The notes beneath the pieces are model-generated. The model did no database searches and was not told the DNA's origin. It worked only from the letters and a program-made list of their open reading frames with translations. From Gammaproteobacteria bacterium (lineage in GTDB: Bacteria > Pseudomonadota > Gammaproteobacteria > SZUA-152): a stretch of DNA of 64,000 nucleotides. The stretch lies in contig JAVVEP010000001.1 of the NCBI GenBank assembly GCA_032250735.1, positions 124,001 to 188,000 on the forward strand, written 5' to 3'. Within the stretch, counting starts at the first letter, position 1; every line of letters begins with the position of its first letter. A program made the translations under genes and the position numbers. Of this stretch, positions 1 through 64,000 are shown one piece after another.

Positions 1-1
1 G

Positions 2-1000
2 CTGCTCTCCGGCGGGCTCGATTCCAGTCTGCTGGTGGGGCTGCTGGCCGAGGCGGGGGTGAAGGATCTGCGCACCTTCTCCATCGGCTTCGAGGATATC
101 GGCAGCGAGGCGGGCAGCGAGTTTGAGTATTCGGACGCGGTGGCCGAGCGTTTCGATACCCGGCACCGCAAAATTCACATTCCCAATGCCGAGGTGTTGC
201 CGCATCTGCCGGATGCCATACGCAACATGGCCGAGCCGATGGTGGGACAGGACGCGGTGGCCTTTTACCTGCTGGCCGAGCAGGTCGCCAAAGAGGTGAA
301 GGTGGTGCAGAGCGGCCAGGGGGCCGATGAGGTATTCGGTGGTTATTTCTGGTATCCGCAGATGGATGCCGACACCGGCACCGACCTGGAGCGCTTCCGG
401 CGGCACTATTTTGACCGCCCGCACAGCGAGTTTCTTGATAGCGTGACGCCGCGCTATCGGGGGGAAGACCACACCTCCCGGCTGGTGCACGAGCGCCTCG
501 CGCTGGGCGGGGCCGACACCTTTCTCGACCGCGTGCTGCGTTTCGATGTCACCACGCTGATCGTGGATGATCCGGTGAAACGGGTGGATAACATGACCAT
601 GGCCTGGGGGCTGGAGGCCCGGGTGCCGTTCCTGGATCACGAGCTGGTGGAGCTGGCGATGCAGGTGCCGCCCGAGCTGAAACTCAAGTCCGGTGGCAAA
701 CACCTGCTCAAATCCATCGCCCGCGGGCTGATCCCCGATGCAGTGATCGATCGTCCCAAGGGCTACTTTCCCATGCCGGCGCTGAAATATGTGCGCGGCG
801 ATTTTCTGCGCTTCATGTCCGAGGTGCTCAATTCCGAGGCCTGCCGGCAGCGGGAGCTGTTCAACCGGGATTACATCGACAAACTGTTGGCCGAACCGGA
901 CCGCTACTTCACCAAATTGCAGGGCAGCAAGCTATGGCACATGGCGCTGCTGGAACTGTGGCTGCAGCTGAATGTCGATACGGTGACCGGTGGCAGCTAA
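2..1000 (+). CDS. asnO: N-acetylglutaminylglutamine amidotransferase (asparagine synthase family), 3' part only
   Basis: The gene enters from the left edge, so its N-terminal glutaminase domain is missing. The 332 visible residues begin inside the ATP pyrophosphatase loop (SGGLDSS at once after the edge) and continue through the typical synthetase domain, including SGQGADEVFGGY and the D-D-P-V-K-R-V-D-N-M segment. Asparagine synthase-like enzymes transfer ammonia from glutamine to an adenylated carboxylate. The wording of the synthetase domain resembles the subfamily that amidates N-acetylglutaminylglutamine to make the osmolyte NAGGN, which would fit a halotolerant lifestyle. The subfamily call is from memory of related sequences; plain asparagine synthetase is the alternative. 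The partner gene (ngg) would lie to the left, outside the window. Confidence 0.75.
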   Translation: MLSGGLDSSLLVGLLAEAGVKDLRTFSIGFEDIGSEAGSEFEYSDAVAERFDTRHRKIHIPNAEVLPHLPDAIRNMAEPMVGQDAVAFYLLAEQVAKEVKVVQSGQGADEVFGGYFWYPQMDADTGTDLERFRRHYFDRPHSEFLDSVTPRYRGEDHTSRLVHERLALGGADTFLDRVLRFDVTTLIVDDPVKRVDNMTMAWGLEARVPFLDHELVELAMQVPPELKLKSGGKHLLKSIARGLIPDAVIDRPKGYFPMPALKYVRGDFLRFMSEVLNSEACRQRELFNRDYIDKLLAEPDRYFTKLQGSKLWHMALLELWLQLNVDTVTGGS

Positions 1001-1120
1001 TACCATACTTTATTGCTCAGGAATTATGGGTTACACTTTAGATCTGGTTTAATTGCCCCATATCGGGGACAGCAGCATCAATATCTTTTTATGACATTCA
1101 GCAGTGAGGTGATGAACGCA

Positions 1121-1459
1121 ATGGACGTATTGGAACGTATCAAAGAGCAGGTGGAGAGCCACCCGGTAGTGATTTACATGAAGGGCACGCCCCAGTTGCC
1201 GCAGTGTGGCTTCTCCTCGCGCACCGCCCAGGCGCTGCAGGCCTGCGAGCAGGAGTTCGCCTACGTGAACGTGCTGGCGGATCCGGAGATTTTTGAGAAT
1301 CTGCCGCGTTATGCCGACTGGCCGACCTTCCCGCAGGTGTATGTGGGCGGTGAACTGATTGGCGGTTGTGATATCACCCTGGAGCTGTTTCAGCAGGGTG
1401 AGCTGAAAAGGATGGTGACCGAGGCAAATGCCGCGGCGGCCAAGTCGGCCGAGGGTTAA
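1121..1459 (+). CDS. grxD: Monothiol glutaredoxin, Grx4 type
   Basis: A 112-residue monothiol glutaredoxin that carries Fe-S clusters together with glutathione and BolA-type partners in the cytoplasm. The CGFS active site is at about residues 27-30 (PQCGFSS), followed by the conserved WPTFPQVYV and GGCDI glutathione-binding segments. Length matches the family. I chose ATG 1121 because a GAGGT Shine-Dalgarno element ends about 10 bases upstream and the product then begins like other members. In-frame ATGs at 1091 and 1112 would add 10 or 3 residues. The gene is monocistronic and ends in a shared hairpin terminator with the converging rnt-pyrC pair. Confidence 0.95.
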   Translation: MDVLERIKEQVESHPVVIYMKGTPQLPQCGFSSRTAQALQACEQEFAYVNVLADPEIFENLPRYADWPTFPQVYVGGELIGGCDITLELFQQGELKRMVTEANAAAAKSAEG

Positions 1460-1502
1460 TCCACCAACCGGCGTCTGCGGGCGAGTGTGAAAATCGTGGT
1501 AC

Positions 1503-1532
1503 AAAAAAAGCGGCCGTGATGGCCGCTTTTTT
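1503..1532. terminator. Bidirectional rho-independent terminator between grxD and rnt
   Basis: A perfect stem AGCGGCC/GGCCGCT with a GTGAT loop is flanked by an A tract on the left and a T tract on the right, so it can end transcription of grxD on the plus strand and of pyrC-rnt on the minus strand. Confidence 0.9.
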
Positions 1533-1610
1533 ATTGTTTGGGATTTTCGGTCGTCCAGGCCGACCTCATCCCTTCATGCATGGCGCCGGAGGCCCGCGAC
1601 GACGCGAGCA

Positions 1611-2288
1611 TCAAAAGGGACTGCCTCCTAGCGTCTTCCAGCGGTTGACGATGATGCAAAACAGTTCGGCGGTCTTTTCCGTGTCGTAGACGGCGGAGTG
1701 GGCCGCATTGCTGTCCCATTCGATGCCGGCTGCGGCGATGGCCCGGGCCAGCACGGTCTGGCCATAGGCCAGCCCCCCGAGGGTGGCGGTATCGAAGGTG
1801 CTGAACTGGTGGAAGGGATTGTGCTTGATGCCGGTGCGCGCCACGGCGGCCTTGACGAAGGCGAGGTCAAAGGACGGATTGTGGCCGACCAGGATGGCGC
1901 GGGAACAATTGCTGCCCTTGAGGATATTGCGAATGGGCTCAAAGATCTTTTTCAGCGCCCGGCCCTCGGGCTCGGCAATGCGCAGTGGGTGGTGCGGGTC
2001 GATGCCGGTAAAGGCCAGTGCCGAGGCCTCCAGGTTGGCGCCGGGGAAGGGCTCGACGTGGGCGCTGATGGTCTCGCCCGGGTAGACCAGCCCCTCCGCA
2101 TCCATGTGGATGGGCACGGCGGCGATTTCCAGCAGGGCGTCGGTGTCGGCGTTGAAGCCGGCGGTCTCGACATCCACCACCACCGGCAGAAAACCGCGGA
2201 AGCGACGTGCAATGCGACTGCCCGTGGGGGTGGGCTCGGCCAGTTCCTCGGGGGTCTCGGGGGCGTCAGGATTGATGGGGACGTTCAT
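1611..2288 (-). CDS. rnt: Ribonuclease T
   Basis: RNase T is a DEDD-family 3'-5' exoribonuclease that trims tRNA and other stable RNA 3' ends. The 225-residue product has the family's acidic motif I (D39-x-E41 in [10 protein letters not shown]), a middle [10 protein letters not shown] motif and the C-terminal H197/D202 pair in [11 protein letters not shown]. Length and order match the family. The start ATG lies at 2286-2288 and overlaps the pyrC stop codon as ATGA, so the two genes are translationally coupled with pyrC first. The N-terminus carries a proline/glutamate-rich extension of about 25 residues. Confidence 0.93.
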
Positions 2289-3343
2289 TGCAGTCTCCAC
2301 GCCAGGGTCTGGCCGGCGAAAAAGGGCACCAGCGTTTCGCAGCCGAAGCGGTACTCGTCGGCCACCGTCTGCTCCTGGCGCAACAGGGTGATGCGGTCGG
2401 CGTTGCGCGGCAGGCCATAAAAATCGGCGCCAAAGTGACTGGCAAAACCCTCCAGTTTGTCGAGCGCATCGGCCTGCTCGAAGGCCGTGGCATACAGCTC
2501 CAGCGCAACCGGGGCGCTGTAGATGCCGGCGCAGCCACAGGCGGATTGTTTGGCGCCTTTGGCGTGCGGGGCGCTGTCGGTACCGAGGAAGAACTTGGCA
2601 TTGCCGCTGGTGGCGGCTGCCAGCAGTGCCTCGCGATGGGTCTCCCGCTTCAGCACCGGTAGACAATAGTTGTGGGGGTGAATGCCGCCCACCAGCATGG
2701 CGTTGCGATTCAGTAACAGGTGTTGCGGGGTGATGGTGGCGGCGATGTTGGCGCCGGCCTCTAACACAAAGTTGACGGCATCGCGGGTGGTGATGTGTTC
2801 GAACACGATCTTCAGATTGGGAAACTGTTTGGTGAGGGGGATCAGCTGCTGGTCGATGAATACCTTTTCGCGATCGAAGATATCGATGGCGGGATCGGTG
2901 ACCTCGCCGTGCACCAGTAACGGCAGGCCATGCGCCTCCATGGCCGCCAGCGCGGAATAGGTCTTCTGGAGCTGGGTCACGCCGCTGTCGGCATTGGTGG
3001 TGGCGCCGGCCGGATACAGCTTGACGGCATACACCACGCCGCTGTTTTTGGCGCGCGATATCTCGCCCGGAGAGGTGCTGTCGGTGAGATACAGGGTCAT
3101 CAGGGGCTGAAAATCGCTGCCCTCCGGCAGTGCTGCAATAATGCGCTGGCGATAGGCGACGGCGCGTTCGGTGGTGGTCACCGGCGGCCGCAGATTGGGC
3201 ATGATAATGGCGCGGGCAAACTGTCGCGCCGTGTGGCCGATAACGCTCGCCATGGCGTCACCATCCCGCACATGCAGGTGCCAGTCATCGGGGCGGGTGA
3301 GGGTGAGCTGGGTGATGGCGGGCTTCAAGGTATTCGATTCCAA
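2285..3343 (-). CDS. pyrC: Dihydroorotase (class II)
   Basis: Catalyses the reversible cyclisation of N-carbamoyl-aspartate to dihydroorotate in pyrimidine synthesis. The 352-residue protein has the zinc-binding HLH at residues 22-24, the carbamylated lysine in [13 protein letters not shown] (about residue 108), later metal histidines in HGEV and FEHITT, and the catalytic aspartate in GTDSAPH. This is the short class II form made by gammaproteobacteria. It shares a start-stop overlap with rnt downstream. The first in-frame ATG at 3341-3343 gives a slightly longer N-terminus than the E. coli enzyme, so the exact start is less certain. Confidence 0.95.
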
Positions 3344-3495
3344 CGGGCTTCAACTTTGGTGGTGTGTACAGACGTTTGGCCGCAGGTCATGGCGAGCGGC
3401 GAGATTGCGGCCGTAGTATGCCATGTTTGTGCTTGGTGCGCTGACTCCTGACGGTGCACAATGCGGCCCATGCTGTTTCCTGTTGTGGAGGTTTT

Positions 3496-4266
3496 GTGCG
3501 GATTCCCCGAATTTATCAACCGATCCCCCTGAGTCGCGGCCAGCGGCTGGAGCTGGATGCGCAGGCCACCGTGCATCTCACCAAGGTGCTGCGGCTGCGG
3601 GTGGGCGACAGCCTGGTGATTTTTAATGGCCAGGGTGGGGAATATACGGCGCGGCTCGGTGACATGGCGCGGCGCACGGCCACGATCGAGATCGGCGAGT
3701 GGATGGAGCGCTCGGTGGAGTCGCCGCTGGAGCTGGTGTTGTTGCAGGGGGTCTCGCGGGGTGAGCGCATGGATTACACCGTGCAGAAGGCGGTGGAGCT
3801 GGGCGTGTCGCGGATTGTGCCGGTGATCACCGAGCGCACGGTGGTGAACCTCAAGGCGGATCGCCAGCTGCGGCGGTGCGAGCACTGGCAGTCGGTGGTC
3901 AATAGCGCCTGCGAGCAGAGCGGTCGCAATCGGGTGCCGCGAGTGTCGCCCATTGCCTCGTTCGCCGAGGCCATCGGGGAGGCGGCTGCGGCACCAGGCC
4001 TGAAGCTGGTGCTGCATCACCGGGCGGCGACAAATCTTATTGCCCTGCCGGCCCCCCAAGGCCCGGTGAGCCTGCTGATCGGCCCCGAGGGCGGCCTATC
4101 GGCGCAGGAGATCGCGGCGGCCGAGGCCGGCGGTTTTGTGCCACTGTGTCTGGGGCCCCGGGTGCTGCGTACCGAAACGGCGGCGCTGGCGGCGTTGGCG
4201 GTGTTGCAGTGGCAATGGGGTGATTTTTCCGCCAGCGGCGGCATCGCCTGGGATGACGGCGAATGA
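3496..4266 (+). CDS. rsmE: 16S rRNA (uracil(1498)-N3)-methyltransferase RsmE
   Basis: Methylates N3 of U1498 in the decoding region of 16S rRNA, using S-adenosylmethionine. The 256-residue protein starts RIPRIYQPIPL and contains an N-terminal PUA-like domain (to about residue 70) and a SPOUT knot with LLIGPEGGLSAQE and LGPRVLRTETAALAAL near the C-terminus, both diagnostic. I chose GTG 3496 because GGAGG sits directly upstream and the product starts as in homologues; upstream in-frame codons lack homologous sequence. The stop overlaps the start of the next gene (ATGA), so they form an operon. Confidence 0.93.
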   Translation: MRIPRIYQPIPLSRGQRLELDAQATVHLTKVLRLRVGDSLVIFNGQGGEYTARLGDMARRTATIEIGEWMERSVESPLELVLLQGVSRGERMDYTVQKAVELGVSRIVPVITERTVVNLKADRQLRRCEHWQSVVNSACEQSGRNRVPRVSPIASFAEAIGEAAAAPGLKLVLHHRAATNLIALPAPQGPVSLLIGPEGGLSAQEIAAAEAGGFVPLCLGPRVLRTETAALAALAVLQWQWGDFSASGGIAWDDGE

Positions 4267-4757
4267 GCGTGCTGCGCCTGTTGCGGGCGTTGCCGTTTCT
4301 CTCGGCACGCCGGCGCCTGGAATGGTTTCCGGCCTTTTTCCTGATGCGGGTCAAGGTGCTGGAGTTGGACGACGACTGGCAAACCGCACGCCTGCGCCTG
4401 CCGCTCAACGCCTTTTCGCGCAATATGGGCAACAGTATGTTCGGCGGCTACCAGGCCTCGTTGGCCGATCCGATTGCGGCGCTGGCCTGTGCGCAACGCT
4501 TTCCCGGTCACGAGATCTGGACCCGGGCGATGAGCATCGATTTTGTGGCGCAGGGGACCAGTGATCTGGAGCTGCGCTTTGTCTTCGATCCCGCGCTGGA
4601 TCGCCAGATCCGGGAGGAACTGGCGAGTCGCGGCCGCAGCACGCCGCAGTTCGAATACGGCTTTTATCGACAGGATGGCGTGCTCTGCACGCGGGTGAAA
4701 AATACGGTGGCGATTCGCCCCAGGGGCTACGCCGCCCCACAGCCCGATCCGGGATGA
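4263..4757 (+). CDS. DUF4442 hotdog-fold thioesterase-like protein
   Basis: A 164-residue protein of the DUF4442 group, related to PaaI/YiiD-type acyl-CoA thioesterases. Visible family features are the N-terminal helix region, the strand VKVLELDDDWQTARLRLPL, the hotdog helix N-S-M-F-G-G-Y-Q-A-S-L-A-D-P, and the strand TRAMSIDFVAQG that normally reads D-F-x-x-P/Q-G. Substrate is unknown. It is translationally coupled to rsmE by a 4-base ATGA overlap. No terminator is visible after it. Confidence 0.8.
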   Translation: MSVLRLLRALPFLSARRRLEWFPAFFLMRVKVLELDDDWQTARLRLPLNAFSRNMGNSMFGGYQASLADPIAALACAQRFPGHEIWTRAMSIDFVAQGTSDLELRFVFDPALDRQIREELASRGRSTPQFEYGFYRQDGVLCTRVKNTVAIRPRGYAAPQPDPG

Positions 4758-5021
4758 GAAATGAAACCTTTTGTTTAGCGTCACCGTTTGTGGTGTTAAT
4801 TGTAGGTATTTTCTGACAAAATGCGCCGCATCAGCGAGCCAGCAAATCAAACCAGCGCTAAAAAAAAGCGAGTCGAAACAATAATAACCATTGCCTGTCG
4901 TTAGCCCATGCACGCCTGGCGTGATATTGGGCTATGTTTTCAGGGCAGGCTCGTTAGCGATTGCCGGCAGTGATGGTTGGACGAGCAACTTCGGACAGAT
5001 GAGCGAACTAAGGTGAAAACC

Positions 5022-5654
5022 ATGCGAGAACAAGAAACATTTGCAAATCGACTGGCGGGCCTGATACAGGAACACGCCATTTCTCATGCGGAGATTGGCC
5101 GTGTGGTGGGCGTTTCCGGGCAGGCGGTGGGAAAGTGGGCCAAGGGCGGCAATATCGAATATGAGAACCTCAAGTCCCTGGCGACACACTTTGGCGTGAA
5201 CTGGATCTGGCTGCGTTATGGTGACGATGCGATGATCTCGTTTAGCGAGCGCCGCTCGGGCAGCAAGACCCGGCGCGCGGTGATCAAGGACATCGTTGAA
5301 AACGAACAGCGTATGCGCCTGGCGCTGGATGCGGCCACCATCGGCACCTGGGACATGGACCTGCTGGGCGATCAGATTGTGTTGTCGGATGTCGCGCAGC
5401 GCTTGCTGGGCGTGAGCGGTGACAGTTTTGTGGGCGGCAAGGATGATCTGCTGGAATATGTCGCCGAAGAGGACCGTGAGCGCGTGGATGCGGTGCTGAG
5501 CCAGGTGATCGAAAACCGGGAGCCGGGCTTTGATGTCACCCACCGTACCCGCAATGGCGGCGGCCAACTGCGTCACCGCGGTAAGGTCATGCCGGATGAG
5601 GCGGGCCGGCCGGTGCGCATCGTGTGTGTAGTGACGCTCATCGAGCCCGCCTGA
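5022..5654 (+). CDS. XRE-family HTH regulator fused to a PAS sensor domain
   Basis: A 210-residue protein. Residues 5-65 form a lambda-repressor-like helix-turn-helix (ISHAEIGRVVGVSGQAVGKWAKG, with the recognition helix around SGQAVGKW). Residues about 92-205 form a PAS domain with PAC-like end (RMRLALDAATIGTWDMDLLGD ... FDVTHRTRNGG). This suggests a DNA-binding protein whose activity depends on a small ligand, redox state or oxygen. No heme, flavin or Fe-S ligand can be assigned from sequence. Start ATG 5022 has AAGGTG six bases upstream. The gene stands alone, 265 bases after DUF4442 and 349 bases before aceE, so regulation of the PDH operon is possible but unproven. Confidence 0.8.
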   Translation: MREQETFANRLAGLIQEHAISHAEIGRVVGVSGQAVGKWAKGGNIEYENLKSLATHFGVNWIWLRYGDDAMISFSERRSGSKTRRAVIKDIVENEQRMRLALDAATIGTWDMDLLGDQIVLSDVAQRLLGVSGDSFVGGKDDLLEYVAEEDRERVDAVLSQVIENREPGFDVTHRTRNGGGQLRHRGKVMPDEAGRPVRIVCVVTLIEPA

Positions 5655-6003
5655 GATCTGCCTGACGACCGGCCTGAGACGGGCCGGTGCGCCCGCCGCT
5701 TTACCCTTTTAGCATATTGTTTTATATAGGCTTTTTCCTGCTCTCCGTGGGTTGAGTCTCCTCCCCTGAGCTTGACCTGTGCAGGCAAAACGACGATTAT
5801 ACGCGGCTCTCAGCGCCCCACGTGCGCTGAGATGCGTGCGCCCGTGGTTTTTGTCTGTGGCGTTGACAGGTGGCGGTAAGAAACCGCAGCCCAATTAAAT
5901 CCCGGCATTATGCCGTTGCGGGGAGCTGTTAGAGCCGCTACGCCGCCATCGTAGCCGCAGGCCCCCGTAGAGTGACTGGCCAGAATTTTAGAGAGGTTGG
6001 AAT
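5655..6003. other. Intergenic region upstream of the PDH operon
   Basis: No gene is visible in these 349 bases. It holds a small perfect palindrome, CGGCATTATGCCG (about 5904-5916), and a TTGACA hexamer at 5863-5868 without a convincing -10 at proper spacing. The aceE Shine-Dalgarno GAGAGG lies just before 6000. The aceE promoter and any operator must lie here. Confidence 0.5.
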
Positions 6004-8667
6004 ATGTCCCAGCAATTACAGATGTCTGATGATGTGGATGTCACAGAGACCCAGGAATGGGTTGAGGCCCTGGCCGCGGTAATCGAAAATGAGGGCGTTG
6101 AGCGCGCCCATTTCATATTGGAGCAGCTGATCGACAAGGCGCGACGCTCCGGCGCCAACCTGCCCTTCTCGGCCAATACCGCCTACGTCAACACCATTCC
6201 GCCCCAACTGGAGGTGCACAGCCCGGGTGACCAGGAACTGGAAGACCGGATCCGTTCCTACATCCGCTGGAATGCGATGGCGATGGTGGTCAAGGCCAAT
6301 CGCAAAAGTACCGAGCTGGGCGGTCACATCGCCACCTTTGCCTCGGCGGCCACCCTCTACGATGTGGGGTTTAACCATTTCTGGCATGCCCCCAGCGAAA
6401 CCCACGGCGGCGACCTGATCTTTTTCCAGGGCCATGCCTCACCGGGTATGTATGCCCGCGCCTTTCTTGAAGGTCGCCTGACGGAAGAACAGTTGGACAA
6501 CTTCCGCCAGGAAGTGGATGGCAAGGGCCTGTCTTCGTATCCGCATCCCCATCTGATGAACGACTTCTGGCAGTTCCCCACCGTGTCCATGGGGCTGGGG
6601 CCGATCATGTCGATCTACCAGGCCCGCTTCATGAAGTACCTGCAGGACCGTGGTCTGGCCGTGACCGAGACCCGCAAGGTGTGGGCCTTCATCGGTGACG
6701 GTGAAACCGACGAGCCGGAAACCCTGGGCGCCACGTCGCTGGCCGGGCGTGAAAAGCTCGACAACCTGGTGTGGGTGGTGAACTGCAACCTGCAGCGGCT
6801 CGATGGCCCGGTGCGCGGCAACGGCAAGATCGTACAGGAGCTGGAGGCCGGTTTCCGGGGTGTGGGCTGGAACGTGATCAAGGTATTGTGGGGCAGTTAC
6901 TGGGATCCCTTGCTGGCCATGGATAAGGACGGCCTGTTGCAGCAGCGTATGATGGACTGCGTGGACGGTGATCTGCAAAACTACAAATCCAAAGATGGCG
7001 CCTATGTGCGCGAGCACTTCTTTAATTCCCCCGAATTGAAGGCCATGGTGTCGAAGATGACCGATGATGACATCTGGCGTCTCAATCGAGGCGGCCACGA
7101 TCCGCACAAGGTGTATGCAGCCTACCATGCAGCGGTGAATCACAAGGGACAGCCGACGGTGATTCTGGCGCAAACGGTGAAGGGCTACGGTATGGGTTCC
7201 GCCGGGGAGGGTCAGAATCGCACGCATTCGCAGAAGAAATTGCAGAACAGCGAGATGATCGATTTTCGTAATCGTTTCAATATCCCGTTGAATGACGAGG
7301 ATGCGGCGGTGGGCAAGTATTATGTGCCCGAGGCAGACAGCGCCGAAATGAAATATATGAATGCGCATCGTGAGGCCCTGGGCGGATACCTGCCGGCGCG
7401 CAGCAGTGGTGCTGCACCGTTGGAAATTCCGCCGCTGTCTATTTTTGATGCGATGCTGGCCGGTAGTGGTGAAAAAGAAATGTCCACCACCATGGCCTGG
7501 GTGCGCATGTTGACTATGCTGTGCCGCGACAAAAACATCGGCAAGAATGTGGTGCCTATCGTGCCGGATGAGGCGCGCACCTTCGGCATGGAAGGCATGT
7601 TCCGCCAGTTGGGCATCTATTCATCGGTGGGCCAGTTGTACACGCCGCAGGATAAAGACGAGATCATGTTCTACAAGGAGGACAAGAGCGGCCAGATCCT
7701 TGAAGAGGGTATCAACGAGGCCGGCTCCATGTCGTCGTGGATTGCTGCGTCAACGGCCTACAGTGCCCATGGCGTCAACATGATTCCGTTCTACATCTAT
7801 TACTCCATGTTCGGTTTCCAGCGTATTGGCGATCTGGCCTGGGCGGCCGGCGACATGCAGGCGCGTGGTTTCATGATCGGTGGCACCGCGGGGCGCACCA
7901 CCCTGGCCGGCGAAGGCCTGCAACATCAGGATGGTCACAGCCTGATTATGTCCGGCACCATCCCCAACTGCATCAGCTATGACCCGACCTTTAGTTATGA
8001 GATGGCGATCATCATTCATGACGGCATGCGCCGCATGTTCACTGATCAGGAAAACGTGTTTTATTACATCACTGCGATGAACGAGAACTACGTGCATCCG
8101 GCCATGCCCAAGGGAGCCGAGGCAGGTATCATCAAGGGGCTGTATCTGTTCAAAAAGGGCGGCAAGAAAAAGCAGCGCGTACAACTCATGGGTTCCGGCA
8201 CCATCCTGCGTGAAGTGATTGCGGCAGCCGACCTGCTGCGCGAGGACTGGGACGTGGATGCCGATATCTGGAGCGCCACCAGCTTTACCGAGCTGGCCCG
8301 CGAGGCGCGGGACTGCGATCGCTGGAACCGGCTGCATCCCACCAAAAAGGCGCGAGTGCCCTATATAACGCAGTGTCTCGAAGGGCAGTCTGGCCCGGTG
8401 ATCGCCGCTACTGACTATATTCAGTTATATGCCGACAAGGTTCGCAAGTGGGTGCCGGCACGTTATGAGGTGCTGGGTACCGACGGCTTCGGTCGCAGTG
8501 ATACCCGCGCCCAGTTACGCAAGCATTTCGAGGTCAGCAGTGTGTATATCGTGGTGGCTGCGCTGAAGGCGCTGGCAGATGAAGGCGCTATCGACGCCGC
8601 GACCGTGGCCAAGGCGATCAAGCAATACGCGATTGATCCGGAAAAAATCAACCCGCTGCATGCCTGA
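6004..8667 (+). CDS. aceE: Pyruvate dehydrogenase E1 component, homodimeric type
   Basis: First enzyme of the pyruvate dehydrogenase complex; it decarboxylates pyruvate on thiamine diphosphate and acylates the lipoyl arm of E2. The 887-residue length is that of the AceE (homodimeric alpha2) type. The ThDP motif runs from GDGETDE (about 231) to NCN (about 260). Conserved VPDEARTFGMEGMFRQLGIY and the long C-terminal transketolase-like domain ending in KVRKWVPARYEVLGTDGFGRSDTR are present. A GAGAGG Shine-Dalgarno precedes ATG 6004. It heads the aceE-aceF-lpd operon, with 42 bases to aceF. Confidence 0.97.
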   Translation: MSQQLQMSDDVDVTETQEWVEALAAVIENEGVERAHFILEQLIDKARRSGANLPFSANTAYVNTIPPQLEVHSPGDQELEDRIRSYIRWNAMAMVVKANRKSTELGGHIATFASAATLYDVGFNHFWHAPSETHGGDLIFFQGHASPGMYARAFLEGRLTEEQLDNFRQEVDGKGLSSYPHPHLMNDFWQFPTVSMGLGPIMSIYQARFMKYLQDRGLAVTETRKVWAFIGDGETDEPETLGATSLAGREKLDNLVWVVNCNLQRLDGPVRGNGKIVQELEAGFRGVGWNVIKVLWGSYWDPLLAMDKDGLLQQRMMDCVDGDLQNYKSKDGAYVREHFFNSPELKAMVSKMTDDDIWRLNRGGHDPHKVYAAYHAAVNHKGQPTVILAQTVKGYGMGSAGEGQNRTHSQKKLQNSEMIDFRNRFNIPLNDEDAAVGKYYVPEADSAEMKYMNAHREALGGYLPARSSGAAPLEIPPLSIFDAMLAGSGEKEMSTTMAWVRMLTMLCRDKNIGKNVVPIVPDEARTFGMEGMFRQLGIYSSVGQLYTPQDKDEIMFYKEDKSGQILEEGINEAGSMSSWIAASTAYSAHGVNMIPFYIYYSMFGFQRIGDLAWAAGDMQARGFMIGGTAGRTTLAGEGLQHQDGHSLIMSGTIPNCISYDPTFSYEMAIIIHDGMRRMFTDQENVFYYITAMNENYVHPAMPKGAEAGIIKGLYLFKKGGKKKQRVQLMGSGTILREVIAAADLLREDWDVDADIWSATSFTELAREARDCDRWNRLHPTKKARVPYITQCLEGQSGPVIAATDYIQLYADKVRKWVPARYEVLGTDGFGRSDTRAQLRKHFEVSSVYIVVAALKALADEGAIDAATVAKAIKQYAIDPEKINPLHA

Positions 8668-8709
8668 CTAATGGCGGCGAGGCATAAACAACTTTAGTTG
8701 GCAGAAACT

Positions 8710-10023
8710 ATGGCAAAAAACGCTTCTTTAAAAGAAATACTCGTTCCTGATATTGGTGATTTCGACGGTGTCGAGGTGATCGAGGTGCTGGTCAAGGCCG
8801 GCGATACGATTGCGGCGGAAGACTCGCTGATCTCGGTGGAGTCCGACAAGGCCACCATGGAGATTCCTGCACCCGAGGCCGGCGTAGTGGCGGAGGTGAA
8901 GGTCGCGGTGGGTGATTCGGTTTCCCAGGGCAGCCTGATCCTGTTGCTGGAGCCCGGCGGCGAGGCGGCTACCAAGGCCGCGCCGGCGACACAGGCGTCG
9001 AGTCCGGCGCCCGCCGCCAGCGAGCCGGCGGCTGCACGGGTAGCGACGCCTGCCCCGCCGCCGGCGAAACCGGCTGCGCCACAGCGGGTGGCGCCCACCG
9101 CAAAGATCGACGAGGTCAGTTTTGCCCGAGCCTATGCCAGCCCCTCGGTGCGCAAATTCGCGCGCGAGCTGGGCGTGGATCTGGGACGGGTCAGCGGCAG
9201 CGGTCGCAAGGGCCGCATCATCCAGGACGACGTCAAGGCCTTCGTGAAGCAGACCTTGAGTCAGGGCATGAGCACGGGCGGTGGGCTGGGTGTCGAGCCG
9301 ATGCCCGACATCGACTTCAGTCAGTGGGGCGATATTGAGATCCAGAAGCTGGGCAAGATCAATCGACTCACCGGCAAGTTTCTGCACCGCAACTGGGTCA
9401 CCGTGCCCCATGTCACCCAGTTCGATCAGGCGGATATCACAGAGCTGGATACGTTTCGCAAAACCATGGCCGCCGAGTACCAGGATCGGGGTATCAAGAT
9501 CACCATGCTGGCGTTTCTGATCAAGGCCGTGGTGTCGGGGCTGCGCGAGTTGCCGCGTTTCAATGCCTCGCTGGATGCCAGCGGTGAAAACCTGATCCTG
9601 AAACACTACTACAACATCGGCATCGCGGTGGATACAGCGGATGGTCTGGTGGTGCCGGTGGTGCGCGATGCCGACTGCAAGAGTCTGGTGGATATCGCCG
9701 CGGAACTGGGTGAGATCAGCCAGAAGGCGCGCGACAAGAAACTCAAGCCATCCGATATGCAGGGTGGCTGCATGACTATTTCAAGTTTGGGTGGCATCGG
9801 CGGCACGCAATTCACGCCCATCGTCAACGCGCCGGAAGTAGCGATCCTCGGCGTCTCGCGGCACAGCATGACGCCGGTGTGGAATGGCGAGACCTTTGAG
9901 CCGCGACTGATGCTGCCACTGTCGCTGTCCTATGACCATCGGGTGGTTGATGGCGCCGATGGCGCAAGATTCACCGGCTTCCTCGGCACCGTGCTGTCCG
10001 ATGTGCGTCGGTTGGTGATGTAG
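8710..10023 (+). CDS. aceF: Dihydrolipoamide acetyltransferase (PDH E2), single lipoyl domain
   Basis: Core of the pyruvate dehydrogenase complex; transfers acetyl from its lipoyl arm to CoA. In order: one lipoyl domain (about 1-78, lipoylated K47 in ESDKATMEIPAP), an Ala/Pro-rich linker, a peripheral subunit-binding domain (about 140-175, ASPSVRKFARELG), and the catalytic domain ending in YDHRVVDGADG with H410 and D414. E. coli AceF has three lipoyl domains; this one has one. The ATG at 8710 gives the normal N-terminus; a TTG at 8698 would add four residues. Four bases separate it from lpd. Confidence 0.96.
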   Translation: MAKNASLKEILVPDIGDFDGVEVIEVLVKAGDTIAAEDSLISVESDKATMEIPAPEAGVVAEVKVAVGDSVSQGSLILLLEPGGEAATKAAPATQASSPAPAASEPAAARVATPAPPPAKPAAPQRVAPTAKIDEVSFARAYASPSVRKFARELGVDLGRVSGSGRKGRIIQDDVKAFVKQTLSQGMSTGGGLGVEPMPDIDFSQWGDIEIQKLGKINRLTGKFLHRNWVTVPHVTQFDQADITELDTFRKTMAAEYQDRGIKITMLAFLIKAVVSGLRELPRFNASLDASGENLILKHYYNIGIAVDTADGLVVPVVRDADCKSLVDIAAELGEISQKARDKKLKPSDMQGGCMTISSLGGIGGTQFTPIVNAPEVAILGVSRHSMTPVWNGETFEPRLMLPLSLSYDHRVVDGADGARFTGFLGTVLSDVRRLVM

Positions 10024-10026
10024 GCC

Positions 10027-11847
10027 ATGGCGAATCCAGTGGAAATAAAGGTGCCGAACATCGGCGATTTCGATGGCGTGGAGGTGGTTGAGGTACTGGT
10101 GAATGTCGGCGACCGTATCGCCGTCGAGGATTCGCTGATTTCCGTGGAGTCCGACAAGGCCACCATGGAGATCCCCGCGCCACAGGCTGGCGTGGTCAAG
10201 CAGCTGCTGGTGGCCGTGGGTGACACGGTGGCAGAGGGCAGCCCCATCCTGCTGCTGGAGGCGGGTGAGGCCACGGACGCGGAACCCGTGGAGCCGGCGC
10301 CTGTCGAGCCGGAATCCGAGCCGGAATCCGCGACGACGACAACGCCGGCCGCAGCCGCCCCGGTTGCGGATTCGCCGGCCGCCGCCCCGGCCGCGGTCGA
10401 GTACCAGGGCGAGGTCGATATCCGTGCCCAGCTGGTGGTGCTGGGTTCCGGCCCCGGCGGTTACACCGCCGCCTTCCGCGCCGCCGATCTCGGCCTCAAG
10501 GTGGTGATGATCGAGCGCTATGACGTTATCGGTGGCGTGTGTCTGAATGTTGGCTGCATTCCCTCCAAGGCACTGTTGCACACCGCGCAGGTGATCAACG
10601 AGGCCGCCGAGTTCGGTGACATCGGTGTCAGCTTTAACAAGCCGGAGGTCGATCTCGACAAACTGCGCGCCCACAAAAACGGCGTGCTGGACAAGCTCAC
10701 CGGCGGCCTCAAACAGCTGGCCAAGCAGCGCAAGGTGCAGCTGCTGCAGGGCTACGGAAAATTCACCTCGGCCCACACCATCGAAGTGGTGGCGGATGAC
10801 GGCAGCAAAAAGGTCGTGGGCTTTGAACACTGCATCATCGCGGTTGGCTCCCGTGTCACCAAGCTGCCGTTCATCCCCTGGGATGATCCGCGGGTGATGG
10901 ACTCCACCGACGCGCTGGAAATCGAGGAAGTGCCGAAGCGACTACTTGTGGTTGGTGGAGGCATCATCGGTCTGGAGATGGCCACGGTATATGATGCGCT
11001 GGGCTCCAAGGTCACGGTGGTGGAGCTATCGGCGGGCCTGATTCCCGGTGCCGATCGCGACGTGGTGCGCCCCCTGGAGCGACGCATCAAGAATCGTTAC
11101 GAAAATATTTTTCTCAATACCAAGGTGACGGCCATCAAGCCCGGCAAGAAAGGCCTGCTGTGTTCGTTTGAGGGCCCCTCCAGCGGCAAGAATCAGGCCC
11201 CGGCGAGCGATACCTTTGACCGGGTGCTGGTCGCCATTGGCCGCAGCCCGAATGGCCTGCTGATCGACGCCGACAAGGCCGGCGTGGCCGTCGACGAGCG
11301 GGGTTTTATCGCCGTCGACAAACAGCAGCGCACCAACGTCAATCACATCTTTGCCATCGGCGACGTAGTGGGCCAGCCGATGCTGGCGCATAAGGCGACG
11401 CATGAAGGCAAGGTGGCGGCGGAGGTGATCAGCGGCAGGAAGACCTTTTTTGATGCACGCGCCATTCCCTCCGTGGCCTACACCGACCCCGAGGTGGCGT
11501 GGATGGGCAAGACCGAAGAGGAGTGCAAGGCGCAGGGCATCGCGTTTGAAAAGGGGGTGTTCCCCTGGGCGGCCAGCGGCCGTTCCCTGTCGATCGGTCG
11601 CGACGAGGGCATGACCAAGGTCCTGTTCGATGAACAGCATCGCCTGATCGGCGCAGCGATGACCGGCCCCAATGCCGGCGAGCTGATTGCGGAGGCGGTG
11701 CTGGCGCTGGAACTGGGCGCGGACATCACCGACATTGCCTTGACCATTCACCCGCATCCGACCCTGTCGGAGACCTTTAATTTCGCGGCGGAAGTGGCCG
11801 AGGGAACCTGCACCGATATCTTTGCCCCCAAAAAGGCGGGCAAGTAG
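10027..11847 (+). CDS. lpd: Dihydrolipoamide dehydrogenase (E3) with N-terminal lipoyl domain
   Basis: Flavoprotein that reoxidises dihydrolipoyl groups with NAD+. The 606-residue chain is longer than standard E3 (about 475) because it begins with a full lipoyl domain (about 1-75, K44 in ESDKATMEIPAP) and a Pro/Ala/Glu linker to about residue 130. The E3 part has the FAD motif GSGPGGYTAA, the redox disulfide C172-LNVG-C177, the NAD motif GGGIIGLEMA and the catalytic HPHPTLSE near the C-terminus. The lipoyl domain closely resembles that of aceF next door, including identical ISVESDKATMEIPAP, which suggests local domain duplication. Such fused E3s are known in some beta- and gammaproteobacterial PDH operons. 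Confidence 0.96.
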   Translation: MANPVEIKVPNIGDFDGVEVVEVLVNVGDRIAVEDSLISVESDKATMEIPAPQAGVVKQLLVAVGDTVAEGSPILLLEAGEATDAEPVEPAPVEPESEPESATTTTPAAAAPVADSPAAAPAAVEYQGEVDIRAQLVVLGSGPGGYTAAFRAADLGLKVVMIERYDVIGGVCLNVGCIPSKALLHTAQVINEAAEFGDIGVSFNKPEVDLDKLRAHKNGVLDKLTGGLKQLAKQRKVQLLQGYGKFTSAHTIEVVADDGSKKVVGFEHCIIAVGSRVTKLPFIPWDDPRVMDSTDALEIEEVPKRLLVVGGGIIGLEMATVYDALGSKVTVVELSAGLIPGADRDVVRPLERRIKNRYENIFLNTKVTAIKPGKKGLLCSFEGPSSGKNQAPASDTFDRVLVAIGRSPNGLLIDADKAGVAVDERGFIAVDKQQRTNVNHIFAIGDVVGQPMLAHKATHEGKVAAEVISGRKTFFDARAIPSVAYTDPEVAWMGKTEEECKAQGIAFEKGVFPWAASGRSLSIGRDEGMTKVLFDEQHRLIGAAMTGPNAGELIAEAVLALELGADITDIALTIHPHPTLSETFNFAAEVAEGTCTDIFAPKKAGK

Positions 11848-11887
11848 CCCCGCGCGATGAAGAGTGATGGAGAGTAAAGGCACACCG

Positions 11888-12406
11888 ATGAGCGACACCG
11901 GCAACCTGGATGGCCTGGAACTGCTCGGCGATGGTGAGCGCTTTCAGGAGACCCTCTGCGAGATGATCGAGGGGGTGCCCATGTTCAGCGAGCTGACGCG
12001 CGCGGAGGTGGAATCCCTGGCCGGCTATCTGCGCGCCTATGAGGCCAAGCAGGGTACGGCGATTTTCAGAGAGGGCGCCAAGGGCATGTTTATGTGCATC
12101 GTGCTGAGCGGTCGGGTCGACATTCTCAAACAGGACCAGGAGCACGAACAGAAGAAAGTGGCGGTGGTGCGCCCCGGAAAATCCATGGGCGAAATGTCAC
12201 TGCTGGATGAACTGCCCTATTCGGCGACGGCGGTGGCGCAGGAGGATACCCGGCTGCTGCTGTTGACGCGCATGAGCTTTCTGCGTCTGGGTGAAGAGCG
12301 ACCGCTGTTGTGTAATCTCGTGCTGCGACAGATCGCGCGCCTGATGAGCCTGCGCCTGCGCCAGACGACAGGTGTGTTGCTGGACTTTCTGAACGTGGAA
12401 AAATAA
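11888..12406 (+). CDS. Solitary cyclic nucleotide-binding domain protein
   Basis: A 172-residue protein made almost wholly of one CAP/CRP-like cNMP-binding domain (about 30-150): FREGAKGMFMCIVLSGRVDIL, then GKSMGEMSLLDELPYSATAVAQEDTRLL with the phosphate-binding-cassette region. The family's G-E-x-x-L is present, and a serine (YSATA) stands where CRP has RSATV, so nucleotide binding is not assured. No helix-turn-helix follows. It begins 40 bases after lpd, so it may belong to the PDH operon and act as a regulatory partner. ATG 11888 has AAAGG at good spacing; ATG 11867 is an alternative. Confidence 0.82.
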   Translation: MSDTGNLDGLELLGDGERFQETLCEMIEGVPMFSELTRAEVESLAGYLRAYEAKQGTAIFREGAKGMFMCIVLSGRVDILKQDQEHEQKKVAVVRPGKSMGEMSLLDELPYSATAVAQEDTRLLLLTRMSFLRLGEERPLLCNLVLRQIARLMSLRLRQTTGVLLDFLNVEK

Positions 12407-12485
12407 CCCCGAAAAAAACCGACCGAACGCGACTGTACAAAATCAATAACCCGATCTTCAATCCTCTAAAAAAATCGATACCAAA

Positions 12486-13700
12486 ATGAAAAATAAAGCG
12501 GCAATCAATAAAGTAGTGCTGGCCTATTCCGGCGGCCTGGATACCTCCATCATCCTCAAGTGGTTGCAGGACGAATATGATTGCGAGGTGGTGACCTTTA
12601 CCGCCGACATCGGCCAGGGTGAGGAGGTCGAACCGGCCCGCGCCAAGGCCAGGGCGGCCGGGGTGAAAGAGATTTACATTGACGATCTGCGCGAAGAATA
12701 CGCGCGCGATTTTGTGTTTCCGATGTTTCGCGCCAATGCGATCTACGAAGGCCAGTACCTGCTGGGTACCTCTATCGCGCGGCCCTTGATCGCCAAGCGC
12801 CAGATCGAGATTGCCAACGAGACCGGCGCCGATGCGGTGTCACACGGTGCGACCGGCAAGGGTAACGACCAGGTGCGTTTTGAGCTCGGCTATTACGGCC
12901 TCAAACCGGACGTGCAGGTTATCGCCCCATGGCGCGAATGGGATCTCAACTCGCGTGAAAAACTGATGGCCTATGCCGAGCAACACGGTATCCCGGTCGA
13001 GCAAAAGCGCGGTAAAAAATCCCCCTATTCCATGGACGCGAATCTGCTGCACATCTCCTACGAGGGCGGTGTCCTCGAAGACCCGTGGACCGGCCCGGAG
13101 GAGGACATGTGGCGCTGGACGGTCGCGCCGGAGGCCGCGCCCGATGTGCCGACTATTATCGAACTGAGCTATCGGCAGGGCGACATCGTCGCCATCGACG
13201 GCGAGCCCATGAGCCCGGCGCAGGTGATGGCGCACCTGAACAGGGTGGCGGGCGCCAATGGCATCGGTCGCGACGACATCGTCGAAAATCGTTATGTGGG
13301 CATGAAATCCCGCGGCTGTTACGAGACCCCGGCGGGTACGGTCATGCTCAAGGCCCACCGCGCCATGGAATCGATTACCCTGGATCGGGAGGTGGCCCAT
13401 CTCAAGGATGAGCTGATGCCGCGTTACGCCGCGCTGATCTATAACGGTTACTGGTGGGCGCCGGAACGCAAGATGATGCAGGCAATGATCGACGCCTCGC
13501 AGGCCACCGTGAATGGCCGGGTGCGGCTCAAGCTGTACCGGGGCAATGTTATCGTGGAAGGGCGCGAGTCGGCGACGGATAGCCTGTTCGATGCGACCAT
13601 CGCCACCTTCGAGGACGATGCCGGCGCCTATAACCAGCAGGATGCGGAGGGATTTATCAAGCTTAATGCGCTACGCCTGCGCATCGCCGCGAAAAAATAG
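12486..13700 (+). CDS. argG: Argininosuccinate synthase
   Basis: Joins citrulline and aspartate with ATP in arginine synthesis. The 404-residue protein has the N-type ATP pyrophosphatase loop AYSGGLDTS at its start, then [22 protein letters not shown] and [17 protein letters not shown], all typical of the short (type I) ArgG. The upstream gap of 79 bases is A-rich and shows no clear Shine-Dalgarno before ATG 12486, so initiation may rely on an unstructured leader. No ARG-box-like palindrome was seen. Confidence 0.97.
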
Positions 13701-13887
13701 TACTTATTCTACAATCGCTTATTGTTAATATCTGTTGTATCTGGTTATTATGCCGCCAGCGACTGTTAAACCGTCAGTTTGCTGACATCCCCGCTGTAGA
13801 GAAAGGGCTTGTAGCGCGGTTTGGCAGATAACCAAAATAATCGTGTCGCCTGAATGTCGCATCGAAGGTGTCTTGAAAGCGTAAAGG

Positions 13888-16311
13888 GTGAATTTTTTGC
13901 AGACGAAGTTGAATCTCGTCAAAGGCATTACCCAGAGGGAGTTGCCCGGCATTGTTGTCGAGTCGGGTGAAGGGATCGTCAGTCTCGATCAACAGGGAGG
14001 TGTAGTCAGTGTCAATTCCGAGGCGGAGCGCATGCTCGGCTGGAAAACCGATGAGATTATCGGTCAGGACTTTTTTGCCCTCAGTAAATTTTCACTCGAC
14101 GACACCGCCGCATTAGGTACCGGCAGCGCCTGTCCGGCGCTCAAAACCATCAACTGTCCCCATCTGAATGTCAGTGCGCGCATCTCGCGCAAGGATGGCA
14201 AGTCGCTGCGCGTCAGTTTCATGATGACCTCCGTCTTTCATCAGGGGCTGATTACCGGCAAGCTGTTTGTGTTTCGCCGGGCCGAAACCGAGCCGCTCCC
14301 CGCGCAGGCATTGCTCGAGGCGGCCGCCAGTATCGTGGTCAGGCTCGATGCCGATGGCGGCGTGACATTTAGCAATCCCCATACCCAGTGGCTGCTTGGT
14401 GACGTGAGCGTTGACGCCCTGATTCCCGACGCGATTCGCACCCTGCTGAGGGACTGTCCGCAGCAGCTGGACCAGCAGACCCTGCTGGACAAGCGCTGGC
14501 TGGAGGGTCAGGAAAAAGAATTGTGTATCGTCTGGTCGGTCTCGGTGACGCGTGATGCGCAGGGCAGGGTCGATGGCGCCGTGTGTATCGGCAACGACTT
14601 TACCGACCACCATCACGACCTGAAGGGCCGGCTGCACGAAAGTCAGACGGTGCAGAAAATCTTTGAACACCTCAACGACGGGGTGATTACGGTCGATGCG
14701 CAAGGCCGGGTCATCTACCTCAATCGCATCGCCGAACAGCTAACGGGCTGGAACACGGCAAAGGCGGCAGGGCGGCTGCTCAGCGAGGTCTATCATGTCG
14801 TCGATGAGCGCCACCACGAGGTCGAGGATGATCTGCTGGGCCGCTGTCTGCGCGAGCGCGGCAGAGTCAACAGTAGCAGCAACCGCGTACTGCTGCGCCG
14901 GGGCGGATGGGAATTCATTGTCCAGGACATGGCCACGCCGGTGCATGACATCAATGATGAAATCACCGGCGCCGTGCTGGTGTTCACGGACGTCTCCGAG
15001 CTGCGCGGTATGGAACGCTGGATGGAATACGAGTCCCGCCATGATGCGCTCACCGGGCTGATCAACCGCCAGCAGTTTGAGGAACGCCTGCAACTCGCGC
15101 TGAACCATGCGCGGGAGGCCGATCAACAGCACGTGCTGTGTTACCTGGACCTGGATCAGTTCAAGTTAATCAATGACACCTACGGTCATGCCGCCGGTGA
15201 CCAGCTGCTAAAAGAGATCTCCCTGCTGCTGAAGGAATGTCTGGGTGACGATGACAGCCTGGCGCGTCTGGGTGGCGACGAGTTCGGCGTCATCCTCAAG
15301 TATCAGGACATGGAGATGGCGCAGCGTGCGGCCAAGGCGCTGTGTCGCGCGGTACGCGACTTCCAGTATGTGTGGGAGGGCAAGCCCTTTGAGGTCGGTG
15401 TCAGCATCGGCCTGGTGCCGATCACCTCGCAATGGGAGGACCTGGCGGAGATCATGCGGGTGGCGGATTCGGCCTGCGATGTCGCCAAGGAAATGGGCCG
15501 TAACCGCGTGCATGTCTATGCCACGCGAGACCTCGCACTGCGCCAGCGCGAAGTGGAAATGCGCTGGATACAGCAGATACGTCAGGCACTGAATGGCGAT
15601 CACTTTCGACTCTATTGCCAGAATATCGTGCCGCTCGGCAGTGGTGCGGCGAGTGAGCCGCACTACGAGATATTGCTGCGCCTGATCAGCGAGGATGGCA
15701 AGGTGATTCGTCCCGGCGAATTTATCGCCGCGGCGGAACGCTATCACCTGATGCCGGCGATTGACCGCTGGGTGGTGAAGCGCGCCATGCAGCTGCTGAG
15801 CGCACGCCACGCGCGCGGTGAAATCAGCGGCATGTTTGCGATCAATATCTCCGGCCAGTCGCTGGATGACGAAGAATTCCTGGGGTTTGTGGTCGACACC
15901 CTGCAGCGCACGGCGCTACCGCCGCAGGCCATCTGCTTCGAGATCACCGAGACTGTCGCCGCAACCCATCTGTCCGTGGTGCAGCGGTTTATGTCAGTGT
16001 TGAGCGATATGGGCTGCCGCTTCGCGCTGGATGACTTTGGTCGCGGCATTTCATCGTTTGCCTATCTCAAGAACCTGCGGGTCGATTATCTGAAAATAGA
16101 TGGCATGTTTGTCAGGGACATCGCGGAAGATAAAATCGATCACGCCATGGTGGAATCCATCAACCACATCGGCCACATCATGGGCATCCAGACCATCGCC
16201 GAGTTTGTGGAGTCACAGGAAGCGCTGGAGAAACTCATCGCCCTCGGTGTGGATCATGTGCAGGGCTACCGACTGGGTCGTCCCCGCCCCTTGCAGCCCG
16301 CCTTTCAGTAG
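13888..16311 (+). CDS. PAS-GGDEF-EAL c-di-GMP signalling protein
   Basis: An 807-residue cytoplasmic protein without evident membrane segments. Residues about 20-100, 135-215 and 250-375 look like PAS domains (for example GVVSVNSEAERMLGW and GRVIYLNRIAEQLTGW). A diguanylate cyclase domain follows with an intact GGDEF at 462-466. A C-terminal EAL domain starts with the variant EIL at 594-596 but keeps N-x-S (FAINISGQS), E in FEITETVA and the DDFGRG and KIDG motifs, so phosphodiesterase activity is likely. It could make or break c-di-GMP in response to PAS input. GTG 13888 is the first start but has no strong Shine-Dalgarno, so the start is uncertain. Confidence 0.92.
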   Translation: MNFLQTKLNLVKGITQRELPGIVVESGEGIVSLDQQGGVVSVNSEAERMLGWKTDEIIGQDFFALSKFSLDDTAALGTGSACPALKTINCPHLNVSARISRKDGKSLRVSFMMTSVFHQGLITGKLFVFRRAETEPLPAQALLEAAASIVVRLDADGGVTFSNPHTQWLLGDVSVDALIPDAIRTLLRDCPQQLDQQTLLDKRWLEGQEKELCIVWSVSVTRDAQGRVDGAVCIGNDFTDHHHDLKGRLHESQTVQKIFEHLNDGVITVDAQGRVIYLNRIAEQLTGWNTAKAAGRLLSEVYHVVDERHHEVEDDLLGRCLRERGRVNSSSNRVLLRRGGWEFIVQDMATPVHDINDEITGAVLVFTDVSELRGMERWMEYESRHDALTGLINRQQFEERLQLALNHAREADQQHVLCYLDLDQFKLINDTYGHAAGDQLLKEISLLLKECLGDDDSLARLGGDEFGVILKYQDMEMAQRAAKALCRAVRDFQYVWEGKPFEVGVSIGLVPITSQWEDLAEIMRVADSACDVAKEMGRNRVHVYATRDLALRQREVEMRWIQQIRQALNGDHFRLYCQNIVPLGSGAASEPHYEILLRLISEDGKVIRPGEFIAAAERYHLMPAIDRWVVKRAMQLLSARHARGEISGMFAINISGQSLDDEEFLGFVVDTLQRTALPPQAICFEITETVAATHLSVVQRFMSVLSDMGCRFALDDFGRGISSFAYLKNLRVDYLKIDGMFVRDIAEDKIDHAMVESINHIGHIMGIQTIAEFVESQEALEKLIALGVDHVQGYRLGRPRPLQPAFQ

Positions 16312-16459
16312 TATCAGCCCAGTCTGCCGGGCCCGCCCGGGTCCAGAATTCCATCTGTAACATTCCCATCGGTCAGTCATCTGTACAGTGCGTCAGGTGG
16401 ATTGGTTGCTGTCTGCCTGTTTTGCGAAAATCTTATGTCGACAATGGAGAATGATGGAA

Positions 16460-16726
16460 ATGAAAAACACTAAATTGATAGCCCAGACTGCCCTGGCCAG
16501 CTTGTTCGCGGTCAGTGTGCTTGCGGTCAGCGCGCCCGTAGAGGCGGGCAAGAAGGATATGGAGAAATGCTACGGTGTGGTGAAGGCCGGCCAGAATGAC
16601 TGCCAGACATCGAATAGTGCCTGTGCCGGCACCGCCGAGGTCGACAGTAAACCCACCGCCTTCATTGTGTTACCCAAGGGTAGTTGCGAGAAGATTGTGG
16701 GCGCCAGCCTGAAGCCCAAGGCATAA
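16460..16726 (+). CDS. bufA: Bufferin precursor (DUF2282/BufA1 family), copper-binding RiPP
   Basis: An 88-residue precursor with a Sec signal peptide (about 1-29, cleavage after PVEA) and four cysteines at 37, 48, 55 and 76 (EKCYGV, NDCQTS, SACAG, GSCEK), the pattern of DUF2282 bufferins. Bufferins are reported to be modified by a multinuclear iron enzyme that converts central cysteines into thiooxazoles, to be exported to the periplasm, and to bind copper. By analogy Cys48 and Cys55 are the likely modified pair. ATG 16460 has GGAGA at a good distance; ATGs at 16451 and 16454 are too close to it. The next gene starts 13 bases downstream. It heads the operon bufA-bufB-bufC-doxX. Confidence 0.9.
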   Translation: MKNTKLIAQTALASLFAVSVLAVSAPVEAGKKDMEKCYGVVKAGQNDCQTSNSACAGTAEVDSKPTAFIVLPKGSCEKIVGASLKPKA

Positions 16727-16739
16727 GCCGAGCGGCAAC

Positions 16740-17606
16740 ATGCCCCACCGTAAGCATACCGCAGCAGAGATCCCGGCGCGCGCAGGCATCGGCCTGCGCG
16801 CGCCGCATTTTGCAGCCGTCACTGAGCAGTGGCCGGAGGTGGCCTGGTTTGAGGTCCACAGCGAGAATTTTTTTGCCCTGGGCGACGGACCTCTCGGCGG
16901 AACGCCCCTGGCCTATCTTGAACGGGTGCGTGAACGCTACCCGCTGAGCCTGCATGGCGTGGGCCTGTCGCTGGGTTCGACCGACCCCCTCAATCAAGTG
17001 CACCTCAAAAAGCTCAGGCAGCTCATTGCCCATATTGAACCAGGCCTGGTATCTGAGCACCTGTCATGGAGTTCGGTAGATGGTCGCTATTTTAATGACC
17101 TGCTGCCTCTGCCCTATACCCAGGCATCGCTGGACCACATGGTGGAGCGGGTCAGCGAAACCCAGGAGTTTCTCGGTCGGCAGATCCTGATCGAGAATGC
17201 CTCCTCGTATCTGGAGTTTGCGACCTCGACGATTCCGGAGTGGGAGTTTGTCGTCGCCCTGGCGCAGCGCGCGGGGTGCAAGATACTGTTGGATGTCAAT
17301 AACATCTACGTGAATGCCATGAATCACGGTTTTGATCCTCTGCTGTTTGTGCGCTCGGTTCCGGCCGAGCTGGTGGCGGAGATACATCTGGCCGGCCATA
17401 CCACCAGGACCTTTGACGAAGGGGTGTTGCGCATCGATACCCATGATCAGCCGGTGTGTGCTGCGGTATGGGATTTATACCAGGCCACCGTTAGGCAGCT
17501 CGGTGAGGTGCCCGCGCTGATCGAATGGGACAGCAATTTGCCATCGCTGGAGGTGTTGCTGGCCGAGGCGGCGCGCGCCGACGCGATGGCGGGAGGGCCG
17601 CTATGA
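16740..17606 (+). CDS. bufB: MNIO-family bufferin-modifying enzyme (DUF692)
   Basis: A 288-residue TIM-barrel enzyme of the multinuclear nonheme iron-dependent oxidase family. Metal-ligand segments typical of DUF692 are visible in order: FEVHSENFF, LHGVGLSLGS, SEHLSWS, ILIENASSY, LLDVNNIYVNAMNHG, EIHLAGH, DTHDQPV and LIEWDSNLP. It should modify cysteines of the BufA precursor encoded directly upstream, together with BufC. Its stop overlaps the bufC start codon (ATGA), so the two are translated together. Confidence 0.92.
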   Translation: MPHRKHTAAEIPARAGIGLRAPHFAAVTEQWPEVAWFEVHSENFFALGDGPLGGTPLAYLERVRERYPLSLHGVGLSLGSTDPLNQVHLKKLRQLIAHIEPGLVSEHLSWSSVDGRYFNDLLPLPYTQASLDHMVERVSETQEFLGRQILIENASSYLEFATSTIPEWEFVVALAQRAGCKILLDVNNIYVNAMNHGFDPLLFVRSVPAELVAEIHLAGHTTRTFDEGVLRIDTHDQPVCAAVWDLYQATVRQLGEVPALIEWDSNLPSLEVLLAEAARADAMAGGPL

Positions 17607-18409
17607 GCGAACGGCCTGAGCAGGCGACAGTGTCCCTGCGTGAACAGCAGCGCGCCTTTGTGGCGCAGGTGTTTGATGGCCAGCCGCTTGCCCCGGAACT
17701 GTCGCGCCTCAGGCAGGCCGGTATGGCCCGCTTTACTGAGGCGCAGCGTTTTCAGTTGTACCACAATAATATCTTTATCGGTCTGCGGGAGGCCCTGTCG
17801 GCCACCTATCCCGTGATCCATCGGCTGGTGGGCGATGAATGTTTCCAGCACGTCGCGCGCCAGTACCTGCCCCGGCATCCGCCCCGTAGCGGCAATGTCC
17901 ACGAGTTCGGCGCTGCCTTCGGCGAATTTCTGCAGGCCTTTCCCGGACTGCAGGACTGGGCCTATCTGGGTGATGTGGCGCGGCTGGAGTGGGGCTATCA
18001 TCGGGTTTTTCATGCGTCGGAGGACGGTGTGCTCAATCTCCAGCAACTGTCCCTGCTGGATACGGATGCCAGCGAACGACTGCGCTTTCAACTGGCCAGC
18101 GACTGCTGTCTTGTATCGTCAGACTATCCGGTGTTAGACATCTGGCAGGCCAACCAGCCCGGCAGCGAGCCGGTGGAGGTCCGCCTCGATCAGGGTGGCG
18201 TGCAGTTGGTGGTCCGGCGCCTGGGCCCCGACGTGGTGTTTGAGCCCTTGAATAAGGCGGTTTTCGCACTCTTGCAGTGTCTCTCGGAAGGGCGCCGGTT
18301 CACCGATGCCTGCGCCGCAGCACTCGCCGTTGACCCGGAGTGTGATGTGGGCGCGATCCTCAAGGGCTTGATGGGTCGGCGCCTGTTGAGTGGATTTTCC
18401 TGTGCATAG
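17603..18409 (+). CDS. bufC: Bufferin maturation partner (DUF2063/BufC family)
   Basis: A 268-residue protein. The N-terminal part (about 10-105) is the HvfC/BufC-type DUF2063 domain, with QRFQLYHNNIFIGLREALSATYPVIHRLVG and the A-R-Q-Y-L segment. The C-terminal half is less conserved. These proteins bind the precursor peptide and bring it to the MNIO enzyme. ATG 17603 overlaps the bufB stop. The TAG stop codon is the first three bases of a 12-bp tandem array. Confidence 0.9.
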   Translation: MSERPEQATVSLREQQRAFVAQVFDGQPLAPELSRLRQAGMARFTEAQRFQLYHNNIFIGLREALSATYPVIHRLVGDECFQHVARQYLPRHPPRSGNVHEFGAAFGEFLQAFPGLQDWAYLGDVARLEWGYHRVFHASEDGVLNLQQLSLLDTDASERLRFQLASDCCLVSSDYPVLDIWQANQPGSEPVEVRLDQGGVQLVVRRLGPDVVFEPLNKAVFALLQCLSEGRRFTDACAAALAVDPECDVGAILKGLMGRRLLSGFSCA

Positions 18410-18442
18410 GCCAACAAGTAGGTCAACAAGTAGGCCAACAAA
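18407..18442 (+). repeat. 12-bp tandem repeat x3 starting at the bufC stop codon
   Basis: Three copies of TAGGCCAACAAG (the second has T for C, the third ends in A). Each copy begins with TAG, in the same frame as the bufC stop, so the array repeats the stop codon. Confidence 0.9.
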
Positions 18443-18460
18443 AGACAAGAGGGTAAGGCG

Positions 18461-18955
18461 ATGTCGGTATCGAGTAGGGATGGGTTGATGGAAAACCCGC
18501 TGGTGAAAAAAATACTCTCGTGGGTCATTCCGCTGTATGAAAAACTGGACTGGCTTTCGCCCCTGAGCATCCTCGGCATTCGTCTGTGGGTGGCCTGGGT
18601 ATTCTTCAGGTCCGGCCTGACCAAGATAAGTTCCTGGGACTCCACGCTCTATCTTTTCGAATATGAATATGCCGTGCCGCTATTGTCGCCGGAAATGGCC
18701 GCCTATCTGGGCACCGCCGCGGAACTGGGTCTGCCGATATTATTGGCCCTCGGCCTGGCCGGGCGTTTCGGCGCCATCGCGCTGTTTGTGTTTAACATCG
18801 TCGCGGTACTGTCCTACCCGGATCTGAATGCCGCCGGCATACGCGATCATCAGGTGTGGGGGATTATGCTGCTGGTGCCGCTGTTGCAGGGGCCGGGCAA
18901 ACTCTCTGTCGATTATCTGTTGTGTCAAAAGCTGTGCCCTTCGCAGGCCCGATAG
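18461..18955 (+). CDS. DoxX-family membrane protein of the bufferin operon (HvfX/BufD-like)
   Basis: A 164-residue integral membrane protein with four predicted helices: about 36-56 (ILGIRLWVAWVFF), 83-100 (LGTAAELGLPILLALGL), 103-120 (FGAIALFVFNIVAVL) and 131-147 (WGIMLLVPLL). The FFRSGLTKI segment after the first helix is typical of DoxX proteins found with DUF692/DUF2063 genes. Its role in bufferin systems is not settled; redox support for the modification or export is possible. ATG 18461 has GAGGG/AAGG upstream and lies 51 bases after bufC. Confidence 0.85.
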   Translation: MSVSSRDGLMENPLVKKILSWVIPLYEKLDWLSPLSILGIRLWVAWVFFRSGLTKISSWDSTLYLFEYEYAVPLLSPEMAAYLGTAAELGLPILLALGLAGRFGAIALFVFNIVAVLSYPDLNAAGIRDHQVWGIMLLVPLLQGPGKLSVDYLLCQKLCPSQAR

Positions 18956-18964
18956 CCAGACCAG

Positions 18965-19020
18965 GTTGTTTAACCCAAGTTGTTTAACCCAAGTTGTTTA
19001 ACCCAAGTCACTTAACCCAG
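18965..19020. repeat. 14-bp tandem repeat x4 after the doxX gene
   Basis: Three perfect copies of GTTGTTTAACCCAA followed by a degenerate copy GTCACTTAACCCAG, beginning ten bases after the doxX stop codon and ending just before the convergent DUF1841 gene. Confidence 0.92.
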
Positions 19021-19034
19021 GCCGCTAACTGGAT

Positions 19035-19466
19035 TCAGCGGCCGGCCAGTCGCTGCACGCACAACAGATAGGCACCCTCATCGGGCGCGGAGTTATTGCG
19101 CTGCGCCTCCCACAGGGCGTGTCCCAGACACTCCATCATCTGATGCTCGACCTGGTGCGGGTCCTGCGAACGCAACAGCAATTTTTTGTAGGCGGTGGCG
19201 ATGCCCGCCGGGCGGTCGGTGCCGAGCTGCTCGCGGATCGCGATGTGCATGCCCATGTGCATGAAGGGATTGGACTCCCCTGACTCCGGCGAAAAATCAC
19301 GCTCCAGAGCCTGCGCATCCTTTTCCAGCAGGGCGTGGTATTCGGGGTGCAGGGCGATGATCCCGGCGATCATCGATTCCAGCGGTTGCAGCAGGGCGCC
19401 GGTCTGGTGTTTTTGCCAGGCGTCAAGATACATCTGTCGTAACTGGTTTCTGTCTTGTCCGAACAC
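19035..19466 (-). CDS. DUF1841 family protein
   Basis: A 143-residue protein of unknown function. It has the family sequence FGQDRNQLRQMYLDAWQKH at the start, ALHPEYHALLE, NPFMHMGMHIAIREQLGTDRP and ECLGHALWEAQR. No catalytic motif or membrane segment is seen; the two histidine-rich stretches could bind metal. GTG 19464-19466 was chosen because AAGAGG sits upstream at proper spacing and the product begins as in homologues. It follows nth by 25 bases on the same strand and is probably co-transcribed; nth-DUF1841 adjacency is common in gammaproteobacteria. Confidence 0.88.
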   Translation of the reverse strand: MFGQDRNQLRQMYLDAWQKHQTGALLQPLESMIAGIIALHPEYHALLEKDAQALERDFSPESGESNPFMHMGMHIAIREQLGTDRPAGIATAYKKLLLRSQDPHQVEHQMMECLGHALWEAQRNNSAPDEGAYLLCVQRLAGR

Positions 19467-19491
19467 GCGGGCCTCTTGGTGCGTAGTAATA

Positions 19492-20127
19492 TTAGTCGTA
19501 GACCTTGTGCCGATATTCACACAGGTCTTCGATGATGCAGGAACCACAGCGCGGTTTGCGGGCCACGCAGGTGTAGCGCCCCAGCAGGATCAGCCAGTGG
19601 TGCGCGTCATGCAGGAACTCCTGCGGGACAAACTTCAGCAGCTTTTTTTCCACCTCCAGCACCGTCTTTCCCGGCGCGATGCCGGTGCGATTGGCCACTC
19701 GGAAGATGTGCGTGTCCACCGCGATGGTGGGGTGGCCAAAGGCCGTATTGAGAATGACATTGGCGGTCTTGCGGCCGACGCCGGGCAGGGCCTCCAGTGC
19801 CGCGCGATCATCGGGCACGGTACCGTTGTGCTTTTCCACCAGCAGGCGGCAGGCCTGAATAATGTGCCGGGCCTTGCTGTTAAACAGGCCGATGGTCTGG
19901 ATGTATTTTTTCAGCCCATCCTCGCCGAGCGCGAGTATCGCCTCGGGGGTATTGGCCACCGTAAACAGCTTATCGGTCGCCTTGTTGACCCCCTTGTCGG
20001 TGGCCTGGGCCGACAGCACCACCGCCACCAGCAGCTCGAAGGGGGAGCGGTAGTGCAGTTCCGTGGTGGGTGCCGGATTGTGTTCCCGTAATCGGCAAAA
20101 GATTTCATGGCGTTTGTGGCGATTCAT
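19492..20127 (-). CDS. nth: Endonuclease III
   Basis: DNA glycosylase/AP lyase that removes oxidised pyrimidines. The 211-residue protein has the helix-hairpin-helix LPGVGRKTA with the catalytic lysine at about 120, the catalytic aspartate in TIAVDTHIFRV (about 138) and the [4Fe-4S] cluster cysteines C-x6-C-x2-C-x5-C near the C-terminus (CVARKPRCGSCIIEDLC). Length matches E. coli Nth (211). It is divergent from priA, with a 605-base gap between them. Confidence 0.97.
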   Translation of the reverse strand: MNRHKRHEIFCRLREHNPAPTTELHYRSPFELLVAVVLSAQATDKGVNKATDKLFTVANTPEAILALGEDGLKKYIQTIGLFNSKARHIIQACRLLVEKHNGTVPDDRAALEALPGVGRKTANVILNTAFGHPTIAVDTHIFRVANRTGIAPGKTVLEVEKKLLKFVPQEFLHDAHHWLILLGRYTCVARKPRCGSCIIEDLCEYRHKVYD

Positions 20128-20429
20128 GCGGCGGACATTTTACCCCCTTTTGCCTGGAGATGGGTTGCCGGACCGGGGTGTCGGAATGGGTACCGGAAGC
20201 AGTGGCCAAAACAGGCGGCGGGGGTGGGATGGGTGGACACCAGAAAGCCAGGACGCGGCCGCCAGGGTTGGCCGCAATGGCGGAAAAGGCCGAAAAAAGT
20301 GGTGCCTGACCTGCCGGGCCTTGCGGCGCTTAGGTTTAAAATAGTCAAGCAATTTTCGGCTTTATTCACAAGACTTTATTGCCCCTGACGGTATAAGGGA
20401 TTGCCGCCAAAAAACGCGCAGCTAAGTCA

Positions 20430-20459
20430 TTGAAAGACTGTAACTCATTGTTTTATAGT
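20430..20459 (+). promoter_or_regulatory. Putative sigma-70 promoter upstream of priA
   Basis: TTGAAA at 20430-20435 and TATAGT at 20454-20459 are 18 bases apart in an AT-rich stretch; a second -10-like TATAAT lies at 20463-20468. The only gene downstream on this strand is priA, 270 bases away. Confidence 0.45.
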
Positions 20460-20471
20460 TATTATAATGCG

Positions 20472-20488
20472 TGGTCAAAAATTGACCA
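20472..20488. promoter_or_regulatory. Palindromic operator-like site TGGTCAAAAATTGACCA
   Basis: A perfect 7-bp inverted repeat with a 3-base centre just after the putative -10 element. The TGGT...ACCA form resembles sites of GntR-type regulators such as FadR or PdhR, but no regulator can be assigned. Confidence 0.5.
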
Positions 20489-20537
20489 ATCTGAAATCGG
20501 AGTGGGTATTGTAGCGCGGATCCCGTTTTTACCGATC

Positions 20538-20572
20538 TTGTCCACAAAGTTATCCACAGGTTTTGTGGATAA
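20538..20572. promoter_or_regulatory. Cluster of three DnaA boxes
   Basis: TTGTCCACA (20538-20546, one mismatch), TTATCCACA (20550-20558, perfect) and its reverse complement TGTGGATAA (20564-20572, perfect). The last two form a 10-bp inverted repeat with a 5-base spacer. Four GATC sites (20519, 20534, 20637, 20649) lie within 134 bases. Suggests DnaA binding upstream of priA. Confidence 0.75.
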
Positions 20573-20732
20573 CCGGGAAAGCATTTTCGGGACAGGGACT
20601 TAGCGCTATCTGCTGATAAATGCGGTGAATCCCGGTGATCAAATGGCTGATCACTGACTGCGCAAATCCCCATCAGTCGAGCCCGGCGGGGCCGGCTATG
20701 GCGGCGTGGGCCGGTCTGCTAAAGTAGGCCGG

Positions 20733-22970
20733 ATGTCCGCCTCACACACCTTCCTGCACCTTGCGGTGCCGTCTCCCCTGCGTCGTGGTTTTGATTACCT
20801 GCCACCGGCGGGTACCGATCCGGCCGCTATCCGACCCGGCATGCGCGTGCGCGTGTCGTTCGGCCGCACCACGGTCGTCGCCCTGGTGCTGGAGGCGCGC
20901 GACACCACCACCGTGCCCGCGCACCGCCTCAAGCCGGTGCTGGAGGTGCTGGATGCGGCGCCGCTGTTTTCCGCCGAGCTGCTGGCGTTGCTGGGCTGGG
21001 CCAGTGCGTATTATCAGCACCCCATCGGCGAGGTGGTGAGCAATGCCCTGCCCGCGCTGTTGCGCCAGGGCGACGCCGGCGCGCTGGCCGTGGCCCTCAA
21101 GGGGGAGCCGGCCTGGAAGATCACGGCGGCGGGGCGGGAGCAGGATAGCCAGGGCCTGGGCCGCGCCCCCCGCCAGGCGGCCCTGTTGCAGATAGTGGCC
21201 GCCGCGGGCGAGGCCGGGCGTGTGGCCGGCGACATCAATGCACTACAGAGCAATTGGCGTGCGACCCTGCGCGTCCTGGTGGAAAAGGGCTGGGTGGCGG
21301 TATCCGAACGCCCCTGTCTGCCCGCCCCCGTGTCGGTGTCCGAGGTCCAGCGCGGCGGGCAGTTTGTGCTGCACGCGGCGCAGGCGCAGGCGGTTGAGGC
21401 GGTGGCCGCGCAGCTGGGCACGTTCGGCGTCGCGCTGCTGGATGGCGTCACCGGCAGCGGTAAGACCGAGGTGTATCTGGCGCTGATCGATCGGGTCCTG
21501 GCCCGTGGCGAGCAGGTGCTGGTGCTGGTGCCGGAGATCGGCCTCACTCCCCAGCTGCTGGCGCGGTTTCGCCAGCGCTTCGCCGTGCCCATCGCGGTAC
21601 TGCACTCGGGGCTGTCCGACCGCGAACGCCTGTGCGCCTGGCAATCGGCCCGCGAGGGGATCGCGCCGGTGGTTATCGGTACGCGCTCGGCGGTGTTCAC
21701 CCCGCTGCCACGGCTCGGCCTGATGATCCTCGACGAGGAGCACGACATCTCTTTCAAGCAGCAGGAAGGCTTCCGCTATTCCGCGCGCGACGTGGCCGTA
21801 AAGCGCGCCAAGGCGCTGGGTGTGCCGGTGGTGCTGGGTACCGCCACCCCCTCGCTGGAGAGTCTGTACAATGCCCAGCAGGGCCGCTATTCACAGTTAG
21901 TTCTGCCGGAGCGGGCCGGTGCTGCCAGTCATCCCGGCATCGCGGTGCTTGATGTGCGCAAACAGCCGATGTTTGATGGCCTGTCCACCGCGCTGATCAA
22001 TGCCATTCGGCGCCACCTTGAAGCCGGTGGCCAGGCGCTGGTGTTTCTCAATCGGCGCGGCTATGCCCCGACCATGCTCTGCCACGATTGCGGCTGGGTC
22101 GCAAAGTGCCGCCGCTGCGATGCGCACATGACGCTTTTTAATGGGAATCATCGCCTGCGCTGCCACCACTGCGGCAGTGAGCGACCGGCCGACCCCAGTT
22201 GCCCCGACTGCCAGAGCACCGAGCTGCGGCCGGTAGGCGCCGGCACCGAACGTCTGGAAACCGCCCTGCAACAGCAGTTTCCCGAGGTAGGCATCGCCCG
22301 CATTGATCGTGACACCACGCGCCGCAAGGGCGCCATGCAGGGCCTGCTGGACAGCGTGCATGACGGCAGCAAGCGGATTCTGGTGGGCACTCAGATGCTC
22401 GCCAAGGGCCACCACTTTCCCGACGTCACCCTGGTGGGCATCGTCGATATCGACCAGGGCCTGTTCAGCGCCGACTTCCGCGCCACCGAGCGCATGGCCC
22501 AGCTGATCGTGCAGGTGGCCGGGCGCGCAGGGCGGGCCGAGCGGCCCGGTCAGGTGCTGATCCAGACCCACCACCCGGACCACCCGCTGCTGCAAACCCT
22601 GCTCCACGAAGGCTACGCCGCCTTTGCCCGCGCCGCCCTGGAAGAGCGGCGCCAGGCCCAGTTGCCACCCTTTTCGTTCATGGCGCTGTTGCGCGCCGAG
22701 GCGGTGGATGGCCAGCTGCCGATTCAATTTTTGCAGCACGCCCGTGAACTGGCAGAAGCTGTGGCCGTGCCGGGTGTGATTTTAATGGGGCCGGTGCCCG
22801 CCCCTATGGAGCGTCGTGCCGGGCGCATCCGCGCCCAGCTTTTATTGCAGGCCCGTAATCGCTCGGACTTGCATCGCCTGCTCAGCCCCTGGCTGTTGCA
22901 GCTGGAGACGTCGAAGTTGGGTCGCAAGGTGCGGTGGTCGATTGATGTGGATCCACAGGAGATGTTTTGA
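20733..22970 (+). CDS. priA: Primosomal protein N' (replication restart helicase PriA)
   Basis: Superfamily 2 DNA helicase that reloads the replisome at collapsed forks. The 745-residue protein has an N-terminal 3'-end-binding domain (about 1-105), Walker A GVTGSGKTEVYL (K244), Walker B LMILDEEHD, and the zinc-binding insertion with eight cysteines (CHDCGWVAKCRRC ... CHHCG ... CPDC) followed by helicase motifs GTQMLAKGHHFPDVTLV and VAGRAGRAERPG. ATG 20733 has AGTAGG just upstream; an earlier GTG at 20706 would add nine residues. DnaA boxes and a possible promoter/operator lie in its leader. Confidence 0.96.
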   Translation: MSASHTFLHLAVPSPLRRGFDYLPPAGTDPAAIRPGMRVRVSFGRTTVVALVLEARDTTTVPAHRLKPVLEVLDAAPLFSAELLALLGWASAYYQHPIGEVVSNALPALLRQGDAGALAVALKGEPAWKITAAGREQDSQGLGRAPRQAALLQIVAAAGEAGRVAGDINALQSNWRATLRVLVEKGWVAVSERPCLPAPVSVSEVQRGGQFVLHAAQAQAVEAVAAQLGTFGVALLDGVTGSGKTEVYLALIDRVLARGEQVLVLVPEIGLTPQLLARFRQRFAVPIAVLHSGLSDRERLCAWQSAREGIAPVVIGTRSAVFTPLPRLGLMILDEEHDISFKQQEGFRYSARDVAVKRAKALGVPVVLGTATPSLESLYNAQQGRYSQLVLPERAGAASHPGIAVLDVRKQPMFDGLSTALINAIRRHLEAGGQALVFLNRRGYAPTMLCHDCGWVAKCRRCDAHMTLFNGNHRLRCHHCGSERPADPSCPDCQSTELRPVGAGTERLETALQQQFPEVGIARIDRDTTRRKGAMQGLLDSVHDGSKRILVGTQMLAKGHHFPDVTLVGIVDIDQGLFSADFRATERMAQLIVQVAGRAGRAERPGQVLIQTHHPDHPLLQTLLHEGYAAFARAALEERRQAQLPPFSFMALLRAEAVDGQLPIQFLQHARELAEAVAVPGVILMGPVPAPMERRAGRIRAQLLLQARNRSDLHRLLSPWLLQLETSKLGRKVRWSIDVDPQEMF

Positions 22971-23215
22971 GTTAGGCCCGGCGTCATGTTGCGAGCTCTA
23001 ACGTTATAAACCCCGCCTGCCCGAATCAATATTCACCTAAATATCGTATACGCCACGCGCATCAAAAATGTAGCGGTTGATAAGCAATTGATTAGCTGAC
23101 AGATTGAGTGGAAGCTTAAAAGCTCGACAATGGATTAACTATAAACTCCCATCCCCAGGCAGCGGATCGTACAACAGGTTGGGGATATTAACTGTCGTGT
23201 TTAAAAAGGAATTAT
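22971..23215. other. Left edge of an AT-rich island between priA and argS
   Basis: Base composition falls sharply after the priA stop. No gene, tRNA or clear mobile-element end is seen. A short inverted pair, GTTAG (22971) and CTAAC (22998), lies at the junction. Confidence 0.5.
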
Positions 23216-23617
23216 ATGACAACACCAATAACACAAGGCGCTCATCACATTGGTTTCACGGTATCCAGGCTGGAAGAAAGCGCATTATTTTTTACAGCGT
23301 TGCTAGGCTGGGAAGAAGTGCGACGAAACAGTGAATATCCTGCAATTTTCGTAAGCGACGGAAAAATCATGGTTACTCTGTGGGCAATAAAAGAAAATCC
23401 ATCGAGCGAGTTTAACAAGAATAAAAATATCAGCTTGCACCACATTGCATTCAACGTAAACAGCGAAAATGATTTAAACAACGTCTATAAAAAGATGCTC
23501 AATAACAATGTAAATATTGAATTCGCGCCGGAATTATTGCGAGACGGGCCTGCAAAACACATGATGTGCTATGAACCTAGTGGTATTCGAGTGGAATTTA
23601 TATGGCGCGGGAACTGA
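23216..23617 (+). CDS. VOC (glyoxalase/bleomycin resistance) superfamily protein
   Basis: A 133-residue single-copy VOC protein with the paired beta-alpha-beta-beta-beta motifs: GAHHIGFTVSRLEESALFF at the start, LHHIAFNV in the middle and GIRVEFIW at the end. The two histidines and the late glutamate occupy typical metal-ligand places. Members include glyoxalase I, dioxygenases and resistance proteins; the substrate cannot be inferred. Its codons are AT-rich (many AAT, AAA, ATA), unlike neighbours, which points to recent acquisition. Start ATG has AAAGGA upstream. Confidence 0.85.
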   Translation: MTTPITQGAHHIGFTVSRLEESALFFTALLGWEEVRRNSEYPAIFVSDGKIMVTLWAIKENPSSEFNKNKNISLHHIAFNVNSENDLNNVYKKMLNNNVNIEFAPELLRDGPAKHMMCYEPSGIRVEFIWRGN

Positions 23618-23813
23618 AAAACATAACTATCGACTGTGCAGCAGCAGTGGGAATGAAGTCATGAATCGAGACCATGCGCCCGCATCGTGATGATCTGGTC
23701 GCGAGGTAGCTCAACTGTAATCTAGCAACGGGCGCCTGGGCCATTCGGCCCGGTGCGGATGGCGTCAGCGGCCGAATAATGAGGCCAGGATAAAAAGCTT
23801 AGGAGTGAGTCTG

Positions 23814-24029
23814 ATGTTTCAGTGTCGTGGTTATATTTCATTGGCCGTCTTTTGTATGGCGCTGCTCACCGCTCAGAACGCCTATGCCCTGCGTTGCGAT
23901 GGCGGGCTGATTGGAGAAGGCGATGCCATTAATCCTCGCATCAAAGTCAAAGATGGCGCGACCAAAAGGCCAGGTTCGATTTATCGCGCCAGCAGCGCCA
24001 TCTCTATCCCCTCTCTATTGTCCCATTAG
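23814..24029 (+). pseudogene. Truncated DUF2845-like secreted protein remnant
   Basis: A 71-residue reading frame with a clear signal peptide (SLAVFCMALLTAQNAYA) followed by LRCDGGLIGEGD, which resembles the first conserved segment of DUF2845 proteins. The rest of the domain, including its second cysteine region, is missing, and the frame ends in sequence without similarity to the family. AGGAG sits eight bases before ATG 23814. It could be a short intact gene, but truncation is more likely given the neighbouring broken gene. Confidence 0.5.
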
Positions 24030-24123
24030 AATCTGCCTGATGTTCGTGAAGCAGTAGTGGATTTATTTCCTCGCGGTCTTCAGAATATCGCCACGACCAC
24101 TACCCGATAATTTAGGCTTCCCG

Positions 24124-24539
24124 ATGAACGATACCCTTGAAACGACACTGGGTTTCTACGAATTTTTTGATTGCTACGTGATTGCTACGTGATTGCAACT
24201 TTCAACGAGGGCGTAACCGTAACACGAGACTGTGCGCCCGAGATTATTGAGATGTTGAACAGTAGGATGGAAAACCGCTTTGGCTTTATCTCAAACAAAA
24301 TCAACAGCTATTCTGCTGACCCATTCATCATGCGCGATGTTGTTCCGGCCGTGCCGCTGCTCGCCAGCTATTGCAATGTGGTCTACGGCAGGCAATCACG
24401 CGATTATACAAAGTACGGGAATTTTGTGGTGCCGGAAACCTTTCCGTTGGGCAATTTTAATCTCTTGAACGAGGGCATTGCGTGGAGCATTGCTATGGCC
24501 TCAAGGGATGAAGGCTGTCAGGCGACGGACGAAACCTGA
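24124..24539 (+). pseudogene. Hypothetical gene broken by an 11-bp tandem duplication
   Basis: The reading frame from ATG 24124 runs MNDTLETTLGFYEFFDCYVIAT and hits TGA inside a duplicated 11-mer. Removing one copy of GATTGCTACGT restores one continuous frame to the stop at 24539, giving about 134 residues (…DCYVIATFNEGVTVT, then NRFGFISNKINSYSADP). I do not recognise the family with confidence; the layout recalls short STAS/SpoIIAA-like proteins with an N-K-I-N-S-Y-S core. The frameshift could be real decay, phase-variation-like slippage or a sequencing error. Confidence 0.65.
24169..24196 (+). repeat. 11-bp tandem duplication (2.5 copies) causing a frameshift
   Basis: GATTGCTACGT at 24169-24179 and 24180-24190, then a partial GATTGC. 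The unit length is not a multiple of three, which explains the broken frame. Confidence 0.9.
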
Positions 24540-24726
24540 AGTCCCGGGCGGCCTTTTCGCCCCTGTCTTTTTATCTCTGCTTTTTGTCTCTGTCTTACGG
24601 CCCGCACCGGCCTTTGCCATCGCCGCCTTCCTGACGTCCGCGCAGATTTCCTGGCCGGACTGCCTCCCTTGTGCTGAGCCAGCCCCTCAAGGGATAATAG
24701 CCCGCTTTTCCGCGACGACAGACACT

Positions 24727-26499
24727 ATGAAACAACAGCTTGCCCTCCTGATCCAGACCGCCATCGATGCCCTGCAAACCCAGGGTGTGTTGCCTGCGGA
24801 CCTGGCCCCCACGATCCAGATCGACCGTACCCGCGACCCTAGCCACGGCGACTATGCCTGCAATATCGCCCTGTCGCTGGCGAAGGCGGCGGGCTGTAAG
24901 CCGCGCGATCTGGCGGAGCAACTGGTCGCGGCCCTGCCGGCGTCGCCGCAGGTGGCCAGGGTCGAGATCGCCGGGCCGGGCTTTATCAATTTTCGCCTGA
25001 CCGAGGCCGCCGCCTACGCGGTGGTGGCGGCGGTGCTGGAGGCGGGCGAGGCCTACGGGCGGTCGACCATCGGCAATGATCGCTCCGTGCAGGTGGAATT
25101 TGTGTCGGCCAACCCCACCGGCCCGCTGCATGTGGGCCATGGTCGCGGTGCGGCCTATGGCGCGGCGGTGGCGGACCTGCTGGCGGCGGTGGGTTTCAGG
25201 GTGCATCGCGAGTATTACGTCAACGACGCCGGGCGACAGATGGATATTCTGGCCGCCTCGGTATGGCTGCGTTATCTCGATCTGTGCGGCGAAAACACCC
25301 ATGACGAGCTGCCGTTTCCCGTCAACGCCTACAAGGGCGATTACGTGTGGGATATCGCCGCCACCCTGCGCCGCGAGCACGGTGATGCCTATTGTCATGC
25401 CGCCGCGATCGTGTTGAGCAATCTGCCCGCCGATGAGACCGAGGGCGGCGACAAGGAGCGCTATATCGATGCGCTGATCCATCGTGCCCGCGAACTGCTG
25501 GGTGATGCGGCCTATCGTGTGGTGTTTGATGCGGGGCTGAACAGTATTCTGGATGATATCCGCCGTGACCTGGAAGGCTTCGGCGTGGTCTACGAGGAGT
25601 GGTTTTCGGAGCGCTCGCTGACCGAAAGCGGTGCGGTGGGTCGGGCCATCGAGCGGCTCAAAGAGGCGGGCCATCTGTATGAGCAGGGCGGCGCCTGGTG
25701 GTTCCGGTCTACCGATTTCGGTGACGAGAAGGACCGTGTGGTGGTGCGCGATAACGGGCAGACGACGTATTTTGCATCCGACATCGCCTACCACATGCAA
25801 AAACTGGAGCGCGGCTTTGATCGGGTGATCGATGTGTGGGGCGCGGACCATCACGGCTACGTGCCACGGGTCAAGGCGGCGCTCACCGCGCTGGGCGATG
25901 ATGCCGACCGGCTGGACGTGTTGCTGGTGCAGTTTGCGATCCTGTATCGCGGCGGGCAGAAGGCGCAGATGTCGACCCGTTCCGGCGAATTCGTCACCCT
26001 GCGCGAGCTGCGTGAAGAGGTGGGCAATGATGCGGCGCGTTTCTTTTACGTGATGCGCAAGTGCGAGCAGCACATGGATTTCGATCTGGATCTGGCCAAG
26101 TCGCAGAGCAGCGATAATCCGGTGTACTACATTCAATACGCCCATGCCCGGGTATGCAGTGTGCTGCGGCAGATGGAAGAAAAAGGTCTAACGCATAATA
26201 GCGATAACGGCCTCGCCAACCTGGCCGTGCTGACGGAATCGCATGAACAGGCGCTGCTCACCGGGCTGGCCCGTTATCCCGAAGTGGTGGAGGCCGCGGC
26301 ACTGAATCATGAGCCCCATCAGCTGGCGCATTTTTTGCGCGAGCTGGCCAATGAATTTCACACCTATTACAACGCCCATCAGTTTCTGGTGGAGGATGTG
26401 GCGCTGCGCGATGCGCGCCTGTGCCTGATCAAGGCCACGCGGCAGGTGATCGCCAACGGCCTGGGCCTGTTGGCGGTATCCGCGCCCGACAGCATGTAG
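24727..26499 (+). CDS. argS: Arginyl-tRNA synthetase
   Basis: Class I synthetase that charges tRNA-Arg. The 590-residue protein has the N-terminal Add1 domain (about 1-90), the HIGH-type motif HVGHG (H135) after [12 protein letters not shown], and the C-terminal anticodon-binding DALR domain with [17 protein letters not shown] 24727 gives the standard N-terminus ([13 protein letters not shown]); upstream in-frame sequence is not conserved. It is normally close to priA in gammaproteobacteria; here the AT-rich island separates them. It is followed 15 bases later by an SPOR gene. Confidence 0.96.
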
Positions 26500-26514
26500 G
26501 GCCTGCCCGAAGCC

Positions 26515-27105
26515 ATGGCCAAGGATTACAAGAACACCCCCCGACCCAAAAACAAGGCACCCAGGGCGGCCGCCCCCGGCTGGCTGTGGATGCTGGCCGG
26601 CCTGGCGATCGGCCTGTTTATCGCCCTGCTGGTCTACCTGAAAGATCAGTCGCCGAGCGGCGATGCGAGCCGCAAGCCCGCGCCGGTGGTGGAGAAGGGA
26701 CGGGCGGCGGGCAAGCCGGTGGCGTCCTCTGCAAAGCCGTCCGCCGCTGAAGACGCCGCGCCCGAGAGCAACAAGCCGCGGTTTGATTTCTATAACCTGC
26801 TGCCGGAGATGGAGGTTTTCATTCCGCCGCAGACCCTGGAGACCGAACGCGAACGGGAGCCGACGGAGTCCATCACCTATTACCTACAGGTCGGCTCGTT
26901 CAGGAATTTTGCCGATGCCGATCGTCTGCGCGCCCAACTGGCGCTGAGCAATATCGAGTCGCACATCCAGCGTGTGACCATAAATGACACCCAAACCTGG
27001 CACCGGGTGCGGGTTGGCCCCTTCCAGAGTGCTCGCAAAATGGACACGGTGCGGAATCGCTTGCGTGCCCAGTCTATTGACCCTATCGTCCTAAAGGTTA
27101 AATGA
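26515..27105 (+). CDS. SPOR-domain cell-division protein, FtsN-like
   Basis: A 196-residue bitopic membrane protein. A short basic cytoplasmic tail (KDYKNTPRPKNKAPR) is followed by one transmembrane helix (about 22-42), a Pro/Ala-rich periplasmic linker and a C-terminal SPOR domain (about 118-195: YYLQVGSFRNFADADRLRAQLAL ... WHRVRVGPF). SPOR domains bind denuded septal peptidoglycan. Position directly after argS matches ftsN-type genes in gammaproteobacteria; it is shorter than E. coli FtsN (319). Confidence 0.88.
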   Translation: MAKDYKNTPRPKNKAPRAAAPGWLWMLAGLAIGLFIALLVYLKDQSPSGDASRKPAPVVEKGRAAGKPVASSAKPSAAEDAAPESNKPRFDFYNLLPEMEVFIPPQTLETEREREPTESITYYLQVGSFRNFADADRLRAQLALSNIESHIQRVTINDTQTWHRVRVGPFQSARKMDTVRNRLRAQSIDPIVLKVK

Positions 27106-27301
27106 CCGCCGCCCGGCGGTGGTGAAATGACGCTCAGGGTCAGCTTCTGACACTCTGTGACAGCCATCACGGTACGGCGAGTTGCCCGGTTTTACACTGC
27201 ATTTCACGGCTTTCTGTTGTAAACCTTTTGTTGCCCTTGCCGCTATATCTCGCAGTAAAAGCATTATAGTCAGTCGTCTCTTCAGTTTGCCGGAATAGGA
27301 C

Positions 27302-30300
27302 ATGAGCGCCGCAAAACAACACTTGGACCATAAGCTGCTGAGAACCCTGTCGCCGCTGTGCGATCTTCCGCCCGATATGCTGGCGGAATTGAGCGGCAAA
27401 TCGCAGGTGGAACAGGTGGTGGCCGGGGCGACCATATTCACTATCGGCGAACGCGATCACCGCACCCTGTACCTGGTCGCCGGTACGCTGGAACTCACCG
27501 ATGCCACCGGGCGCAGCCGTCAATTAAAGGCCGACAGCAAAGAGGCCCGCCAGCCGCTCGACCCCCAAAAACCTCACCTCTATACCGCAGTCGCCAAAAG
27601 CGCCGTCTCACTGCTGAACATCGATACCAGCCTGCTGGAGATGCTGCTGGGCTGGGGCAGCAAGCAGACCTACGAAGTCTCCAATATCGAGGTGCATGAA
27701 GAGGAAGAGACGGATTGGATGAGCCGCTTCCTGCAATCCCGGGTTTTCCTCAAGCTGCGCGCCGAGAATATCCAGAGCATGCTGATGCGTATGGAGGAGA
27801 TCGCGGTACGCGCGGACGACGTCATCATCCATCAGGATGATATCGACGATAACTATTACATCATTGCCAAGGGATCGGCCAAGGTGGCCCGGCGGGTGGC
27901 CCCCGGCGCCCCGCTGATGAAACTGGCCATACTCACGGCCGGCACCGGCTTTGGTGAAGAGGCGCTGATCGGCAACAGCAAGCGCAATGCCTCGGTCACC
28001 ATGATGGAGGACGGCACCCTGATGCGCCTGTCAAAGGCCGATTTCATCAGCCTGCTGGTGGAGCCCATTTTGCAGTATGTGTCCTTTGATGCGGCGCAGG
28101 CGATGCGTAACCCGGACCTGGAATGGCTGGACGTGCGCAAGCTGGATGAGTTTTCCCGTGGCAGCCTGCCGGATGCCAGAAATGTCCCCCTGGCGGAGCT
28201 GCGCCTCGGTATCCGCAAGCTGAATAAACTCCACAAATACGTCGTCTTCAGTAATAAAGGTGATCGTGCCGCCGCCGCCGTATTCCTGCTGAATCAGCAG
28301 GGCCTTGATGCCTATGTGCTGGAAAAGGGGCTGGCTGCCGTGCCCGCCGCGAGCCTGCAAAAGACGGCACCGGAAGGCAAGGCGTCTACGACAGCTAAAA
28401 CAACTACGACAACAACCAAGGCAACCACGGCGCCCGCAGTGGAGGTGCCCACCCTGAAGACCCTGCCGGCGCACAGCGCGCCCGAAACGGCGGACAACAA
28501 GGTCGTCAATCTGCGCGGTGAAGCGGCCGACAACAGCGCCGAGAGCGATGGCCGGGTTGAGGCCTTGATGAGCAAGGCCAAGCAACGTGTGCAGCAGGAG
28601 ATGCAACGCACACAGGTGGCGGAAAATGCGCGCAAACAGGCGCAGGAAGAGGTTGCGCGCCTGAGGGCCGAGGCGGATGTCGCCCGGCAGCAGGTGGAGG
28701 CCGAGGCCCGTCGCGCGGCGGACCAGGCGCGCTCCGAGGCCGAACGTGCCGCGGCCCAGAAGCGGGCCGATGAGCTGGCGGTGCAGCAGGTCGAAAGAGA
28801 GGCCGCCGTACAGCGGGTACAGGCCGAAGTTGCCCGGGCAGAACATGCCGAGGCGGCCCGCGCGGCCGCTGAGAAAGAGATCGAACGCATCAAGCAGGAA
28901 ACCGCCCAGGCCCGCCGGGAGATGGAAGAGCAGGCAAGGCAGGCGGCGGAGAAGGCCAAGCAGGACGCCGAGGGCGAGATCATTCGCCTCAAGGCGGAGG
29001 CGGAGATGGCCCGTCAGCGCGTGGAAAAACAGGCAAAGCTGGCCGCCGATCAGGCCCGCAGCGAGGCCGAGCGTCAACTGTCGGAAAAGCAGGCCGAGGA
29101 GGTGCGCCGTCATCACCAGGAGGTAGAGGGCGCCCTGCAGAAGGCCGAGATCGAGGCGATGCGTGCCCAGCAGGCGGAGGCGGCCCGGCAGCAGGCGGAG
29201 GATGAAGCCGAGCGCATGCGCCAGAAGGCGGAAGAGACACAGCGCGAGATGGAAGAACAGGCGCGTCTGGCGGCCGATCAGGCGCGCTCCGAGGCGGAGC
29301 GTGACGCGGCCCGGCAGCGTGCGGAATACCTGGCGGAAAAGCAGGAAGAGATTGAAGAGGCACTGAGCCAGGCGGAGGTCGCGGCGGCGCGGGCGCATGC
29401 CGCAGAGAACGAGGTAGAGAAACTTAAACAGCAGGCCGAAGACGCCCGTCTGCAGGCCGAGCAACAGGCCCGTCTGGCCGCGGATGCCGCGCGTAGCGAG
29501 GTCGAGCGTGAAATCGCCGCGCAACGTGCGGAAGAGATGAGCCGTTTTCAGGCCGAGCGGGAGGAGATGGCCCGGCTCGCCGAAGAGGGAACCCTGCGCG
29601 CCAGGGCGGCCGAGGATGCCCGCCGACAGGCGGAGGCAGAGATTCAGCGCCTGAAGGTCGATGCCGAAGTGGCCCGCATGCAGCTGGAGGAGCAGGCGCA
29701 ACGGGTGGCCGATGCGGCGCGCACCGACGCGGAGCGCGAGTCTGCACGGGCGACCGCCGCCGAACAGGCGCGTCTGCAGGCGGTCAATGAACTCGAGCGC
29801 CTACAGGCCGAGGTGGAACAGGCCCGGCTGGAGACCCAGGAGCAGGCCCGGCTGGCCGCCGATGCGGCGCGTTCCGAGGCGGAACGTGAGGCGGCGCGCC
29901 TGCGTGGCCAGGAATTGGCGCTGCAACAGGAACAGCTCGAAGAGATCGCCCGTCGCGCCGAGGAGGAGACCGCCCGGGCGGAGCTGGCGGATGAGGCCCG
30001 GCAACGGGCGGAGAATGAGATCGCCCGTCGCCAGCTTGCGGCGGAAGAGGCCGAGGCCCGTGCCGCGGCCGAGGCACAGCGGGCGCGAGAGGCCGAGGCG
30101 GCCCGTCAGCAGATGGAAGACGAGATGGCGCAGCTGCGGGCCGAGGCGGCGGCCGCGCGGGCGCAGGTGGAAAAACAGGCGAGACTGTTTGCCGCCGCAC
30201 AACGCCTGGAGGCGGAAGAGTCCGACCGGGATCAGGCGGCACTGGAGGCCGAGCGTCAACGCCGTGAGGCGGAGCAGCAGCAGGCGGCGGCGCAGAGGCG

Positions 30301-31939
30301 TGAGGCCGAAGAGCTTGAGCGGCGGGAGCAGCTGGCGGCAGAGGTCACGGCCCGGCGCAAGCAACAGGCGGAAGAGGCGGTGCGTCTGGCCAATGAAGAG
30401 GCCGAGCGCGCGCAGGAGATCGCCGCGATCATGCGCCGCGAGGCGGAGGAAGAGATCAAGCGTCTGCAGGCCCAGGCAGATGCCTCGCGCCTGAAGGCCG
30501 AGCTCGAAGTGAAGCGTTCCATCGCGGCCTCGCGTCGTGAGGTGGATAAGAACAAGGTGAAGCAGGCGGCACAGGCCAAGGCCCGTAAGGTGGCCGCCAG
30601 CCAGGTCAGCAACAAGGCCGATGAGGATAAGGCGCAGCGCACCCGCGAGGCGCGTGCGGCGGCACTGCGCGCGATCGGCAGGAGCGAGGAAAATCTCGAT
30701 GAGTTTCTGGATCTGGAGACGTCCGCTGCCGAGGTGCATGCGGCGGACGATGCCATTATTGTCAACGAGGCACAGATTGAACAGCGGGCAAGAGACCGCG
30801 AAAACCTGATCGATCCCACCGAGGTTATGAAGGTCGAGAGACAGGAACAAAAACGTCAGTGGGTATCGGACGACTTTATCTGGGAGGCCACCCTGGGCTA
30901 TCGCACTGACCCGGATGTCGAGGCTGTGGGTTCTCCTGCGGACTCTGTCGGCGTACAGCCGGAGACGCCGAAAAAGGCGGACAAGCCGACGGGCAGGCAG
31001 TCGACCGAAGCAGCCGAAAAGGGCGCCGCGGCAAAACCCTCCCTGTTTGAGACACAGGAAATCAATCGCAATATCCGCCCGCAACTGGATGTGCCCCAGC
31101 GACGCCGCAAGCGCGCCTTCGGCATGAAGATGATGATCGGGGCAGTGCTGTTTCTGGCCGTGGTTTCGGGGGGCGGTTGGTATTACCTGTCCGGTGATCA
31201 GGCCGCGTCCCAGCTGAAACAGGCCGTTGGCCAGGGGACGCAGGCGCTCACCTCGATCAAGGATAAGGTGAATCAGACTATCGGCAACATGGGGAGTAAA
31301 GAGGATGAGGCCCCGGTCGCTGACAAGGCCGCCAAGCCGGTGGATGAGGCGGCGATGCAACGCCTGCGTGAGCGCCTGGAGTCGATGAAGGCCAGCGCAA
31401 AGGCGGAGACCGCAGACAAGGAAAGGCGTGAGCAGGCGCAACAGGCGGTTAGGGCCGATGCGCAGGCCCCATTCGCATCACCCCCGGCATCACCCCCGCC
31501 GGAGACCGTCCCGGTGGTCACCGCGCCGGGACCGGTCACGCCGGAAATGGCAGCCACAGCAATCACGGAAACCACGGAGACCACTGGGCAGGATGTCGCC
31601 CCGCTGGAGACCGTAGAGGACGTGATGAGGGCGCTGTCGGAACCGGCCGGTCCGGTTGAGGATGCAGGGTCCGATCAGCAGCAGGACGTGGTGGAGTCGG
31701 TTGACGGTCTGCCCATCATTGATGAGGCCGTCCCAGCAACCCTGCCGGAATCGGCGGGCAATGCAGCGACGGTGGACGAGGCCGTTGTTGATACTGTGGT
31801 TGAAACCATTGTTGAAACCATTGTTATCGAACCCACGGAATCGGTGGCGACGCCGGCGGAGGCGAGCACGCCCACAGAATCATCCATCGCAGCACCCACC
31901 GAGACGCTGGCCAACCCTGCGGAGCCGGCGGTCGAATAA
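27302..31939 (+). CDS. Giant cNMP-binding / rhodanese-like / coiled-coil transmembrane protein
   Basis: A 1545-residue protein I do not recognise as a named family. Seen in order: a degenerate cNMP-binding domain (about 12-115); a second, clearer one (about 140-260: DVIIHQDDIDDNYYIIAKGSAKVA, GFGEEALIGNSKRNASV); a rhodanese-like domain (about 273-342: LEWLDVRKLDEFSRGSLPDARNVPL) with S317 in the place of the catalytic cysteine loop (VVFSNKGDRA); a Thr-rich linker; about 690 residues of Ala/Glu/Arg/Gln-rich coiled coil (about 420-1107) made of ~75-residue repeats; a basic stretch and one transmembrane helix (about 1275-1296); and a Pro/Thr/Glu-rich C-terminal tail. Topology is probably N-in, with the last 250 residues periplasmic. 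It stands alone after the SPOR gene. A scaffold or cytoskeleton-like role is inference. Confidence 0.85.
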   Translation: MSAAKQHLDHKLLRTLSPLCDLPPDMLAELSGKSQVEQVVAGATIFTIGERDHRTLYLVAGTLELTDATGRSRQLKADSKEARQPLDPQKPHLYTAVAKSAVSLLNIDTSLLEMLLGWGSKQTYEVSNIEVHEEEETDWMSRFLQSRVFLKLRAENIQSMLMRMEEIAVRADDVIIHQDDIDDNYYIIAKGSAKVARRVAPGAPLMKLAILTAGTGFGEEALIGNSKRNASVTMMEDGTLMRLSKADFISLLVEPILQYVSFDAAQAMRNPDLEWLDVRKLDEFSRGSLPDARNVPLAELRLGIRKLNKLHKYVVFSNKGDRAAAAVFLLNQQGLDAYVLEKGLAAVPAASLQKTAPEGKASTTAKTTTTTTKATTAPAVEVPTLKTLPAHSAPETADNKVVNLRGEAADNSAESDGRVEALMSKAKQRVQQEMQRTQVAENARKQAQEEVARLRAEADVARQQVEAEARRAADQARSEAERAAAQKRADELAVQQVEREAAVQRVQAEVARAEHAEAARAAAEKEIERIKQETAQARREMEEQARQAAEKAKQDAEGEIIRLKAEAEMARQRVEKQAKLAADQARSEAERQLSEKQAEEVRRHHQEVEGALQKAEIEAMRAQQAEAARQQAEDEAERMRQKAEETQREMEEQARLAADQARSEAERDAARQRAEYLAEKQEEIEEALSQAEVAAARAHAAENEVEKLKQQAEDARLQAEQQARLAADAARSEVEREIAAQRAEEMSRFQAEREEMARLAEEGTLRARAAEDARRQAEAEIQRLKVDAEVARMQLEEQAQRVADAARTDAERESARATAAEQARLQAVNELERLQAEVEQARLETQEQARLAADAARSEAEREAARLRGQELALQQEQLEEIARRAEEETARAELADEARQRAENEIARRQLAAEEAEARAAAEAQRAREAEAARQQMEDEMAQLRAEAAAARAQVEKQARLFAAAQRLEAEESDRDQAALEAERQRREAEQQQAAAQRREAEELERREQLAAEVTARRKQQAEEAVRLANEEAERAQEIAAIMRREAEEEIKRLQAQADASRLKAELEVKRSIAASRREVDKNKVKQAAQAKARKVAASQVSNKADEDKAQRTREARAAALRAIGRSEENLDEFLDLETSAAEVHAADDAIIVNEAQIEQRARDRENLIDPTEVMKVERQEQKRQWVSDDFIWEATLGYRTDPDVEAVGSPADSVGVQPETPKKADKPTGRQSTEAAEKGAAAKPSLFETQEINRNIRPQLDVPQRRRKRAFGMKMMIGAVLFLAVVSGGGWYYLSGDQAASQLKQAVGQGTQALTSIKDKVNQTIGNMGSKEDEAPVADKAAKPVDEAAMQRLRERLESMKASAKAETADKERREQAQQAVRADAQAPFASPPASPPPETVPVVTAPGPVTPEMAATAITETTETTGQDVAPLETVEDVMRALSEPAGPVEDAGSDQQQDVVESVDGLPIIDEAVPATLPESAGNAATVDEAVVDTVVETIVETIVIEPTESVATPAEASTPTESSIAAPTETLANPAEPAVE

Positions 31940-32014
31940 AAGACTGTGGTGAGGTTGCCGTAAGGCAGACAGGCCCTTCGGCGCTGTCGCTGAGGGTTCA
32001 GGTGTGTCAGGCAA

Positions 32015-32572
32015 TCAGGGTGAAACCGTTGTCGCCGTCCCGTCCGTTGTTTTCGCCGTATAGTCAAAGCGGCTGGTCGCCAGCGGCTGACCACTGGCGT
32101 TACTCACCACCACCGTCCACTGGCCCGTCCATTCGGGCAACAGATTTTTGCTGGAATAGACCCGCCAGCGAGCCCCCTCGCCGACCTTGAAGGTCACCTC
32201 TGCCATCACCCGATCCTCGTATTCCCAGCGGTGGGTGACGATCTCACCGGCCAGACCCCGTAAATCCGAAAAGAAAAACAGGCGTTGAATGTCGTTTGCA
32301 ACCGTGCTCAGGTTGTCCACCGGCTCGCGGTTGACGATGGCCGAGGTGAACAGGGCGCGGGCGACGCTGCCTTCCACCGGCTCAGCATTGCTCTCTACCT
32401 GAGGCGTGTCGGCGATGACCGCCGGCGCGGTGTCGGTGGCCTCGGGCGCGGCCGTTTCCGCCATGCCTGACAGTGGCAGGCCGATGAGCAGGCCCCAGAG
32501 CAGGCCGGTGGCGAGGTGGCGTTTTCGGCGGATGGTCCCGGCGATCAGGGCAAGACGGCGTGCGGCAAACAT
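32015..32572 (-). CDS. Secreted DUF2914 protein
   Basis: A 185-residue protein with a signal peptide or N-terminal anchor (RHLATGLLWGLLIGLPLSGMAE) and a C-terminal DUF2914 domain (about 85-175: ARALFTSAIVNREPVDNL, FFFSDLRGLAGEIVTHRWEYEDRVMAEVTFKVG, YSSKNLLPEWTGQWTVVV). The domain's function is unknown. ATG 32570-32572 has AGGAG eight bases upstream. It converges with the giant coiled-coil gene, whose stop is 75 bases away; its start lies 157 bases downstream of the speA stop on the same strand. Confidence 0.85.
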   Translation of the reverse strand: MFAARRLALIAGTIRRKRHLATGLLWGLLIGLPLSGMAETAAPEATDTAPAVIADTPQVESNAEPVEGSVARALFTSAIVNREPVDNLSTVANDIQRLFFFSDLRGLAGEIVTHRWEYEDRVMAEVTFKVGEGARWRVYSSKNLLPEWTGQWTVVVSNASGQPLATSRFDYTAKTTDGTATTVSP

Positions 32573-32646
32573 AGTGACGGCTCCTGGCGTAAGGTGGTTT
32601 GTTGGGTGTAGGTTTCCGATGCAGGTTGAGGTGCGGGCATGCTGGT

Positions 32647-32682
32647 CGCTATCCCAGCCGCTACCCCAGCCGCTACCACGGG
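32647..32682. repeat. 12-bp tandem repeat, nearly three copies
   Basis: CGCTATCCCAGC, CGCTACCCCAGC and a partial CGCTACCACGGG lie between the DUF2914 start and the speA stop codon. Confidence 0.8.
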
Positions 32683-32729
32683 TTGGGGCCAGTGTAGCAG
32701 AGTCGCCCTGCGCGAGCAGGCTGCTGCGC

Positions 32730-34643
32730 TCACGCACTGTTCTTGAAATAGGTGTAGCCACTGAGCCCCGCGGTCAGTTCGGCCAGGTATTGGTCGCGCT
32801 GGCCGGCGCTGAGCGCACCCTGCTGGAGTTGCTGCCGATAGGCACCGAGCATCAGCTGGGCGTCAAAGTGTACGACGCGCAGCACGCTATCCACCGTGTC
32901 GCCATGGTGGAAGTGCTCCAGCCGGGGCTGGCCCTCGGCGTCCAGGCGCACATCCACGGCATTGGTGTCGCCGAACAGGTTGTGCATGTCGCCGAGAATT
33001 TCCTGATAGGCGCCGATGAGAAAGAAGCCCAGCCGATAGTTTTCACCGGCGCTGATGTCATGCAGCAGCAGGCTGGAATCGATGCCCTCGCCGTCGACAT
33101 AGTGGTCGATCCGGCCGTCAGAGTCACAGGTGATATCCTGCAGGGTGGCCCGCCGGGTGGGCTCTTCGTCCAGCCGACTGAGTGGCACGATGGGGAAGAT
33201 CTGGTCGATGGCCCAGACATCGGGCAGTGACTGGAACAGCGAGAAATTGCAGAACACCTTGTCCGCCAGTTTTTCGCTGAGCTCGTCGAGAATCGCCCGG
33301 TGGGCGCGCTGGGCCGGGTCCAGCTGTTGCTGCACCTGCCGGCATATCGCGAAATAGAGCTCCTCCGCCTGTGCCTTCTGCGGCATGCTGAGCACCCCGT
33401 GCACGTACATGGAGTGCGCCTCGGCCAGCCAGTGCGCGGCGGTGTGGTAGGTCTCGATGGCGGTACGGGGGTCGCTCCTGGCGCACAGCCCGTTCCAGAG
33501 ATCATGCAGCACCACCGGGGCATCCACGTCGGGCTCGCTGGTGATGCGGGCGCCAATCTTTTCCACATCGATGACATCGGTAATCAGCAGCGCATGGTGC
33601 GCAGTGAGCGCGCGGCCGGACTCGGTGATGATATCGGGGTGGGGCAGCCGGTGTTCGTCACAGGCCTCCCACAGGGTATGCACCACGTTGTTGGCGTATT
33701 CCTGCAGGCTGTAATTCATGGAACAGAGATTGCGTGAGCGGCTGCCCTCGTAATCGATGCCGAGTCCGCCGCCCACATCGATGCAGTGGATCTTCACCCC
33801 CATGCGATGCAGTTCGACATAGTAGCGGGCAATCTCGCGCAGGCCCTGCTGGATATCGCGGATGTTGCTCAGCTGCGAGCCCATGTGGCAGTGCAGCAGG
33901 CCGAGGCAGTCGAGCATGCCGGCCTGTTGCAGGCGTTCGATCACCTGCAGGGCCTGGGCGGCCGACAGTCCGAATTTGGATTTCTCCCCGCCGGTGTTTT
34001 GCCAGTTGCCCTTGCCGATGGAGGCGAGTCGCAGGCGCAGCCCGAGACGTGGGCGGATCGCGAGTCTGGCGGATTCCTCGATCACCAGCGCCAGCTCGGC
34101 GGGCTTTTCCAGCACGATGGTGATGTGGTGGCCGAGCTGCTGGCCGATCAGCGCCAGGCGGATGTATTCGCGGTCCTTGTAGCCGTTGCAGATGATGGTG
34201 CCCTGGGTGTTGTCGGGCGAACCGCCAGGGATGGACAGCGCCAGCACCGCCAGCAATTCCGGTTTGCTGCCACACTCCAGCCCGACCCGGGTCTGCGCAT
34301 CGCTGGCCGCCAGCAACTCGCTGACCACGTTGTATTGCTGATTCACCTTGATGGGATACACCGCAGTGAACCGGCCCTGGTAATGATGCGTCTCGATGGC
34401 CGCGGCAAAGGCGCGGCTGAGCTGGTGGACGCGATCGCGCAGGATGTCGGGAAAACGCACCAGCACCGGCAGCTCCAGCCCGGCCTGCTGGATGTCATCG
34501 GCCAGGTGATGCAGGTCAATGCTGGCAGTGGTGTTCTGCGGTGAGGGACGGGCGTGCAGGTGCCCCTCGTGCACATCAAAGTAGCCACCACCCCAGTGCG
34601 CAAAATTATAGACCGCGCGTGCCTTTTCGTTAGTCCATGTCAT
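32730..34643 (-). CDS. speA: Biosynthetic arginine decarboxylase
   Basis: PLP enzyme that converts arginine to agmatine for polyamine synthesis. The 637-residue length is typical of SpeA. It has the alanine-racemase-like barrel with the PLP lysine K99 in YPIKVNQQYN, GLECGSKPELLAVLA, CHMGSQLSNIRDIQ, DVGGGLGIDYEG and TESGRALTAHHALLI. It is divergent from speE, the other polyamine gene, with about 200 bases between them. The start ATG 34641-34643 has only a weak Shine-Dalgarno. Confidence 0.96.
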   Translation of the reverse strand: MTWTNEKARAVYNFAHWGGGYFDVHEGHLHARPSPQNTTASIDLHHLADDIQQAGLELPVLVRFPDILRDRVHQLSRAFAAAIETHHYQGRFTAVYPIKVNQQYNVVSELLAASDAQTRVGLECGSKPELLAVLALSIPGGSPDNTQGTIICNGYKDREYIRLALIGQQLGHHITIVLEKPAELALVIEESARLAIRPRLGLRLRLASIGKGNWQNTGGEKSKFGLSAAQALQVIERLQQAGMLDCLGLLHCHMGSQLSNIRDIQQGLREIARYYVELHRMGVKIHCIDVGGGLGIDYEGSRSRNLCSMNYSLQEYANNVVHTLWEACDEHRLPHPDIITESGRALTAHHALLITDVIDVEKIGARITSEPDVDAPVVLHDLWNGLCARSDPRTAIETYHTAAHWLAEAHSMYVHGVLSMPQKAQAEELYFAICRQVQQQLDPAQRAHRAILDELSEKLADKVFCNFSLFQSLPDVWAIDQIFPIVPLSRLDEEPTRRATLQDITCDSDGRIDHYVDGEGIDSSLLLHDISAGENYRLGFFLIGAYQEILGDMHNLFGDTNAVDVRLDAEGQPRLEHFHHGDTVDSVLRVVHFDAQLMLGAYRQQLQQGALSAGQRDQYLAELTAGLSGYTYFKNSA

Positions 34644-34742
34644 GGGCGGAGTATATCGGATTTAGCCGGACAATCGATGACACATTCTTGCGCCGACACG
34701 ATGTAAAAATGGCGGCCGAGCCCGCATAATAGCGCCCACTGA

Positions 34743-34778
34743 ACTGTGGTCTGTACTGTGGTCTGTACTGTGGTCTGC
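34743..34778. repeat. 12-bp tandem repeat x3 between speA and speE
   Basis: ACTGTGGTCTGT at 34743, 34755 and 34767 (the last ends in C), in the divergent promoter region of the two polyamine genes. Confidence 0.9.
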
Positions 34779-34842
34779 ACTACGGCGTGTGCTGCGGTGT
34801 TTTTAATGGCATGTTTTCTGTACACAAATTGAGGATGAGAGA

Positions 34843-35700
34843 ATGAGTGAAATCGCCGGCAACTGGTTTACCGAGATCTACGCGCCGCAGGGGACTGCCT
34901 TTTCATTGCGCATCACCGAACGCCTGGCCGAGGTGCAGACACCCTATCAGCGCATCGAGATCTTCGACACCACCGACTTTGGCAAGCTGATGGTGATTGA
35001 CGGTTTTGTGATGCTCAGCAGCCGCGACAATTTTCTCTATCACGAGATGATGTCGCACCCAGTGCTGTTTACCCACCCCCACCCCCGGGACGTGCTGATC
35101 GTCGGTGGTGGTGATTGCGGCACCCTGCGCGAGGTGCTGCGGCATGACAGTGTGGAGTCCGCGATCCAGGTGGAAATTGATGAGCAGGTGACGCGCCTGG
35201 CCGAACAGTATTTCCCGGAGCTGTGTGCGGCGAATCACGATGCGCGCGCCTGTCTGGTGTTCGATGACGCGATTCAGTGGGTCAGGGACGCCGCGGCGGA
35301 AAGCCTCGACATCATCATTGTCGACAGCACCGACCCCATCGGCCCTGCCGAGGGCCTGTTTTCCGAGGCCTTTTATCGCGACTGTCTGAAGGCGCTGCGG
35401 CCAGGGGGGCTGGTGGTGCAACAGAGCGAGTCGCCCCTGTTGCACATGGCGATCCTGCGCGACATGCACGCGGCGATGCGGGCGGCCGAGTTTGCCGATG
35501 TGAAGTCGCTGCAATTTCCGCAGCCGGTGTATCCGTCGGGCTGGTGGTCGGCGACCGCGGCGCGCAAGGGGCAGATGATAGAAGGGTTTCGTGAGGATGC
35601 CGTGCTGGCAAAGTCATTCGAGACAGAATATTACAGTGCCGAGATCCATCGCGCGGCCTTCGCCATGCCGCCATTTTTTTACCGCGGACTCGGTGCCTGA
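34843..35700 (+). CDS. speE: Spermidine synthase
   Basis: Transfers an aminopropyl group from decarboxylated SAM to putrescine. The 285-residue protein has the family N-terminus NWFTEIYAPQG, the nucleotide-binding VGGGDCGTLREVLRH, and the catalytic DSTDPIGPAEGLFSEAFY. Length matches E. coli SpeE (288). The usual GGGDGG reads GGGDCG. AGGATGAGAGA precedes ATG 34843. The divergent partner is speA. Confidence 0.95.
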   Translation: MSEIAGNWFTEIYAPQGTAFSLRITERLAEVQTPYQRIEIFDTTDFGKLMVIDGFVMLSSRDNFLYHEMMSHPVLFTHPHPRDVLIVGGGDCGTLREVLRHDSVESAIQVEIDEQVTRLAEQYFPELCAANHDARACLVFDDAIQWVRDAAAESLDIIIVDSTDPIGPAEGLFSEAFYRDCLKALRPGGLVVQQSESPLLHMAILRDMHAAMRAAEFADVKSLQFPQPVYPSGWWSATAARKGQMIEGFREDAVLAKSFETEYYSAEIHRAAFAMPPFFYRGLGA

Positions 35701-35733
35701 GGCGCAGGCCCCTTGCCTATATAAAATCTCGGT

Positions 35734-36192
35734 CTAGTTGCACCACTGGTCCACGGCCTTGCGGGCCTCGGCCAGGCGGGCCTGGATGTCGGCCTCTTCC
35801 AGATAGCGGCGTTCACCCTCCTCGGTGATGTCGTAAATGCGACCACCGATGCTGAGGCTGGCGACCCGCTTGCGGGCATTGGAACAGTTCTTGTCGCGCA
35901 CGGCCTTTTCCTTGTCGGCCTTGGCGGTGGCCTCGGCCTTGTCGGCGCGCTCCTTGTCGAAGGCCTCCAGCAGGTTCTTGCGGCTATCCGCCTGACTGCT
36001 GGGGGTGGCCGCCGTCGCGCCCGAGGAAGGCGGGGTGCTGGGGACATGGATCTGCTGGCTCTGCCCGTTGGGTGGGCGCTCGCCGTAGTGAATGTTGCCC
36101 TCGCTGTCGGTCCATTTATAGATCTTGCCGGCAACGCTGAGGGTGGAGGTGCATAACAGGCCGATGGCGATGAGGAGCAGTAATCTTTTCAT
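35734..36192 (-). CDS. Secreted DUF4124 protein
   Basis: A 152-residue protein with a signal peptide (MKRLLLLIAIGLLCTSTLSVA), the DUF4124 domain directly after it (GKIYKWTDSEGNIHYGERPP, about 22-42), a Ser/Pro linker and a charged helical C-terminal half with cysteines at about 103 and 151. DUF4124 proteins are common periplasmic proteins of unknown role in beta- and gammaproteobacteria. AAGGG lies before the ATG. It stands alone, downstream of and on the same strand as amtB, but separated from it by the amtB terminator. Confidence 0.88.
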   Translation of the reverse strand: MKRLLLLIAIGLLCTSTLSVAGKIYKWTDSEGNIHYGERPPNGQSQQIHVPSTPPSSGATAATPSSQADSRKNLLEAFDKERADKAEATAKADKEKAVRDKNCSNARKRVASLSIGGRIYDITEEGERRYLEEADIQARLAEARKAVDQWCN

Positions 36193-36406
36193 GCAAACCC
36201 TTTTTTAGTCTGGATGCTGGCCTGGATAGTAGGCCGGCGTATTGACGGTCGTGGGTGGATGGGGCAATGCGCTGTCTCGAGCATAGCGCGCCGCTTTGGG
36301 CCTGTAAATTGAACGGCATCACAGCCTGAAACTTTAGTGATATGCAGGGTTTAGCGCAGATTTTGAGATGAGAGCGAGCCTCTGAATCGATGGGGGAAGG
36401 CCCGGC

Positions 36407-36444
36407 AAAAAAAAGCGGGTGTCCTCGTGTTGAGGAACACCCGC
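36407..36444 (-). terminator. Rho-independent terminator of the porin-glnK-amtB operon
   Basis: Read on the minus strand, a stem of about 12 pairs (GCGGGTG...CACCCGC) is followed by eight T. It lies 40 bases after the amtB stop codon. Confidence 0.9.
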
Positions 36445-36483
36445 CAAGGCTTGTCTGTGTCGACAGACGTTGTGTAGAAGGTA

Positions 36484-37758
36484 TTACTTGTTGGTGAACT
36501 CGGGGTAGGCCTCCATGCCGCACTCGGCAAGGTCGACACCCTGGTACTCGTCCTCTTCGCTGACCCGCACGCCCATGATCATCTTGATCACTATCCAGAC
36601 GATGTAGCTGGTAATGAACACCCAGGCCAGGATGGTGGTCAGGCCGACGAACTGGCCGACGAAGCTGGTCTCGGCATTGGTCAGCGGCACCGCCATCAGA
36701 CCCCACATGCCCACCACACCGTGTACCGAGATGGCGCCGACCGGATCGTCGATCTTCAGCTTGTCCAGGGTGACGATGGAGAACACCACCAGCGCGCCAC
36801 CGACAGCACCGATCAGGGTGGCCGCCAGCGGTGTGGGCGTGGAGGGTTCAGCGGTGATCGCGACCAGACCGGCCAGCGCCCCGTTGAGGACCATGGTCAG
36901 ATCGGCCTTGCCGAACATCAGCTTGGCGACGATCAGTGCGGCAATCACACCACCCGCTGCCGCCGCATTGGTGTTCAGGAACACCATGGCCACCGCGTTG
37001 GCATTGGCGATATCACCCAGCTTCAGCACCGAACCGCCGTTGAAACCGAACCAGCCCATCCACAGGATGAAGGTGCCCAGGGTTGCCAGCGGCAGGTTGG
37101 CGCCGGGGATGGCGTTGATGGAGCCGTCCTTGCCGTACTTGCCTTTGCGAGCGCCCAGCACCAGCACACCGGCCAGGGCGGCAGCCGCACCGGCCAGATG
37201 CACGATGCCGGAGCCGGCGAAGTCGGAGAAGCCGAAGTCATCTCCCAGGCTGAACAGGCCGAACACGGAACCGCCGCCCCAGGTCCAGAGGCCTTCCATG
37301 GGGTAGATGAAGCCGGTCATCACCACCGCAAACAACATGAACGCCCACAGCTTCATGCGTTCGGCCACCGCGCCCGAGACGATAGACATGGCCGTGGCCA
37401 CGAACACCACCTGGAAGAAGAAGTCAGAGGCGCCGGAATAGACCGAACCGCCGGTGAAACCGTCTTCACGTTCACCCATGCTCTTCAGGGCATCGTCCAC
37501 CAGGCTCTCACCACCGGCGATGCCGGACAGGAAGAAGCCACCACCGTACATGATCTGGTAACCGCAGATCAGGTACATGGTACTGGCGATGGCGAACAGG
37601 GTGACGTTTTTGGTGAGAATCTCGGTGGTGTTTTTGGAGCGAACAAGGCCCGCCTCCAGCATGGAAAAACCTGCTGCCATCCACATCACCAGGGCGCCAC
37701 AGACCAGAAAATAAAAGGTGTCCATGGCGTACTGTAAATGAAAAATATTTGCTTCCAT
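36484..37758 (-). CDS. amtB: Ammonium transporter AmtB (first copy)
   Basis: A 424-residue, about 11-helix ammonium channel of the inner membrane. Seen are SMLEAGLVRSKN in the first helices, the twin pore histidines in GSGIVHLAGAAA and ISVHGVVGMWG, and the LWMGWFGFNGGS signature. The C-terminal tail RVSEEDEYQGVDLAECG is the part that docks PII protein. It follows glnK by 18 bases, with GGGGAG before its ATG, and ends in a strong terminator. Expression is probably driven by the nitrogen-regulated promoter upstream of the porin gene. Confidence 0.96.
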   Translation of the reverse strand: MEANIFHLQYAMDTFYFLVCGALVMWMAAGFSMLEAGLVRSKNTTEILTKNVTLFAIASTMYLICGYQIMYGGGFFLSGIAGGESLVDDALKSMGEREDGFTGGSVYSGASDFFFQVVFVATAMSIVSGAVAERMKLWAFMLFAVVMTGFIYPMEGLWTWGGGSVFGLFSLGDDFGFSDFAGSGIVHLAGAAAALAGVLVLGARKGKYGKDGSINAIPGANLPLATLGTFILWMGWFGFNGGSVLKLGDIANANAVAMVFLNTNAAAAGGVIAALIVAKLMFGKADLTMVLNGALAGLVAITAEPSTPTPLAATLIGAVGGALVVFSIVTLDKLKIDDPVGAISVHGVVGMWGLMAVPLTNAETSFVGQFVGLTTILAWVFITSYIVWIVIKMIMGVRVSEEDEYQGVDLAECGMEAYPEFTNK

Positions 37759-37776
37759 TGTCGTGTACTCCCCGTA

Positions 37777-38235
<459 letters not shown>

Positions 38236-38895
38236 TTACAGATCGAAGGACTTGCCCAGGCTGAAGACCATGGACACCTCGGCATCTGTAGAACCATCAC
38301 TGTCTTGGTCAACGGTGCTCAGGTCGTCGTCGGCACTGATGATCGCCACGCCCAGATCAAAGCCGCCCGCCTCCATGCCGTAACCCGCCTCGATGTAGGA
38401 ACCGTCGAAATCGTTACCGAAGGTGCCGTACTTGGCGTAGGCACCACCCTGCTCGAAGGTCAGGGCCAGGAAGGTGTAGTCCTGGCTCGGGCTGGAGTCA
38501 TAGGAGCCGATGCTGTATTCCAGGCTCACCGGGCCAGTACCCAGACCCAGGTTGACCTCGTTGTAGGTCTCGTCGAACTCGCCGGTGTACTGGTAACTGG
38601 TGAAACCCACGCTGTAGGAGAAGTTGTTCACCTCGCCCGAGTAGCTGCCGTACAGGTCAACCTCCAGGCCATCGCCCACATCGGCGCCCCAGATACCCAC
38701 TGCCAGTCCGGTGCCGAAGTCATAATCGACGCCGGCATTGGCGGTGGCGCTGGTGCCCTGGTCGATACCCCGGTAGAAATAATCGGACATCACGCCGACA
38801 TTGCCGCTGAGACCGGCGGCCAGGGTGGGGCCGCTGATCAGGGTTGCGGCGGCCAGTGCGCTGCCCAGTACGATAGTGTTGGTTATCTTTTTCAT
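38236..38895 (-). CDS. TorF-family putative outer-membrane porin
   Basis: A 219-residue protein with a signal peptide (to about residue 26, TLAAG) and a mature chain of alternating beta strands ending in phenylalanine-x-leucine (GKSFDL), typical of an outer-membrane barrel. GNVGVMSDYFYRGIDQG near the start and the repeated DFGTGLAVGIWGADVG wording match the TorF/Gcw_chp group. Function is unknown. It is the first gene after a sigma-54 promoter and NtrC-like site, so it may take up a nitrogen source together with AmtB. Confidence 0.88.
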   Translation of the reverse strand: MKKITNTIVLGSALAAATLISGPTLAAGLSGNVGVMSDYFYRGIDQGTSATANAGVDYDFGTGLAVGIWGADVGDGLEVDLYGSYSGEVNNFSYSVGFTSYQYTGEFDETYNEVNLGLGTGPVSLEYSIGSYDSSPSQDYTFLALTFEQGGAYAKYGTFGNDFDGSYIEAGYGMEAGGFDLGVAIISADDDLSTVDQDSDGSTDAEVSMVFSLGKSFDL

Positions 38896-38959
38896 TAGTG
38901 AAATTCTCCTGCGTTAAAAAGTTGTGCTGTCTGAGTCTGTAATAGCTCCGATCAGTCCA

Positions 38960-38977
38960 TTGCATTCACTGTGCCAA
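38960..38977 (-). promoter_or_regulatory. Sigma-54 promoter for the porin-glnK-amtB operon
   Basis: On the minus strand the site reads TTGGCACAGTGAATGCAA, with GG and GC ten bases apart as required for -24/-12 recognition. Predicted start is near 38950, giving a leader of about 55 bases. Confidence 0.8.
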
Positions 38978-39070
38978 AAACAGGAATGTATTTTTTTTCA
39001 AACACTTACGAGCAATTTTAGGGCTGTTTTCAGGACCGGTCGCACTGAAATGAGGAGGCGTTCCGGATTT

Positions 39071-39100
39071 TGCACCAATAATGTGCGCCATTTTGGTGCA
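39071..39100. promoter_or_regulatory. NtrC-like binding sites
   Basis: TGCGCCATTTTGGTGCA at 39084-39100 differs by one base from the NtrC half-site dyad TGCACC-N5-GGTGCA. A weaker overlapping site starts with TGCACCA at 39071. They lie about 100-140 bases upstream of the sigma-54 promoter, normal enhancer distance. Confidence 0.75.
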
Positions 39101-39131
39101 ATCGGGCTTCGTGCATACTTCACTGGTCAAT

Positions 39132-39165
39132 GTTCCCCGAACCTCGTTAAGATGCGTCGGGGAAC
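39132..39165. repeat. Inverted repeat upstream of ubiK
   Basis: GTTCCCCGA and TCGGGGAAC form a perfect 9-bp stem around a 16-base loop. It could be an RNA hairpin in the ubiK leader or a protein site. Confidence 0.6.
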
Positions 39166-39236
39166 GGGGCGTGTGCCTGTCGATCCGTCTATAACGATGT
39201 CTGTGGCACGAATTAAGTCTAGAGGGGGTGAGCAAA

Positions 39237-39494
39237 GTGTTTGAAAACAGATTGGATGCCAAAAAACTCGATGAGCTGGCCCGGGGGGTGCTGGACAGAC
39301 TGCCCAGCGGTTTTCAGACCCTGCAGCACGATATGGAAAAAAACCTGCGGGCGGCCCTGCAGGGTGCGCTGGGGAAGCTGGATCTGGTGACCCGCGAGGA
39401 GTTCGAGGTGCAGAGCGCGGTGCTGCAGCGTAGCCGCGAAAAACTGGAGGCGCTGGAGGCCCGGGTCACCGAGCTGGAGGCACGCCTGAAATAG
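39237..39494 (+). CDS. ubiK: Ubiquinone biosynthesis accessory factor UbiK (BMFP domain)
   Basis: An 85-residue coiled-coil protein that helps ubiquinone synthesis together with UbiJ. The BMFP-type sequence LDLVTREEFEVQSAVLQRSREKLEALEARVTELE fills the C-terminal half. Start is uncertain: GTG 39237 has GAGGGG nine bases upstream; GTG 39228 overlaps that element. It stands before comM with 67 bases between, as often in gammaproteobacteria. Confidence 0.9.
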   Translation: MFENRLDAKKLDELARGVLDRLPSGFQTLQHDMEKNLRAALQGALGKLDLVTREEFEVQSAVLQRSREKLEALEARVTELEARLK

Positions 39495-39561
39495 CGCCCC
39501 GATTTATTCCCCCCTTCCTGTTTATAGGCAACTCATACGCAATACCCTGGCAAGGAGCGCC

Positions 39562-41073
39562 ATGTCACTCGCAACGGTTTTCAGTCGGGCCCAGGCGGGC
39601 ATTGATGCCCCCCTGGTGACCGTCGAGGTGCATCTCTCCAATGGCCTGCCCAGCCTGTCCATCGTCGGCCTGCCCGAGGCGGCGGTGAAGGAGAGCAAGG
39701 ACCGGGTGCGCGGCGCCCTGATCAATGCGCAGTTCGATTTTCCCGCGCGGCGTATCACCATCAATCTGGGCCCCGCCGATCTGCCCAAGGAGGGCGGGCG
39801 TTTTGACCTGCCCATCGCTCTGGGCATCCTCGCCGCCTCCGGGCAACTGCCGACCGAAACCCTGTCGCGTTACGAATTCATGGGCGAGCTGGCCCTGAGT
39901 GGGGAGCTACGCCCCCTGCGCGGGGTGCTGCCCGCCGCCATCCACACCCGCGCCGCCGGGCGCACCCTGGTAGTGCCACGGGACAATGCGGCGGAGGCCA
40001 GTCTGGTGAAGGGGGGGGAGGTGCTGGCGGCCGGGCACCTGCTCGAGGTGTGCGCCCACCTCAACGCCGTGGAGCGGCTCAGTCCCGTCGTCCACCTGCC
40101 GCAAACACCGACCCACGACCTGCAGGACGACCTCATCGAGGTGCGCGGCCAGCACCACGCCAAACGCGCCCTGGAGGTGGCCGCCGCGGGGGGCCACAGC
40201 CTGCTGATGGTGGGGCCGCCCGGCACCGGCAAAACCATGCTCGCCAGTCGCCTGCCCGGCATCCTGCCGGCCATGAGCGAAGACGAGGCCCTGGAGGCCG
40301 CCGCCGTGGCCTCGATCAGTGAGCGCGGCTTCAGTGTTGAACAGTGGCAGCGGCGACCCTTTCGCGCGCCGCACCATACCGCCTCCGGCGTGGCCCTGGT
40401 GGGCGGCGGCAGCAATCCACGTCCGGGGGAGATTTCGCTGGCCGATCACGGGGTGCTGTTTCTCGATGAGCTGCCGGAGTTTGATCGACGGGTGCTGGAG
40501 GTATTGCGGGAGCCGCTGGAGTCCGGGCGCATCATCATCTCCCGCGCCGCCCGACAGGCCGAATTCCCGGCGCGGTTTCAGCTGGTGGCGGCGATGAACC
40601 CCTGTCCCTGCGGCTATCTGGGGCACAGCAACGGCCGCTGTCATTGCACCGGCGAGCAGGTGCAGCGCTACCGCTCCCGGGTCTCGGGGCCCTTGATGGA
40701 CCGTATCGACATGCACGTGGAGGTGCCCTGCGTGCCGCAGGCGGTATTGCGGGCCGCGCCGGGTGAACAGGGCGAAGATTCCGCTGCGGTGCGCCGGCGT
40801 GTGGAACGGGCGCGGGGCCATCAAACCGCCCGCAGCGGCAAGCCCAATGCGGTGCTGAAGAATCGGGAGGTGCAGCAGCACTGCCGCATCAGTGACGCCG
40901 ATAGCCGGCTGCTGGAGCAGGCCATCGACCGGCTGGGGCTCTCCGCCCGGGCCTATCACCGCATCCTCAAGGTGGCCCGCACCGTGGCCGACCTCGCCGG
41001 TGCAGACGCCATCGGCACCGCGCATCTCACCGAGGCCATCGCCTATCGTCGACTGGATCGCGCCGTACAGTAG
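39562..41073 (+). CDS. comM: Magnesium chelatase-like AAA+ protein ComM (YifB)
   Basis: Hexameric branch-migration helicase that aids recombination of incoming DNA in natural transformation. The 503-residue protein has the N-terminal Lon-protease-like fold (to about 170, VGLPEAAVKESKDRVRGAL), Walker A GPPGTGKTMLASR, Walker B GVLFLDELPEF, the zinc-like CPCGYLGHSNGRCHC, and a C-terminal lid ending in RAYHRILKVARTVADL. ATG 39562 follows AAGGAGCG. Confidence 0.95.
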   Translation: MSLATVFSRAQAGIDAPLVTVEVHLSNGLPSLSIVGLPEAAVKESKDRVRGALINAQFDFPARRITINLGPADLPKEGGRFDLPIALGILAASGQLPTETLSRYEFMGELALSGELRPLRGVLPAAIHTRAAGRTLVVPRDNAAEASLVKGGEVLAAGHLLEVCAHLNAVERLSPVVHLPQTPTHDLQDDLIEVRGQHHAKRALEVAAAGGHSLLMVGPPGTGKTMLASRLPGILPAMSEDEALEAAAVASISERGFSVEQWQRRPFRAPHHTASGVALVGGGSNPRPGEISLADHGVLFLDELPEFDRRVLEVLREPLESGRIIISRAARQAEFPARFQLVAAMNPCPCGYLGHSNGRCHCTGEQVQRYRSRVSGPLMDRIDMHVEVPCVPQAVLRAAPGEQGEDSAAVRRRVERARGHQTARSGKPNAVLKNREVQQHCRISDADSRLLEQAIDRLGLSARAYHRILKVARTVADLAGADAIGTAHLTEAIAYRRLDRAVQ

Positions 41074-41135
41074 TGGTCTGGCCGACTGTGTTAAGATCGG
41101 CGGCGTTTCGAAGCTGCCACGAGTGTGATCATCCG

Positions 41136-41597
41136 ATGAAAAAGCTTTTCCTTTGGCCGAGTCTGTTGCTGCTGATCCTGGTGGGCCTGCCGGCCTGCGA
41201 TGACAGTGAGCGTGCCTACAATCCTTCCACCAATCCCGCCGTCGAGGCGCGGGCCACGGCCCTGTTTGAGGCGATGAAGGCCGAGGATTATGGGCAGGTC
41301 GTGGCGCAGTATTATGAAAAGTTTTTTGCCCAGCGTTCAAAGGAAGAATGGGTCGATGCGATGAAGCGCCTGCTGGCGGAACGCGGCCCGTTGCAGCGCC
41401 ACATTCTGCGGCGCAGCCAGGCCGATACCCGGTTTTCCGGTAAGTTCTACATCCTCGAATACGAAACCGTGCACGATGGCGACAAGCGCCTGCACCATGT
41501 GATCACCGTGGTATTGCCCGTGGAGGGCGGTGAAATGCAGCTGGTCGGCCACAAGATGACACCCTGGGAAGCGGTCGAGGCCGTGACCCAGAAATAG
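41136..41597 (+). CDS. Putative lipoprotein of unknown function
   Basis: A 153-residue protein with a lipoprotein-type signal (KKLFLWPSLLLLILVGLPAC, Cys at residue 21; the lipobox LPAC has an unusual proline). The mature part, EARATALFEAMKAEDYGQVVAQYYEKFFAQRSKEEWVDAMK then KFYILEYETVHDG, has the alternating helix and strand look of small NTF2-like or DUF4019-like secreted domains, but I cannot assign a family. It starts 62 bases after comM. Confidence 0.7.
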   Translation: MKKLFLWPSLLLLILVGLPACDDSERAYNPSTNPAVEARATALFEAMKAEDYGQVVAQYYEKFFAQRSKEEWVDAMKRLLAERGPLQRHILRRSQADTRFSGKFYILEYETVHDGDKRLHHVITVVLPVEGGEMQLVGHKMTPWEAVEAVTQK

Positions 41598-42040
41598 GCA
41601 ATCTATTTATGGTGATGTCCCATCCTGCTGCCAGCCGGTTGCGGCCCGGCGAGCCGATCGCGACGGGCGTTGCGACCCACCGAAAACCGTCGCAGGCATA
41701 TTTCGGTTGGTGCTATCGGCAGTGATTAACAGCAGAAAATCCATTATCCGATGATTTTGCTAGGTTTTTTGGTAGCGTTTCACTGGTATCAATCGCGAGT
41801 TTCATTGTTCCCCTTCCTGCGCTGAAATTTTCTCCCCCCAATCTCCTGCGATACAGCCCCGGTTTCCGGGGTGCAGGCGCCCCTTTTAGTCTGAAGTGAG
41901 ATAACCGGCGCTCCCTATATCCAATATAAGGGTATTTAATGCGCCCATATTCCGGGTATCCTAGGGAAAATTACGAAAGATATTGCTAGATATTACGTAA
42001 GCGTGCGGTTCGAATAATCAACAGGATGTAGGGGGGTAGT
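41598..42040. other. 443-base intergenic region upstream of the di-heme YVTN gene
   Basis: No gene is seen. The right half becomes AT-rich, with two GGGTAT motifs (around 41930 and 41957) near CCTAGGG. A strong AGGGGGG Shine-Dalgarno ends just before 42041. The promoter is probably here but I cannot define it. Confidence 0.4.
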
Positions 42041-44932
42041 ATGGATTTTAATAAAAGGTGGACATGGGTGTCACGATTCACTCTGACAGCATTAGTGGTA
42101 ACTGCGGGTTTGTTTGCAGGGGGGTTGCAGGCCAGCGAAGAGACCTACACCCTGTTTGAGGCGGGTCAGGTGCGACCGCTGGCGATGTCGCCCAACGGTA
42201 GGAAACTGTTTGCGGTGAATACACCGGATAACCGGCTCGAGGTCTTCAAAGTGAGAGAGGGCGGGCTGGAACATGTCGGTTCGGTGCCGGTGGGCATGGA
42301 ACCCGTGGCCGTGGCGGCGCGCACCAATGGCGAGGTGTGGGTGGTCAATAATGTGTCCGACAGCGTCAGCATCGTCAATGTGGAAGTCCTGTCCAATATG
42401 TATGTCACCAACACCCTGCTGGTGGGCGATGAGCCCCGGGATATCGTGTTTGCGGGCAAAAATGGCCTCCGCGCCTTTATCACCACGGCCCACCGTGGCC
42501 AGAACGCCCCCTTTGATCCGCAGTTGACCACGCCCGGTATCGGTCGTGCCGATGTGTGGGTGTTTGACGCCCCGCAGGCCAGCGGCTCCACGGTGCTGGG
42601 CGGTGAACCGCTGTCCATCATCACCCTGTTTACTGATACGCCCCGCGCCCTGACCGTGTCGCCCGATGGCAGCCGTGTCTACGCCGCCGGTTTCAAGACC
42701 GGTAATCAGACCACCACCATCTTTGAAACCAATGTGATCGCCGAGGGCGGTCTGCCCGGTGAGAAGGTCTGGGTGGACACCAATGGCGACGGTATCGTCG
42801 AGCCGCACGCGGTGAACGTCGAGGGCAATGTGCAGCCCTCGGTGGGCCTGATCGTGCGCTTCAATGGCGAGCACTGGGTGGATGAGGAAGGCAAGGCCTG
42901 GGATCAATACGTCAAATTCAATCTGCCGGACAAGGACGTGTTTGTGATCGACGCGTTGGCCACTCCTCCGGCGCAGCTGCCAGGTGATGACGGTTTCTAT
43001 CAGTCGGTGGGCAGCACCCTGTTCAACATGGTCACCAACCCCGTCTCGGGCAAGGTCTACGTCAGCAACCTGGAGGCCCGCAATGAGGTGCGGTTCACCG
43101 GTCCGGGCACCACCGGTGGCTCGACCGTGAAGGGCCATTTTGTGGAGAGCCGTATTACGGTGCTGGGCGATGACGTGACGCCGATCCATCTCAACAAACA
43201 CATCGACTACGCGCAGTGTTGCGCGCCGGTACCCAATGCGGAGAATGCCCGCAGCCTGGCCCAGCCGGGCGGCATGGCGGTCAGCAGCGACGGTAAGACC
43301 CTGTACGTGGCCGGTTTTGGTTCCAGCAAGGTGGGTATCTATGACACCGCCAAACTGGAAGATGACAGCTTTGAGCCCAGCACCGACGATCAGGTGGTTG
43401 TCTCCGGCGGCGGCCCCAGCGGCATGGTGCTGGATGAGGCCAACGCTCGCCTGTATGTGTTGACGCGTTTCAATAATGCGATTTCGGTGATCGATACCAC
43501 CAGCCGATCGGAGCTGGCGCACGTCGCCATGCATAATCCGGAACCGGCCAGCATCACCCAGGGCCGTCGGTATCTGTACGATGCCTCACTGACCTCCAGC
43601 CATGGCGATAGCTCTTGCGGTGGCTGTCACATCTTTGGTGACTTTGACAACCTGGCCTGGGACCTGGGCAACCCGGATGGTACGGCGACCCCCAATCCCG
43701 GCCCGCTGAAGATCAATCATGCGGCCTTTGGTCTGCCCCTGGATCCCAGCTTCCAGCCGATGAAGGGCCCGATGACCACGCAGAGCCTGCGCGGCATGGC
43801 CAATCACGGCGCCCTGCATTGGCGTGGGGACCAGACCGGCGGTAACGAAGAGCCGACCGTGCAGCCCGACGGCGGTACCTTCAACGAGGACCTGGGCTTC
43901 AAGAAGTTCAACGGCGCCTTCGTCGACCTGCACGGCCTGGGGGTACAACTCTCGCCCTCGGCCATGCAGGAATACACCGATTTTGCCCTGCAGATCACCT
44001 ATCCGCCGAATCCGATTCGGGCCCTGGATGATTCGCTGACGCCTGCGCAGCAGGCCGGTAAAGACTTCTTCTTCGATCCCACCAAGGTGGTCGATACCGT
44101 GTTCCACTGCAACGGCTGTCATACGGTGGAACGCACCGCCAATGCCGAATTTGGCGTGCTCAAGCCGGGCTTCTTCGGTACCGATGGCAGCAACACCTTT
44201 GCCTTCCAGCCGCAGTTCCTGAAGGTGCCGCATCTGCGCAATATGTATCAGAAGGTGGGCATGTTCGGCATGGCCAACACCGGCTTCTTCCTGGCCGACA
44301 ACCCCTTTGATCCTGTTGATCCGTTCAACGCCAATGAGAACCCGCACATGGGTGACCAGATCCGCGGCTTCGGTTTTGTGCACGACGGCAGCGTGGATAC
44401 CATGTTCCGTTTCCACAACATCATCGGCTTCCTACCACGCCCGGCCGGCGCGGTGACGCCGCTGGATCCGGGTAATCCGGCCAACCTGCCGATCTCCCCC
44501 GAGGGCATGGAGATCCGTCGCGATCTGGAGCAGTACCTGATGGTGTTTGACAGCAACCTGTTCCCGATCGTCGGTCAGCAGGTGTCGATCACCGCCGCCA
44601 ACGCGATCTCGGTTATCCCGCGTCTGCGCCTGTTGATGCAACGCGCCGACCTGGGTGAGTGTGAGCTGGTGGCGCGCCGTGATGATGCCCACGGTTACCT
44701 CTATGTGGGCAACGGTGAGTTCAAGCGCAATCGCGCGGCGGCCTCGGTGGTGGAGCTGAGCGACCTGCGCCGGTTCCTCATCAACAATCCCACAGCGGTG
44801 GTGACCTTCACCGCCGTGCCGCCCAACAACGGCCACCGCCTCGCGCTGGACCGTGACGAGGATGGCTTCCTGGATGGTGACGAGATTGCCGCCGGTAGCA
44901 ATCCGGCCGATGCGAACAGCGTACCGCTGTAG
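42041..44932 (+). CDS. Periplasmic YVTN beta-propeller protein with di-heme cytochrome c domain
   Basis: A 963-residue exported protein with a signal peptide (about 1-32). The first half (about 35-510) has beta-propeller blades of YVTN type (RPLAMSPNGRKLFAVNTPDNRLEVF, PRALTVSPDGSRVYAAGF, GGMAVSSDGKTLYVAGFG). Two c-type heme sites follow, CGGCH at 526-530 and CNGCH at 690-694, in a domain recalling di-heme peroxidase/MauG-like proteins. The C-terminus ends in a calcium-binding-like DRDEDGFLDGDE. A CC pair occurs near residue 389. Substrate and electron partner are unknown. It is monocistronic with its own terminator. Confidence 0.88.
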   Translation: MDFNKRWTWVSRFTLTALVVTAGLFAGGLQASEETYTLFEAGQVRPLAMSPNGRKLFAVNTPDNRLEVFKVREGGLEHVGSVPVGMEPVAVAARTNGEVWVVNNVSDSVSIVNVEVLSNMYVTNTLLVGDEPRDIVFAGKNGLRAFITTAHRGQNAPFDPQLTTPGIGRADVWVFDAPQASGSTVLGGEPLSIITLFTDTPRALTVSPDGSRVYAAGFKTGNQTTTIFETNVIAEGGLPGEKVWVDTNGDGIVEPHAVNVEGNVQPSVGLIVRFNGEHWVDEEGKAWDQYVKFNLPDKDVFVIDALATPPAQLPGDDGFYQSVGSTLFNMVTNPVSGKVYVSNLEARNEVRFTGPGTTGGSTVKGHFVESRITVLGDDVTPIHLNKHIDYAQCCAPVPNAENARSLAQPGGMAVSSDGKTLYVAGFGSSKVGIYDTAKLEDDSFEPSTDDQVVVSGGGPSGMVLDEANARLYVLTRFNNAISVIDTTSRSELAHVAMHNPEPASITQGRRYLYDASLTSSHGDSSCGGCHIFGDFDNLAWDLGNPDGTATPNPGPLKINHAAFGLPLDPSFQPMKGPMTTQSLRGMANHGALHWRGDQTGGNEEPTVQPDGGTFNEDLGFKKFNGAFVDLHGLGVQLSPSAMQEYTDFALQITYPPNPIRALDDSLTPAQQAGKDFFFDPTKVVDTVFHCNGCHTVERTANAEFGVLKPGFFGTDGSNTFAFQPQFLKVPHLRNMYQKVGMFGMANTGFFLADNPFDPVDPFNANENPHMGDQIRGFGFVHDGSVDTMFRFHNIIGFLPRPAGAVTPLDPGNPANLPISPEGMEIRRDLEQYLMVFDSNLFPIVGQQVSITAANAISVIPRLRLLMQRADLGECELVARRDDAHGYLYVGNGEFKRNRAAASVVELSDLRRFLINNPTAVVTFTAVPPNNGHRLALDRDEDGFLDGDEIAAGSNPADANSVPL

Positions 44933-44964
44933 CCTCATCGCATAACGGGTATTAGATGCCCATC

Positions 44965-45004
44965 AAAAACCCGGACCATGGATCATGGCCCGGGTTTTTT
45001 TTGG
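44965..45004 (+). terminator. Rho-independent terminator after the di-heme YVTN gene
   Basis: A near-perfect hairpin, AAACCCGG-ACCATG / CATGG-CCCGGGTTT, is followed by a T8 run. Confidence 0.9.
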
Positions 45005-45108
45005 GTGCTCAGCAGTATCATTCATTATCAGGCAGTCGGCGCAATGTTCTACGAACTGAGTGCTAAGTCATGCGGCGCAATGCCCTTCGGTTATTGCGCT
45101 CTACGGCA

Positions 45109-45606
45109 TTAATCCTTCCTAACCACCACGAGCACATAACCCATGGCCTCATAGTTGCGAATCTCGGTGGGGCCGGCGGGGGCCACGTCGACGTAATCGG
45201 GGAAGTCTTCGGCGTCCTTGCCGCGCCAGGAGGCGTGGGTGCCGCAGACGTGCACCGGCACGTCGCTGGCGACCAGGGACTGGACGGTCTTGTGCATCTG
45301 CGCCTGTTCGCTCTGCTGGCTGGTCATCAGACCAAACTGTTCGTTGCCATGCGAGACAACGGCCAGACCGATATCAGGAAAGCGCTCGCGCAGCCGTTTG
45401 ACGTAGCCATTGACGGCGGGAATGGCCCATTGCAGCGCCTTGCCGCTGCCTTCAACGATCTCAAACACCACCCCGAAGGGGGCGTCGTTCTGGGCGAGAA
45501 TGTCATTGATCTCATCCTCGGTGCCGGCGTGGGCCGTGGTGCCGAAAAGGGCGATGGCCCCGGCAAGGCTGAACAGGGTGAAAGCGAAAAAGCGGCGCAT
45601 ACGCAT
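45109..45606 (-). CDS. Periplasmic DsrE-family protein
   Basis: A 165-residue protein with a signal peptide (FFAFTLFSLAGAIALFGTTAHA) and a DsrE/DsrF-like fold: VVFEIVEGSGKALQWAIPAVNGYVKRLRERFPDIGLAVVSHG and VPVHVCGTHASWRG with a single conserved cysteine at about 121. DsrE-like proteins often carry sulfur on such a cysteine; a periplasmic one may act in sulfur or thiol handling, but this is inference. It is monocistronic. Confidence 0.85.
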   Translation of the reverse strand: MRMRRFFAFTLFSLAGAIALFGTTAHAGTEDEINDILAQNDAPFGVVFEIVEGSGKALQWAIPAVNGYVKRLRERFPDIGLAVVSHGNEQFGLMTSQQSEQAQMHKTVQSLVASDVPVHVCGTHASWRGKDAEDFPDYVDVAPAGPTEIRNYEAMGYVLVVVRKD

Positions 45607-45831
45607 GAATAGAAGGGCTCCTGACCGGGTGGAGGGATAATGTAGCAGGCTGCATAACGTGGGACTACCGTGCGGGTATTCCGTTCCACTGCTGTGGCCC
45701 CGTTATGCCGGCTATGCTATTTGAGTCGGGACTGTCGTTTTAGTTACACTGCGGTGCGATCGCAGTAGCGCACAGGCGTGGCGGCAGTCGGAGTAAGCGG
45801 CAAGTTAACAAAGTCAGGGTCCCGGTAAACG

Positions 45832-46296
45832 ATGATCAAACGCTTTAAACAATTCTTTGAAAAACACCTGTCGCCACCGGCCGATGACGAAGTCGTGGAT
45901 CAGGATCGGCTGCACCTGGCCACGGCGGCGCTGCTGGTGGAGATGACGCGCGCCGACGGCGAGGTCCGCGAGGACGAGCAGGCCGCCGTGGCGCGGGCAA
46001 TATCCAGGACCTTCAATATCGATGCACAGAAAACGGCGGAGCTGATCGAGCTGGCGGAATCGGAGATCGCCGACGCCACCTGTTATCACCAGTTCACCTC
46101 CCTGATCAACAGGCACTTTTCCAGGCCGCAGAAGGCGCAGGTGGTGGAGATGTTGTGGGAGGTGGCCTACGCCGATGCGGAGATGGAAAAATACGAAGAG
46201 CACCTGCTGCGCCGGCTTTCCGATCTGCTGTACGTACCACATGCCGACTTTATCCAGTCCAAGCTGCGGGTCAGGCGGCGTCTGGGGCTGGAGTAG
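45832..46296 (+). CDS. TerB-like protein
   Basis: A 154-residue all-helical cytoplasmic protein of the TerB/DjlA N-terminal superfamily, with the acidic metal-binding pattern MTRADGEVREDEQAAV at about 39-54 and its pseudo-repeat VAYADAEMEKYEEHLLRRLSDLL at about 113-135. Function is unknown; the fold is linked to tellurite resistance clusters, but no other ter genes are nearby. Confidence 0.85.
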   Translation: MIKRFKQFFEKHLSPPADDEVVDQDRLHLATAALLVEMTRADGEVREDEQAAVARAISRTFNIDAQKTAELIELAESEIADATCYHQFTSLINRHFSRPQKAQVVEMLWEVAYADAEMEKYEEHLLRRLSDLLYVPHADFIQSKLRVRRRLGLE

Positions 46297-46686
46297 GGCG
46301 CGGTTTTTTCGTAGCGTTTTGTGCCTTAAAAACACCCCCCCCCACCAGGTACTCCACAAAATCCCGGCCTGAGGCCCCAAAATTCCCACGCGCATAATCG
46401 CCTGCGTTTTATTTTCCCGGCGGATGGATGCGGCATGGATCACCGGCCGCGCTGCCAGGGGCGCGGGTCGTGCCGTTTCGCCACACCCTTACCTGCTTAT
46501 CTGTCGCCATCTGGTATTGGGTCGAGGGGCGGGCAGATTGCCTGACAGTCAAATAACCGATAAAATCCGTCAACTTTTTTTGCGTGGATTGATGGTCTTG
46601 CGCAGCCGTGCGGATGCATGTCACAGGCCGATCACGTGTGATCGGCCTGTGTTTTTTCAACCCTTTTACAGACGAGATTGAAGATT
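46297..46686. other. Intergenic region and leader upstream of the class V aminotransferase
   Basis: No gene is seen in these 390 bases. It includes a run of nine C (46335-46343), and a strong hairpin terminator near its right end (listed separately). No known riboswitch consensus was recognised. Confidence 0.45.
46623..46657 (+). terminator. Hairpin with T tract in the aminotransferase leader
   Basis: ACAGGCCGATCAC and GTGATCGGCCTGT form a 13-bp perfect inverted repeat with a 2-base centre, followed by G and T6. It lies only 30 bases before the start codon of the next gene, so it is either a terminator for upstream transcription or an attenuator. Confidence 0.75.
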
Positions 46687-47880
46687 ATGGCGACTGATGC
46701 CCCCACTATTACGACATTTATCCCGCCAGTGCGCACCCTCATGGGCCCCGGCCCGTCAGACGTCCATCCGCGCATCCTCAATGCCATGGCGCGGCCCACC
46801 ATTGGGCATCTGGATCCGCAGTTTGTGGCGCTCATGGACGAGATGAAGACCCTGTTGCAATATGCCTTTCAGACCGAAAATCCGCTGACCATCCCGGTCT
46901 CCGCCCCCGGTTCGGCCGGTATGGAGACCTGTTTCGTGAACCTGGTGGAGCCCGGCGACACGGTGGTGGTGTGCCAGAACGGGGTGTTTGGTGGGCGGAT
47001 GAAGGAGAACGTCGAGCGCTGTGGCGCAATCCCGGTGATGGTGGAAGACGACTGGGGCATGCCGGTGGACCCGAACAGGCTGGAAGAGGTGCTGAAGGCC
47101 CACCCCGAGGCGACCACGGTGGCCTTTGTGCATGCGGAGACCTCCACGGGCGCGCAGTCAGACGCCGAAACGCTTACCCGGATCGCCCATCAGCACGGCT
47201 GCCTGGTGATTGTGGATGCGGTGACCTCGCTAGGCGGCACCCCCATCCGGGTGGATGAGTGGGGGATCGATGCCATCTATTCGGGCTCGCAAAAGTGCCT
47301 GTCCTGTACCCCGGGCCTGTCGCCGGTGAGCTTCAGCGAGGCTGCCATCGCCCGTATCAAGGGCCGCAAGACCAAGGTGCAGAGCTGGTTTATGGACCTG
47401 AATCTGATGATGGGTTACTGGGGTGAGGGCGCCAAGCGCGCCTATCACCACACCGCGCCGGTCAACACCCTGTATGGCCTGCACGAGGCGCTGGTGATCC
47501 TGCAGGATGAGGGGTTGGAACAGGCCTGGGCCCGCCATCAGGCGAATCACCTGGCCCTGCGTTCCGGTATCGAGGCCATGGGCCTGAGCTTTGTGGTGCC
47601 CGAGGCGGCGCGCCTGCCCCAGCTCAATGCCGTGACCATCCCGGCGGGTGTGGACGAGGCCGCCGTGCGCGGGCGTCTGCTCAACCAGTTCAATCTGGAG
47701 ATCGGCGCCGGCCTGGGCGCCCTGGCCGGCAAGGTCTGGCGCATCGGCCTGATGGGCCACGCCTCCAGCGCCAAGAACGTGATGTTCTGTCTGGGCGCGC
47801 TGGATACCGTGTTGACCGACATGGGCGCCCCCATCGACAGCGGCGTGGCGGTGGCGGCGGCGCAGGGCGCGCTGAGCTAA
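46687..47880 (+). CDS. Class V aminotransferase, alanine/serine-glyoxylate type
   Basis: A 397-residue PLP enzyme related to alanine-glyoxylate and serine-glyoxylate aminotransferases. Evidence: [14 protein letters not shown] at the start, [37 protein letters not shown] and the PLP lysine K203 in [16 protein letters not shown]. It would make glycine from glyoxylate, or link serine/phosphonate metabolism; the donor is not determined. ATG 46687 gives the normal N-terminus. It has its own terminator at 47901. Confidence 0.9.
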
Positions 47881-47898
47881 GGCAGATTTAAGGTAGTT

Positions 47899-47925
47899 GA
47901 AAAGGGGCCTTCGGGCCCTTTTTTT
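47899..47925 (+). terminator. Rho-independent terminator after the aminotransferase
   Basis: AAAGGGGCC-TTCG-GGCCCTTT with a TTCG-type loop and a following T run. Confidence 0.85.
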
Positions 47926-48198
47926 GTGGGCCGTCTCCAGGCCCTCTTTAGGTGCCGGAGTAACGGAATAGCGGCGACGTCCCGGTCAACGGGGCGCCTC
48001 TCGGGGGGGGTGACGCGCTGGCCGGCGAGGATTTCTACTGGCTTGTCTTTATTCAAGTTTCCGCAGGATACGCCGAACAGATAACAAGATCAGTGCCGCC
48101 CCTGTGAGGGCGGTGTGATCGGGCGCGCCACTAGCAGTCGTCTGGTGGTGCGATGAATGAAAGCGGATAAAAAATAGCCACCGGTGGGGCAGACAGCC
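47926..48198. other. Intergenic region upstream of the TonB receptor gene
   Basis: No gene is visible. The sequence includes a G8 run near 48003-48010 and GC-rich hairpin potential. I looked for a cobalamin riboswitch or Fur box and found no convincing match. Confidence 0.4.
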
Positions 48199-50292
48199 AT
48201 GAATAGACATTTTGGAAGGGAAACGAGGCGGGCGGGGTGGGGCATCATCCTGCTGCTGAACCTGTGGATACCCTGGAGCGTGCAGGCGGCGGATGCCGAG
48301 CTGGACGCCGCCCTGCAGGACCTGCTGGGGGTGCTGGATCAGGAGACCAAGATCGCCACCCGCACCAAGATGAACATCGACTTCGTGCCGGGCATGGTCT
48401 CGGTGCTGTATGGAGAGGACCTGGTCGATCGCGGGGTGCGGGATGCGGGCGAGGCGCTGGCGCTGATCCCCGGTATCGAGCTGTCCATGTCCACCGATGG
48501 CACCATGCTGGTGTTTGTGCGCGGCGTGGGCTCGGTATTTGCCTCGGGCAAGATCAAGGTGATGCTCAACGGGGTGGCGTTTAACTCTACCCTGAGTGTG
48601 GCCAGCACTGCGCTGTCCATTCCCACCGATCAGATTCAACGCATCGAGGTGATCCGTGGGCCGGGTTCGACCATCTATGGCGAGTTCGCCTACAGCGGGG
48701 TGGTCAATATCATCACCCGCAAGCAACAGGACCAGGCCTTCGTGCGTTACAGCGATCTGGGGCAGGCGACCCTGGGCGCGGTGTTGACCCAGGGCCGGCC
48801 GGGTGAAGACTGGCATACCAGTCTCAGTGTCTCCGCCACCAATATGGACGGCGACAATGTGGAGTCCGGCCCGGATGTGCTGCGAAATTTCCCGGCCCTG
48901 ACCCAGGCGCCCGGGGAGACCAATGAGCGAGAGGTCGATCGCGCCCTGTTATTGCACACCCGTTATCGGGCTTTCGACTTTTCGGCCCAGTGGTCAAGGG
49001 TGGAGAGCGGGGATCACTTCGGTATCGCGCACGCCCTGCCGGGGCAGGGCCAGGAGCTGATCCGTAAGGTCGATATGCTGGCAGTGGACGGCGGCTGGGA
49101 TTTTTCGCGGGGTCAGCATATTGAGGGGCGGGTCACGGCGGGCTGGCTGGATTACAGCCTGGATTCGGGACTGCATCAGATTTATCCGCCCGGGTTTGGC
49201 GGGCCAGGGGTGTTTCCCAATGGCGTGATCGCCAGCCCCAATCACGAAGAGCGAAAATACCATGCGGGGCTGGAGCTGAACTACAGCGGCATCGAGGATC
49301 ACGAGTTCCTGCTGGGGATGGACTGGTCGTATACCGAGCAGGGCGATGTGTATGCCGAGCGTAACTACAATCCGCTAACCTTTACGCCCATACCACTGGC
49401 GAAATACACCGGGGACGAAAACTGGTTGGGAGAAGACCTGGAGCGCCGCCTGTGGGCCGTGTTTGTCCAGGACCAGTTTGCCGCCAGCGAGCGGTTGACC
49501 ATCACCGCCGGCCTGCGTTTCGACAGCTATGACGACGTGGGTCACGCCACCAGCCCGCGCCTGGCCGCGGTGTATCAGTTGTCGGAACAGCAAACGCTGA
49601 AGGTGCAATATGCCAGCGCCTTTCGACCGCCCACCTTTCTGGAGACAGCCACAAAAAACAATCCCATTGTGGCAGGCAATCCCGACATCGAGTCGGAGAC
49701 CATCGACACCTTCGAGCTGGGTTATATTTTCAATAACGGCATCACCGTGGGCAGGGCGACCCTGTTCTATGGTGATCTCCACGACCTGATCGTGATCGAC
49801 ACTGCGGCGGTGCCGAACACCTACACCAATGCCGGCGAGGTCCACATTAGCGGTGCCGAGCTCGAGTACGCACGCAAACTGGGCACCCGTTTCAAGATCG
49901 ACGCCAATCTGACCCTGCAACAAATGCACAACAACGCGAATGACAAGCCGCTGCCGGATGTGGCGGGGCGGTTGGCCAACCTGGGCCTGATCTATCAACC
50001 CAGCCGCAAATACAGCATCGCCGGCCAATACCGTTATGTGGGCGAACGGCAGCGCGCCCCCGGCGATCCGCGTGACAATCTCGATAGCTATCAGACCGTC
50101 GATGTGACCGCCACGGCCAGAAACGTCGTGGCGGAAATGACGATCCGTGGCGGGATAAAAAACCTGTTCGACGCCGATGTCGTGTATCCCTCGCCATTAA
50201 CCAATTTTGGCGGTTCGGTGATTCCCACCTATCCCGAGGATTATCCGCGACCGGGCAGGGAGTACTGGCTACAGATGGATGTGCGTTTCTAA
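48199..50292 (+). CDS. TonB-dependent receptor
   Basis: A 697-residue outer-membrane protein. After a signal peptide (IILLLNLWIPWSVQAADA) comes the plug domain (about 50-165: VPGMVSVLYGEDLVDRGVRDAGEALALIPGIE, VIRGPGSTIYGEFAYSGVVNIITRK), then a 22-strand-type barrel ending in EYWLQMDVRF with the final phenylalanine. The ligand is unknown. Start ATG 48199 gives the signal peptide; a GTG at 48184 is possible. It precedes a YfiR-like gene by 36 bases and a histidine kinase, which suggests a sensing rather than only a transport role. Confidence 0.93.
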   Translation: MNRHFGRETRRAGWGIILLLNLWIPWSVQAADAELDAALQDLLGVLDQETKIATRTKMNIDFVPGMVSVLYGEDLVDRGVRDAGEALALIPGIELSMSTDGTMLVFVRGVGSVFASGKIKVMLNGVAFNSTLSVASTALSIPTDQIQRIEVIRGPGSTIYGEFAYSGVVNIITRKQQDQAFVRYSDLGQATLGAVLTQGRPGEDWHTSLSVSATNMDGDNVESGPDVLRNFPALTQAPGETNEREVDRALLLHTRYRAFDFSAQWSRVESGDHFGIAHALPGQGQELIRKVDMLAVDGGWDFSRGQHIEGRVTAGWLDYSLDSGLHQIYPPGFGGPGVFPNGVIASPNHEERKYHAGLELNYSGIEDHEFLLGMDWSYTEQGDVYAERNYNPLTFTPIPLAKYTGDENWLGEDLERRLWAVFVQDQFAASERLTITAGLRFDSYDDVGHATSPRLAAVYQLSEQQTLKVQYASAFRPPTFLETATKNNPIVAGNPDIESETIDTFELGYIFNNGITVGRATLFYGDLHDLIVIDTAAVPNTYTNAGEVHISGAELEYARKLGTRFKIDANLTLQQMHNNANDKPLPDVAGRLANLGLIYQPSRKYSIAGQYRYVGERQRAPGDPRDNLDSYQTVDVTATARNVVAEMTIRGGIKNLFDADVVYPSPLTNFGGSVIPTYPEDYPRPGREYWLQMDVRF

Positions 50293-50328
50293 TGGCGACA
50301 ATGACGGCAAGAGGACGAGAAGAGACCC

Positions 50329-50904
50329 GTGCATAGGTATAGGTACATAAGTCGACTGCTGGCGTTCGCCCTGCTGGTGCTGCAGGGTCTCGTGCTGGGC
50401 GCGAACCTGTTTGCCGACGAGGCTGAGCAACGTCGCGTGGAGATATCGATGTCGATATTTCCACGCATTGTGGCGGTGGACAACGATTTTCGAAACAAGC
50501 TGATGGAAGGAAACCGGGCACAGCTGATGTTTGTGTACGACAAGGATGCCCGGTATGCACAGAAGCTGGCGGAGCAGATCAAAAATGACAGCGACAATAT
50601 CGGTGGCATGGCTGTGGAAACAGCCGTCGTGAATGTCGCCGACGAGTTGTCGGCAACATCGCCGCCGACGGCCATCTTTATTACGGAAAAATTGACTGAT
50701 GCCAAGCTGCAGACGGTGATGGAATTTGCCAATGCAACACAGCGGCTGGTGTTTTCGCCATTTTTGGGAGATGTGGAACGCGGCGTAACCGTTGGCATCT
50801 CGGTAACGAATCGCGTCAAACCCTTTTTTAATCTGCCTGCCTTGCGCACCTCGAAGGTGACGATCAATGCCCTGCTGATGAAAATGTCGAAACGACATGA
50901 GTAG
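50329..50904 (+). CDS. YfiR-like (DUF4154-type) periplasmic protein
   Basis: A 191-residue protein with a signal peptide (LLAFALLVLQGLVLGANLFA). The mature part, VEISMSIFPRIVAVDNDFRNKLMEGNRAQLMFVYDKD ... FITEKLTDAKLQTVMEFANATQRLVFSPFLGDVERGVTVGISV, has the layout of YfiR/DUF4154 proteins, which bind sensor proteins in the periplasm. The match is moderate. GTG 50329 is the likely start. It overlaps the following kinase gene by eight bases and so is translationally coupled to it. Confidence 0.72.
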   Translation: MHRYRYISRLLAFALLVLQGLVLGANLFADEAEQRRVEISMSIFPRIVAVDNDFRNKLMEGNRAQLMFVYDKDARYAQKLAEQIKNDSDNIGGMAVETAVVNVADELSATSPPTAIFITEKLTDAKLQTVMEFANATQRLVFSPFLGDVERGVTVGISVTNRVKPFFNLPALRTSKVTINALLMKMSKRHE

Positions 50905-52822
50905 TGTTTTCTCCCGACTGACGACCCGTGTCTCGCTTGCCATGGTGCTGGTCGTGGCCCTGAGCATGGCGATGCTGGTCCGGCACTGGATCTATGTCAC
51001 GGCACCGACCCTGAAGGCAGCCGAGCAGACCAAGGCGGAATTGCTGGTGACGCCGTACACCCAGTTGCTGGAAACGGCGGTGGATACGAATAATCAAAAA
51101 CACCTGGAAGCTATTCTGAATCAGCTGATTGTGCTGGAGGATCCCACCTACAAGCAGCCGATCGTGGTGGGCCTGAAAGTCACTCTGATGGATGGAACCG
51201 TGTTTGATCGACGCAATAAGGTGTCGGCGGACTCCGTGCCGTTTCATGCAGAGTCACCGATATTCTCGCCAACCACAATGCACTTACTGGGCAGTGTAGA
51301 GCTTGAATATAACGATGCCTTTTACAAGCGGGTCATCGATGAGGTCTGGTGGGAGGTGGTCTGGTCGATTGGTCTGGCGTTTCTGCTGCTGATTGCCATG
51401 GAGCTGTGGGTGCGCCGATTGCTGAATCCCATGACCGAACTCTCCAATCGACTGGCAACGCTGAATATCGATTCACAGGTGGCCCTGCCGCCTGCCGGGC
51501 GTTCCATGAGCAGTGAAATACGCCAGGTATGGAGTGCGCTGGATCTGCTGTTTGCACGACTGCGTCAGCGCGACCGGGCCCTGGAGAGGGAGCATGCCGC
51601 GGCTCAGCACGCCTTGCAGGCGAAGCTGGATGCGGAGGCGGTGAGCAAGGAGAAGAGCCAGTTTCTGGCCAATATGAGCCACGAATTGCGTACCCCATTG
51701 AATGCCATTATCGGCTATAGCGAGATGCTGTATGAAGAGGTGGGCGCCTCCGGTAATGCGGAAATGGCGGGAGATCTGGTGCGCATTGTCAGCTCGGGAC
51801 GACATCTCCTTTCATTGATCAGTGATGTGCTGGATCTGTCGAAGATCGAGGCAGGCAAAATGCAGTTATATCTTGATGGCTATGGATTAAGACAGTTGGT
51901 GGATGATGTCGTTGTCAATGTTAAACCCATGATCGCCGCCAACGGCAATACGCTTTCGGTGGAGTGCGATAGCGACATCGGTAGCATCTATGCCGATATT
52001 CCGAAGTTGAAACAGGCGCTTATTAATCTCATGGGTAATGCTGCAAAGTTCACCCACGCGGGCAACATTAGCCTAAGTGTTGAGCGTGTAGCTGGCGCAG
52101 GTGTGGAGTGGATAGTGTTTCGGGTGGCGGATACCGGGATTGGTATCAGCGATGAGCAGAAGAATATCCTGTTTAAGGCGTTTACGCAGGCAGATGAATC
52201 GACCACCCGTGAATATGGTGGCACGGGTCTGGGGCTGACGATCAGTCGCAGTGTCTGTCGTCTGATGGGTGGGGATATCACGGTGGAGAGTCAGCAGGGC
52301 AAAGGCTCCACGTTTACGATAAAAGTCCCTGCCACCGTTGAGGAACCGCATGCGACAGAAAGCGGGGTTGGTCGGCCTGTCGCTGAAAAAAAGTCCGTGT
52401 CCAATGATGGCGAGTGCAGAAATGTCGATGCGCAGCGGGCGCGGCAACCAATGATTCTGGTGATCGATAATGATCCCTTTATGCCGGACCTGCTGGAGCG
52501 GTCGCTGGATGAAGACGGTTATTGTGTTGAGGTTGTCGACAACGGAAAGGCAGGCCTTGAGCGGGCCATGGAATTGATGCCCGACCTGATTTTGCTGGAT
52601 GTGGTGCTGCCCGGTGTCGGCGGCTGGTCAATATTGTCACAGTTAAAGGATGAGCCATTGCTGGCGTCTATCCCGGTGATTATGCATAGCATGATCGATG
52701 AGCGCGCAACCGCGATGAGCCTGGGCGCGGCCGATTATATTATCAAGCCCGCGGACCACGCTACGTTGGTGGAATGCATCAATAGAAATCTACAGGCTCC
52801 GGGAGGCCCCCGTAATGCGTGA
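50897..52822 (+). CDS. Hybrid sensor histidine kinase with C-terminal receiver
   Basis: A 641-residue inner-membrane kinase: transmembrane helices at about 13-30 and 152-172, a periplasmic loop between them, a HAMP-like linker, HisKA with H262 (FLANMSHELRTPLNAIIG), HATPase with NLMGNAAKFTHAG, VADTGIGIS and GGTGLGLTISRS, then a receiver with D568 (LILLDVVLPGVGGW) and KPAD. The gene overlaps the YfiR-like gene, so the periplasmic loop probably receives its signal from that protein. Output is likely the HD-GYP regulator downstream. Confidence 0.95.
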   Translation: MSSVFSRLTTRVSLAMVLVVALSMAMLVRHWIYVTAPTLKAAEQTKAELLVTPYTQLLETAVDTNNQKHLEAILNQLIVLEDPTYKQPIVVGLKVTLMDGTVFDRRNKVSADSVPFHAESPIFSPTTMHLLGSVELEYNDAFYKRVIDEVWWEVVWSIGLAFLLLIAMELWVRRLLNPMTELSNRLATLNIDSQVALPPAGRSMSSEIRQVWSALDLLFARLRQRDRALEREHAAAQHALQAKLDAEAVSKEKSQFLANMSHELRTPLNAIIGYSEMLYEEVGASGNAEMAGDLVRIVSSGRHLLSLISDVLDLSKIEAGKMQLYLDGYGLRQLVDDVVVNVKPMIAANGNTLSVECDSDIGSIYADIPKLKQALINLMGNAAKFTHAGNISLSVERVAGAGVEWIVFRVADTGIGISDEQKNILFKAFTQADESTTREYGGTGLGLTISRSVCRLMGGDITVESQQGKGSTFTIKVPATVEEPHATESGVGRPVAEKKSVSNDGECRNVDAQRARQPMILVIDNDPFMPDLLERSLDEDGYCVEVVDNGKAGLERAMELMPDLILLDVVLPGVGGWSILSQLKDEPLLASIPVIMHSMIDERATAMSLGAADYIIKPADHATLVECINRNLQAPGGPRNA

Positions 52823-52879
52823 TGGGTGGTGTCTCGAACGTGAGTATTCTGGTTTTGGGTTTTCAGGGGTGAGTTTGTA

Positions 52880-54025
52880 ATGAGTATGGCTAGACAGGAT
52901 ATGATTCTGGGAAACGATGCGTCATTTTCAGTATTGATTGTTGACGATAATGAAATGAACCGGGACCTGCTGATGCGCCGCCTGGGGGATTGCGGCTTTC
53001 AGTTGGCCACGGCGGAAAATGGCAAGGATGCACTGGTGATGATGCGTCAACAGGCGTTTGATCTGGTGTTGCTGGATATCATGATGCCAGTGATGGATGG
53101 CTACGAGACCCTGGAACTGATACAGAAGGATGAGCTGCTGCGGCGCATCCCGGTAATTATGATCACTGCGCTGGATGATGTGGATTGTGCGGTGCGCTGT
53201 ATCGAGATGGGCGCGGTGGATTATGTGACCAAACCCTTTAATGCGGTGTTGCTGAAGGCGCGCGTCGGCGCGAGTCTGGAGCGTAAGCGCCTGAGTGATC
53301 AGGAGCAGCGCCATAGACTGGAGATTGAGCACAGTAATCAGCATTTATCCGAGGAGGTGCGGGCCAAGATCCGCGAAATCTCCCGCTCGCAGTTGGCGGC
53401 GATTTTCGCCATGTCAAAACTGGCGGAGTCTCGCGACCCGGAAACCGGTGAACACCTTGAGCGTATGCGCGAGTATTGCCGCTTGCTGTCTGAACAATTG
53501 AGCCGGATGCCAAAGTATCGATCGATTATTGATCGTGAGTTTGTCGAAAATATTTATGCGGCCAGCCCCCTGCATGACATCGGCAAGGTTGGGATTGAGG
53601 ACCGCGTGTTGCTGAAGCCGGGGTCCCTAACCGACGCCGAATGGATGCTGATGAAGCAGCATCCCATCATTGGCGCGGAGACCCTGCGTGAGGTGGATCG
53701 GCAGCACCCGGGTAATGCCTTCATTCATACCGGGATCGATATCGCGGAAAGCCATCATGAAAAATGGGACGGCTCTGGTTATCCCTACGGGCGGTCCGGT
53801 GAGGAGATTCCCCTGGTGGCGCGCATACTTGCCCTGGGTGACGTGTATGATGCGCTTACCTCAAAGCGTTGTTACAAGGATGCCTTCAGTCACCAAAAGA
53901 GCCGCGACATTATTGCACAGGGCAGTGGCAGCCATTTTGACCCGGATGTGGTGCTGGCCTTCTTCGAGACGGAGGATGAGTTTATGAAGGTGAGAATGAA
54001 TTTCAAGGATGCCGATCAGGACTGA
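52880..54025 (+). CDS. HD-GYP response regulator (c-di-GMP phosphodiesterase)
   Basis: A 381-residue two-domain regulator. The receiver (about 17-132) has the phosphorylation site D66 in LLDIMMPVMDG and KPFN. A helical linker leads to an HD-GYP domain (about 170-370) with H232-D233 in PLHDIGKVGIEDRVLLKPG, HHEKWDGSGYPYG and the downstream LALGDVYDALTSKR. The metal and GYP residues are complete, so c-di-GMP hydrolysis is likely. It lies 57 bases after the kinase. Confidence 0.95.
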   Translation: MSMARQDMILGNDASFSVLIVDDNEMNRDLLMRRLGDCGFQLATAENGKDALVMMRQQAFDLVLLDIMMPVMDGYETLELIQKDELLRRIPVIMITALDDVDCAVRCIEMGAVDYVTKPFNAVLLKARVGASLERKRLSDQEQRHRLEIEHSNQHLSEEVRAKIREISRSQLAAIFAMSKLAESRDPETGEHLERMREYCRLLSEQLSRMPKYRSIIDREFVENIYAASPLHDIGKVGIEDRVLLKPGSLTDAEWMLMKQHPIIGAETLREVDRQHPGNAFIHTGIDIAESHHEKWDGSGYPYGRSGEEIPLVARILALGDVYDALTSKRCYKDAFSHQKSRDIIAQGSGSHFDPDVVLAFFETEDEFMKVRMNFKDADQD

Positions 54026-54102
54026 TAGCGGGGATTGTTATTAACAGCAGTTATCTTGTGTAGGACAGCATGCAAATAAGAATGCAAATTAAAGGAGACA
54101 TA

Positions 54103-54471
54103 ATGATGTCGAAAGTGTTATTGGTGGAAGACAATGAGATGAATCGTGACATGTTGTCGCGACGCCTGGAGCGAAAGGGTTTTGAGGTGGTGTTTGCGCA
54201 AGACGGCAGCGTTGCCGTGGAGCTGGCCAGCTCGGAACAGCCGGCACTGATCTTGATGGATATGAGTCTGCCGGTCATGGATGGTTGGGAGGCGACGCGC
54301 CGCATCAAGGCGAATCCCGCGACCCAGGGCATCCCGGTTATTGCCCTCACGGCCCACGCGATGGCGGGGGATAAGGAAAAGGCGATGGAGGCGGGGTGTG
54401 AGGATTACGATACAAAGCCCGTAGATTTTCCACGGTTACTGGGCAAGATTGAATCCCTGATTGGCGGTTGA
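54103..54471 (+). CDS. Single-domain response regulator
   Basis: A 122-residue lone receiver with D53 in LILMDMSLPVMDGWEA, the switch threonine in VIALTAHAM and KPVD. With no output domain it may act as a phosphate shuttle or sink, like DivK/CheY-type proteins. Its first 30 residues (VLLVEDNEMNRDMLSRRLERKGFEV) closely echo the receiver of the HD-GYP neighbour. AAAGGAG precedes ATG 54103; ATG 54106 is also possible. Confidence 0.92.
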   Translation: MMSKVLLVEDNEMNRDMLSRRLERKGFEVVFAQDGSVAVELASSEQPALILMDMSLPVMDGWEATRRIKANPATQGIPVIALTAHAMAGDKEKAMEAGCEDYDTKPVDFPRLLGKIESLIGG

Positions 54472-54759
54472 AAAGGCACGTCCCCCGGTGCGCTACAGAG
54501 GCCGTATATCGCATTTAATGTTATTGCTATACGTTATTGGGCAGGTAACGGTTTTCTGTTTACAAAGAAAAGCCAAGGTTGGTAAGATCCTGCTCAGGGT
54601 TTTAGGTCTGGATGTCACGACTTCGGGTATGTCGAATCAGTGAGCACCGACAGGCGAAGATGCGGGTAAGCCACCGTTTTACTGGTCTATCGTCGCCGTA
54701 ACGTTGGCATGAACGCCGTCTTAGTGAAGAGCGTTTGTTAAGTGTAGTAAGGGGATAAC

Positions 54760-55221
54760 ATGCTGTCTGAAAATCGCACCATTCCGGAACGTCGCGCCCG
54801 TTCACATCAGGAAATCAATGATCTGGTTGAAACCCGCACCGGCGCACTGGCGCTATACAGTGAGCTGGCCTCCCGGCAGCCCTTCAAGCCCGAGCAGGAT
54901 ACACAACGCCTATTGCAGACTTTCTGCGAATCCCTGATTGATTACACGGCCAGCGCCCATTTCCAGCTGTATCGGCATATTGATGAAGATCGCGAACGCC
55001 GCCAGCCGATTCGCTCCATCGCCGATGAGGTCTATCCCAACATCTCCAATATTACCCAGCAGATCCTCGACTTCAACGACAAGTATGACTGCGAAGACCA
55101 CTGTGGTGACTTCAGTCATCTGGCCCATGACCTGTCCGACCTCGGTGAAAAACTGGCGGACCGTATCGAGCTTGAAGACCGCCTGATCGCGCTATTGTCC
55201 TCGCCGCGTAGCAACGGCTGA
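54760..55221 (+). CDS. rsd: Regulator of sigma D (Rsd/AlgQ family)
   Basis: A 153-residue helical-bundle protein. The family core LLQTFCESLIDYTASAHFQLYRHI, the middle ITQQILDFNDKYD and the end DLSDLGEKLADRIELEDRLI are present. Rsd binds sigma-70 domain 4 and shifts polymerase to other sigma factors in slow growth; AlgQ is the Pseudomonas version. AAGGGG lies before ATG 54760. A hairpin terminator follows. Confidence 0.88.
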   Translation: MLSENRTIPERRARSHQEINDLVETRTGALALYSELASRQPFKPEQDTQRLLQTFCESLIDYTASAHFQLYRHIDEDRERRQPIRSIADEVYPNISNITQQILDFNDKYDCEDHCGDFSHLAHDLSDLGEKLADRIELEDRLIALLSSPRSNG

Positions 55222-55260
55222 TTGCCTTTTTGACGCACCTTAGGGTGGCTTGAAACAGGG

Positions 55261-55288
55261 CCTCTGAAACGGGGTCTCTGAAACGATC
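55261..55288. repeat. 14-bp direct repeat x2 after rsd
   Basis: CCTCTGAAACGGGG and TCTCTGAAACGATC, preceded by a further diverged GCTTGAAACAGG. It lies between the rsd stop and its terminator. Confidence 0.7.
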
Positions 55289-55294
55289 GATTGA

Positions 55295-55321
55295 GTGCCG
55301 CGAAATAGCGGCATTTTTTTT
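55295..55321 (+). terminator. Rho-independent terminator after rsd
   Basis: TGCCGC and GCGGCA pair around a six-base loop and are followed by eight T. Confidence 0.88.
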
Positions 55322-55373
55322 GCCGATGTGATTTTGGACGAAAACGTTTTTGGGCGATGAAGGCCTGCCGATC

Positions 55374-55420
55374 TATCTTTTCCGGCCTATCTCTTCCGGC
55401 CTATCTCTTCCGGTCTATCT
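55374..55420. repeat. 14-bp tandem repeat x3.4 touching the stop of the outer-membrane-like gene
   Basis: TATCTTTTCCGGCC, TATCTCTTCCGGCC, TATCTCTTCCGGTC and a partial TATCT. The minus-strand gene's TAG stop (55415-55417) falls inside the array. Confidence 0.92.
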
Positions 55421-56194
55421 AAAGGTCTGTGCGAAGTTGAAGGCAAGGTTCTCGTAGGCCCCGTTTTGCACGGCGAGACTCACGCGTCCGCCCGCCCCTG
55501 TCAGCCACTCCAGCTCAACCTGCAGCTGCGGCGCGGAATCGAGCCGCAGGTTAAGGGCGTCATTGATATCCCCGCGGGCGCTTCGTCCTGCTTCGATCTC
55601 GCTGTAGGCCCAGCCCAGTACGATTCCCAGGCGTTGTCCCAGAACCAGTCTGCCACGGGCGGCCAGCGTCCATTCGTGCCAGCTGAGCGTGGCCGACTGG
55701 CTGTCGGTCTTATGGCGGGTCTCCTGGTAGCGATAGTCGGCGTGCAGGCCCAGTTGCGGATTGCGGCCATAGTGGCCGCGCAGCGCAAACCCCGCGTGAT
55801 AGCCGTTCAGGCTCATGCCGGTCAGTACCGTGTCATTGTCCATGCTGAGATAACTGGAGCCGGTGTTAAAACCGAAATGGATATTTTTCTCCTGCAGGGA
55901 AAAGACCGAGAGGCTGATGCGCTCCAGGTTGACCGGGTAGTGCGTGGTGCTGTCGCGCAGGTCGATGTCGCTGCGGGAAAAGCTCAGGGTAAAATCGAAG
56001 GGGTCGCGATAGGGGTTACTATAGGCACTACTATAGGGGCCGTCGCCACGGGGATCGGACTGCGCAAAGCCGGTCGGCGTGAAACTCATGCCGACCAGGG
56101 CGATCGCCAGCCATCGCACGGCCCGGGCCTGGGCGACGAGGCGCAGGGCGCAGGTGGTCAGCGTTGTGTGCAAAGGAATCTGTGGCGGCGGCAT
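55415..56194 (-). CDS. Putative outer-membrane beta-barrel protein
   Basis: A 259-residue protein with a signal peptide (WLAIALVGMSFTPTGFAQ, cleavage near 45) and a mature part of short alternating strands (FDFTLSFSRSDIDLRD, NIHFGFNTGSSYLSM, HAGFALRGHYGRNPQLGLHADYRYQE, ARGRLVLGQRLGIVLGWAY) that ends in AFNFAQTFR. The pattern suggests an eight- to ten-strand barrel. I do not recognise the family. It is divergent from the tetraheme cytochrome gene. Confidence 0.7.
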   Translation of the reverse strand: MPPPQIPLHTTLTTCALRLVAQARAVRWLAIALVGMSFTPTGFAQSDPRGDGPYSSAYSNPYRDPFDFTLSFSRSDIDLRDSTTHYPVNLERISLSVFSLQEKNIHFGFNTGSSYLSMDNDTVLTGMSLNGYHAGFALRGHYGRNPQLGLHADYRYQETRHKTDSQSATLSWHEWTLAARGRLVLGQRLGIVLGWAYSEIEAGRSARGDINDALNLRLDSAPQLQVELEWLTGAGGRVSLAVQNGAYENLAFNFAQTFR

Positions 56195-56318
56195 GTGCTG
56201 GGCTTTGGTGGCTGATTGTTGGTTTCGACATCGGGCCAGTGCCCACTATAGGATAACGCGCAGGTTATGGCATCATCACAGACAGACAACAGGAACGGGC
56301 AACAGGGGCGTGTGTTTA

Positions 56319-57701
56319 ATGATCGATGATACGGATGGCGTGAAACGGCCAGTCGACAAGCCGGGCAGGGGACGATTTCACACGCGGCATAACGGGCGAG
56401 GTCGCTGCTGCGGGTCCTTGTTCTGGCTGGTGAGTCTGCTGTGTTTTGCGCCGGCCCCGCTGTGGGCCGAGGCGTCACTGACGATCATCTACTCCGGCAA
56501 CCTTGACGGTGAGCTGGAACCCTGTGGCTGTAGCGCAGAGGGAAACTTTGGCGGCATCAAGCGGCGTGCCACCCTGTTGCAGCGGCTGCGGGCGGAGAAC
56601 CCTAATCTGGTGCTGCTGTCTGCCGGCGGCCTGTTGAGTGCCGATGGCCCCGGGGATCGGCTGAAAGGCGAGTACATCCTCAAGGGAATGGCGATGCTGG
56701 ATTACGATGCCATTGCCGTGCAGTGGCGTGACCTGGCCTATGGGGAGGCGTTTGCGGCGTCCGTTGCCCTGCCCTGGGTGTTGAGTAATAGCCGCAGCGC
56801 CATCGCCGGTTTTCAGCCCCAGCGTCTGATCGAGCGTGACGCTCAGCGTATTGCCTACTTCAGCTGGCTGGATAGTAAGGGCTCACCTATGCGTCAGATG
56901 CAGGGTGAACACGGGCTGGTGGATGAGGCCCCCGCCGCCCTGCGCGAGGCCCTGCGGCAGGCCCACGCGCAGGGGCAATTGACGGTGCTGGCCACGGATC
57001 TCAGCGGCCAGGCGTTTGCCGAAGCGGTGGGCCTCGCCGATGTCGATATCCTGATCGAAAAGGCCGCCTACGAGGTGTACGGCGAGCCGCGCATGCAGGA
57101 GGGCACTCTGATCGTGCAGCCCGGCTCGCGGGGAATGCGGCTGGGTCGCCTGGACCTGAGTGTGGAGGGCGGACGTATCCGGACCTGGCGGCATGCGATC
57201 CTGCCCATGCCGAATACAATTCCCGATGCCCCCCAGTTGGCGGCCTGGTACGACGAATACAATGCCCGCGTGAAGGCTGACTATCTGCAGCGGGTCGAGC
57301 TCCGCAAGACCCAAACGGCAGGCGCCAGCCCTTTTGCGGGCGAGGCGGTGTGCCAGACCTGTCATGCCGCCCAGCATCAGGTCTGGTTTGATACTGCCCA
57401 CGCCACCGCCTACGAGAAGCTGGAGGCGGTGAGCAAGGCCTTCGACCCGGCCTGTATCCGCTGTCACGTGGTCGGCTTTGATCAGCCCGGCGGTTTTTTT
57501 GACATCAATATCACCGCCCATCTGATGGGGGTGCAGTGTGAATCCTGTCACGGCGCCGGACAGGCGCATGCGGCGGCCGGTGGCAGTCAGCCGCTGGCCA
57601 ACGCCGGCTGGACTCCGCAACAGATGTGCGGCCAGTGCCATGTGCAGAAACACAGTCCGGGATTTGTATTCGACCGCTACTGGCCGAAGATCGCCCATTA
57701 G
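56319..57701 (+). CDS. Tetraheme c-type cytochrome with calcineurin-like phosphoesterase-derived domain
   Basis: A 460-residue exported protein. After an N-terminal helix (FWLVSLLCFAPAPLWAEA, about 33-50) comes a UshA/SoxB-like domain (about 52-330: LTIIYSGNLDGELEPCGCSAEGNFGGIKRRATLL). The usual metal motif (N-D-x-H) is replaced by GNLDGE and a CGC follows, so catalytic activity is doubtful. The C-terminal part has four c-heme sites: CQTCH (345), CIRCH (379), CESCH (407) and CGQCH (437), similar to cytochrome c554-type proteins. Function is unknown; periplasmic electron transfer is likely. AGGGGCG precedes ATG 56319. Confidence 0.87.
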   Translation: MIDDTDGVKRPVDKPGRGRFHTRHNGRGRCCGSLFWLVSLLCFAPAPLWAEASLTIIYSGNLDGELEPCGCSAEGNFGGIKRRATLLQRLRAENPNLVLLSAGGLLSADGPGDRLKGEYILKGMAMLDYDAIAVQWRDLAYGEAFAASVALPWVLSNSRSAIAGFQPQRLIERDAQRIAYFSWLDSKGSPMRQMQGEHGLVDEAPAALREALRQAHAQGQLTVLATDLSGQAFAEAVGLADVDILIEKAAYEVYGEPRMQEGTLIVQPGSRGMRLGRLDLSVEGGRIRTWRHAILPMPNTIPDAPQLAAWYDEYNARVKADYLQRVELRKTQTAGASPFAGEAVCQTCHAAQHQVWFDTAHATAYEKLEAVSKAFDPACIRCHVVGFDQPGGFFDINITAHLMGVQCESCHGAGQAHAAAGGSQPLANAGWTPQQMCGQCHVQKHSPGFVFDRYWPKIAH

Positions 57702-57714
57702 GAGGCTGTCATCA

Positions 57715-57763
57715 GCGCACATAAATTGTGCGCGATAGAGGGTGACTGCCCCTTGATGGTGCA
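57715..57763 (+). promoter_or_regulatory. Two NtrC-like sites upstream of the second amtB
   Basis: GCGCACATAAATTGTGCGC (57715-57733) is a perfect-armed dyad with GCAC...GTGC, and TGCCCCTTGATGGTGCA (57747-57763) matches TGCACC-N5-GGTGCA except one base. They lie 75-120 bases upstream of the sigma-54 promoter. Confidence 0.65.
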
Positions 57764-57836
57764 CTGCGATGGGCGTGAAAAGCGAAATATTGCCCTATCT
57801 TATTGATTTTATTTCTTTAAATAACCTGTGTAGCCA

Positions 57837-57854
57837 TTGGTGCAAAATTTGCAT
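57837..57854 (+). promoter_or_regulatory. Sigma-54 promoter of the second amtB
   Basis: TTGGTGCAAAATTTGCAT fits the consensus TGGYRYR-N4-TTGCW with GG and GC ten bases apart. Start of transcription is expected near 57864, 33 bases before the gene. Confidence 0.82.
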
Positions 57855-57896
57855 TATGTGCACACATTTTGGTTTTGTTATTGAATGGGAGCAGTT

Positions 57897-59093
57897 ATGG
57901 AAGCCATGCAGTCGGGTAGCAACGTTCTTTTCATTCTTCTGGGCGCCATTATGGTGCTGGCCATGCACGCCGGATTCGCCTTCCTGGAGGTGGGCACGGT
58001 ACGCAAAAAGAATCAGGTCAATGCGCTGGTCAAGATCATCGTCGATTTTGCCGTCTCCACCATCGCCTATTTCTTCATCGGTTACAGCATCGCCTATGGC
58101 ATTGGCTTCATGGATGGGGCGCAGGTGCTCAGCGAGAAAAACGGCTACGAGCTGGTGAAGTTCTTCTTTCTGCTGACCTTTGCCGCGGCGATTCCCGCCA
58201 TTGTCTCCGGCGGCATCGCCGAGCGGGCGCGGTTCTACCCGCAGATTGTCGCCACTTTTTTGATTGTGGCCCTGCTGTACCCCCTGTTTGAGGGCGTGGT
58301 CTGGAACGGAAACTTCGGTGTGCAGGACTGGATCGCGGCCACCTTCGGCGCACCGTTTCATGATTTTGCCGGTTCGGTGGTGGTGCATGCCATGGGCGGC
58401 TGGATTGCCCTGGGCGCGGTGCTGTTGCTGGGTGCGCGCCACGGACGCTATAACCGGGACGGCGCCATCTCGGCCCATCCGCCCTCCAGTATTCCCTTTC
58501 TGGCCCTCGGCGCCTGGATACTGACGGTGGGCTGGTTTGGCTTCAATGTGATGTCGGCCCAGACCATCGACGCGGTCAGCGGTCTGGTGGCCGTGAACTC
58601 GCTGATGGCCATGGTCGGGGGCATCCTCGCCGCCCTGCTGGTGGGCAGGAATGACCCGGGCTTCGTGCACAACGGCCCACTGGCCGGGCTGGTGGCGGTG
58701 TGCGCCGGTTCGGACATCATGCACCCCATGGGCGCCCTGGTGACAGGTGCCGTGGCGGGTGGCCTGTTTGTGTGGACCTTCACCCTGACGCAGAACAGAT
58801 GGAAGATCGATGACGTGCTGGGGGTCTGGCCACTGCACGGTCTGTGCGGGGCCTGGGGCGGGATCGCCGCCGGCATCTTCGGCCTGGAGGCCCTCGGCGG
58901 CATGGGCGGGGTGAGCTTTGGCGCGCAGCTGGCGGGCACGCTGCTGGGGGTGGGGGTCGCCCTGGCCGGTGGCTTGGTGATCTACGGCCTGGTGAAAAAG
59001 ACCGTCGGCATCCGCCTGACCCAGGAGGAGGAATACGAGGGCGCCGATCTCAGCATCCACAAGATCGCCTCCGAGTCGAGTTACGAAAAGTAG
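57897..59093 (+). CDS. amtB: Ammonium transporter (second copy)
   Basis: A 398-residue Amt-family channel without a cleaved signal peptide. The twin histidines occur in SVVVHAMGGW and PLHGLCGAWGG, with the TVGWFGFNVMSA signature and a C-terminal QEEEYEGADLSIH tail for PII contact. It is clearly diverged from the copy at 36484 (different loops, shorter N-terminus). ATG 57897 has GGGAG upstream; ATG 57885 lacks one. It has its own nitrogen-type promoter and no adjacent glnK. Confidence 0.94.
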   Translation: MEAMQSGSNVLFILLGAIMVLAMHAGFAFLEVGTVRKKNQVNALVKIIVDFAVSTIAYFFIGYSIAYGIGFMDGAQVLSEKNGYELVKFFFLLTFAAAIPAIVSGGIAERARFYPQIVATFLIVALLYPLFEGVVWNGNFGVQDWIAATFGAPFHDFAGSVVVHAMGGWIALGAVLLLGARHGRYNRDGAISAHPPSSIPFLALGAWILTVGWFGFNVMSAQTIDAVSGLVAVNSLMAMVGGILAALLVGRNDPGFVHNGPLAGLVAVCAGSDIMHPMGALVTGAVAGGLFVWTFTLTQNRWKIDDVLGVWPLHGLCGAWGGIAAGIFGLEALGGMGGVSFGAQLAGTLLGVGVALAGGLVIYGLVKKTVGIRLTQEEEYEGADLSIHKIASESSYEK

Positions 59094-59276
59094 CGCGGTC
59101 GACGCCTGCCTCGTGCTGTCGGTGGTCAGGGAAAACTCGGGCCAGATGTGCTATTCTGCGCGGCCACTATTTTTGGACCGGACCCGTTTTTGACCGAGCC
59201 CGGTGCGAGCGGGTTTATGAGGACGCGACGTTTATCCGTCGGTCTTTGATTCGACGACAGGGCAGGCACTGAGACA

Positions 59277-60683
59277 ATGACTTTGGAACACACGCCGGGC
59301 AAGCAGCCGGTACGCAAGCTGTACATCAAGACCTTCGGCTGTCAGATGAACGAGTACGACTCCGCCAAGACGGCGGAGCTGCTCGGCGCCAGCCATGGGC
59401 TCACCCTGGTGGCGACGCCGGAAGAGGCCGATGTGCTACTGCTCAACACCTGCTCGGTGCGTGAAAAGGCGCAGGAAAAGGTCTTCTCCCAGCTGGGCAT
59501 GTGGCGCGAGATCAAGCAGCAGCGGCCGGATATCGTGATCGGCGTCGGTGGCTGCGTCGCCAGTCAGGAGGGTGAGGCGATCCGTCAGCGCGCCCCCTAT
59601 GTCGATCTCATCTTCGGCCCGCAGACCCTGCACCGTCTGCCGATGATGTTGACCGAACTGCAGTTACAAAAACGCCCGCAGGTGGACGTGTCCTTTCCCG
59701 AGATCGAAAAATTCGACAACCTGCCGGCGCCCAAGGCCGACGGTCCCACCGCCTTTGTCTCCATCATGGAAGGTTGCAGCAAGTACTGTACTTTTTGCGT
59801 GGTGCCCTACACCCGCGGCGAGGAGATCAGCCGGCCCTTCGATGATGTGCTGGCCGAGGTGGCGCAGCTGGCGCAGCAGGGCGTGCGCGAGGTGACCCTG
59901 CTGGGGCAGAATGTCAACGCCTATCAGGGGCAGATGGATGATGGAGATAATGAAGGAGAGGTTGCCGACCTGGCCCTGCTGATCCACTACGTTGCCGCCA
60001 TCGAGGGCATCGATCGCATCCGCTATACCACCTCGCACCCGGTGGAACTGTCCGACTCGCTGATTCAGGCCTATGCCGAGGTGCCCGAGCTGGTGGGCCA
60101 TCTGCACCTGCCGGTACAGACCGGCGCCGATCGCATCCTGGTGCAGATGAAGCGCGGCCACACCGCGCTGGAATACAAGGCCAAGGTGCGCGCGCTGCGC
60201 GAGGTGCGTCCCAACCTGAGCCTGTCCTCGGACTTCATCATCGGCTTTCCCGGCGAGACCGAGGCGGATTTTCAGGCCACCATGGACCTTATCGAGAACA
60301 TCGGCTTCGACCATTCCTTCAGCTTCGTGTACAGCGCCCGCCCCGGCACCCCGGCGGCCGACCTGCCCGACGATGTGCCGCTGGCGGTGAAAAAGCAGCG
60401 CCTCGCCATCCTGCAGGCACGCATCAGCGAAATGGCCGCGGCGATCAGTGCCGCCATGGTCGGCACGGTGCAGCGTGTGCTGGTGGAACGCCCCTCACGC
60501 AAGGACCCCAAGGAAATGAGCGGCCGCACGGAAAACAATCGCGTGGTGAACTTTGCCGGCCAGCCGCGCCTGATCGGCGAGTTTGTCGACGTGCTCATCA
60601 CCGAGGCGTACCCCAACTCCCTGCGGGGCGAGGTGCTGCTGGTCGATGAGCCGCCCGTGGCGACCCGGGCGATAATGGCGTAG
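59277..60683 (+). CDS. miaB: tRNA-2-methylthio-N6-dimethylallyladenosine synthase
   Basis: Radical-SAM methylthiotransferase that adds ms2 to i6A37 of tRNAs. The 468-residue protein has the N-terminal cluster cysteines C22, C59 and C93 (FGCQMN, NTCSV, GGCVAS), the radical-SAM motif C167-x3-C171-x2-C174 ([10 protein letters not shown]), and a C-terminal TRAM domain. It starts the conserved miaB-ybeZ-ybeY-ybeX-lnt gene order, with 46 bases to ybeZ. Confidence 0.97.
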
Positions 60684-60729
60684 CCTGTGTCCATGCTCAT
60701 CACCAACTCCCCCGGAAAGCCCTGAAAAT

Positions 60730-61731
60730 TTGAACGCTCAACCTGACTCGCGTAGTTTCGCCCTCGATCCCGCCGATAATCAGCGACTGGCCAATGTCTG
60801 CGGCCAGTTCAACGAACACCTGCGTCTGATCGAGGAGCGACTGGACGTGGAGATCCAGCATCGGGGTAACCAGTTCACCGTGCTCGGCACCCCCGCGGCG
60901 ACCCAGGTGGCCGAGCAGGTGCTGAAGCAGCTGTTTACCGAGGCGGCCAGCGGTGAGCTCAAGGGTGAGCGCGTGCATCTGTTATTGCAGGAGGGTTCGG
61001 CCGGCATGGTCGATCCCTCCAGGCAGGGTGTCGAGCAGCGTTTTAATGTCAGCATCACCACCCGTCATGGGGTGATCAAGGCCCGCGGCGCCAATCAGCA
61101 GAAATATCTGCAGAACGTGCTCAGCCATGACATCAATTTCGGGATTGGCCCGGCCGGCACCGGCAAAACCTATCTGGCCGTCGCCTGCGCCGTGGAGGCG
61201 CTGGAAAAGCAGACCGTGCAACGCATCCTGCTGGTGCGGCCGGCGGTGGAGGCGGGCGAGCGTCTGGGTTTCCTGCCCGGCGATCTGGCGCAAAAGGTCG
61301 ATCCCTATCTGCGCCCGCTGTATGACGCCCTGTATGAGATGCTGGGATTTGAGCGTGTCGACAAGCTGATGGAGCGCAATGTTATTGAAGTGGCGCCGCT
61401 GGCCTATATGCGCGGCCGCACCCTCAACGAGTCCTACATTATTCTGGATGAGGCACAAAACACCACAGTCGAACAGATGAAGATGTTTCTGACCCGCATC
61501 GGTTTTGGCTCGACGGCGGTGATCACCGGTGACGTCACCCAGGTCGATCTGCCCAAGAGCACCCGTTCCGGTCTGGCGCATGTGGTTGGTGTGCTGGAAA
61601 AGGTGAAGGGCATCAGCTTTACCTTTTTTGAGGCCAAGGATGTGGTGCGCCACCCCTTGGTGCAAAAGGTGGTGACCGCCTATGATGAATATGAAAAGGC
61701 CGAAGCCAAGAAGGCATCACGGAAAGAATAG
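60730..61731 (+). CDS. ybeZ: PhoH-like ATPase YbeZ
   Basis: A 333-residue PhoH-family NTPase that works with YbeY in ribosome and rRNA maturation. Walker A GPAGTGKTYLAVA (K146), LVRPAVEAGERLGFLPGDL and Walker B IILDEAQNTT are intact. The only credible start is TTG 60730: no in-frame ATG or GTG exists between miaB's stop and this codon, and the sequence after it matches homologues. The preceding GGAAAG is rather far (about 12 bases). It leads to ybeY with three bases between. Confidence 0.95.
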   Translation: MNAQPDSRSFALDPADNQRLANVCGQFNEHLRLIEERLDVEIQHRGNQFTVLGTPAATQVAEQVLKQLFTEAASGELKGERVHLLLQEGSAGMVDPSRQGVEQRFNVSITTRHGVIKARGANQQKYLQNVLSHDINFGIGPAGTGKTYLAVACAVEALEKQTVQRILLVRPAVEAGERLGFLPGDLAQKVDPYLRPLYDALYEMLGFERVDKLMERNVIEVAPLAYMRGRTLNESYIILDEAQNTTVEQMKMFLTRIGFGSTAVITGDVTQVDLPKSTRSGLAHVVGVLEKVKGISFTFFEAKDVVRHPLVQKVVTAYDEYEKAEAKKASRKE

Positions 61732-61734
61732 GCG

Positions 61735-62256
61735 GTGACGGCAGGCGTGCAGATTGAGTTGCAGATGGCCATCGACACGACTGCGGGCGTTGCCGGGCAG
61801 TGGAGCGTGCCGGATACTGAAACGATACAGGCGTGGGCCGATGCGGCACTCAGGCAGGCCGGCATGGATCAGGCCGAACGACAGATGACGGTGCGCATTG
61901 TCGATCTGGCGGAGATGACCCAGCTCAATCAGCAGTACCGGCACAAAACGGGCGCAACCAATGTATTATCCTTTCCCTTTGAGCTGCTCCCCGGGGTTCC
62001 GGCAGCGGCGGGCGAGGATTCCCTGGGCGACCTTGTCATCTGCGCCGCCGTGGTGGAACAGGAGGCTGAGCAGCAGCACAAGGCGGCCGTGGCGCATTGG
62101 GCACACATGATTGTGCATGGTACTTTGCACCTGCTGGGCTATGATCATTTGACCGATGACGAGGCGCAGCAGATGGAAATGAAAGAGATAGCCATACTCG
62201 AGAGTTTTGGTTATGCCAATCCCTACGACAACCCCAACGACAACCCCTACGAATAG
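61735..62256 (+). CDS. ybeY: Endoribonuclease YbeY
   Basis: Zinc metalloenzyme that matures 16S rRNA 3' ends and takes part in ribosome quality control. The 173-residue protein has the H-x3-H-x5-H motif H128-GTL-H132-LLGYD-H138 and KTGATNVLSFPFE. GTG 61735 is the start. Its last 12 residues (NPYDNPNDNPYE) come from a 12-bp tandem repeat in the DNA and form an unusual Asn/Pro tail that the family lacks. Confidence 0.94.
   Translation: MTAGVQIELQMAIDTTAGVAGQWSVPDTETIQAWADAALRQAGMDQAERQMTVRIVDLAEMTQLNQQYRHKTGATNVLSFPFELLPGVPAAAGEDSLGDLVICAAVVEQEAEQQHKAAVAHWAHMIVHGTLHLLGYDHLTDDEAQQMEMKEIAILESFGYANPYDNPNDNPYE
62221..62256 (+). repeat. 12-bp tandem repeat x3 forming the ybeY C-terminus
   Basis: CCCTACGACAAC, CCCAACGACAAC and CCCTACGAATAG; the last copy ends in the TAG stop. 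In frame, it encodes P-Y-D-N / P-N-D-N / P-Y-E. Confidence 0.9.
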
Positions 62257-62317
62257 ATGTCTGAACATCAGCAAAAATTAAACAACACAGTAATCAACAG
62301 AGTAAACATAAAAAATT

Positions 62318-63265
62318 ATGAGTGAAGATCGATCTAGTAGCGCTGCCGTTGGCAACGGACGGCAGCAACCTTCCTGGCTGGATAGACTCGGCCAGACCCT
62401 CCTGAATAAAACCTTTTCCTCGCGACCCAAAGACCGGGACCAGCTGGATATGGTTTTACGCGACGCCCAGAAACATAACCTGCTGGACCATGATGCGCTG
62501 ACGATGATCGAAGGCGTGTTGACCGTGTCCGACATGCAGGTGCGTGATGTGATGGTGCCGCGTTCGCAGATGATCGTGGTGGAAGAGGCGGCATCGCCGG
62601 AGACCTTTCTGCCGGTGATTATCGAATCCGCCCATTCCCGTTTTCCGGTGGTGGGGGATACGCGCGATGAAATCGTCGGTATCCTGCTGGCAAAGGATCT
62701 GCTGGCCTATATCGCTGAGCGCGATGCCAAGCCGGCAGAAGGGAATAGCCATAAGTTTAATCTGCGGGACATATTGCGGCCCGCCGTGTTTGTGCCTGAA
62801 AGCAAGCGCCTGAATGTGTTGTTAAAGGATTTCCGCGCTAACCGTAATCACATGGCGATTGTTGTTGATGAATATGGCGGGGTGGCCGGACTGGTCACCA
62901 TCGAGGATGTGCTGGAACAGATTGTGGGTGATATCGAAGACGAGCACGATTTTGAAGATGATGTATTTATCGTTAAACATTCGGATACTCATTACACCCT
63001 TAAGGCGCTGACGCCGGTCGAAGAATTTAATGAGTATTTCGAAGACACCCTGAGTGATGACGAATGCGATACCATCGGTGGCCTGATCATGCGCGAGTTC
63101 GGTCGCATGCCAGAGCGTGGTGAAAAGTGCCGGATCGGCCGCTACGGTTTCAAGGTGTTGCGGGCCGACAGTCGGCGCATCCATCTGCTGCAAATGAATA
63201 TTCTGGAAACGGATGAAGCTGAAATCGCACCCGGTAAGTCCACCACTAGTACTCCTTCAACCTAA
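62318..63265 (+). CDS. ybeX: CorC/YbeX CBS-domain protein
   Basis: A 315-residue cytoplasmic protein with two CBS domains (about 70-200: MQVRDVMVPRSQMIVVE, HSRFPVVGDTRDEIVGILLAKDL, NHMAIVVDEYGGVAGLVTIEDVLEQIVGDIEDE) and a C-terminal transporter-associated CorC_HlyC domain (about 225-295). It is linked to magnesium efflux and ribosome maturation. The final five residues and the TAA stop (63248-63265) are encoded by the left end of an inserted repeat element, so the native C-terminus has been replaced. Confidence 0.94.
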   Translation: MSEDRSSSAAVGNGRQQPSWLDRLGQTLLNKTFSSRPKDRDQLDMVLRDAQKHNLLDHDALTMIEGVLTVSDMQVRDVMVPRSQMIVVEEAASPETFLPVIIESAHSRFPVVGDTRDEIVGILLAKDLLAYIAERDAKPAEGNSHKFNLRDILRPAVFVPESKRLNVLLKDFRANRNHMAIVVDEYGGVAGLVTIEDVLEQIVGDIEDEHDFEDDVFIVKHSDTHYTLKALTPVEEFNEYFEDTLSDDECDTIGGLIMREFGRMPERGEKCRIGRYGFKVLRADSRRIHLLQMNILETDEAEIAPGKSTTSTPST

Positions 63266-63536
63266 TAATGATGGGCTCAGTTGGCCTGTCAGCGTTCAGG
63301 GCAAGGCGCGCCTCGCAACTAATGGCCGTAGCCCTTAGTAAGAGGCGCAACGCCGCCATGGACGCTGACAGGTCAACCCTTCGGGCGCTCCTGTGGTGTC
63401 CCGCTGCGCGTCGCCTAAAGCGCCTACTTTTGGTGCAGTGCTTGACAAGGACTATGGCCATTGCCTGCGCACTGCGCCTTGCCGCGAAACACCACAGGAA
63501 CGCTGAGCCCATCATTATTAGGTTGAAGGAGTACTA
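63247..63536. mobile_element. MITE-like element with 34-bp terminal inverted repeats
   Basis: Perfect inverted repeats of 34 bp occupy 63247-63280 and 63503-63536, both starting TAGTACTCCTTCAACC. The outermost TA on each side could be the target duplication of a Tc1/mariner (IS630)-type transposition. Inside are two further inverted repeat pairs: CCTGTCAGCGT (63285-63295) with its complement at 63362-63372, and CCTGTGGTGT (63390-63399) with its complement at 63489-63498, so the element folds into nested hairpins. It codes for no transposase; reading frames across it are accidental. Confidence 0.85.
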
Positions 63537-63545
63537 CAAAACCTG

Positions 63546-64000
63546 ATGTCGAACGTCGCCGTGTCTAGGGCTAGCCGATGTCCGGGGATGTGTGTCGGCT
63601 GGCGGGCATCGATCGTGGCCTTACTGGCCGGCGCGCTGCTGCCTCTGGCCTTCGCCCCGCTCGGCTGGTTTTTGTTGGCAGTCCTCTCTCCCGCTATTTT
63701 ATTCCTGTTGAGTTTTCGGGCCACACCGCGTCAGGCCTTGCTCCTTGGTTACAGTTTCGGGGTAGGCTTTTTTGGCGTAGGCGTCTCCTGGGTGGCGGTC
63801 AGCTTTTATCGCTTCGGCAGCATGGGTGGGGTGTTGTCCGTCGCCGCGACCTTGCTGTTCGTACTGTTTCTGGCGCTGTTCCCCGCGCTATTGACCTGGG
63901 TTGCCCGGCGTTTTTTTTCCGCACTGAGTCCCGCACGCTATTTTATGTTATTGATGCCGGCACTGTGGGTGCTGCTGGAATGGGTGCGCGGCTGGATTCT
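63546..64000 (+). CDS. lnt: Apolipoprotein N-acyltransferase, 5' part only
   Basis: The first 151 residues are visible before the right edge. They form several transmembrane helices (ASIVALLAGALLPLAFAPLG, FLLAVLSPAILFLL, LLLGYSFGVGFFGVGVSWVAVSFYRFG, TLLFVLFLALFPALL), and the segment G-V-G-V-S-W-V-x-V-S is typical of Lnt, which N-acylates lipoproteins in the inner membrane. Position after ybeX is conserved. The AAGGAG in the right end of the inserted element lies 14 bases before ATG 63546, so that element may supply part of the translation signal. Confidence 0.9.
   Translation, partial: MSNVAVSRASRCPGMCVGWRASIVALLAGALLPLAFAPLGWFLLAVLSPAILFLLSFRATPRQALLLGYSFGVGFFGVGVSWVAVSFYRFGSMGGVLSVAATLLFVLFLALFPALLTWVARRFFSALSPARYFMLLMPALWVLLEWVRGWI

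Follow-up and report, generated by a model that had tools for sequence, protein, structure and literature searches.

A gammaproteobacterial protein family with tandem cyclic-nucleotide-binding domains, a rhodanese-like fold and, in its long members, a predicted membrane anchor

The 64,000-nucleotide stretch of DNA analysed here (GenBank assembly GCA_032250735.1, contig JAVVEP010000001.1, positions 124,001 to 188,000; hereafter the window) carries a single uninterrupted open reading frame, here designated X, that lies between a gene for an FtsN-like SPOR-domain protein and a convergent DUF2914 gene (Table 1). The Pfam search of X returned two stretches of the cNMP_binding family (E 2.6e-19) and one Rhodanese domain at residues 264-346 (E 6.8e-10), and no further domain. 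No equivalog family was returned by the NCBIfam search, and MoeB was discarded as an identity for X as it scored 19 bits against a cut-off of 633, which reflects the rhodanese fold only. The initial annotation knew of no named family with this layout, and the same holds for every library searched, Pfam and NCBIfam among them. In the open-licence literature, a scope in which subscription journals fall mostly outside, no paper was found that describes the succession of two cyclic-nucleotide-binding (CNB) domains, rhodanese domain (Rho), helix and transmembrane (TM) segment. A sigma70 scan of positions 26400-32800 matched no promoter.

Table 1 Features of gene X and of its two neighbours. Coordinates are positions in the window, and residues are those of X.
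Feature	Residues	Coordinates	Strand	Basis or remark
SPOR-domain (FtsN-like) membrane protein, upstream of X		26515..27105	+	Pfam; NCBIfam ftsN below cut-off
Gene X, 1545 aa		27302..31939	+	CNB-A, CNB-B, pseudo-rhodanese, linker, long charged helix, juxtamembrane motif, TM, low-complexity tail
CNB-A	24-120	27371..27661	+	second Pfam cNMP_binding stretch, AlphaFold2 fold; degenerate, without the Glu/Arg phosphate-binding cassette
CNB-B	139-256	27716..28069	+	Pfam, AlphaFold2, Foldseek (PKG/PKA-R); ligand-competent by sequence
CNB-B phosphate-binding cassette FGEEALIGNSKRNASV	217-232	27950..27997	+	alignment columns
Rhodanese-like domain, catalytic position S317	262-346	28085..28339	+	Pfam
Ala/Thr-rich linker	350-420	28349..28561	+	poorly conserved: 42-57% identity, indels among close relatives
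Long Ala/Glu/Arg/Gln helix	421-1130	28562..30691	+	repeats of about 76 aa, charge period of 8.46 residues
Juxtamembrane cytoplasmic motif WVSDDFIWEATLGYRTDP	1187-1204	30860..30913	+	kept in those long proteins of the family that extend this far
Single transmembrane helix	1272-1290	31115..31171	+	hydrophobic segment, RRRKR before it
Predicted periplasmic low-complexity tail	1291-1545	31172..31936	+	no Pfam domain
Secreted DUF2914 protein, convergent with X		32015..32572	-	Pfam

A mis-assembly of separate genes, considered from the outset, was ruled out because the full-length frame recurs in many independent MAGs. Homologues, full-length or truncated by contig ends, occur in most genomes of the window's GTDB order, with most heads 65-81% identical. 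When X was compared with three relatives, dN was 0.12-0.19 in the head and helix and dS was at least 1.2 or saturated, and such low dN against near-saturated dS indicates that the frame is under purifying selection. X is a real membrane protein, so far uncharacterised, and its family is widespread in Gammaproteobacteria. Opposite the helix lie two long antisense frames, 28031-29701 (-) and 29801-31441 (-), of 556 and 546 aa, most probably a side effect of the codons (Ala/Glu/Arg) of which it is composed. Three further proposals were set aside: a phage origin (the head of X matched no phage), a plasmid origin (its short paralogue matched no plasmid) and a role in anti-phage defence (no match from the PADLOC models).

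The AlphaFold2 model of residues 1-366, built from a 57-row alignment, had a mean pLDDT of 88.5 and contained the barrels of both CNB domains as well as the rhodanese fold. In a Foldseek search with this model the tandem-CNB PKG and PKA regulatory subunits ranked first (E 6e-18), and these were the best matches of the tandem CNB in both fold and sequence. The two cNMP-binding folds of the initial annotation were thus recovered by Pfam, by the model and by the structural matches, even if CNB-A searched alone fell under the Pfam cut-off (E 5e-4). Among the 57 aligned relatives the cassette residue E219 of CNB-B is invariant and R228 is present in all except one (56/57); the pattern FGE(E/D)...R, in X FGEEALI...RNASV, is near-invariant in long and short family members. 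As the Glu/Arg pair is kept in CNB-B and absent from CNB-A, X has one working and one degenerate CNB pattern. X differs from PKA-R and PKG in this degenerate CNB-A and in having the rhodanese domain, rod and TM segment in place of any kinase or kinase-docking region.

The residue that follows the CNB-B arginine is Asn, instead of the Ala typical of PKA or the Ser/Thr of PKG, so cAMP and cGMP cannot be told apart from the sequence. The cyclases encoded in the genome of the window comprise one adenylate cyclase of class I and three cyclase domains of class III, and a gene combining FHA and class III adenylate/guanylate cyclase domains was found a few genes from X at five loci in two sister GTDB families. 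The ligand of X is likelier to be cAMP than cGMP. The cyclic-nucleotide-sensing part of the earlier proposal agrees with the canonical phosphate-cassette residues of CNB-B and with the adenylate cyclases of the genome. At L078, L080, L081, L083 and L092, where the FHA and cyclase gene lies near relatives of X, TonB-like and NERD genes are also nearby. Elsewhere in the window (11864-12406, +) a small protein of 180 aa has a single cNMP-binding domain (E 1.6e-20).

The rhodanese fold of X is kept, and catalysis is unlikely because the catalytic Cys is replaced by Ser (residue 317), as had been noticed at first reading; at this position 42 of the 57 relatives have Cys and 15 have Ser.

CNB-CNB-Rho heads were found in 168 of 369 sampled gammaproteobacterial genomes. 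Long versions (900-2000 aa), counted as those with open frames of at least 900 aa among the matches listed, are present in at least 44 genomes of at least 23 GTDB families. Outside the window's clade most of these long versions end in a non-catalytic, predicted periplasmic SUMF1/FGE-like domain (PF03781). It follows the TM helix in each of the ten tails of other families that were tested (L094, L088, L084, L095, L079, L082, L093, L098, L090 and L102), and L096 and L103 also carry it, as judged from their sequences and the rooted tree. The nearest solved structures of this domain are PvdO, the ToxD kinase domain, FGE and PorK/GldK; it is without the catalytic FGE Cys pair and has paired Cys elsewhere. 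No SUMF1/FGE-like match to Pfam was obtained in the tail of X, nor was the domain found in any complete member of the window's clade. These SUMF-type proteins (1300-2000 aa) resemble X in a homologous head (about 33-47% identity), a long helical rod and one TM helix in the same order; unlike X they end in PF03781, most keep the rhodanese Cys, and a true heptad coiled coil was seen in the four that were tested. They look like a separate, undescribed receptor-like architecture. As a side observation, they adjoin PfkB, Rieske, HU-like or TerB genes.

In a head tree rooted with an outgroup, short CNB-CNB-Rho proteins are basal and the long proteins form two sister clades, SUMF-type (support 88) and SUMF-less (support 99, the clade of the window), joined with support 85; f132 forms a third, small SUMF group that is placed apart. 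The short proteins are likely the ancestral form, and outside Gammaproteobacteria only short forms were found. X belongs to this unnamed family of long CNB-CNB-Rho proteins: it has the head, the rod and the one TM helix, and does not have the SUMF feature. The first reading of X as lying outside any well-described family has to be qualified, since homologues with the architecture are widespread and the layout is no orphan; that the family is not well described still stands.

The helical region of X contains no Pro over 777 residues (395-1171) and only five Gly in residues 421-1130. The heptad signal of its ILMVFYW residues (power 3.4) did not rise above the shuffle mean of 3.6, 266 of 500 shuffles being as high, and a canonical long coiled coil of the crescentin or intermediate-filament type was rejected. 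Charge instead follows a period of 8.46 residues, with a power of 50 (99% value of the shuffles 9.2; 0/500 shuffles), the self-identity at a lag of 76 residues is 0.289 compared with 0.152 in the shuffle test, and opposite charges at i/i+3 and i/i+4 are in excess over shuffles (z 8.5). A hydrophobic stripe was detected when Ala was included (period 3.62, power 13.4, 0/500 shuffles). Of the coiled coil of about 690 residues that had been proposed, the long helical stretch was therefore retained and the coiled-coil character was not. In the same shuffle tests four SUMF-type relatives gave heptad powers of 28-85 and a charge period that was slight or absent.

To judge from these periodicities, the helix of X, with a charge period inside the 6-9 residues expected of a charged single α-helix, is closer to that structure than to the canonical coiled coil. 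It shares with charged single α-helix (SAH/CSAH) rods and TolA-like Ala-rich helices a high content of Ala, Glu, Arg and Gln, a regular charge period and the excess of i/i+3,4 salt bridges, and differs from them in its length (about 700 aa), its 76-aa repeats and the conservation of both sequence and length within the genus. Within the genus most relatives have indels of 0-5 residues in about 690, with 19 in the most divergent (L043), and identity in the helix (67-79% overall, 73-79% where indels are 0-5 residues) is close to that of the globular head. For comparison, of four SUMF-type pairs whose heads are of comparable identity (68-76%), three have rods of only 30-39% identity and about 235-365 indel residues, and the fourth, a pair of family f132, has a conserved rod (72% identity, 31 indel residues). 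Given such conservation of length and sequence, the helix is more than a passive spacer in the lineage of the window. Its exact length is not universal, since outside the genus one genus of the same GTDB family has 50 additional residues and other genera have indels of 23-131.

The motif WVSDxFIWEATLGYR (from residue 1187) is common to the long proteins of the window's family that reach this region, with a variant, FISDQIMWETALG, in L105. The one TM helix and low-complexity tail expected earlier were both found again, as a hydrophobic segment at 1272-1290 with low-complexity sequence thereafter. The head is probably cytoplasmic and the tail periplasmic, because RRRKR precedes the TM helix and the SUMF1-like domain that follows it in relatives has conserved paired Cys; the same two features speak for the membrane tethering with a cytoplasmic cyclic-nucleotide head suggested by the initial annotation. 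The tail is the least conserved part of X (39-45% identity among close relatives), and its sole recurring segment is a short stretch of the MQRLRERLESMKA type (RLRERLESMKA-like).

Taken as a whole, X is tentatively regarded, with somewhat less than even confidence, as a cAMP-responsive (less likely cGMP-responsive) long-reach tether or scaffold anchored in the inner membrane. The head would be a PKA-R-like tandem CNB in which the second domain binds the nucleotide and the first is a degenerate regulatory domain, and the rhodanese fold, probably catalytically dead, may serve as a docking module. This head would be carried on the tip of an unbroken, rigid and charge-patterned helix of about 700 residues, which at 0.15 nm per residue would measure about 105 nm if straight; the cytoplasmic juxtamembrane motif (WVSDxFIWEATLG), the TM helix and a flexible periplasmic tail would follow. 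Nucleotide at CNB-B would alter the contacts of the head or rhodanese domain with a partner, and X could thereby link or release that partner at a fixed distance from the membrane. The identity of the ligand, the topology, the gating, the partner and a single rod rather than a bundle are what we infer in this model.

Since the Ala-inclusive stripe makes helix-helix packing possible, a bundle or filament could exist instead of a lone rod, and the helices of X might pack through their charge pattern and Ala stripe into a cytoplasmic filament attached to the membrane and controlled by the CNB heads. In known rod proteins a regular charge periodicity brings about lateral register; the long-range charge periodicity of X, its significant stripe and 76-residue repeats, and a helix that within the genus is constant in length and strongly conserved in sequence, are in keeping with such an assembly. 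Against it count the lack of a heptad core, the indels in other genera of the family and a helix composition that also fits a single charged helix, and we consider it doubtful. A cAMP-gated molecular ruler or membrane-anchored filament, in which a helix of about 100 nm and constrained length sets the distance from sensor to inner membrane, is likewise judged unlikely.

X might also act as an outside-in receptor whose periplasmic part senses a cue that the helix relays to the CNB-rhodanese head, with sensing moved to a partner such as the DUF2914 protein. The SUMF-tailed relatives, whose periplasmic domain is without the catalytic Cys pair, presumably sense outside-in. DUF2914 is kept beside X only in the SUMF-less clade: it adjoins X both in the GTDB family of the window and in three more families belonging to that group, and among the genomes sampled from the class it occurs in 10 of the 11 that have a SUMF-less X (adjoining X in 7 of 11) and in 100 of all 369. 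Of the 19 genomes with a SUMF-type X, two of whose X frames are cut by contig ends, 10 have the gene, and in none of the ten is it beside X. As exceptions, one genus of the window's family has the gene elsewhere, and it is absent from 4 of 24 genomes of the order, some of which are incomplete. DUF2914 is a better-conserved neighbour of X than the FtsN-like gene and a candidate periplasmic associate. The receptor reading is nevertheless distinctly unlikely for X, as the window's clade is without a folded periplasmic domain, the tail evolves fast, and a single helix of about 100 nm would be a poor relay unless coiled with another. The AlphaFold2 model of the DUF2914 protein is an all-beta sandwich, and its fold search gave weak matches (TM 0.3-0.4) to lipid-binding beta-sandwiches of the UNC119/RhoGDI/PDE-delta type.

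The initial annotation had suggested, from the FtsN-like neighbour, that X positions division or cell-pole machinery. The order argS-SPOR-X is present in the window and in other members of its GTDB family, and two publications describe CbpA, a two-CNB cAMP protein of Pseudomonas aeruginosa, as polar (PMC7247823, PMC3019171). However, the linkage to SPOR is not kept beyond this one GTDB family, so the FtsN-like gene next door says little for a role in division; in other families the genes beside the relatives are unrelated ones (DUF2914, TonB-like, TerB, PfkB, HU or Rieske), and in the window some 196 bp separate X from the SPOR gene. We regard this placement as improbable. An active sulfurtransferase scaffold using rhodanese chemistry is scarcely credible, since every long protein of the window's family has Ser in place of the catalytic Cys, even though the fold is present in X and Cys is kept in the short paralogues and most SUMF-type relatives. 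No conserved operon of X with an effector gene was found. Two other observations concern the surroundings: a TerB-family gene (45832-46296, +) lies about 14 kb from X, TerB being also near X relatives in several other families, and between priA and argS there are a glyoxalase-family gene and one small unassigned frame (23216-24539, +).

Returning to X as a cAMP-responsive tether, CbpA (PA4704) provides a bacterial precedent of a tandem-CNB receptor. Its first CNB is degenerate and its second functional, and we know of no rod or TM segment in it. PA4704 presumably adjoins heme-uptake genes; the likely pseudomonad short relatives of X (L147-L151) adjoin genes that appear by eye to encode NAD kinase and 2,4-dienoyl-CoA reductase. 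As cited in PMC7247823 and PMC11139211, CbpA (Endoh and Engel in 2009) is a polar cAMP-binding protein and a non-transcriptional cAMP receptor, and CRP is called the only cAMP effector in most bacteria in a review (PMC7247823). Work on bacterial cAMP has been dominated by CRP-type transcription factors, and the X family adds putative receptors of PKA-R style in close to half of the gammaproteobacterial genomes sampled, which in at least 23 GTDB families of the sample occur as very long, mostly membrane-anchored versions. In these bacteria cAMP may have a direct effect on the machinery of the membrane or of cell organisation. A helix of about 700 residues under constraint of both length and sequence is a structural oddity open to testing; were the ruler or filament reading true, it would represent a previously unrecognised class in Gammaproteobacteria, in a family whose other branch has a periplasmic SUMF1-like domain.

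The short CNB-CNB-rhodanese proteins (about 350-390 aa) have the same head as X with the near-invariant CNB-B cassette, and differ in having no helix, TM segment or tail, in keeping the catalytic Cys and in their locus. The genome of the window encodes one such paralogue (G000:C46:834-1898, L108), with the Cys kept, which stands first in a birA-coaX-SPOR row of genes also present in two further genomes of the family. Proteins of 800-900 aa with the CNB-CNB-rhodanese head, a helical tail and no TM segment were also observed, arranged as divergent or tandem pairs, at L112 (3594-6140 and 6680-9376) and L113 (3261-5819 and 6246-8747).
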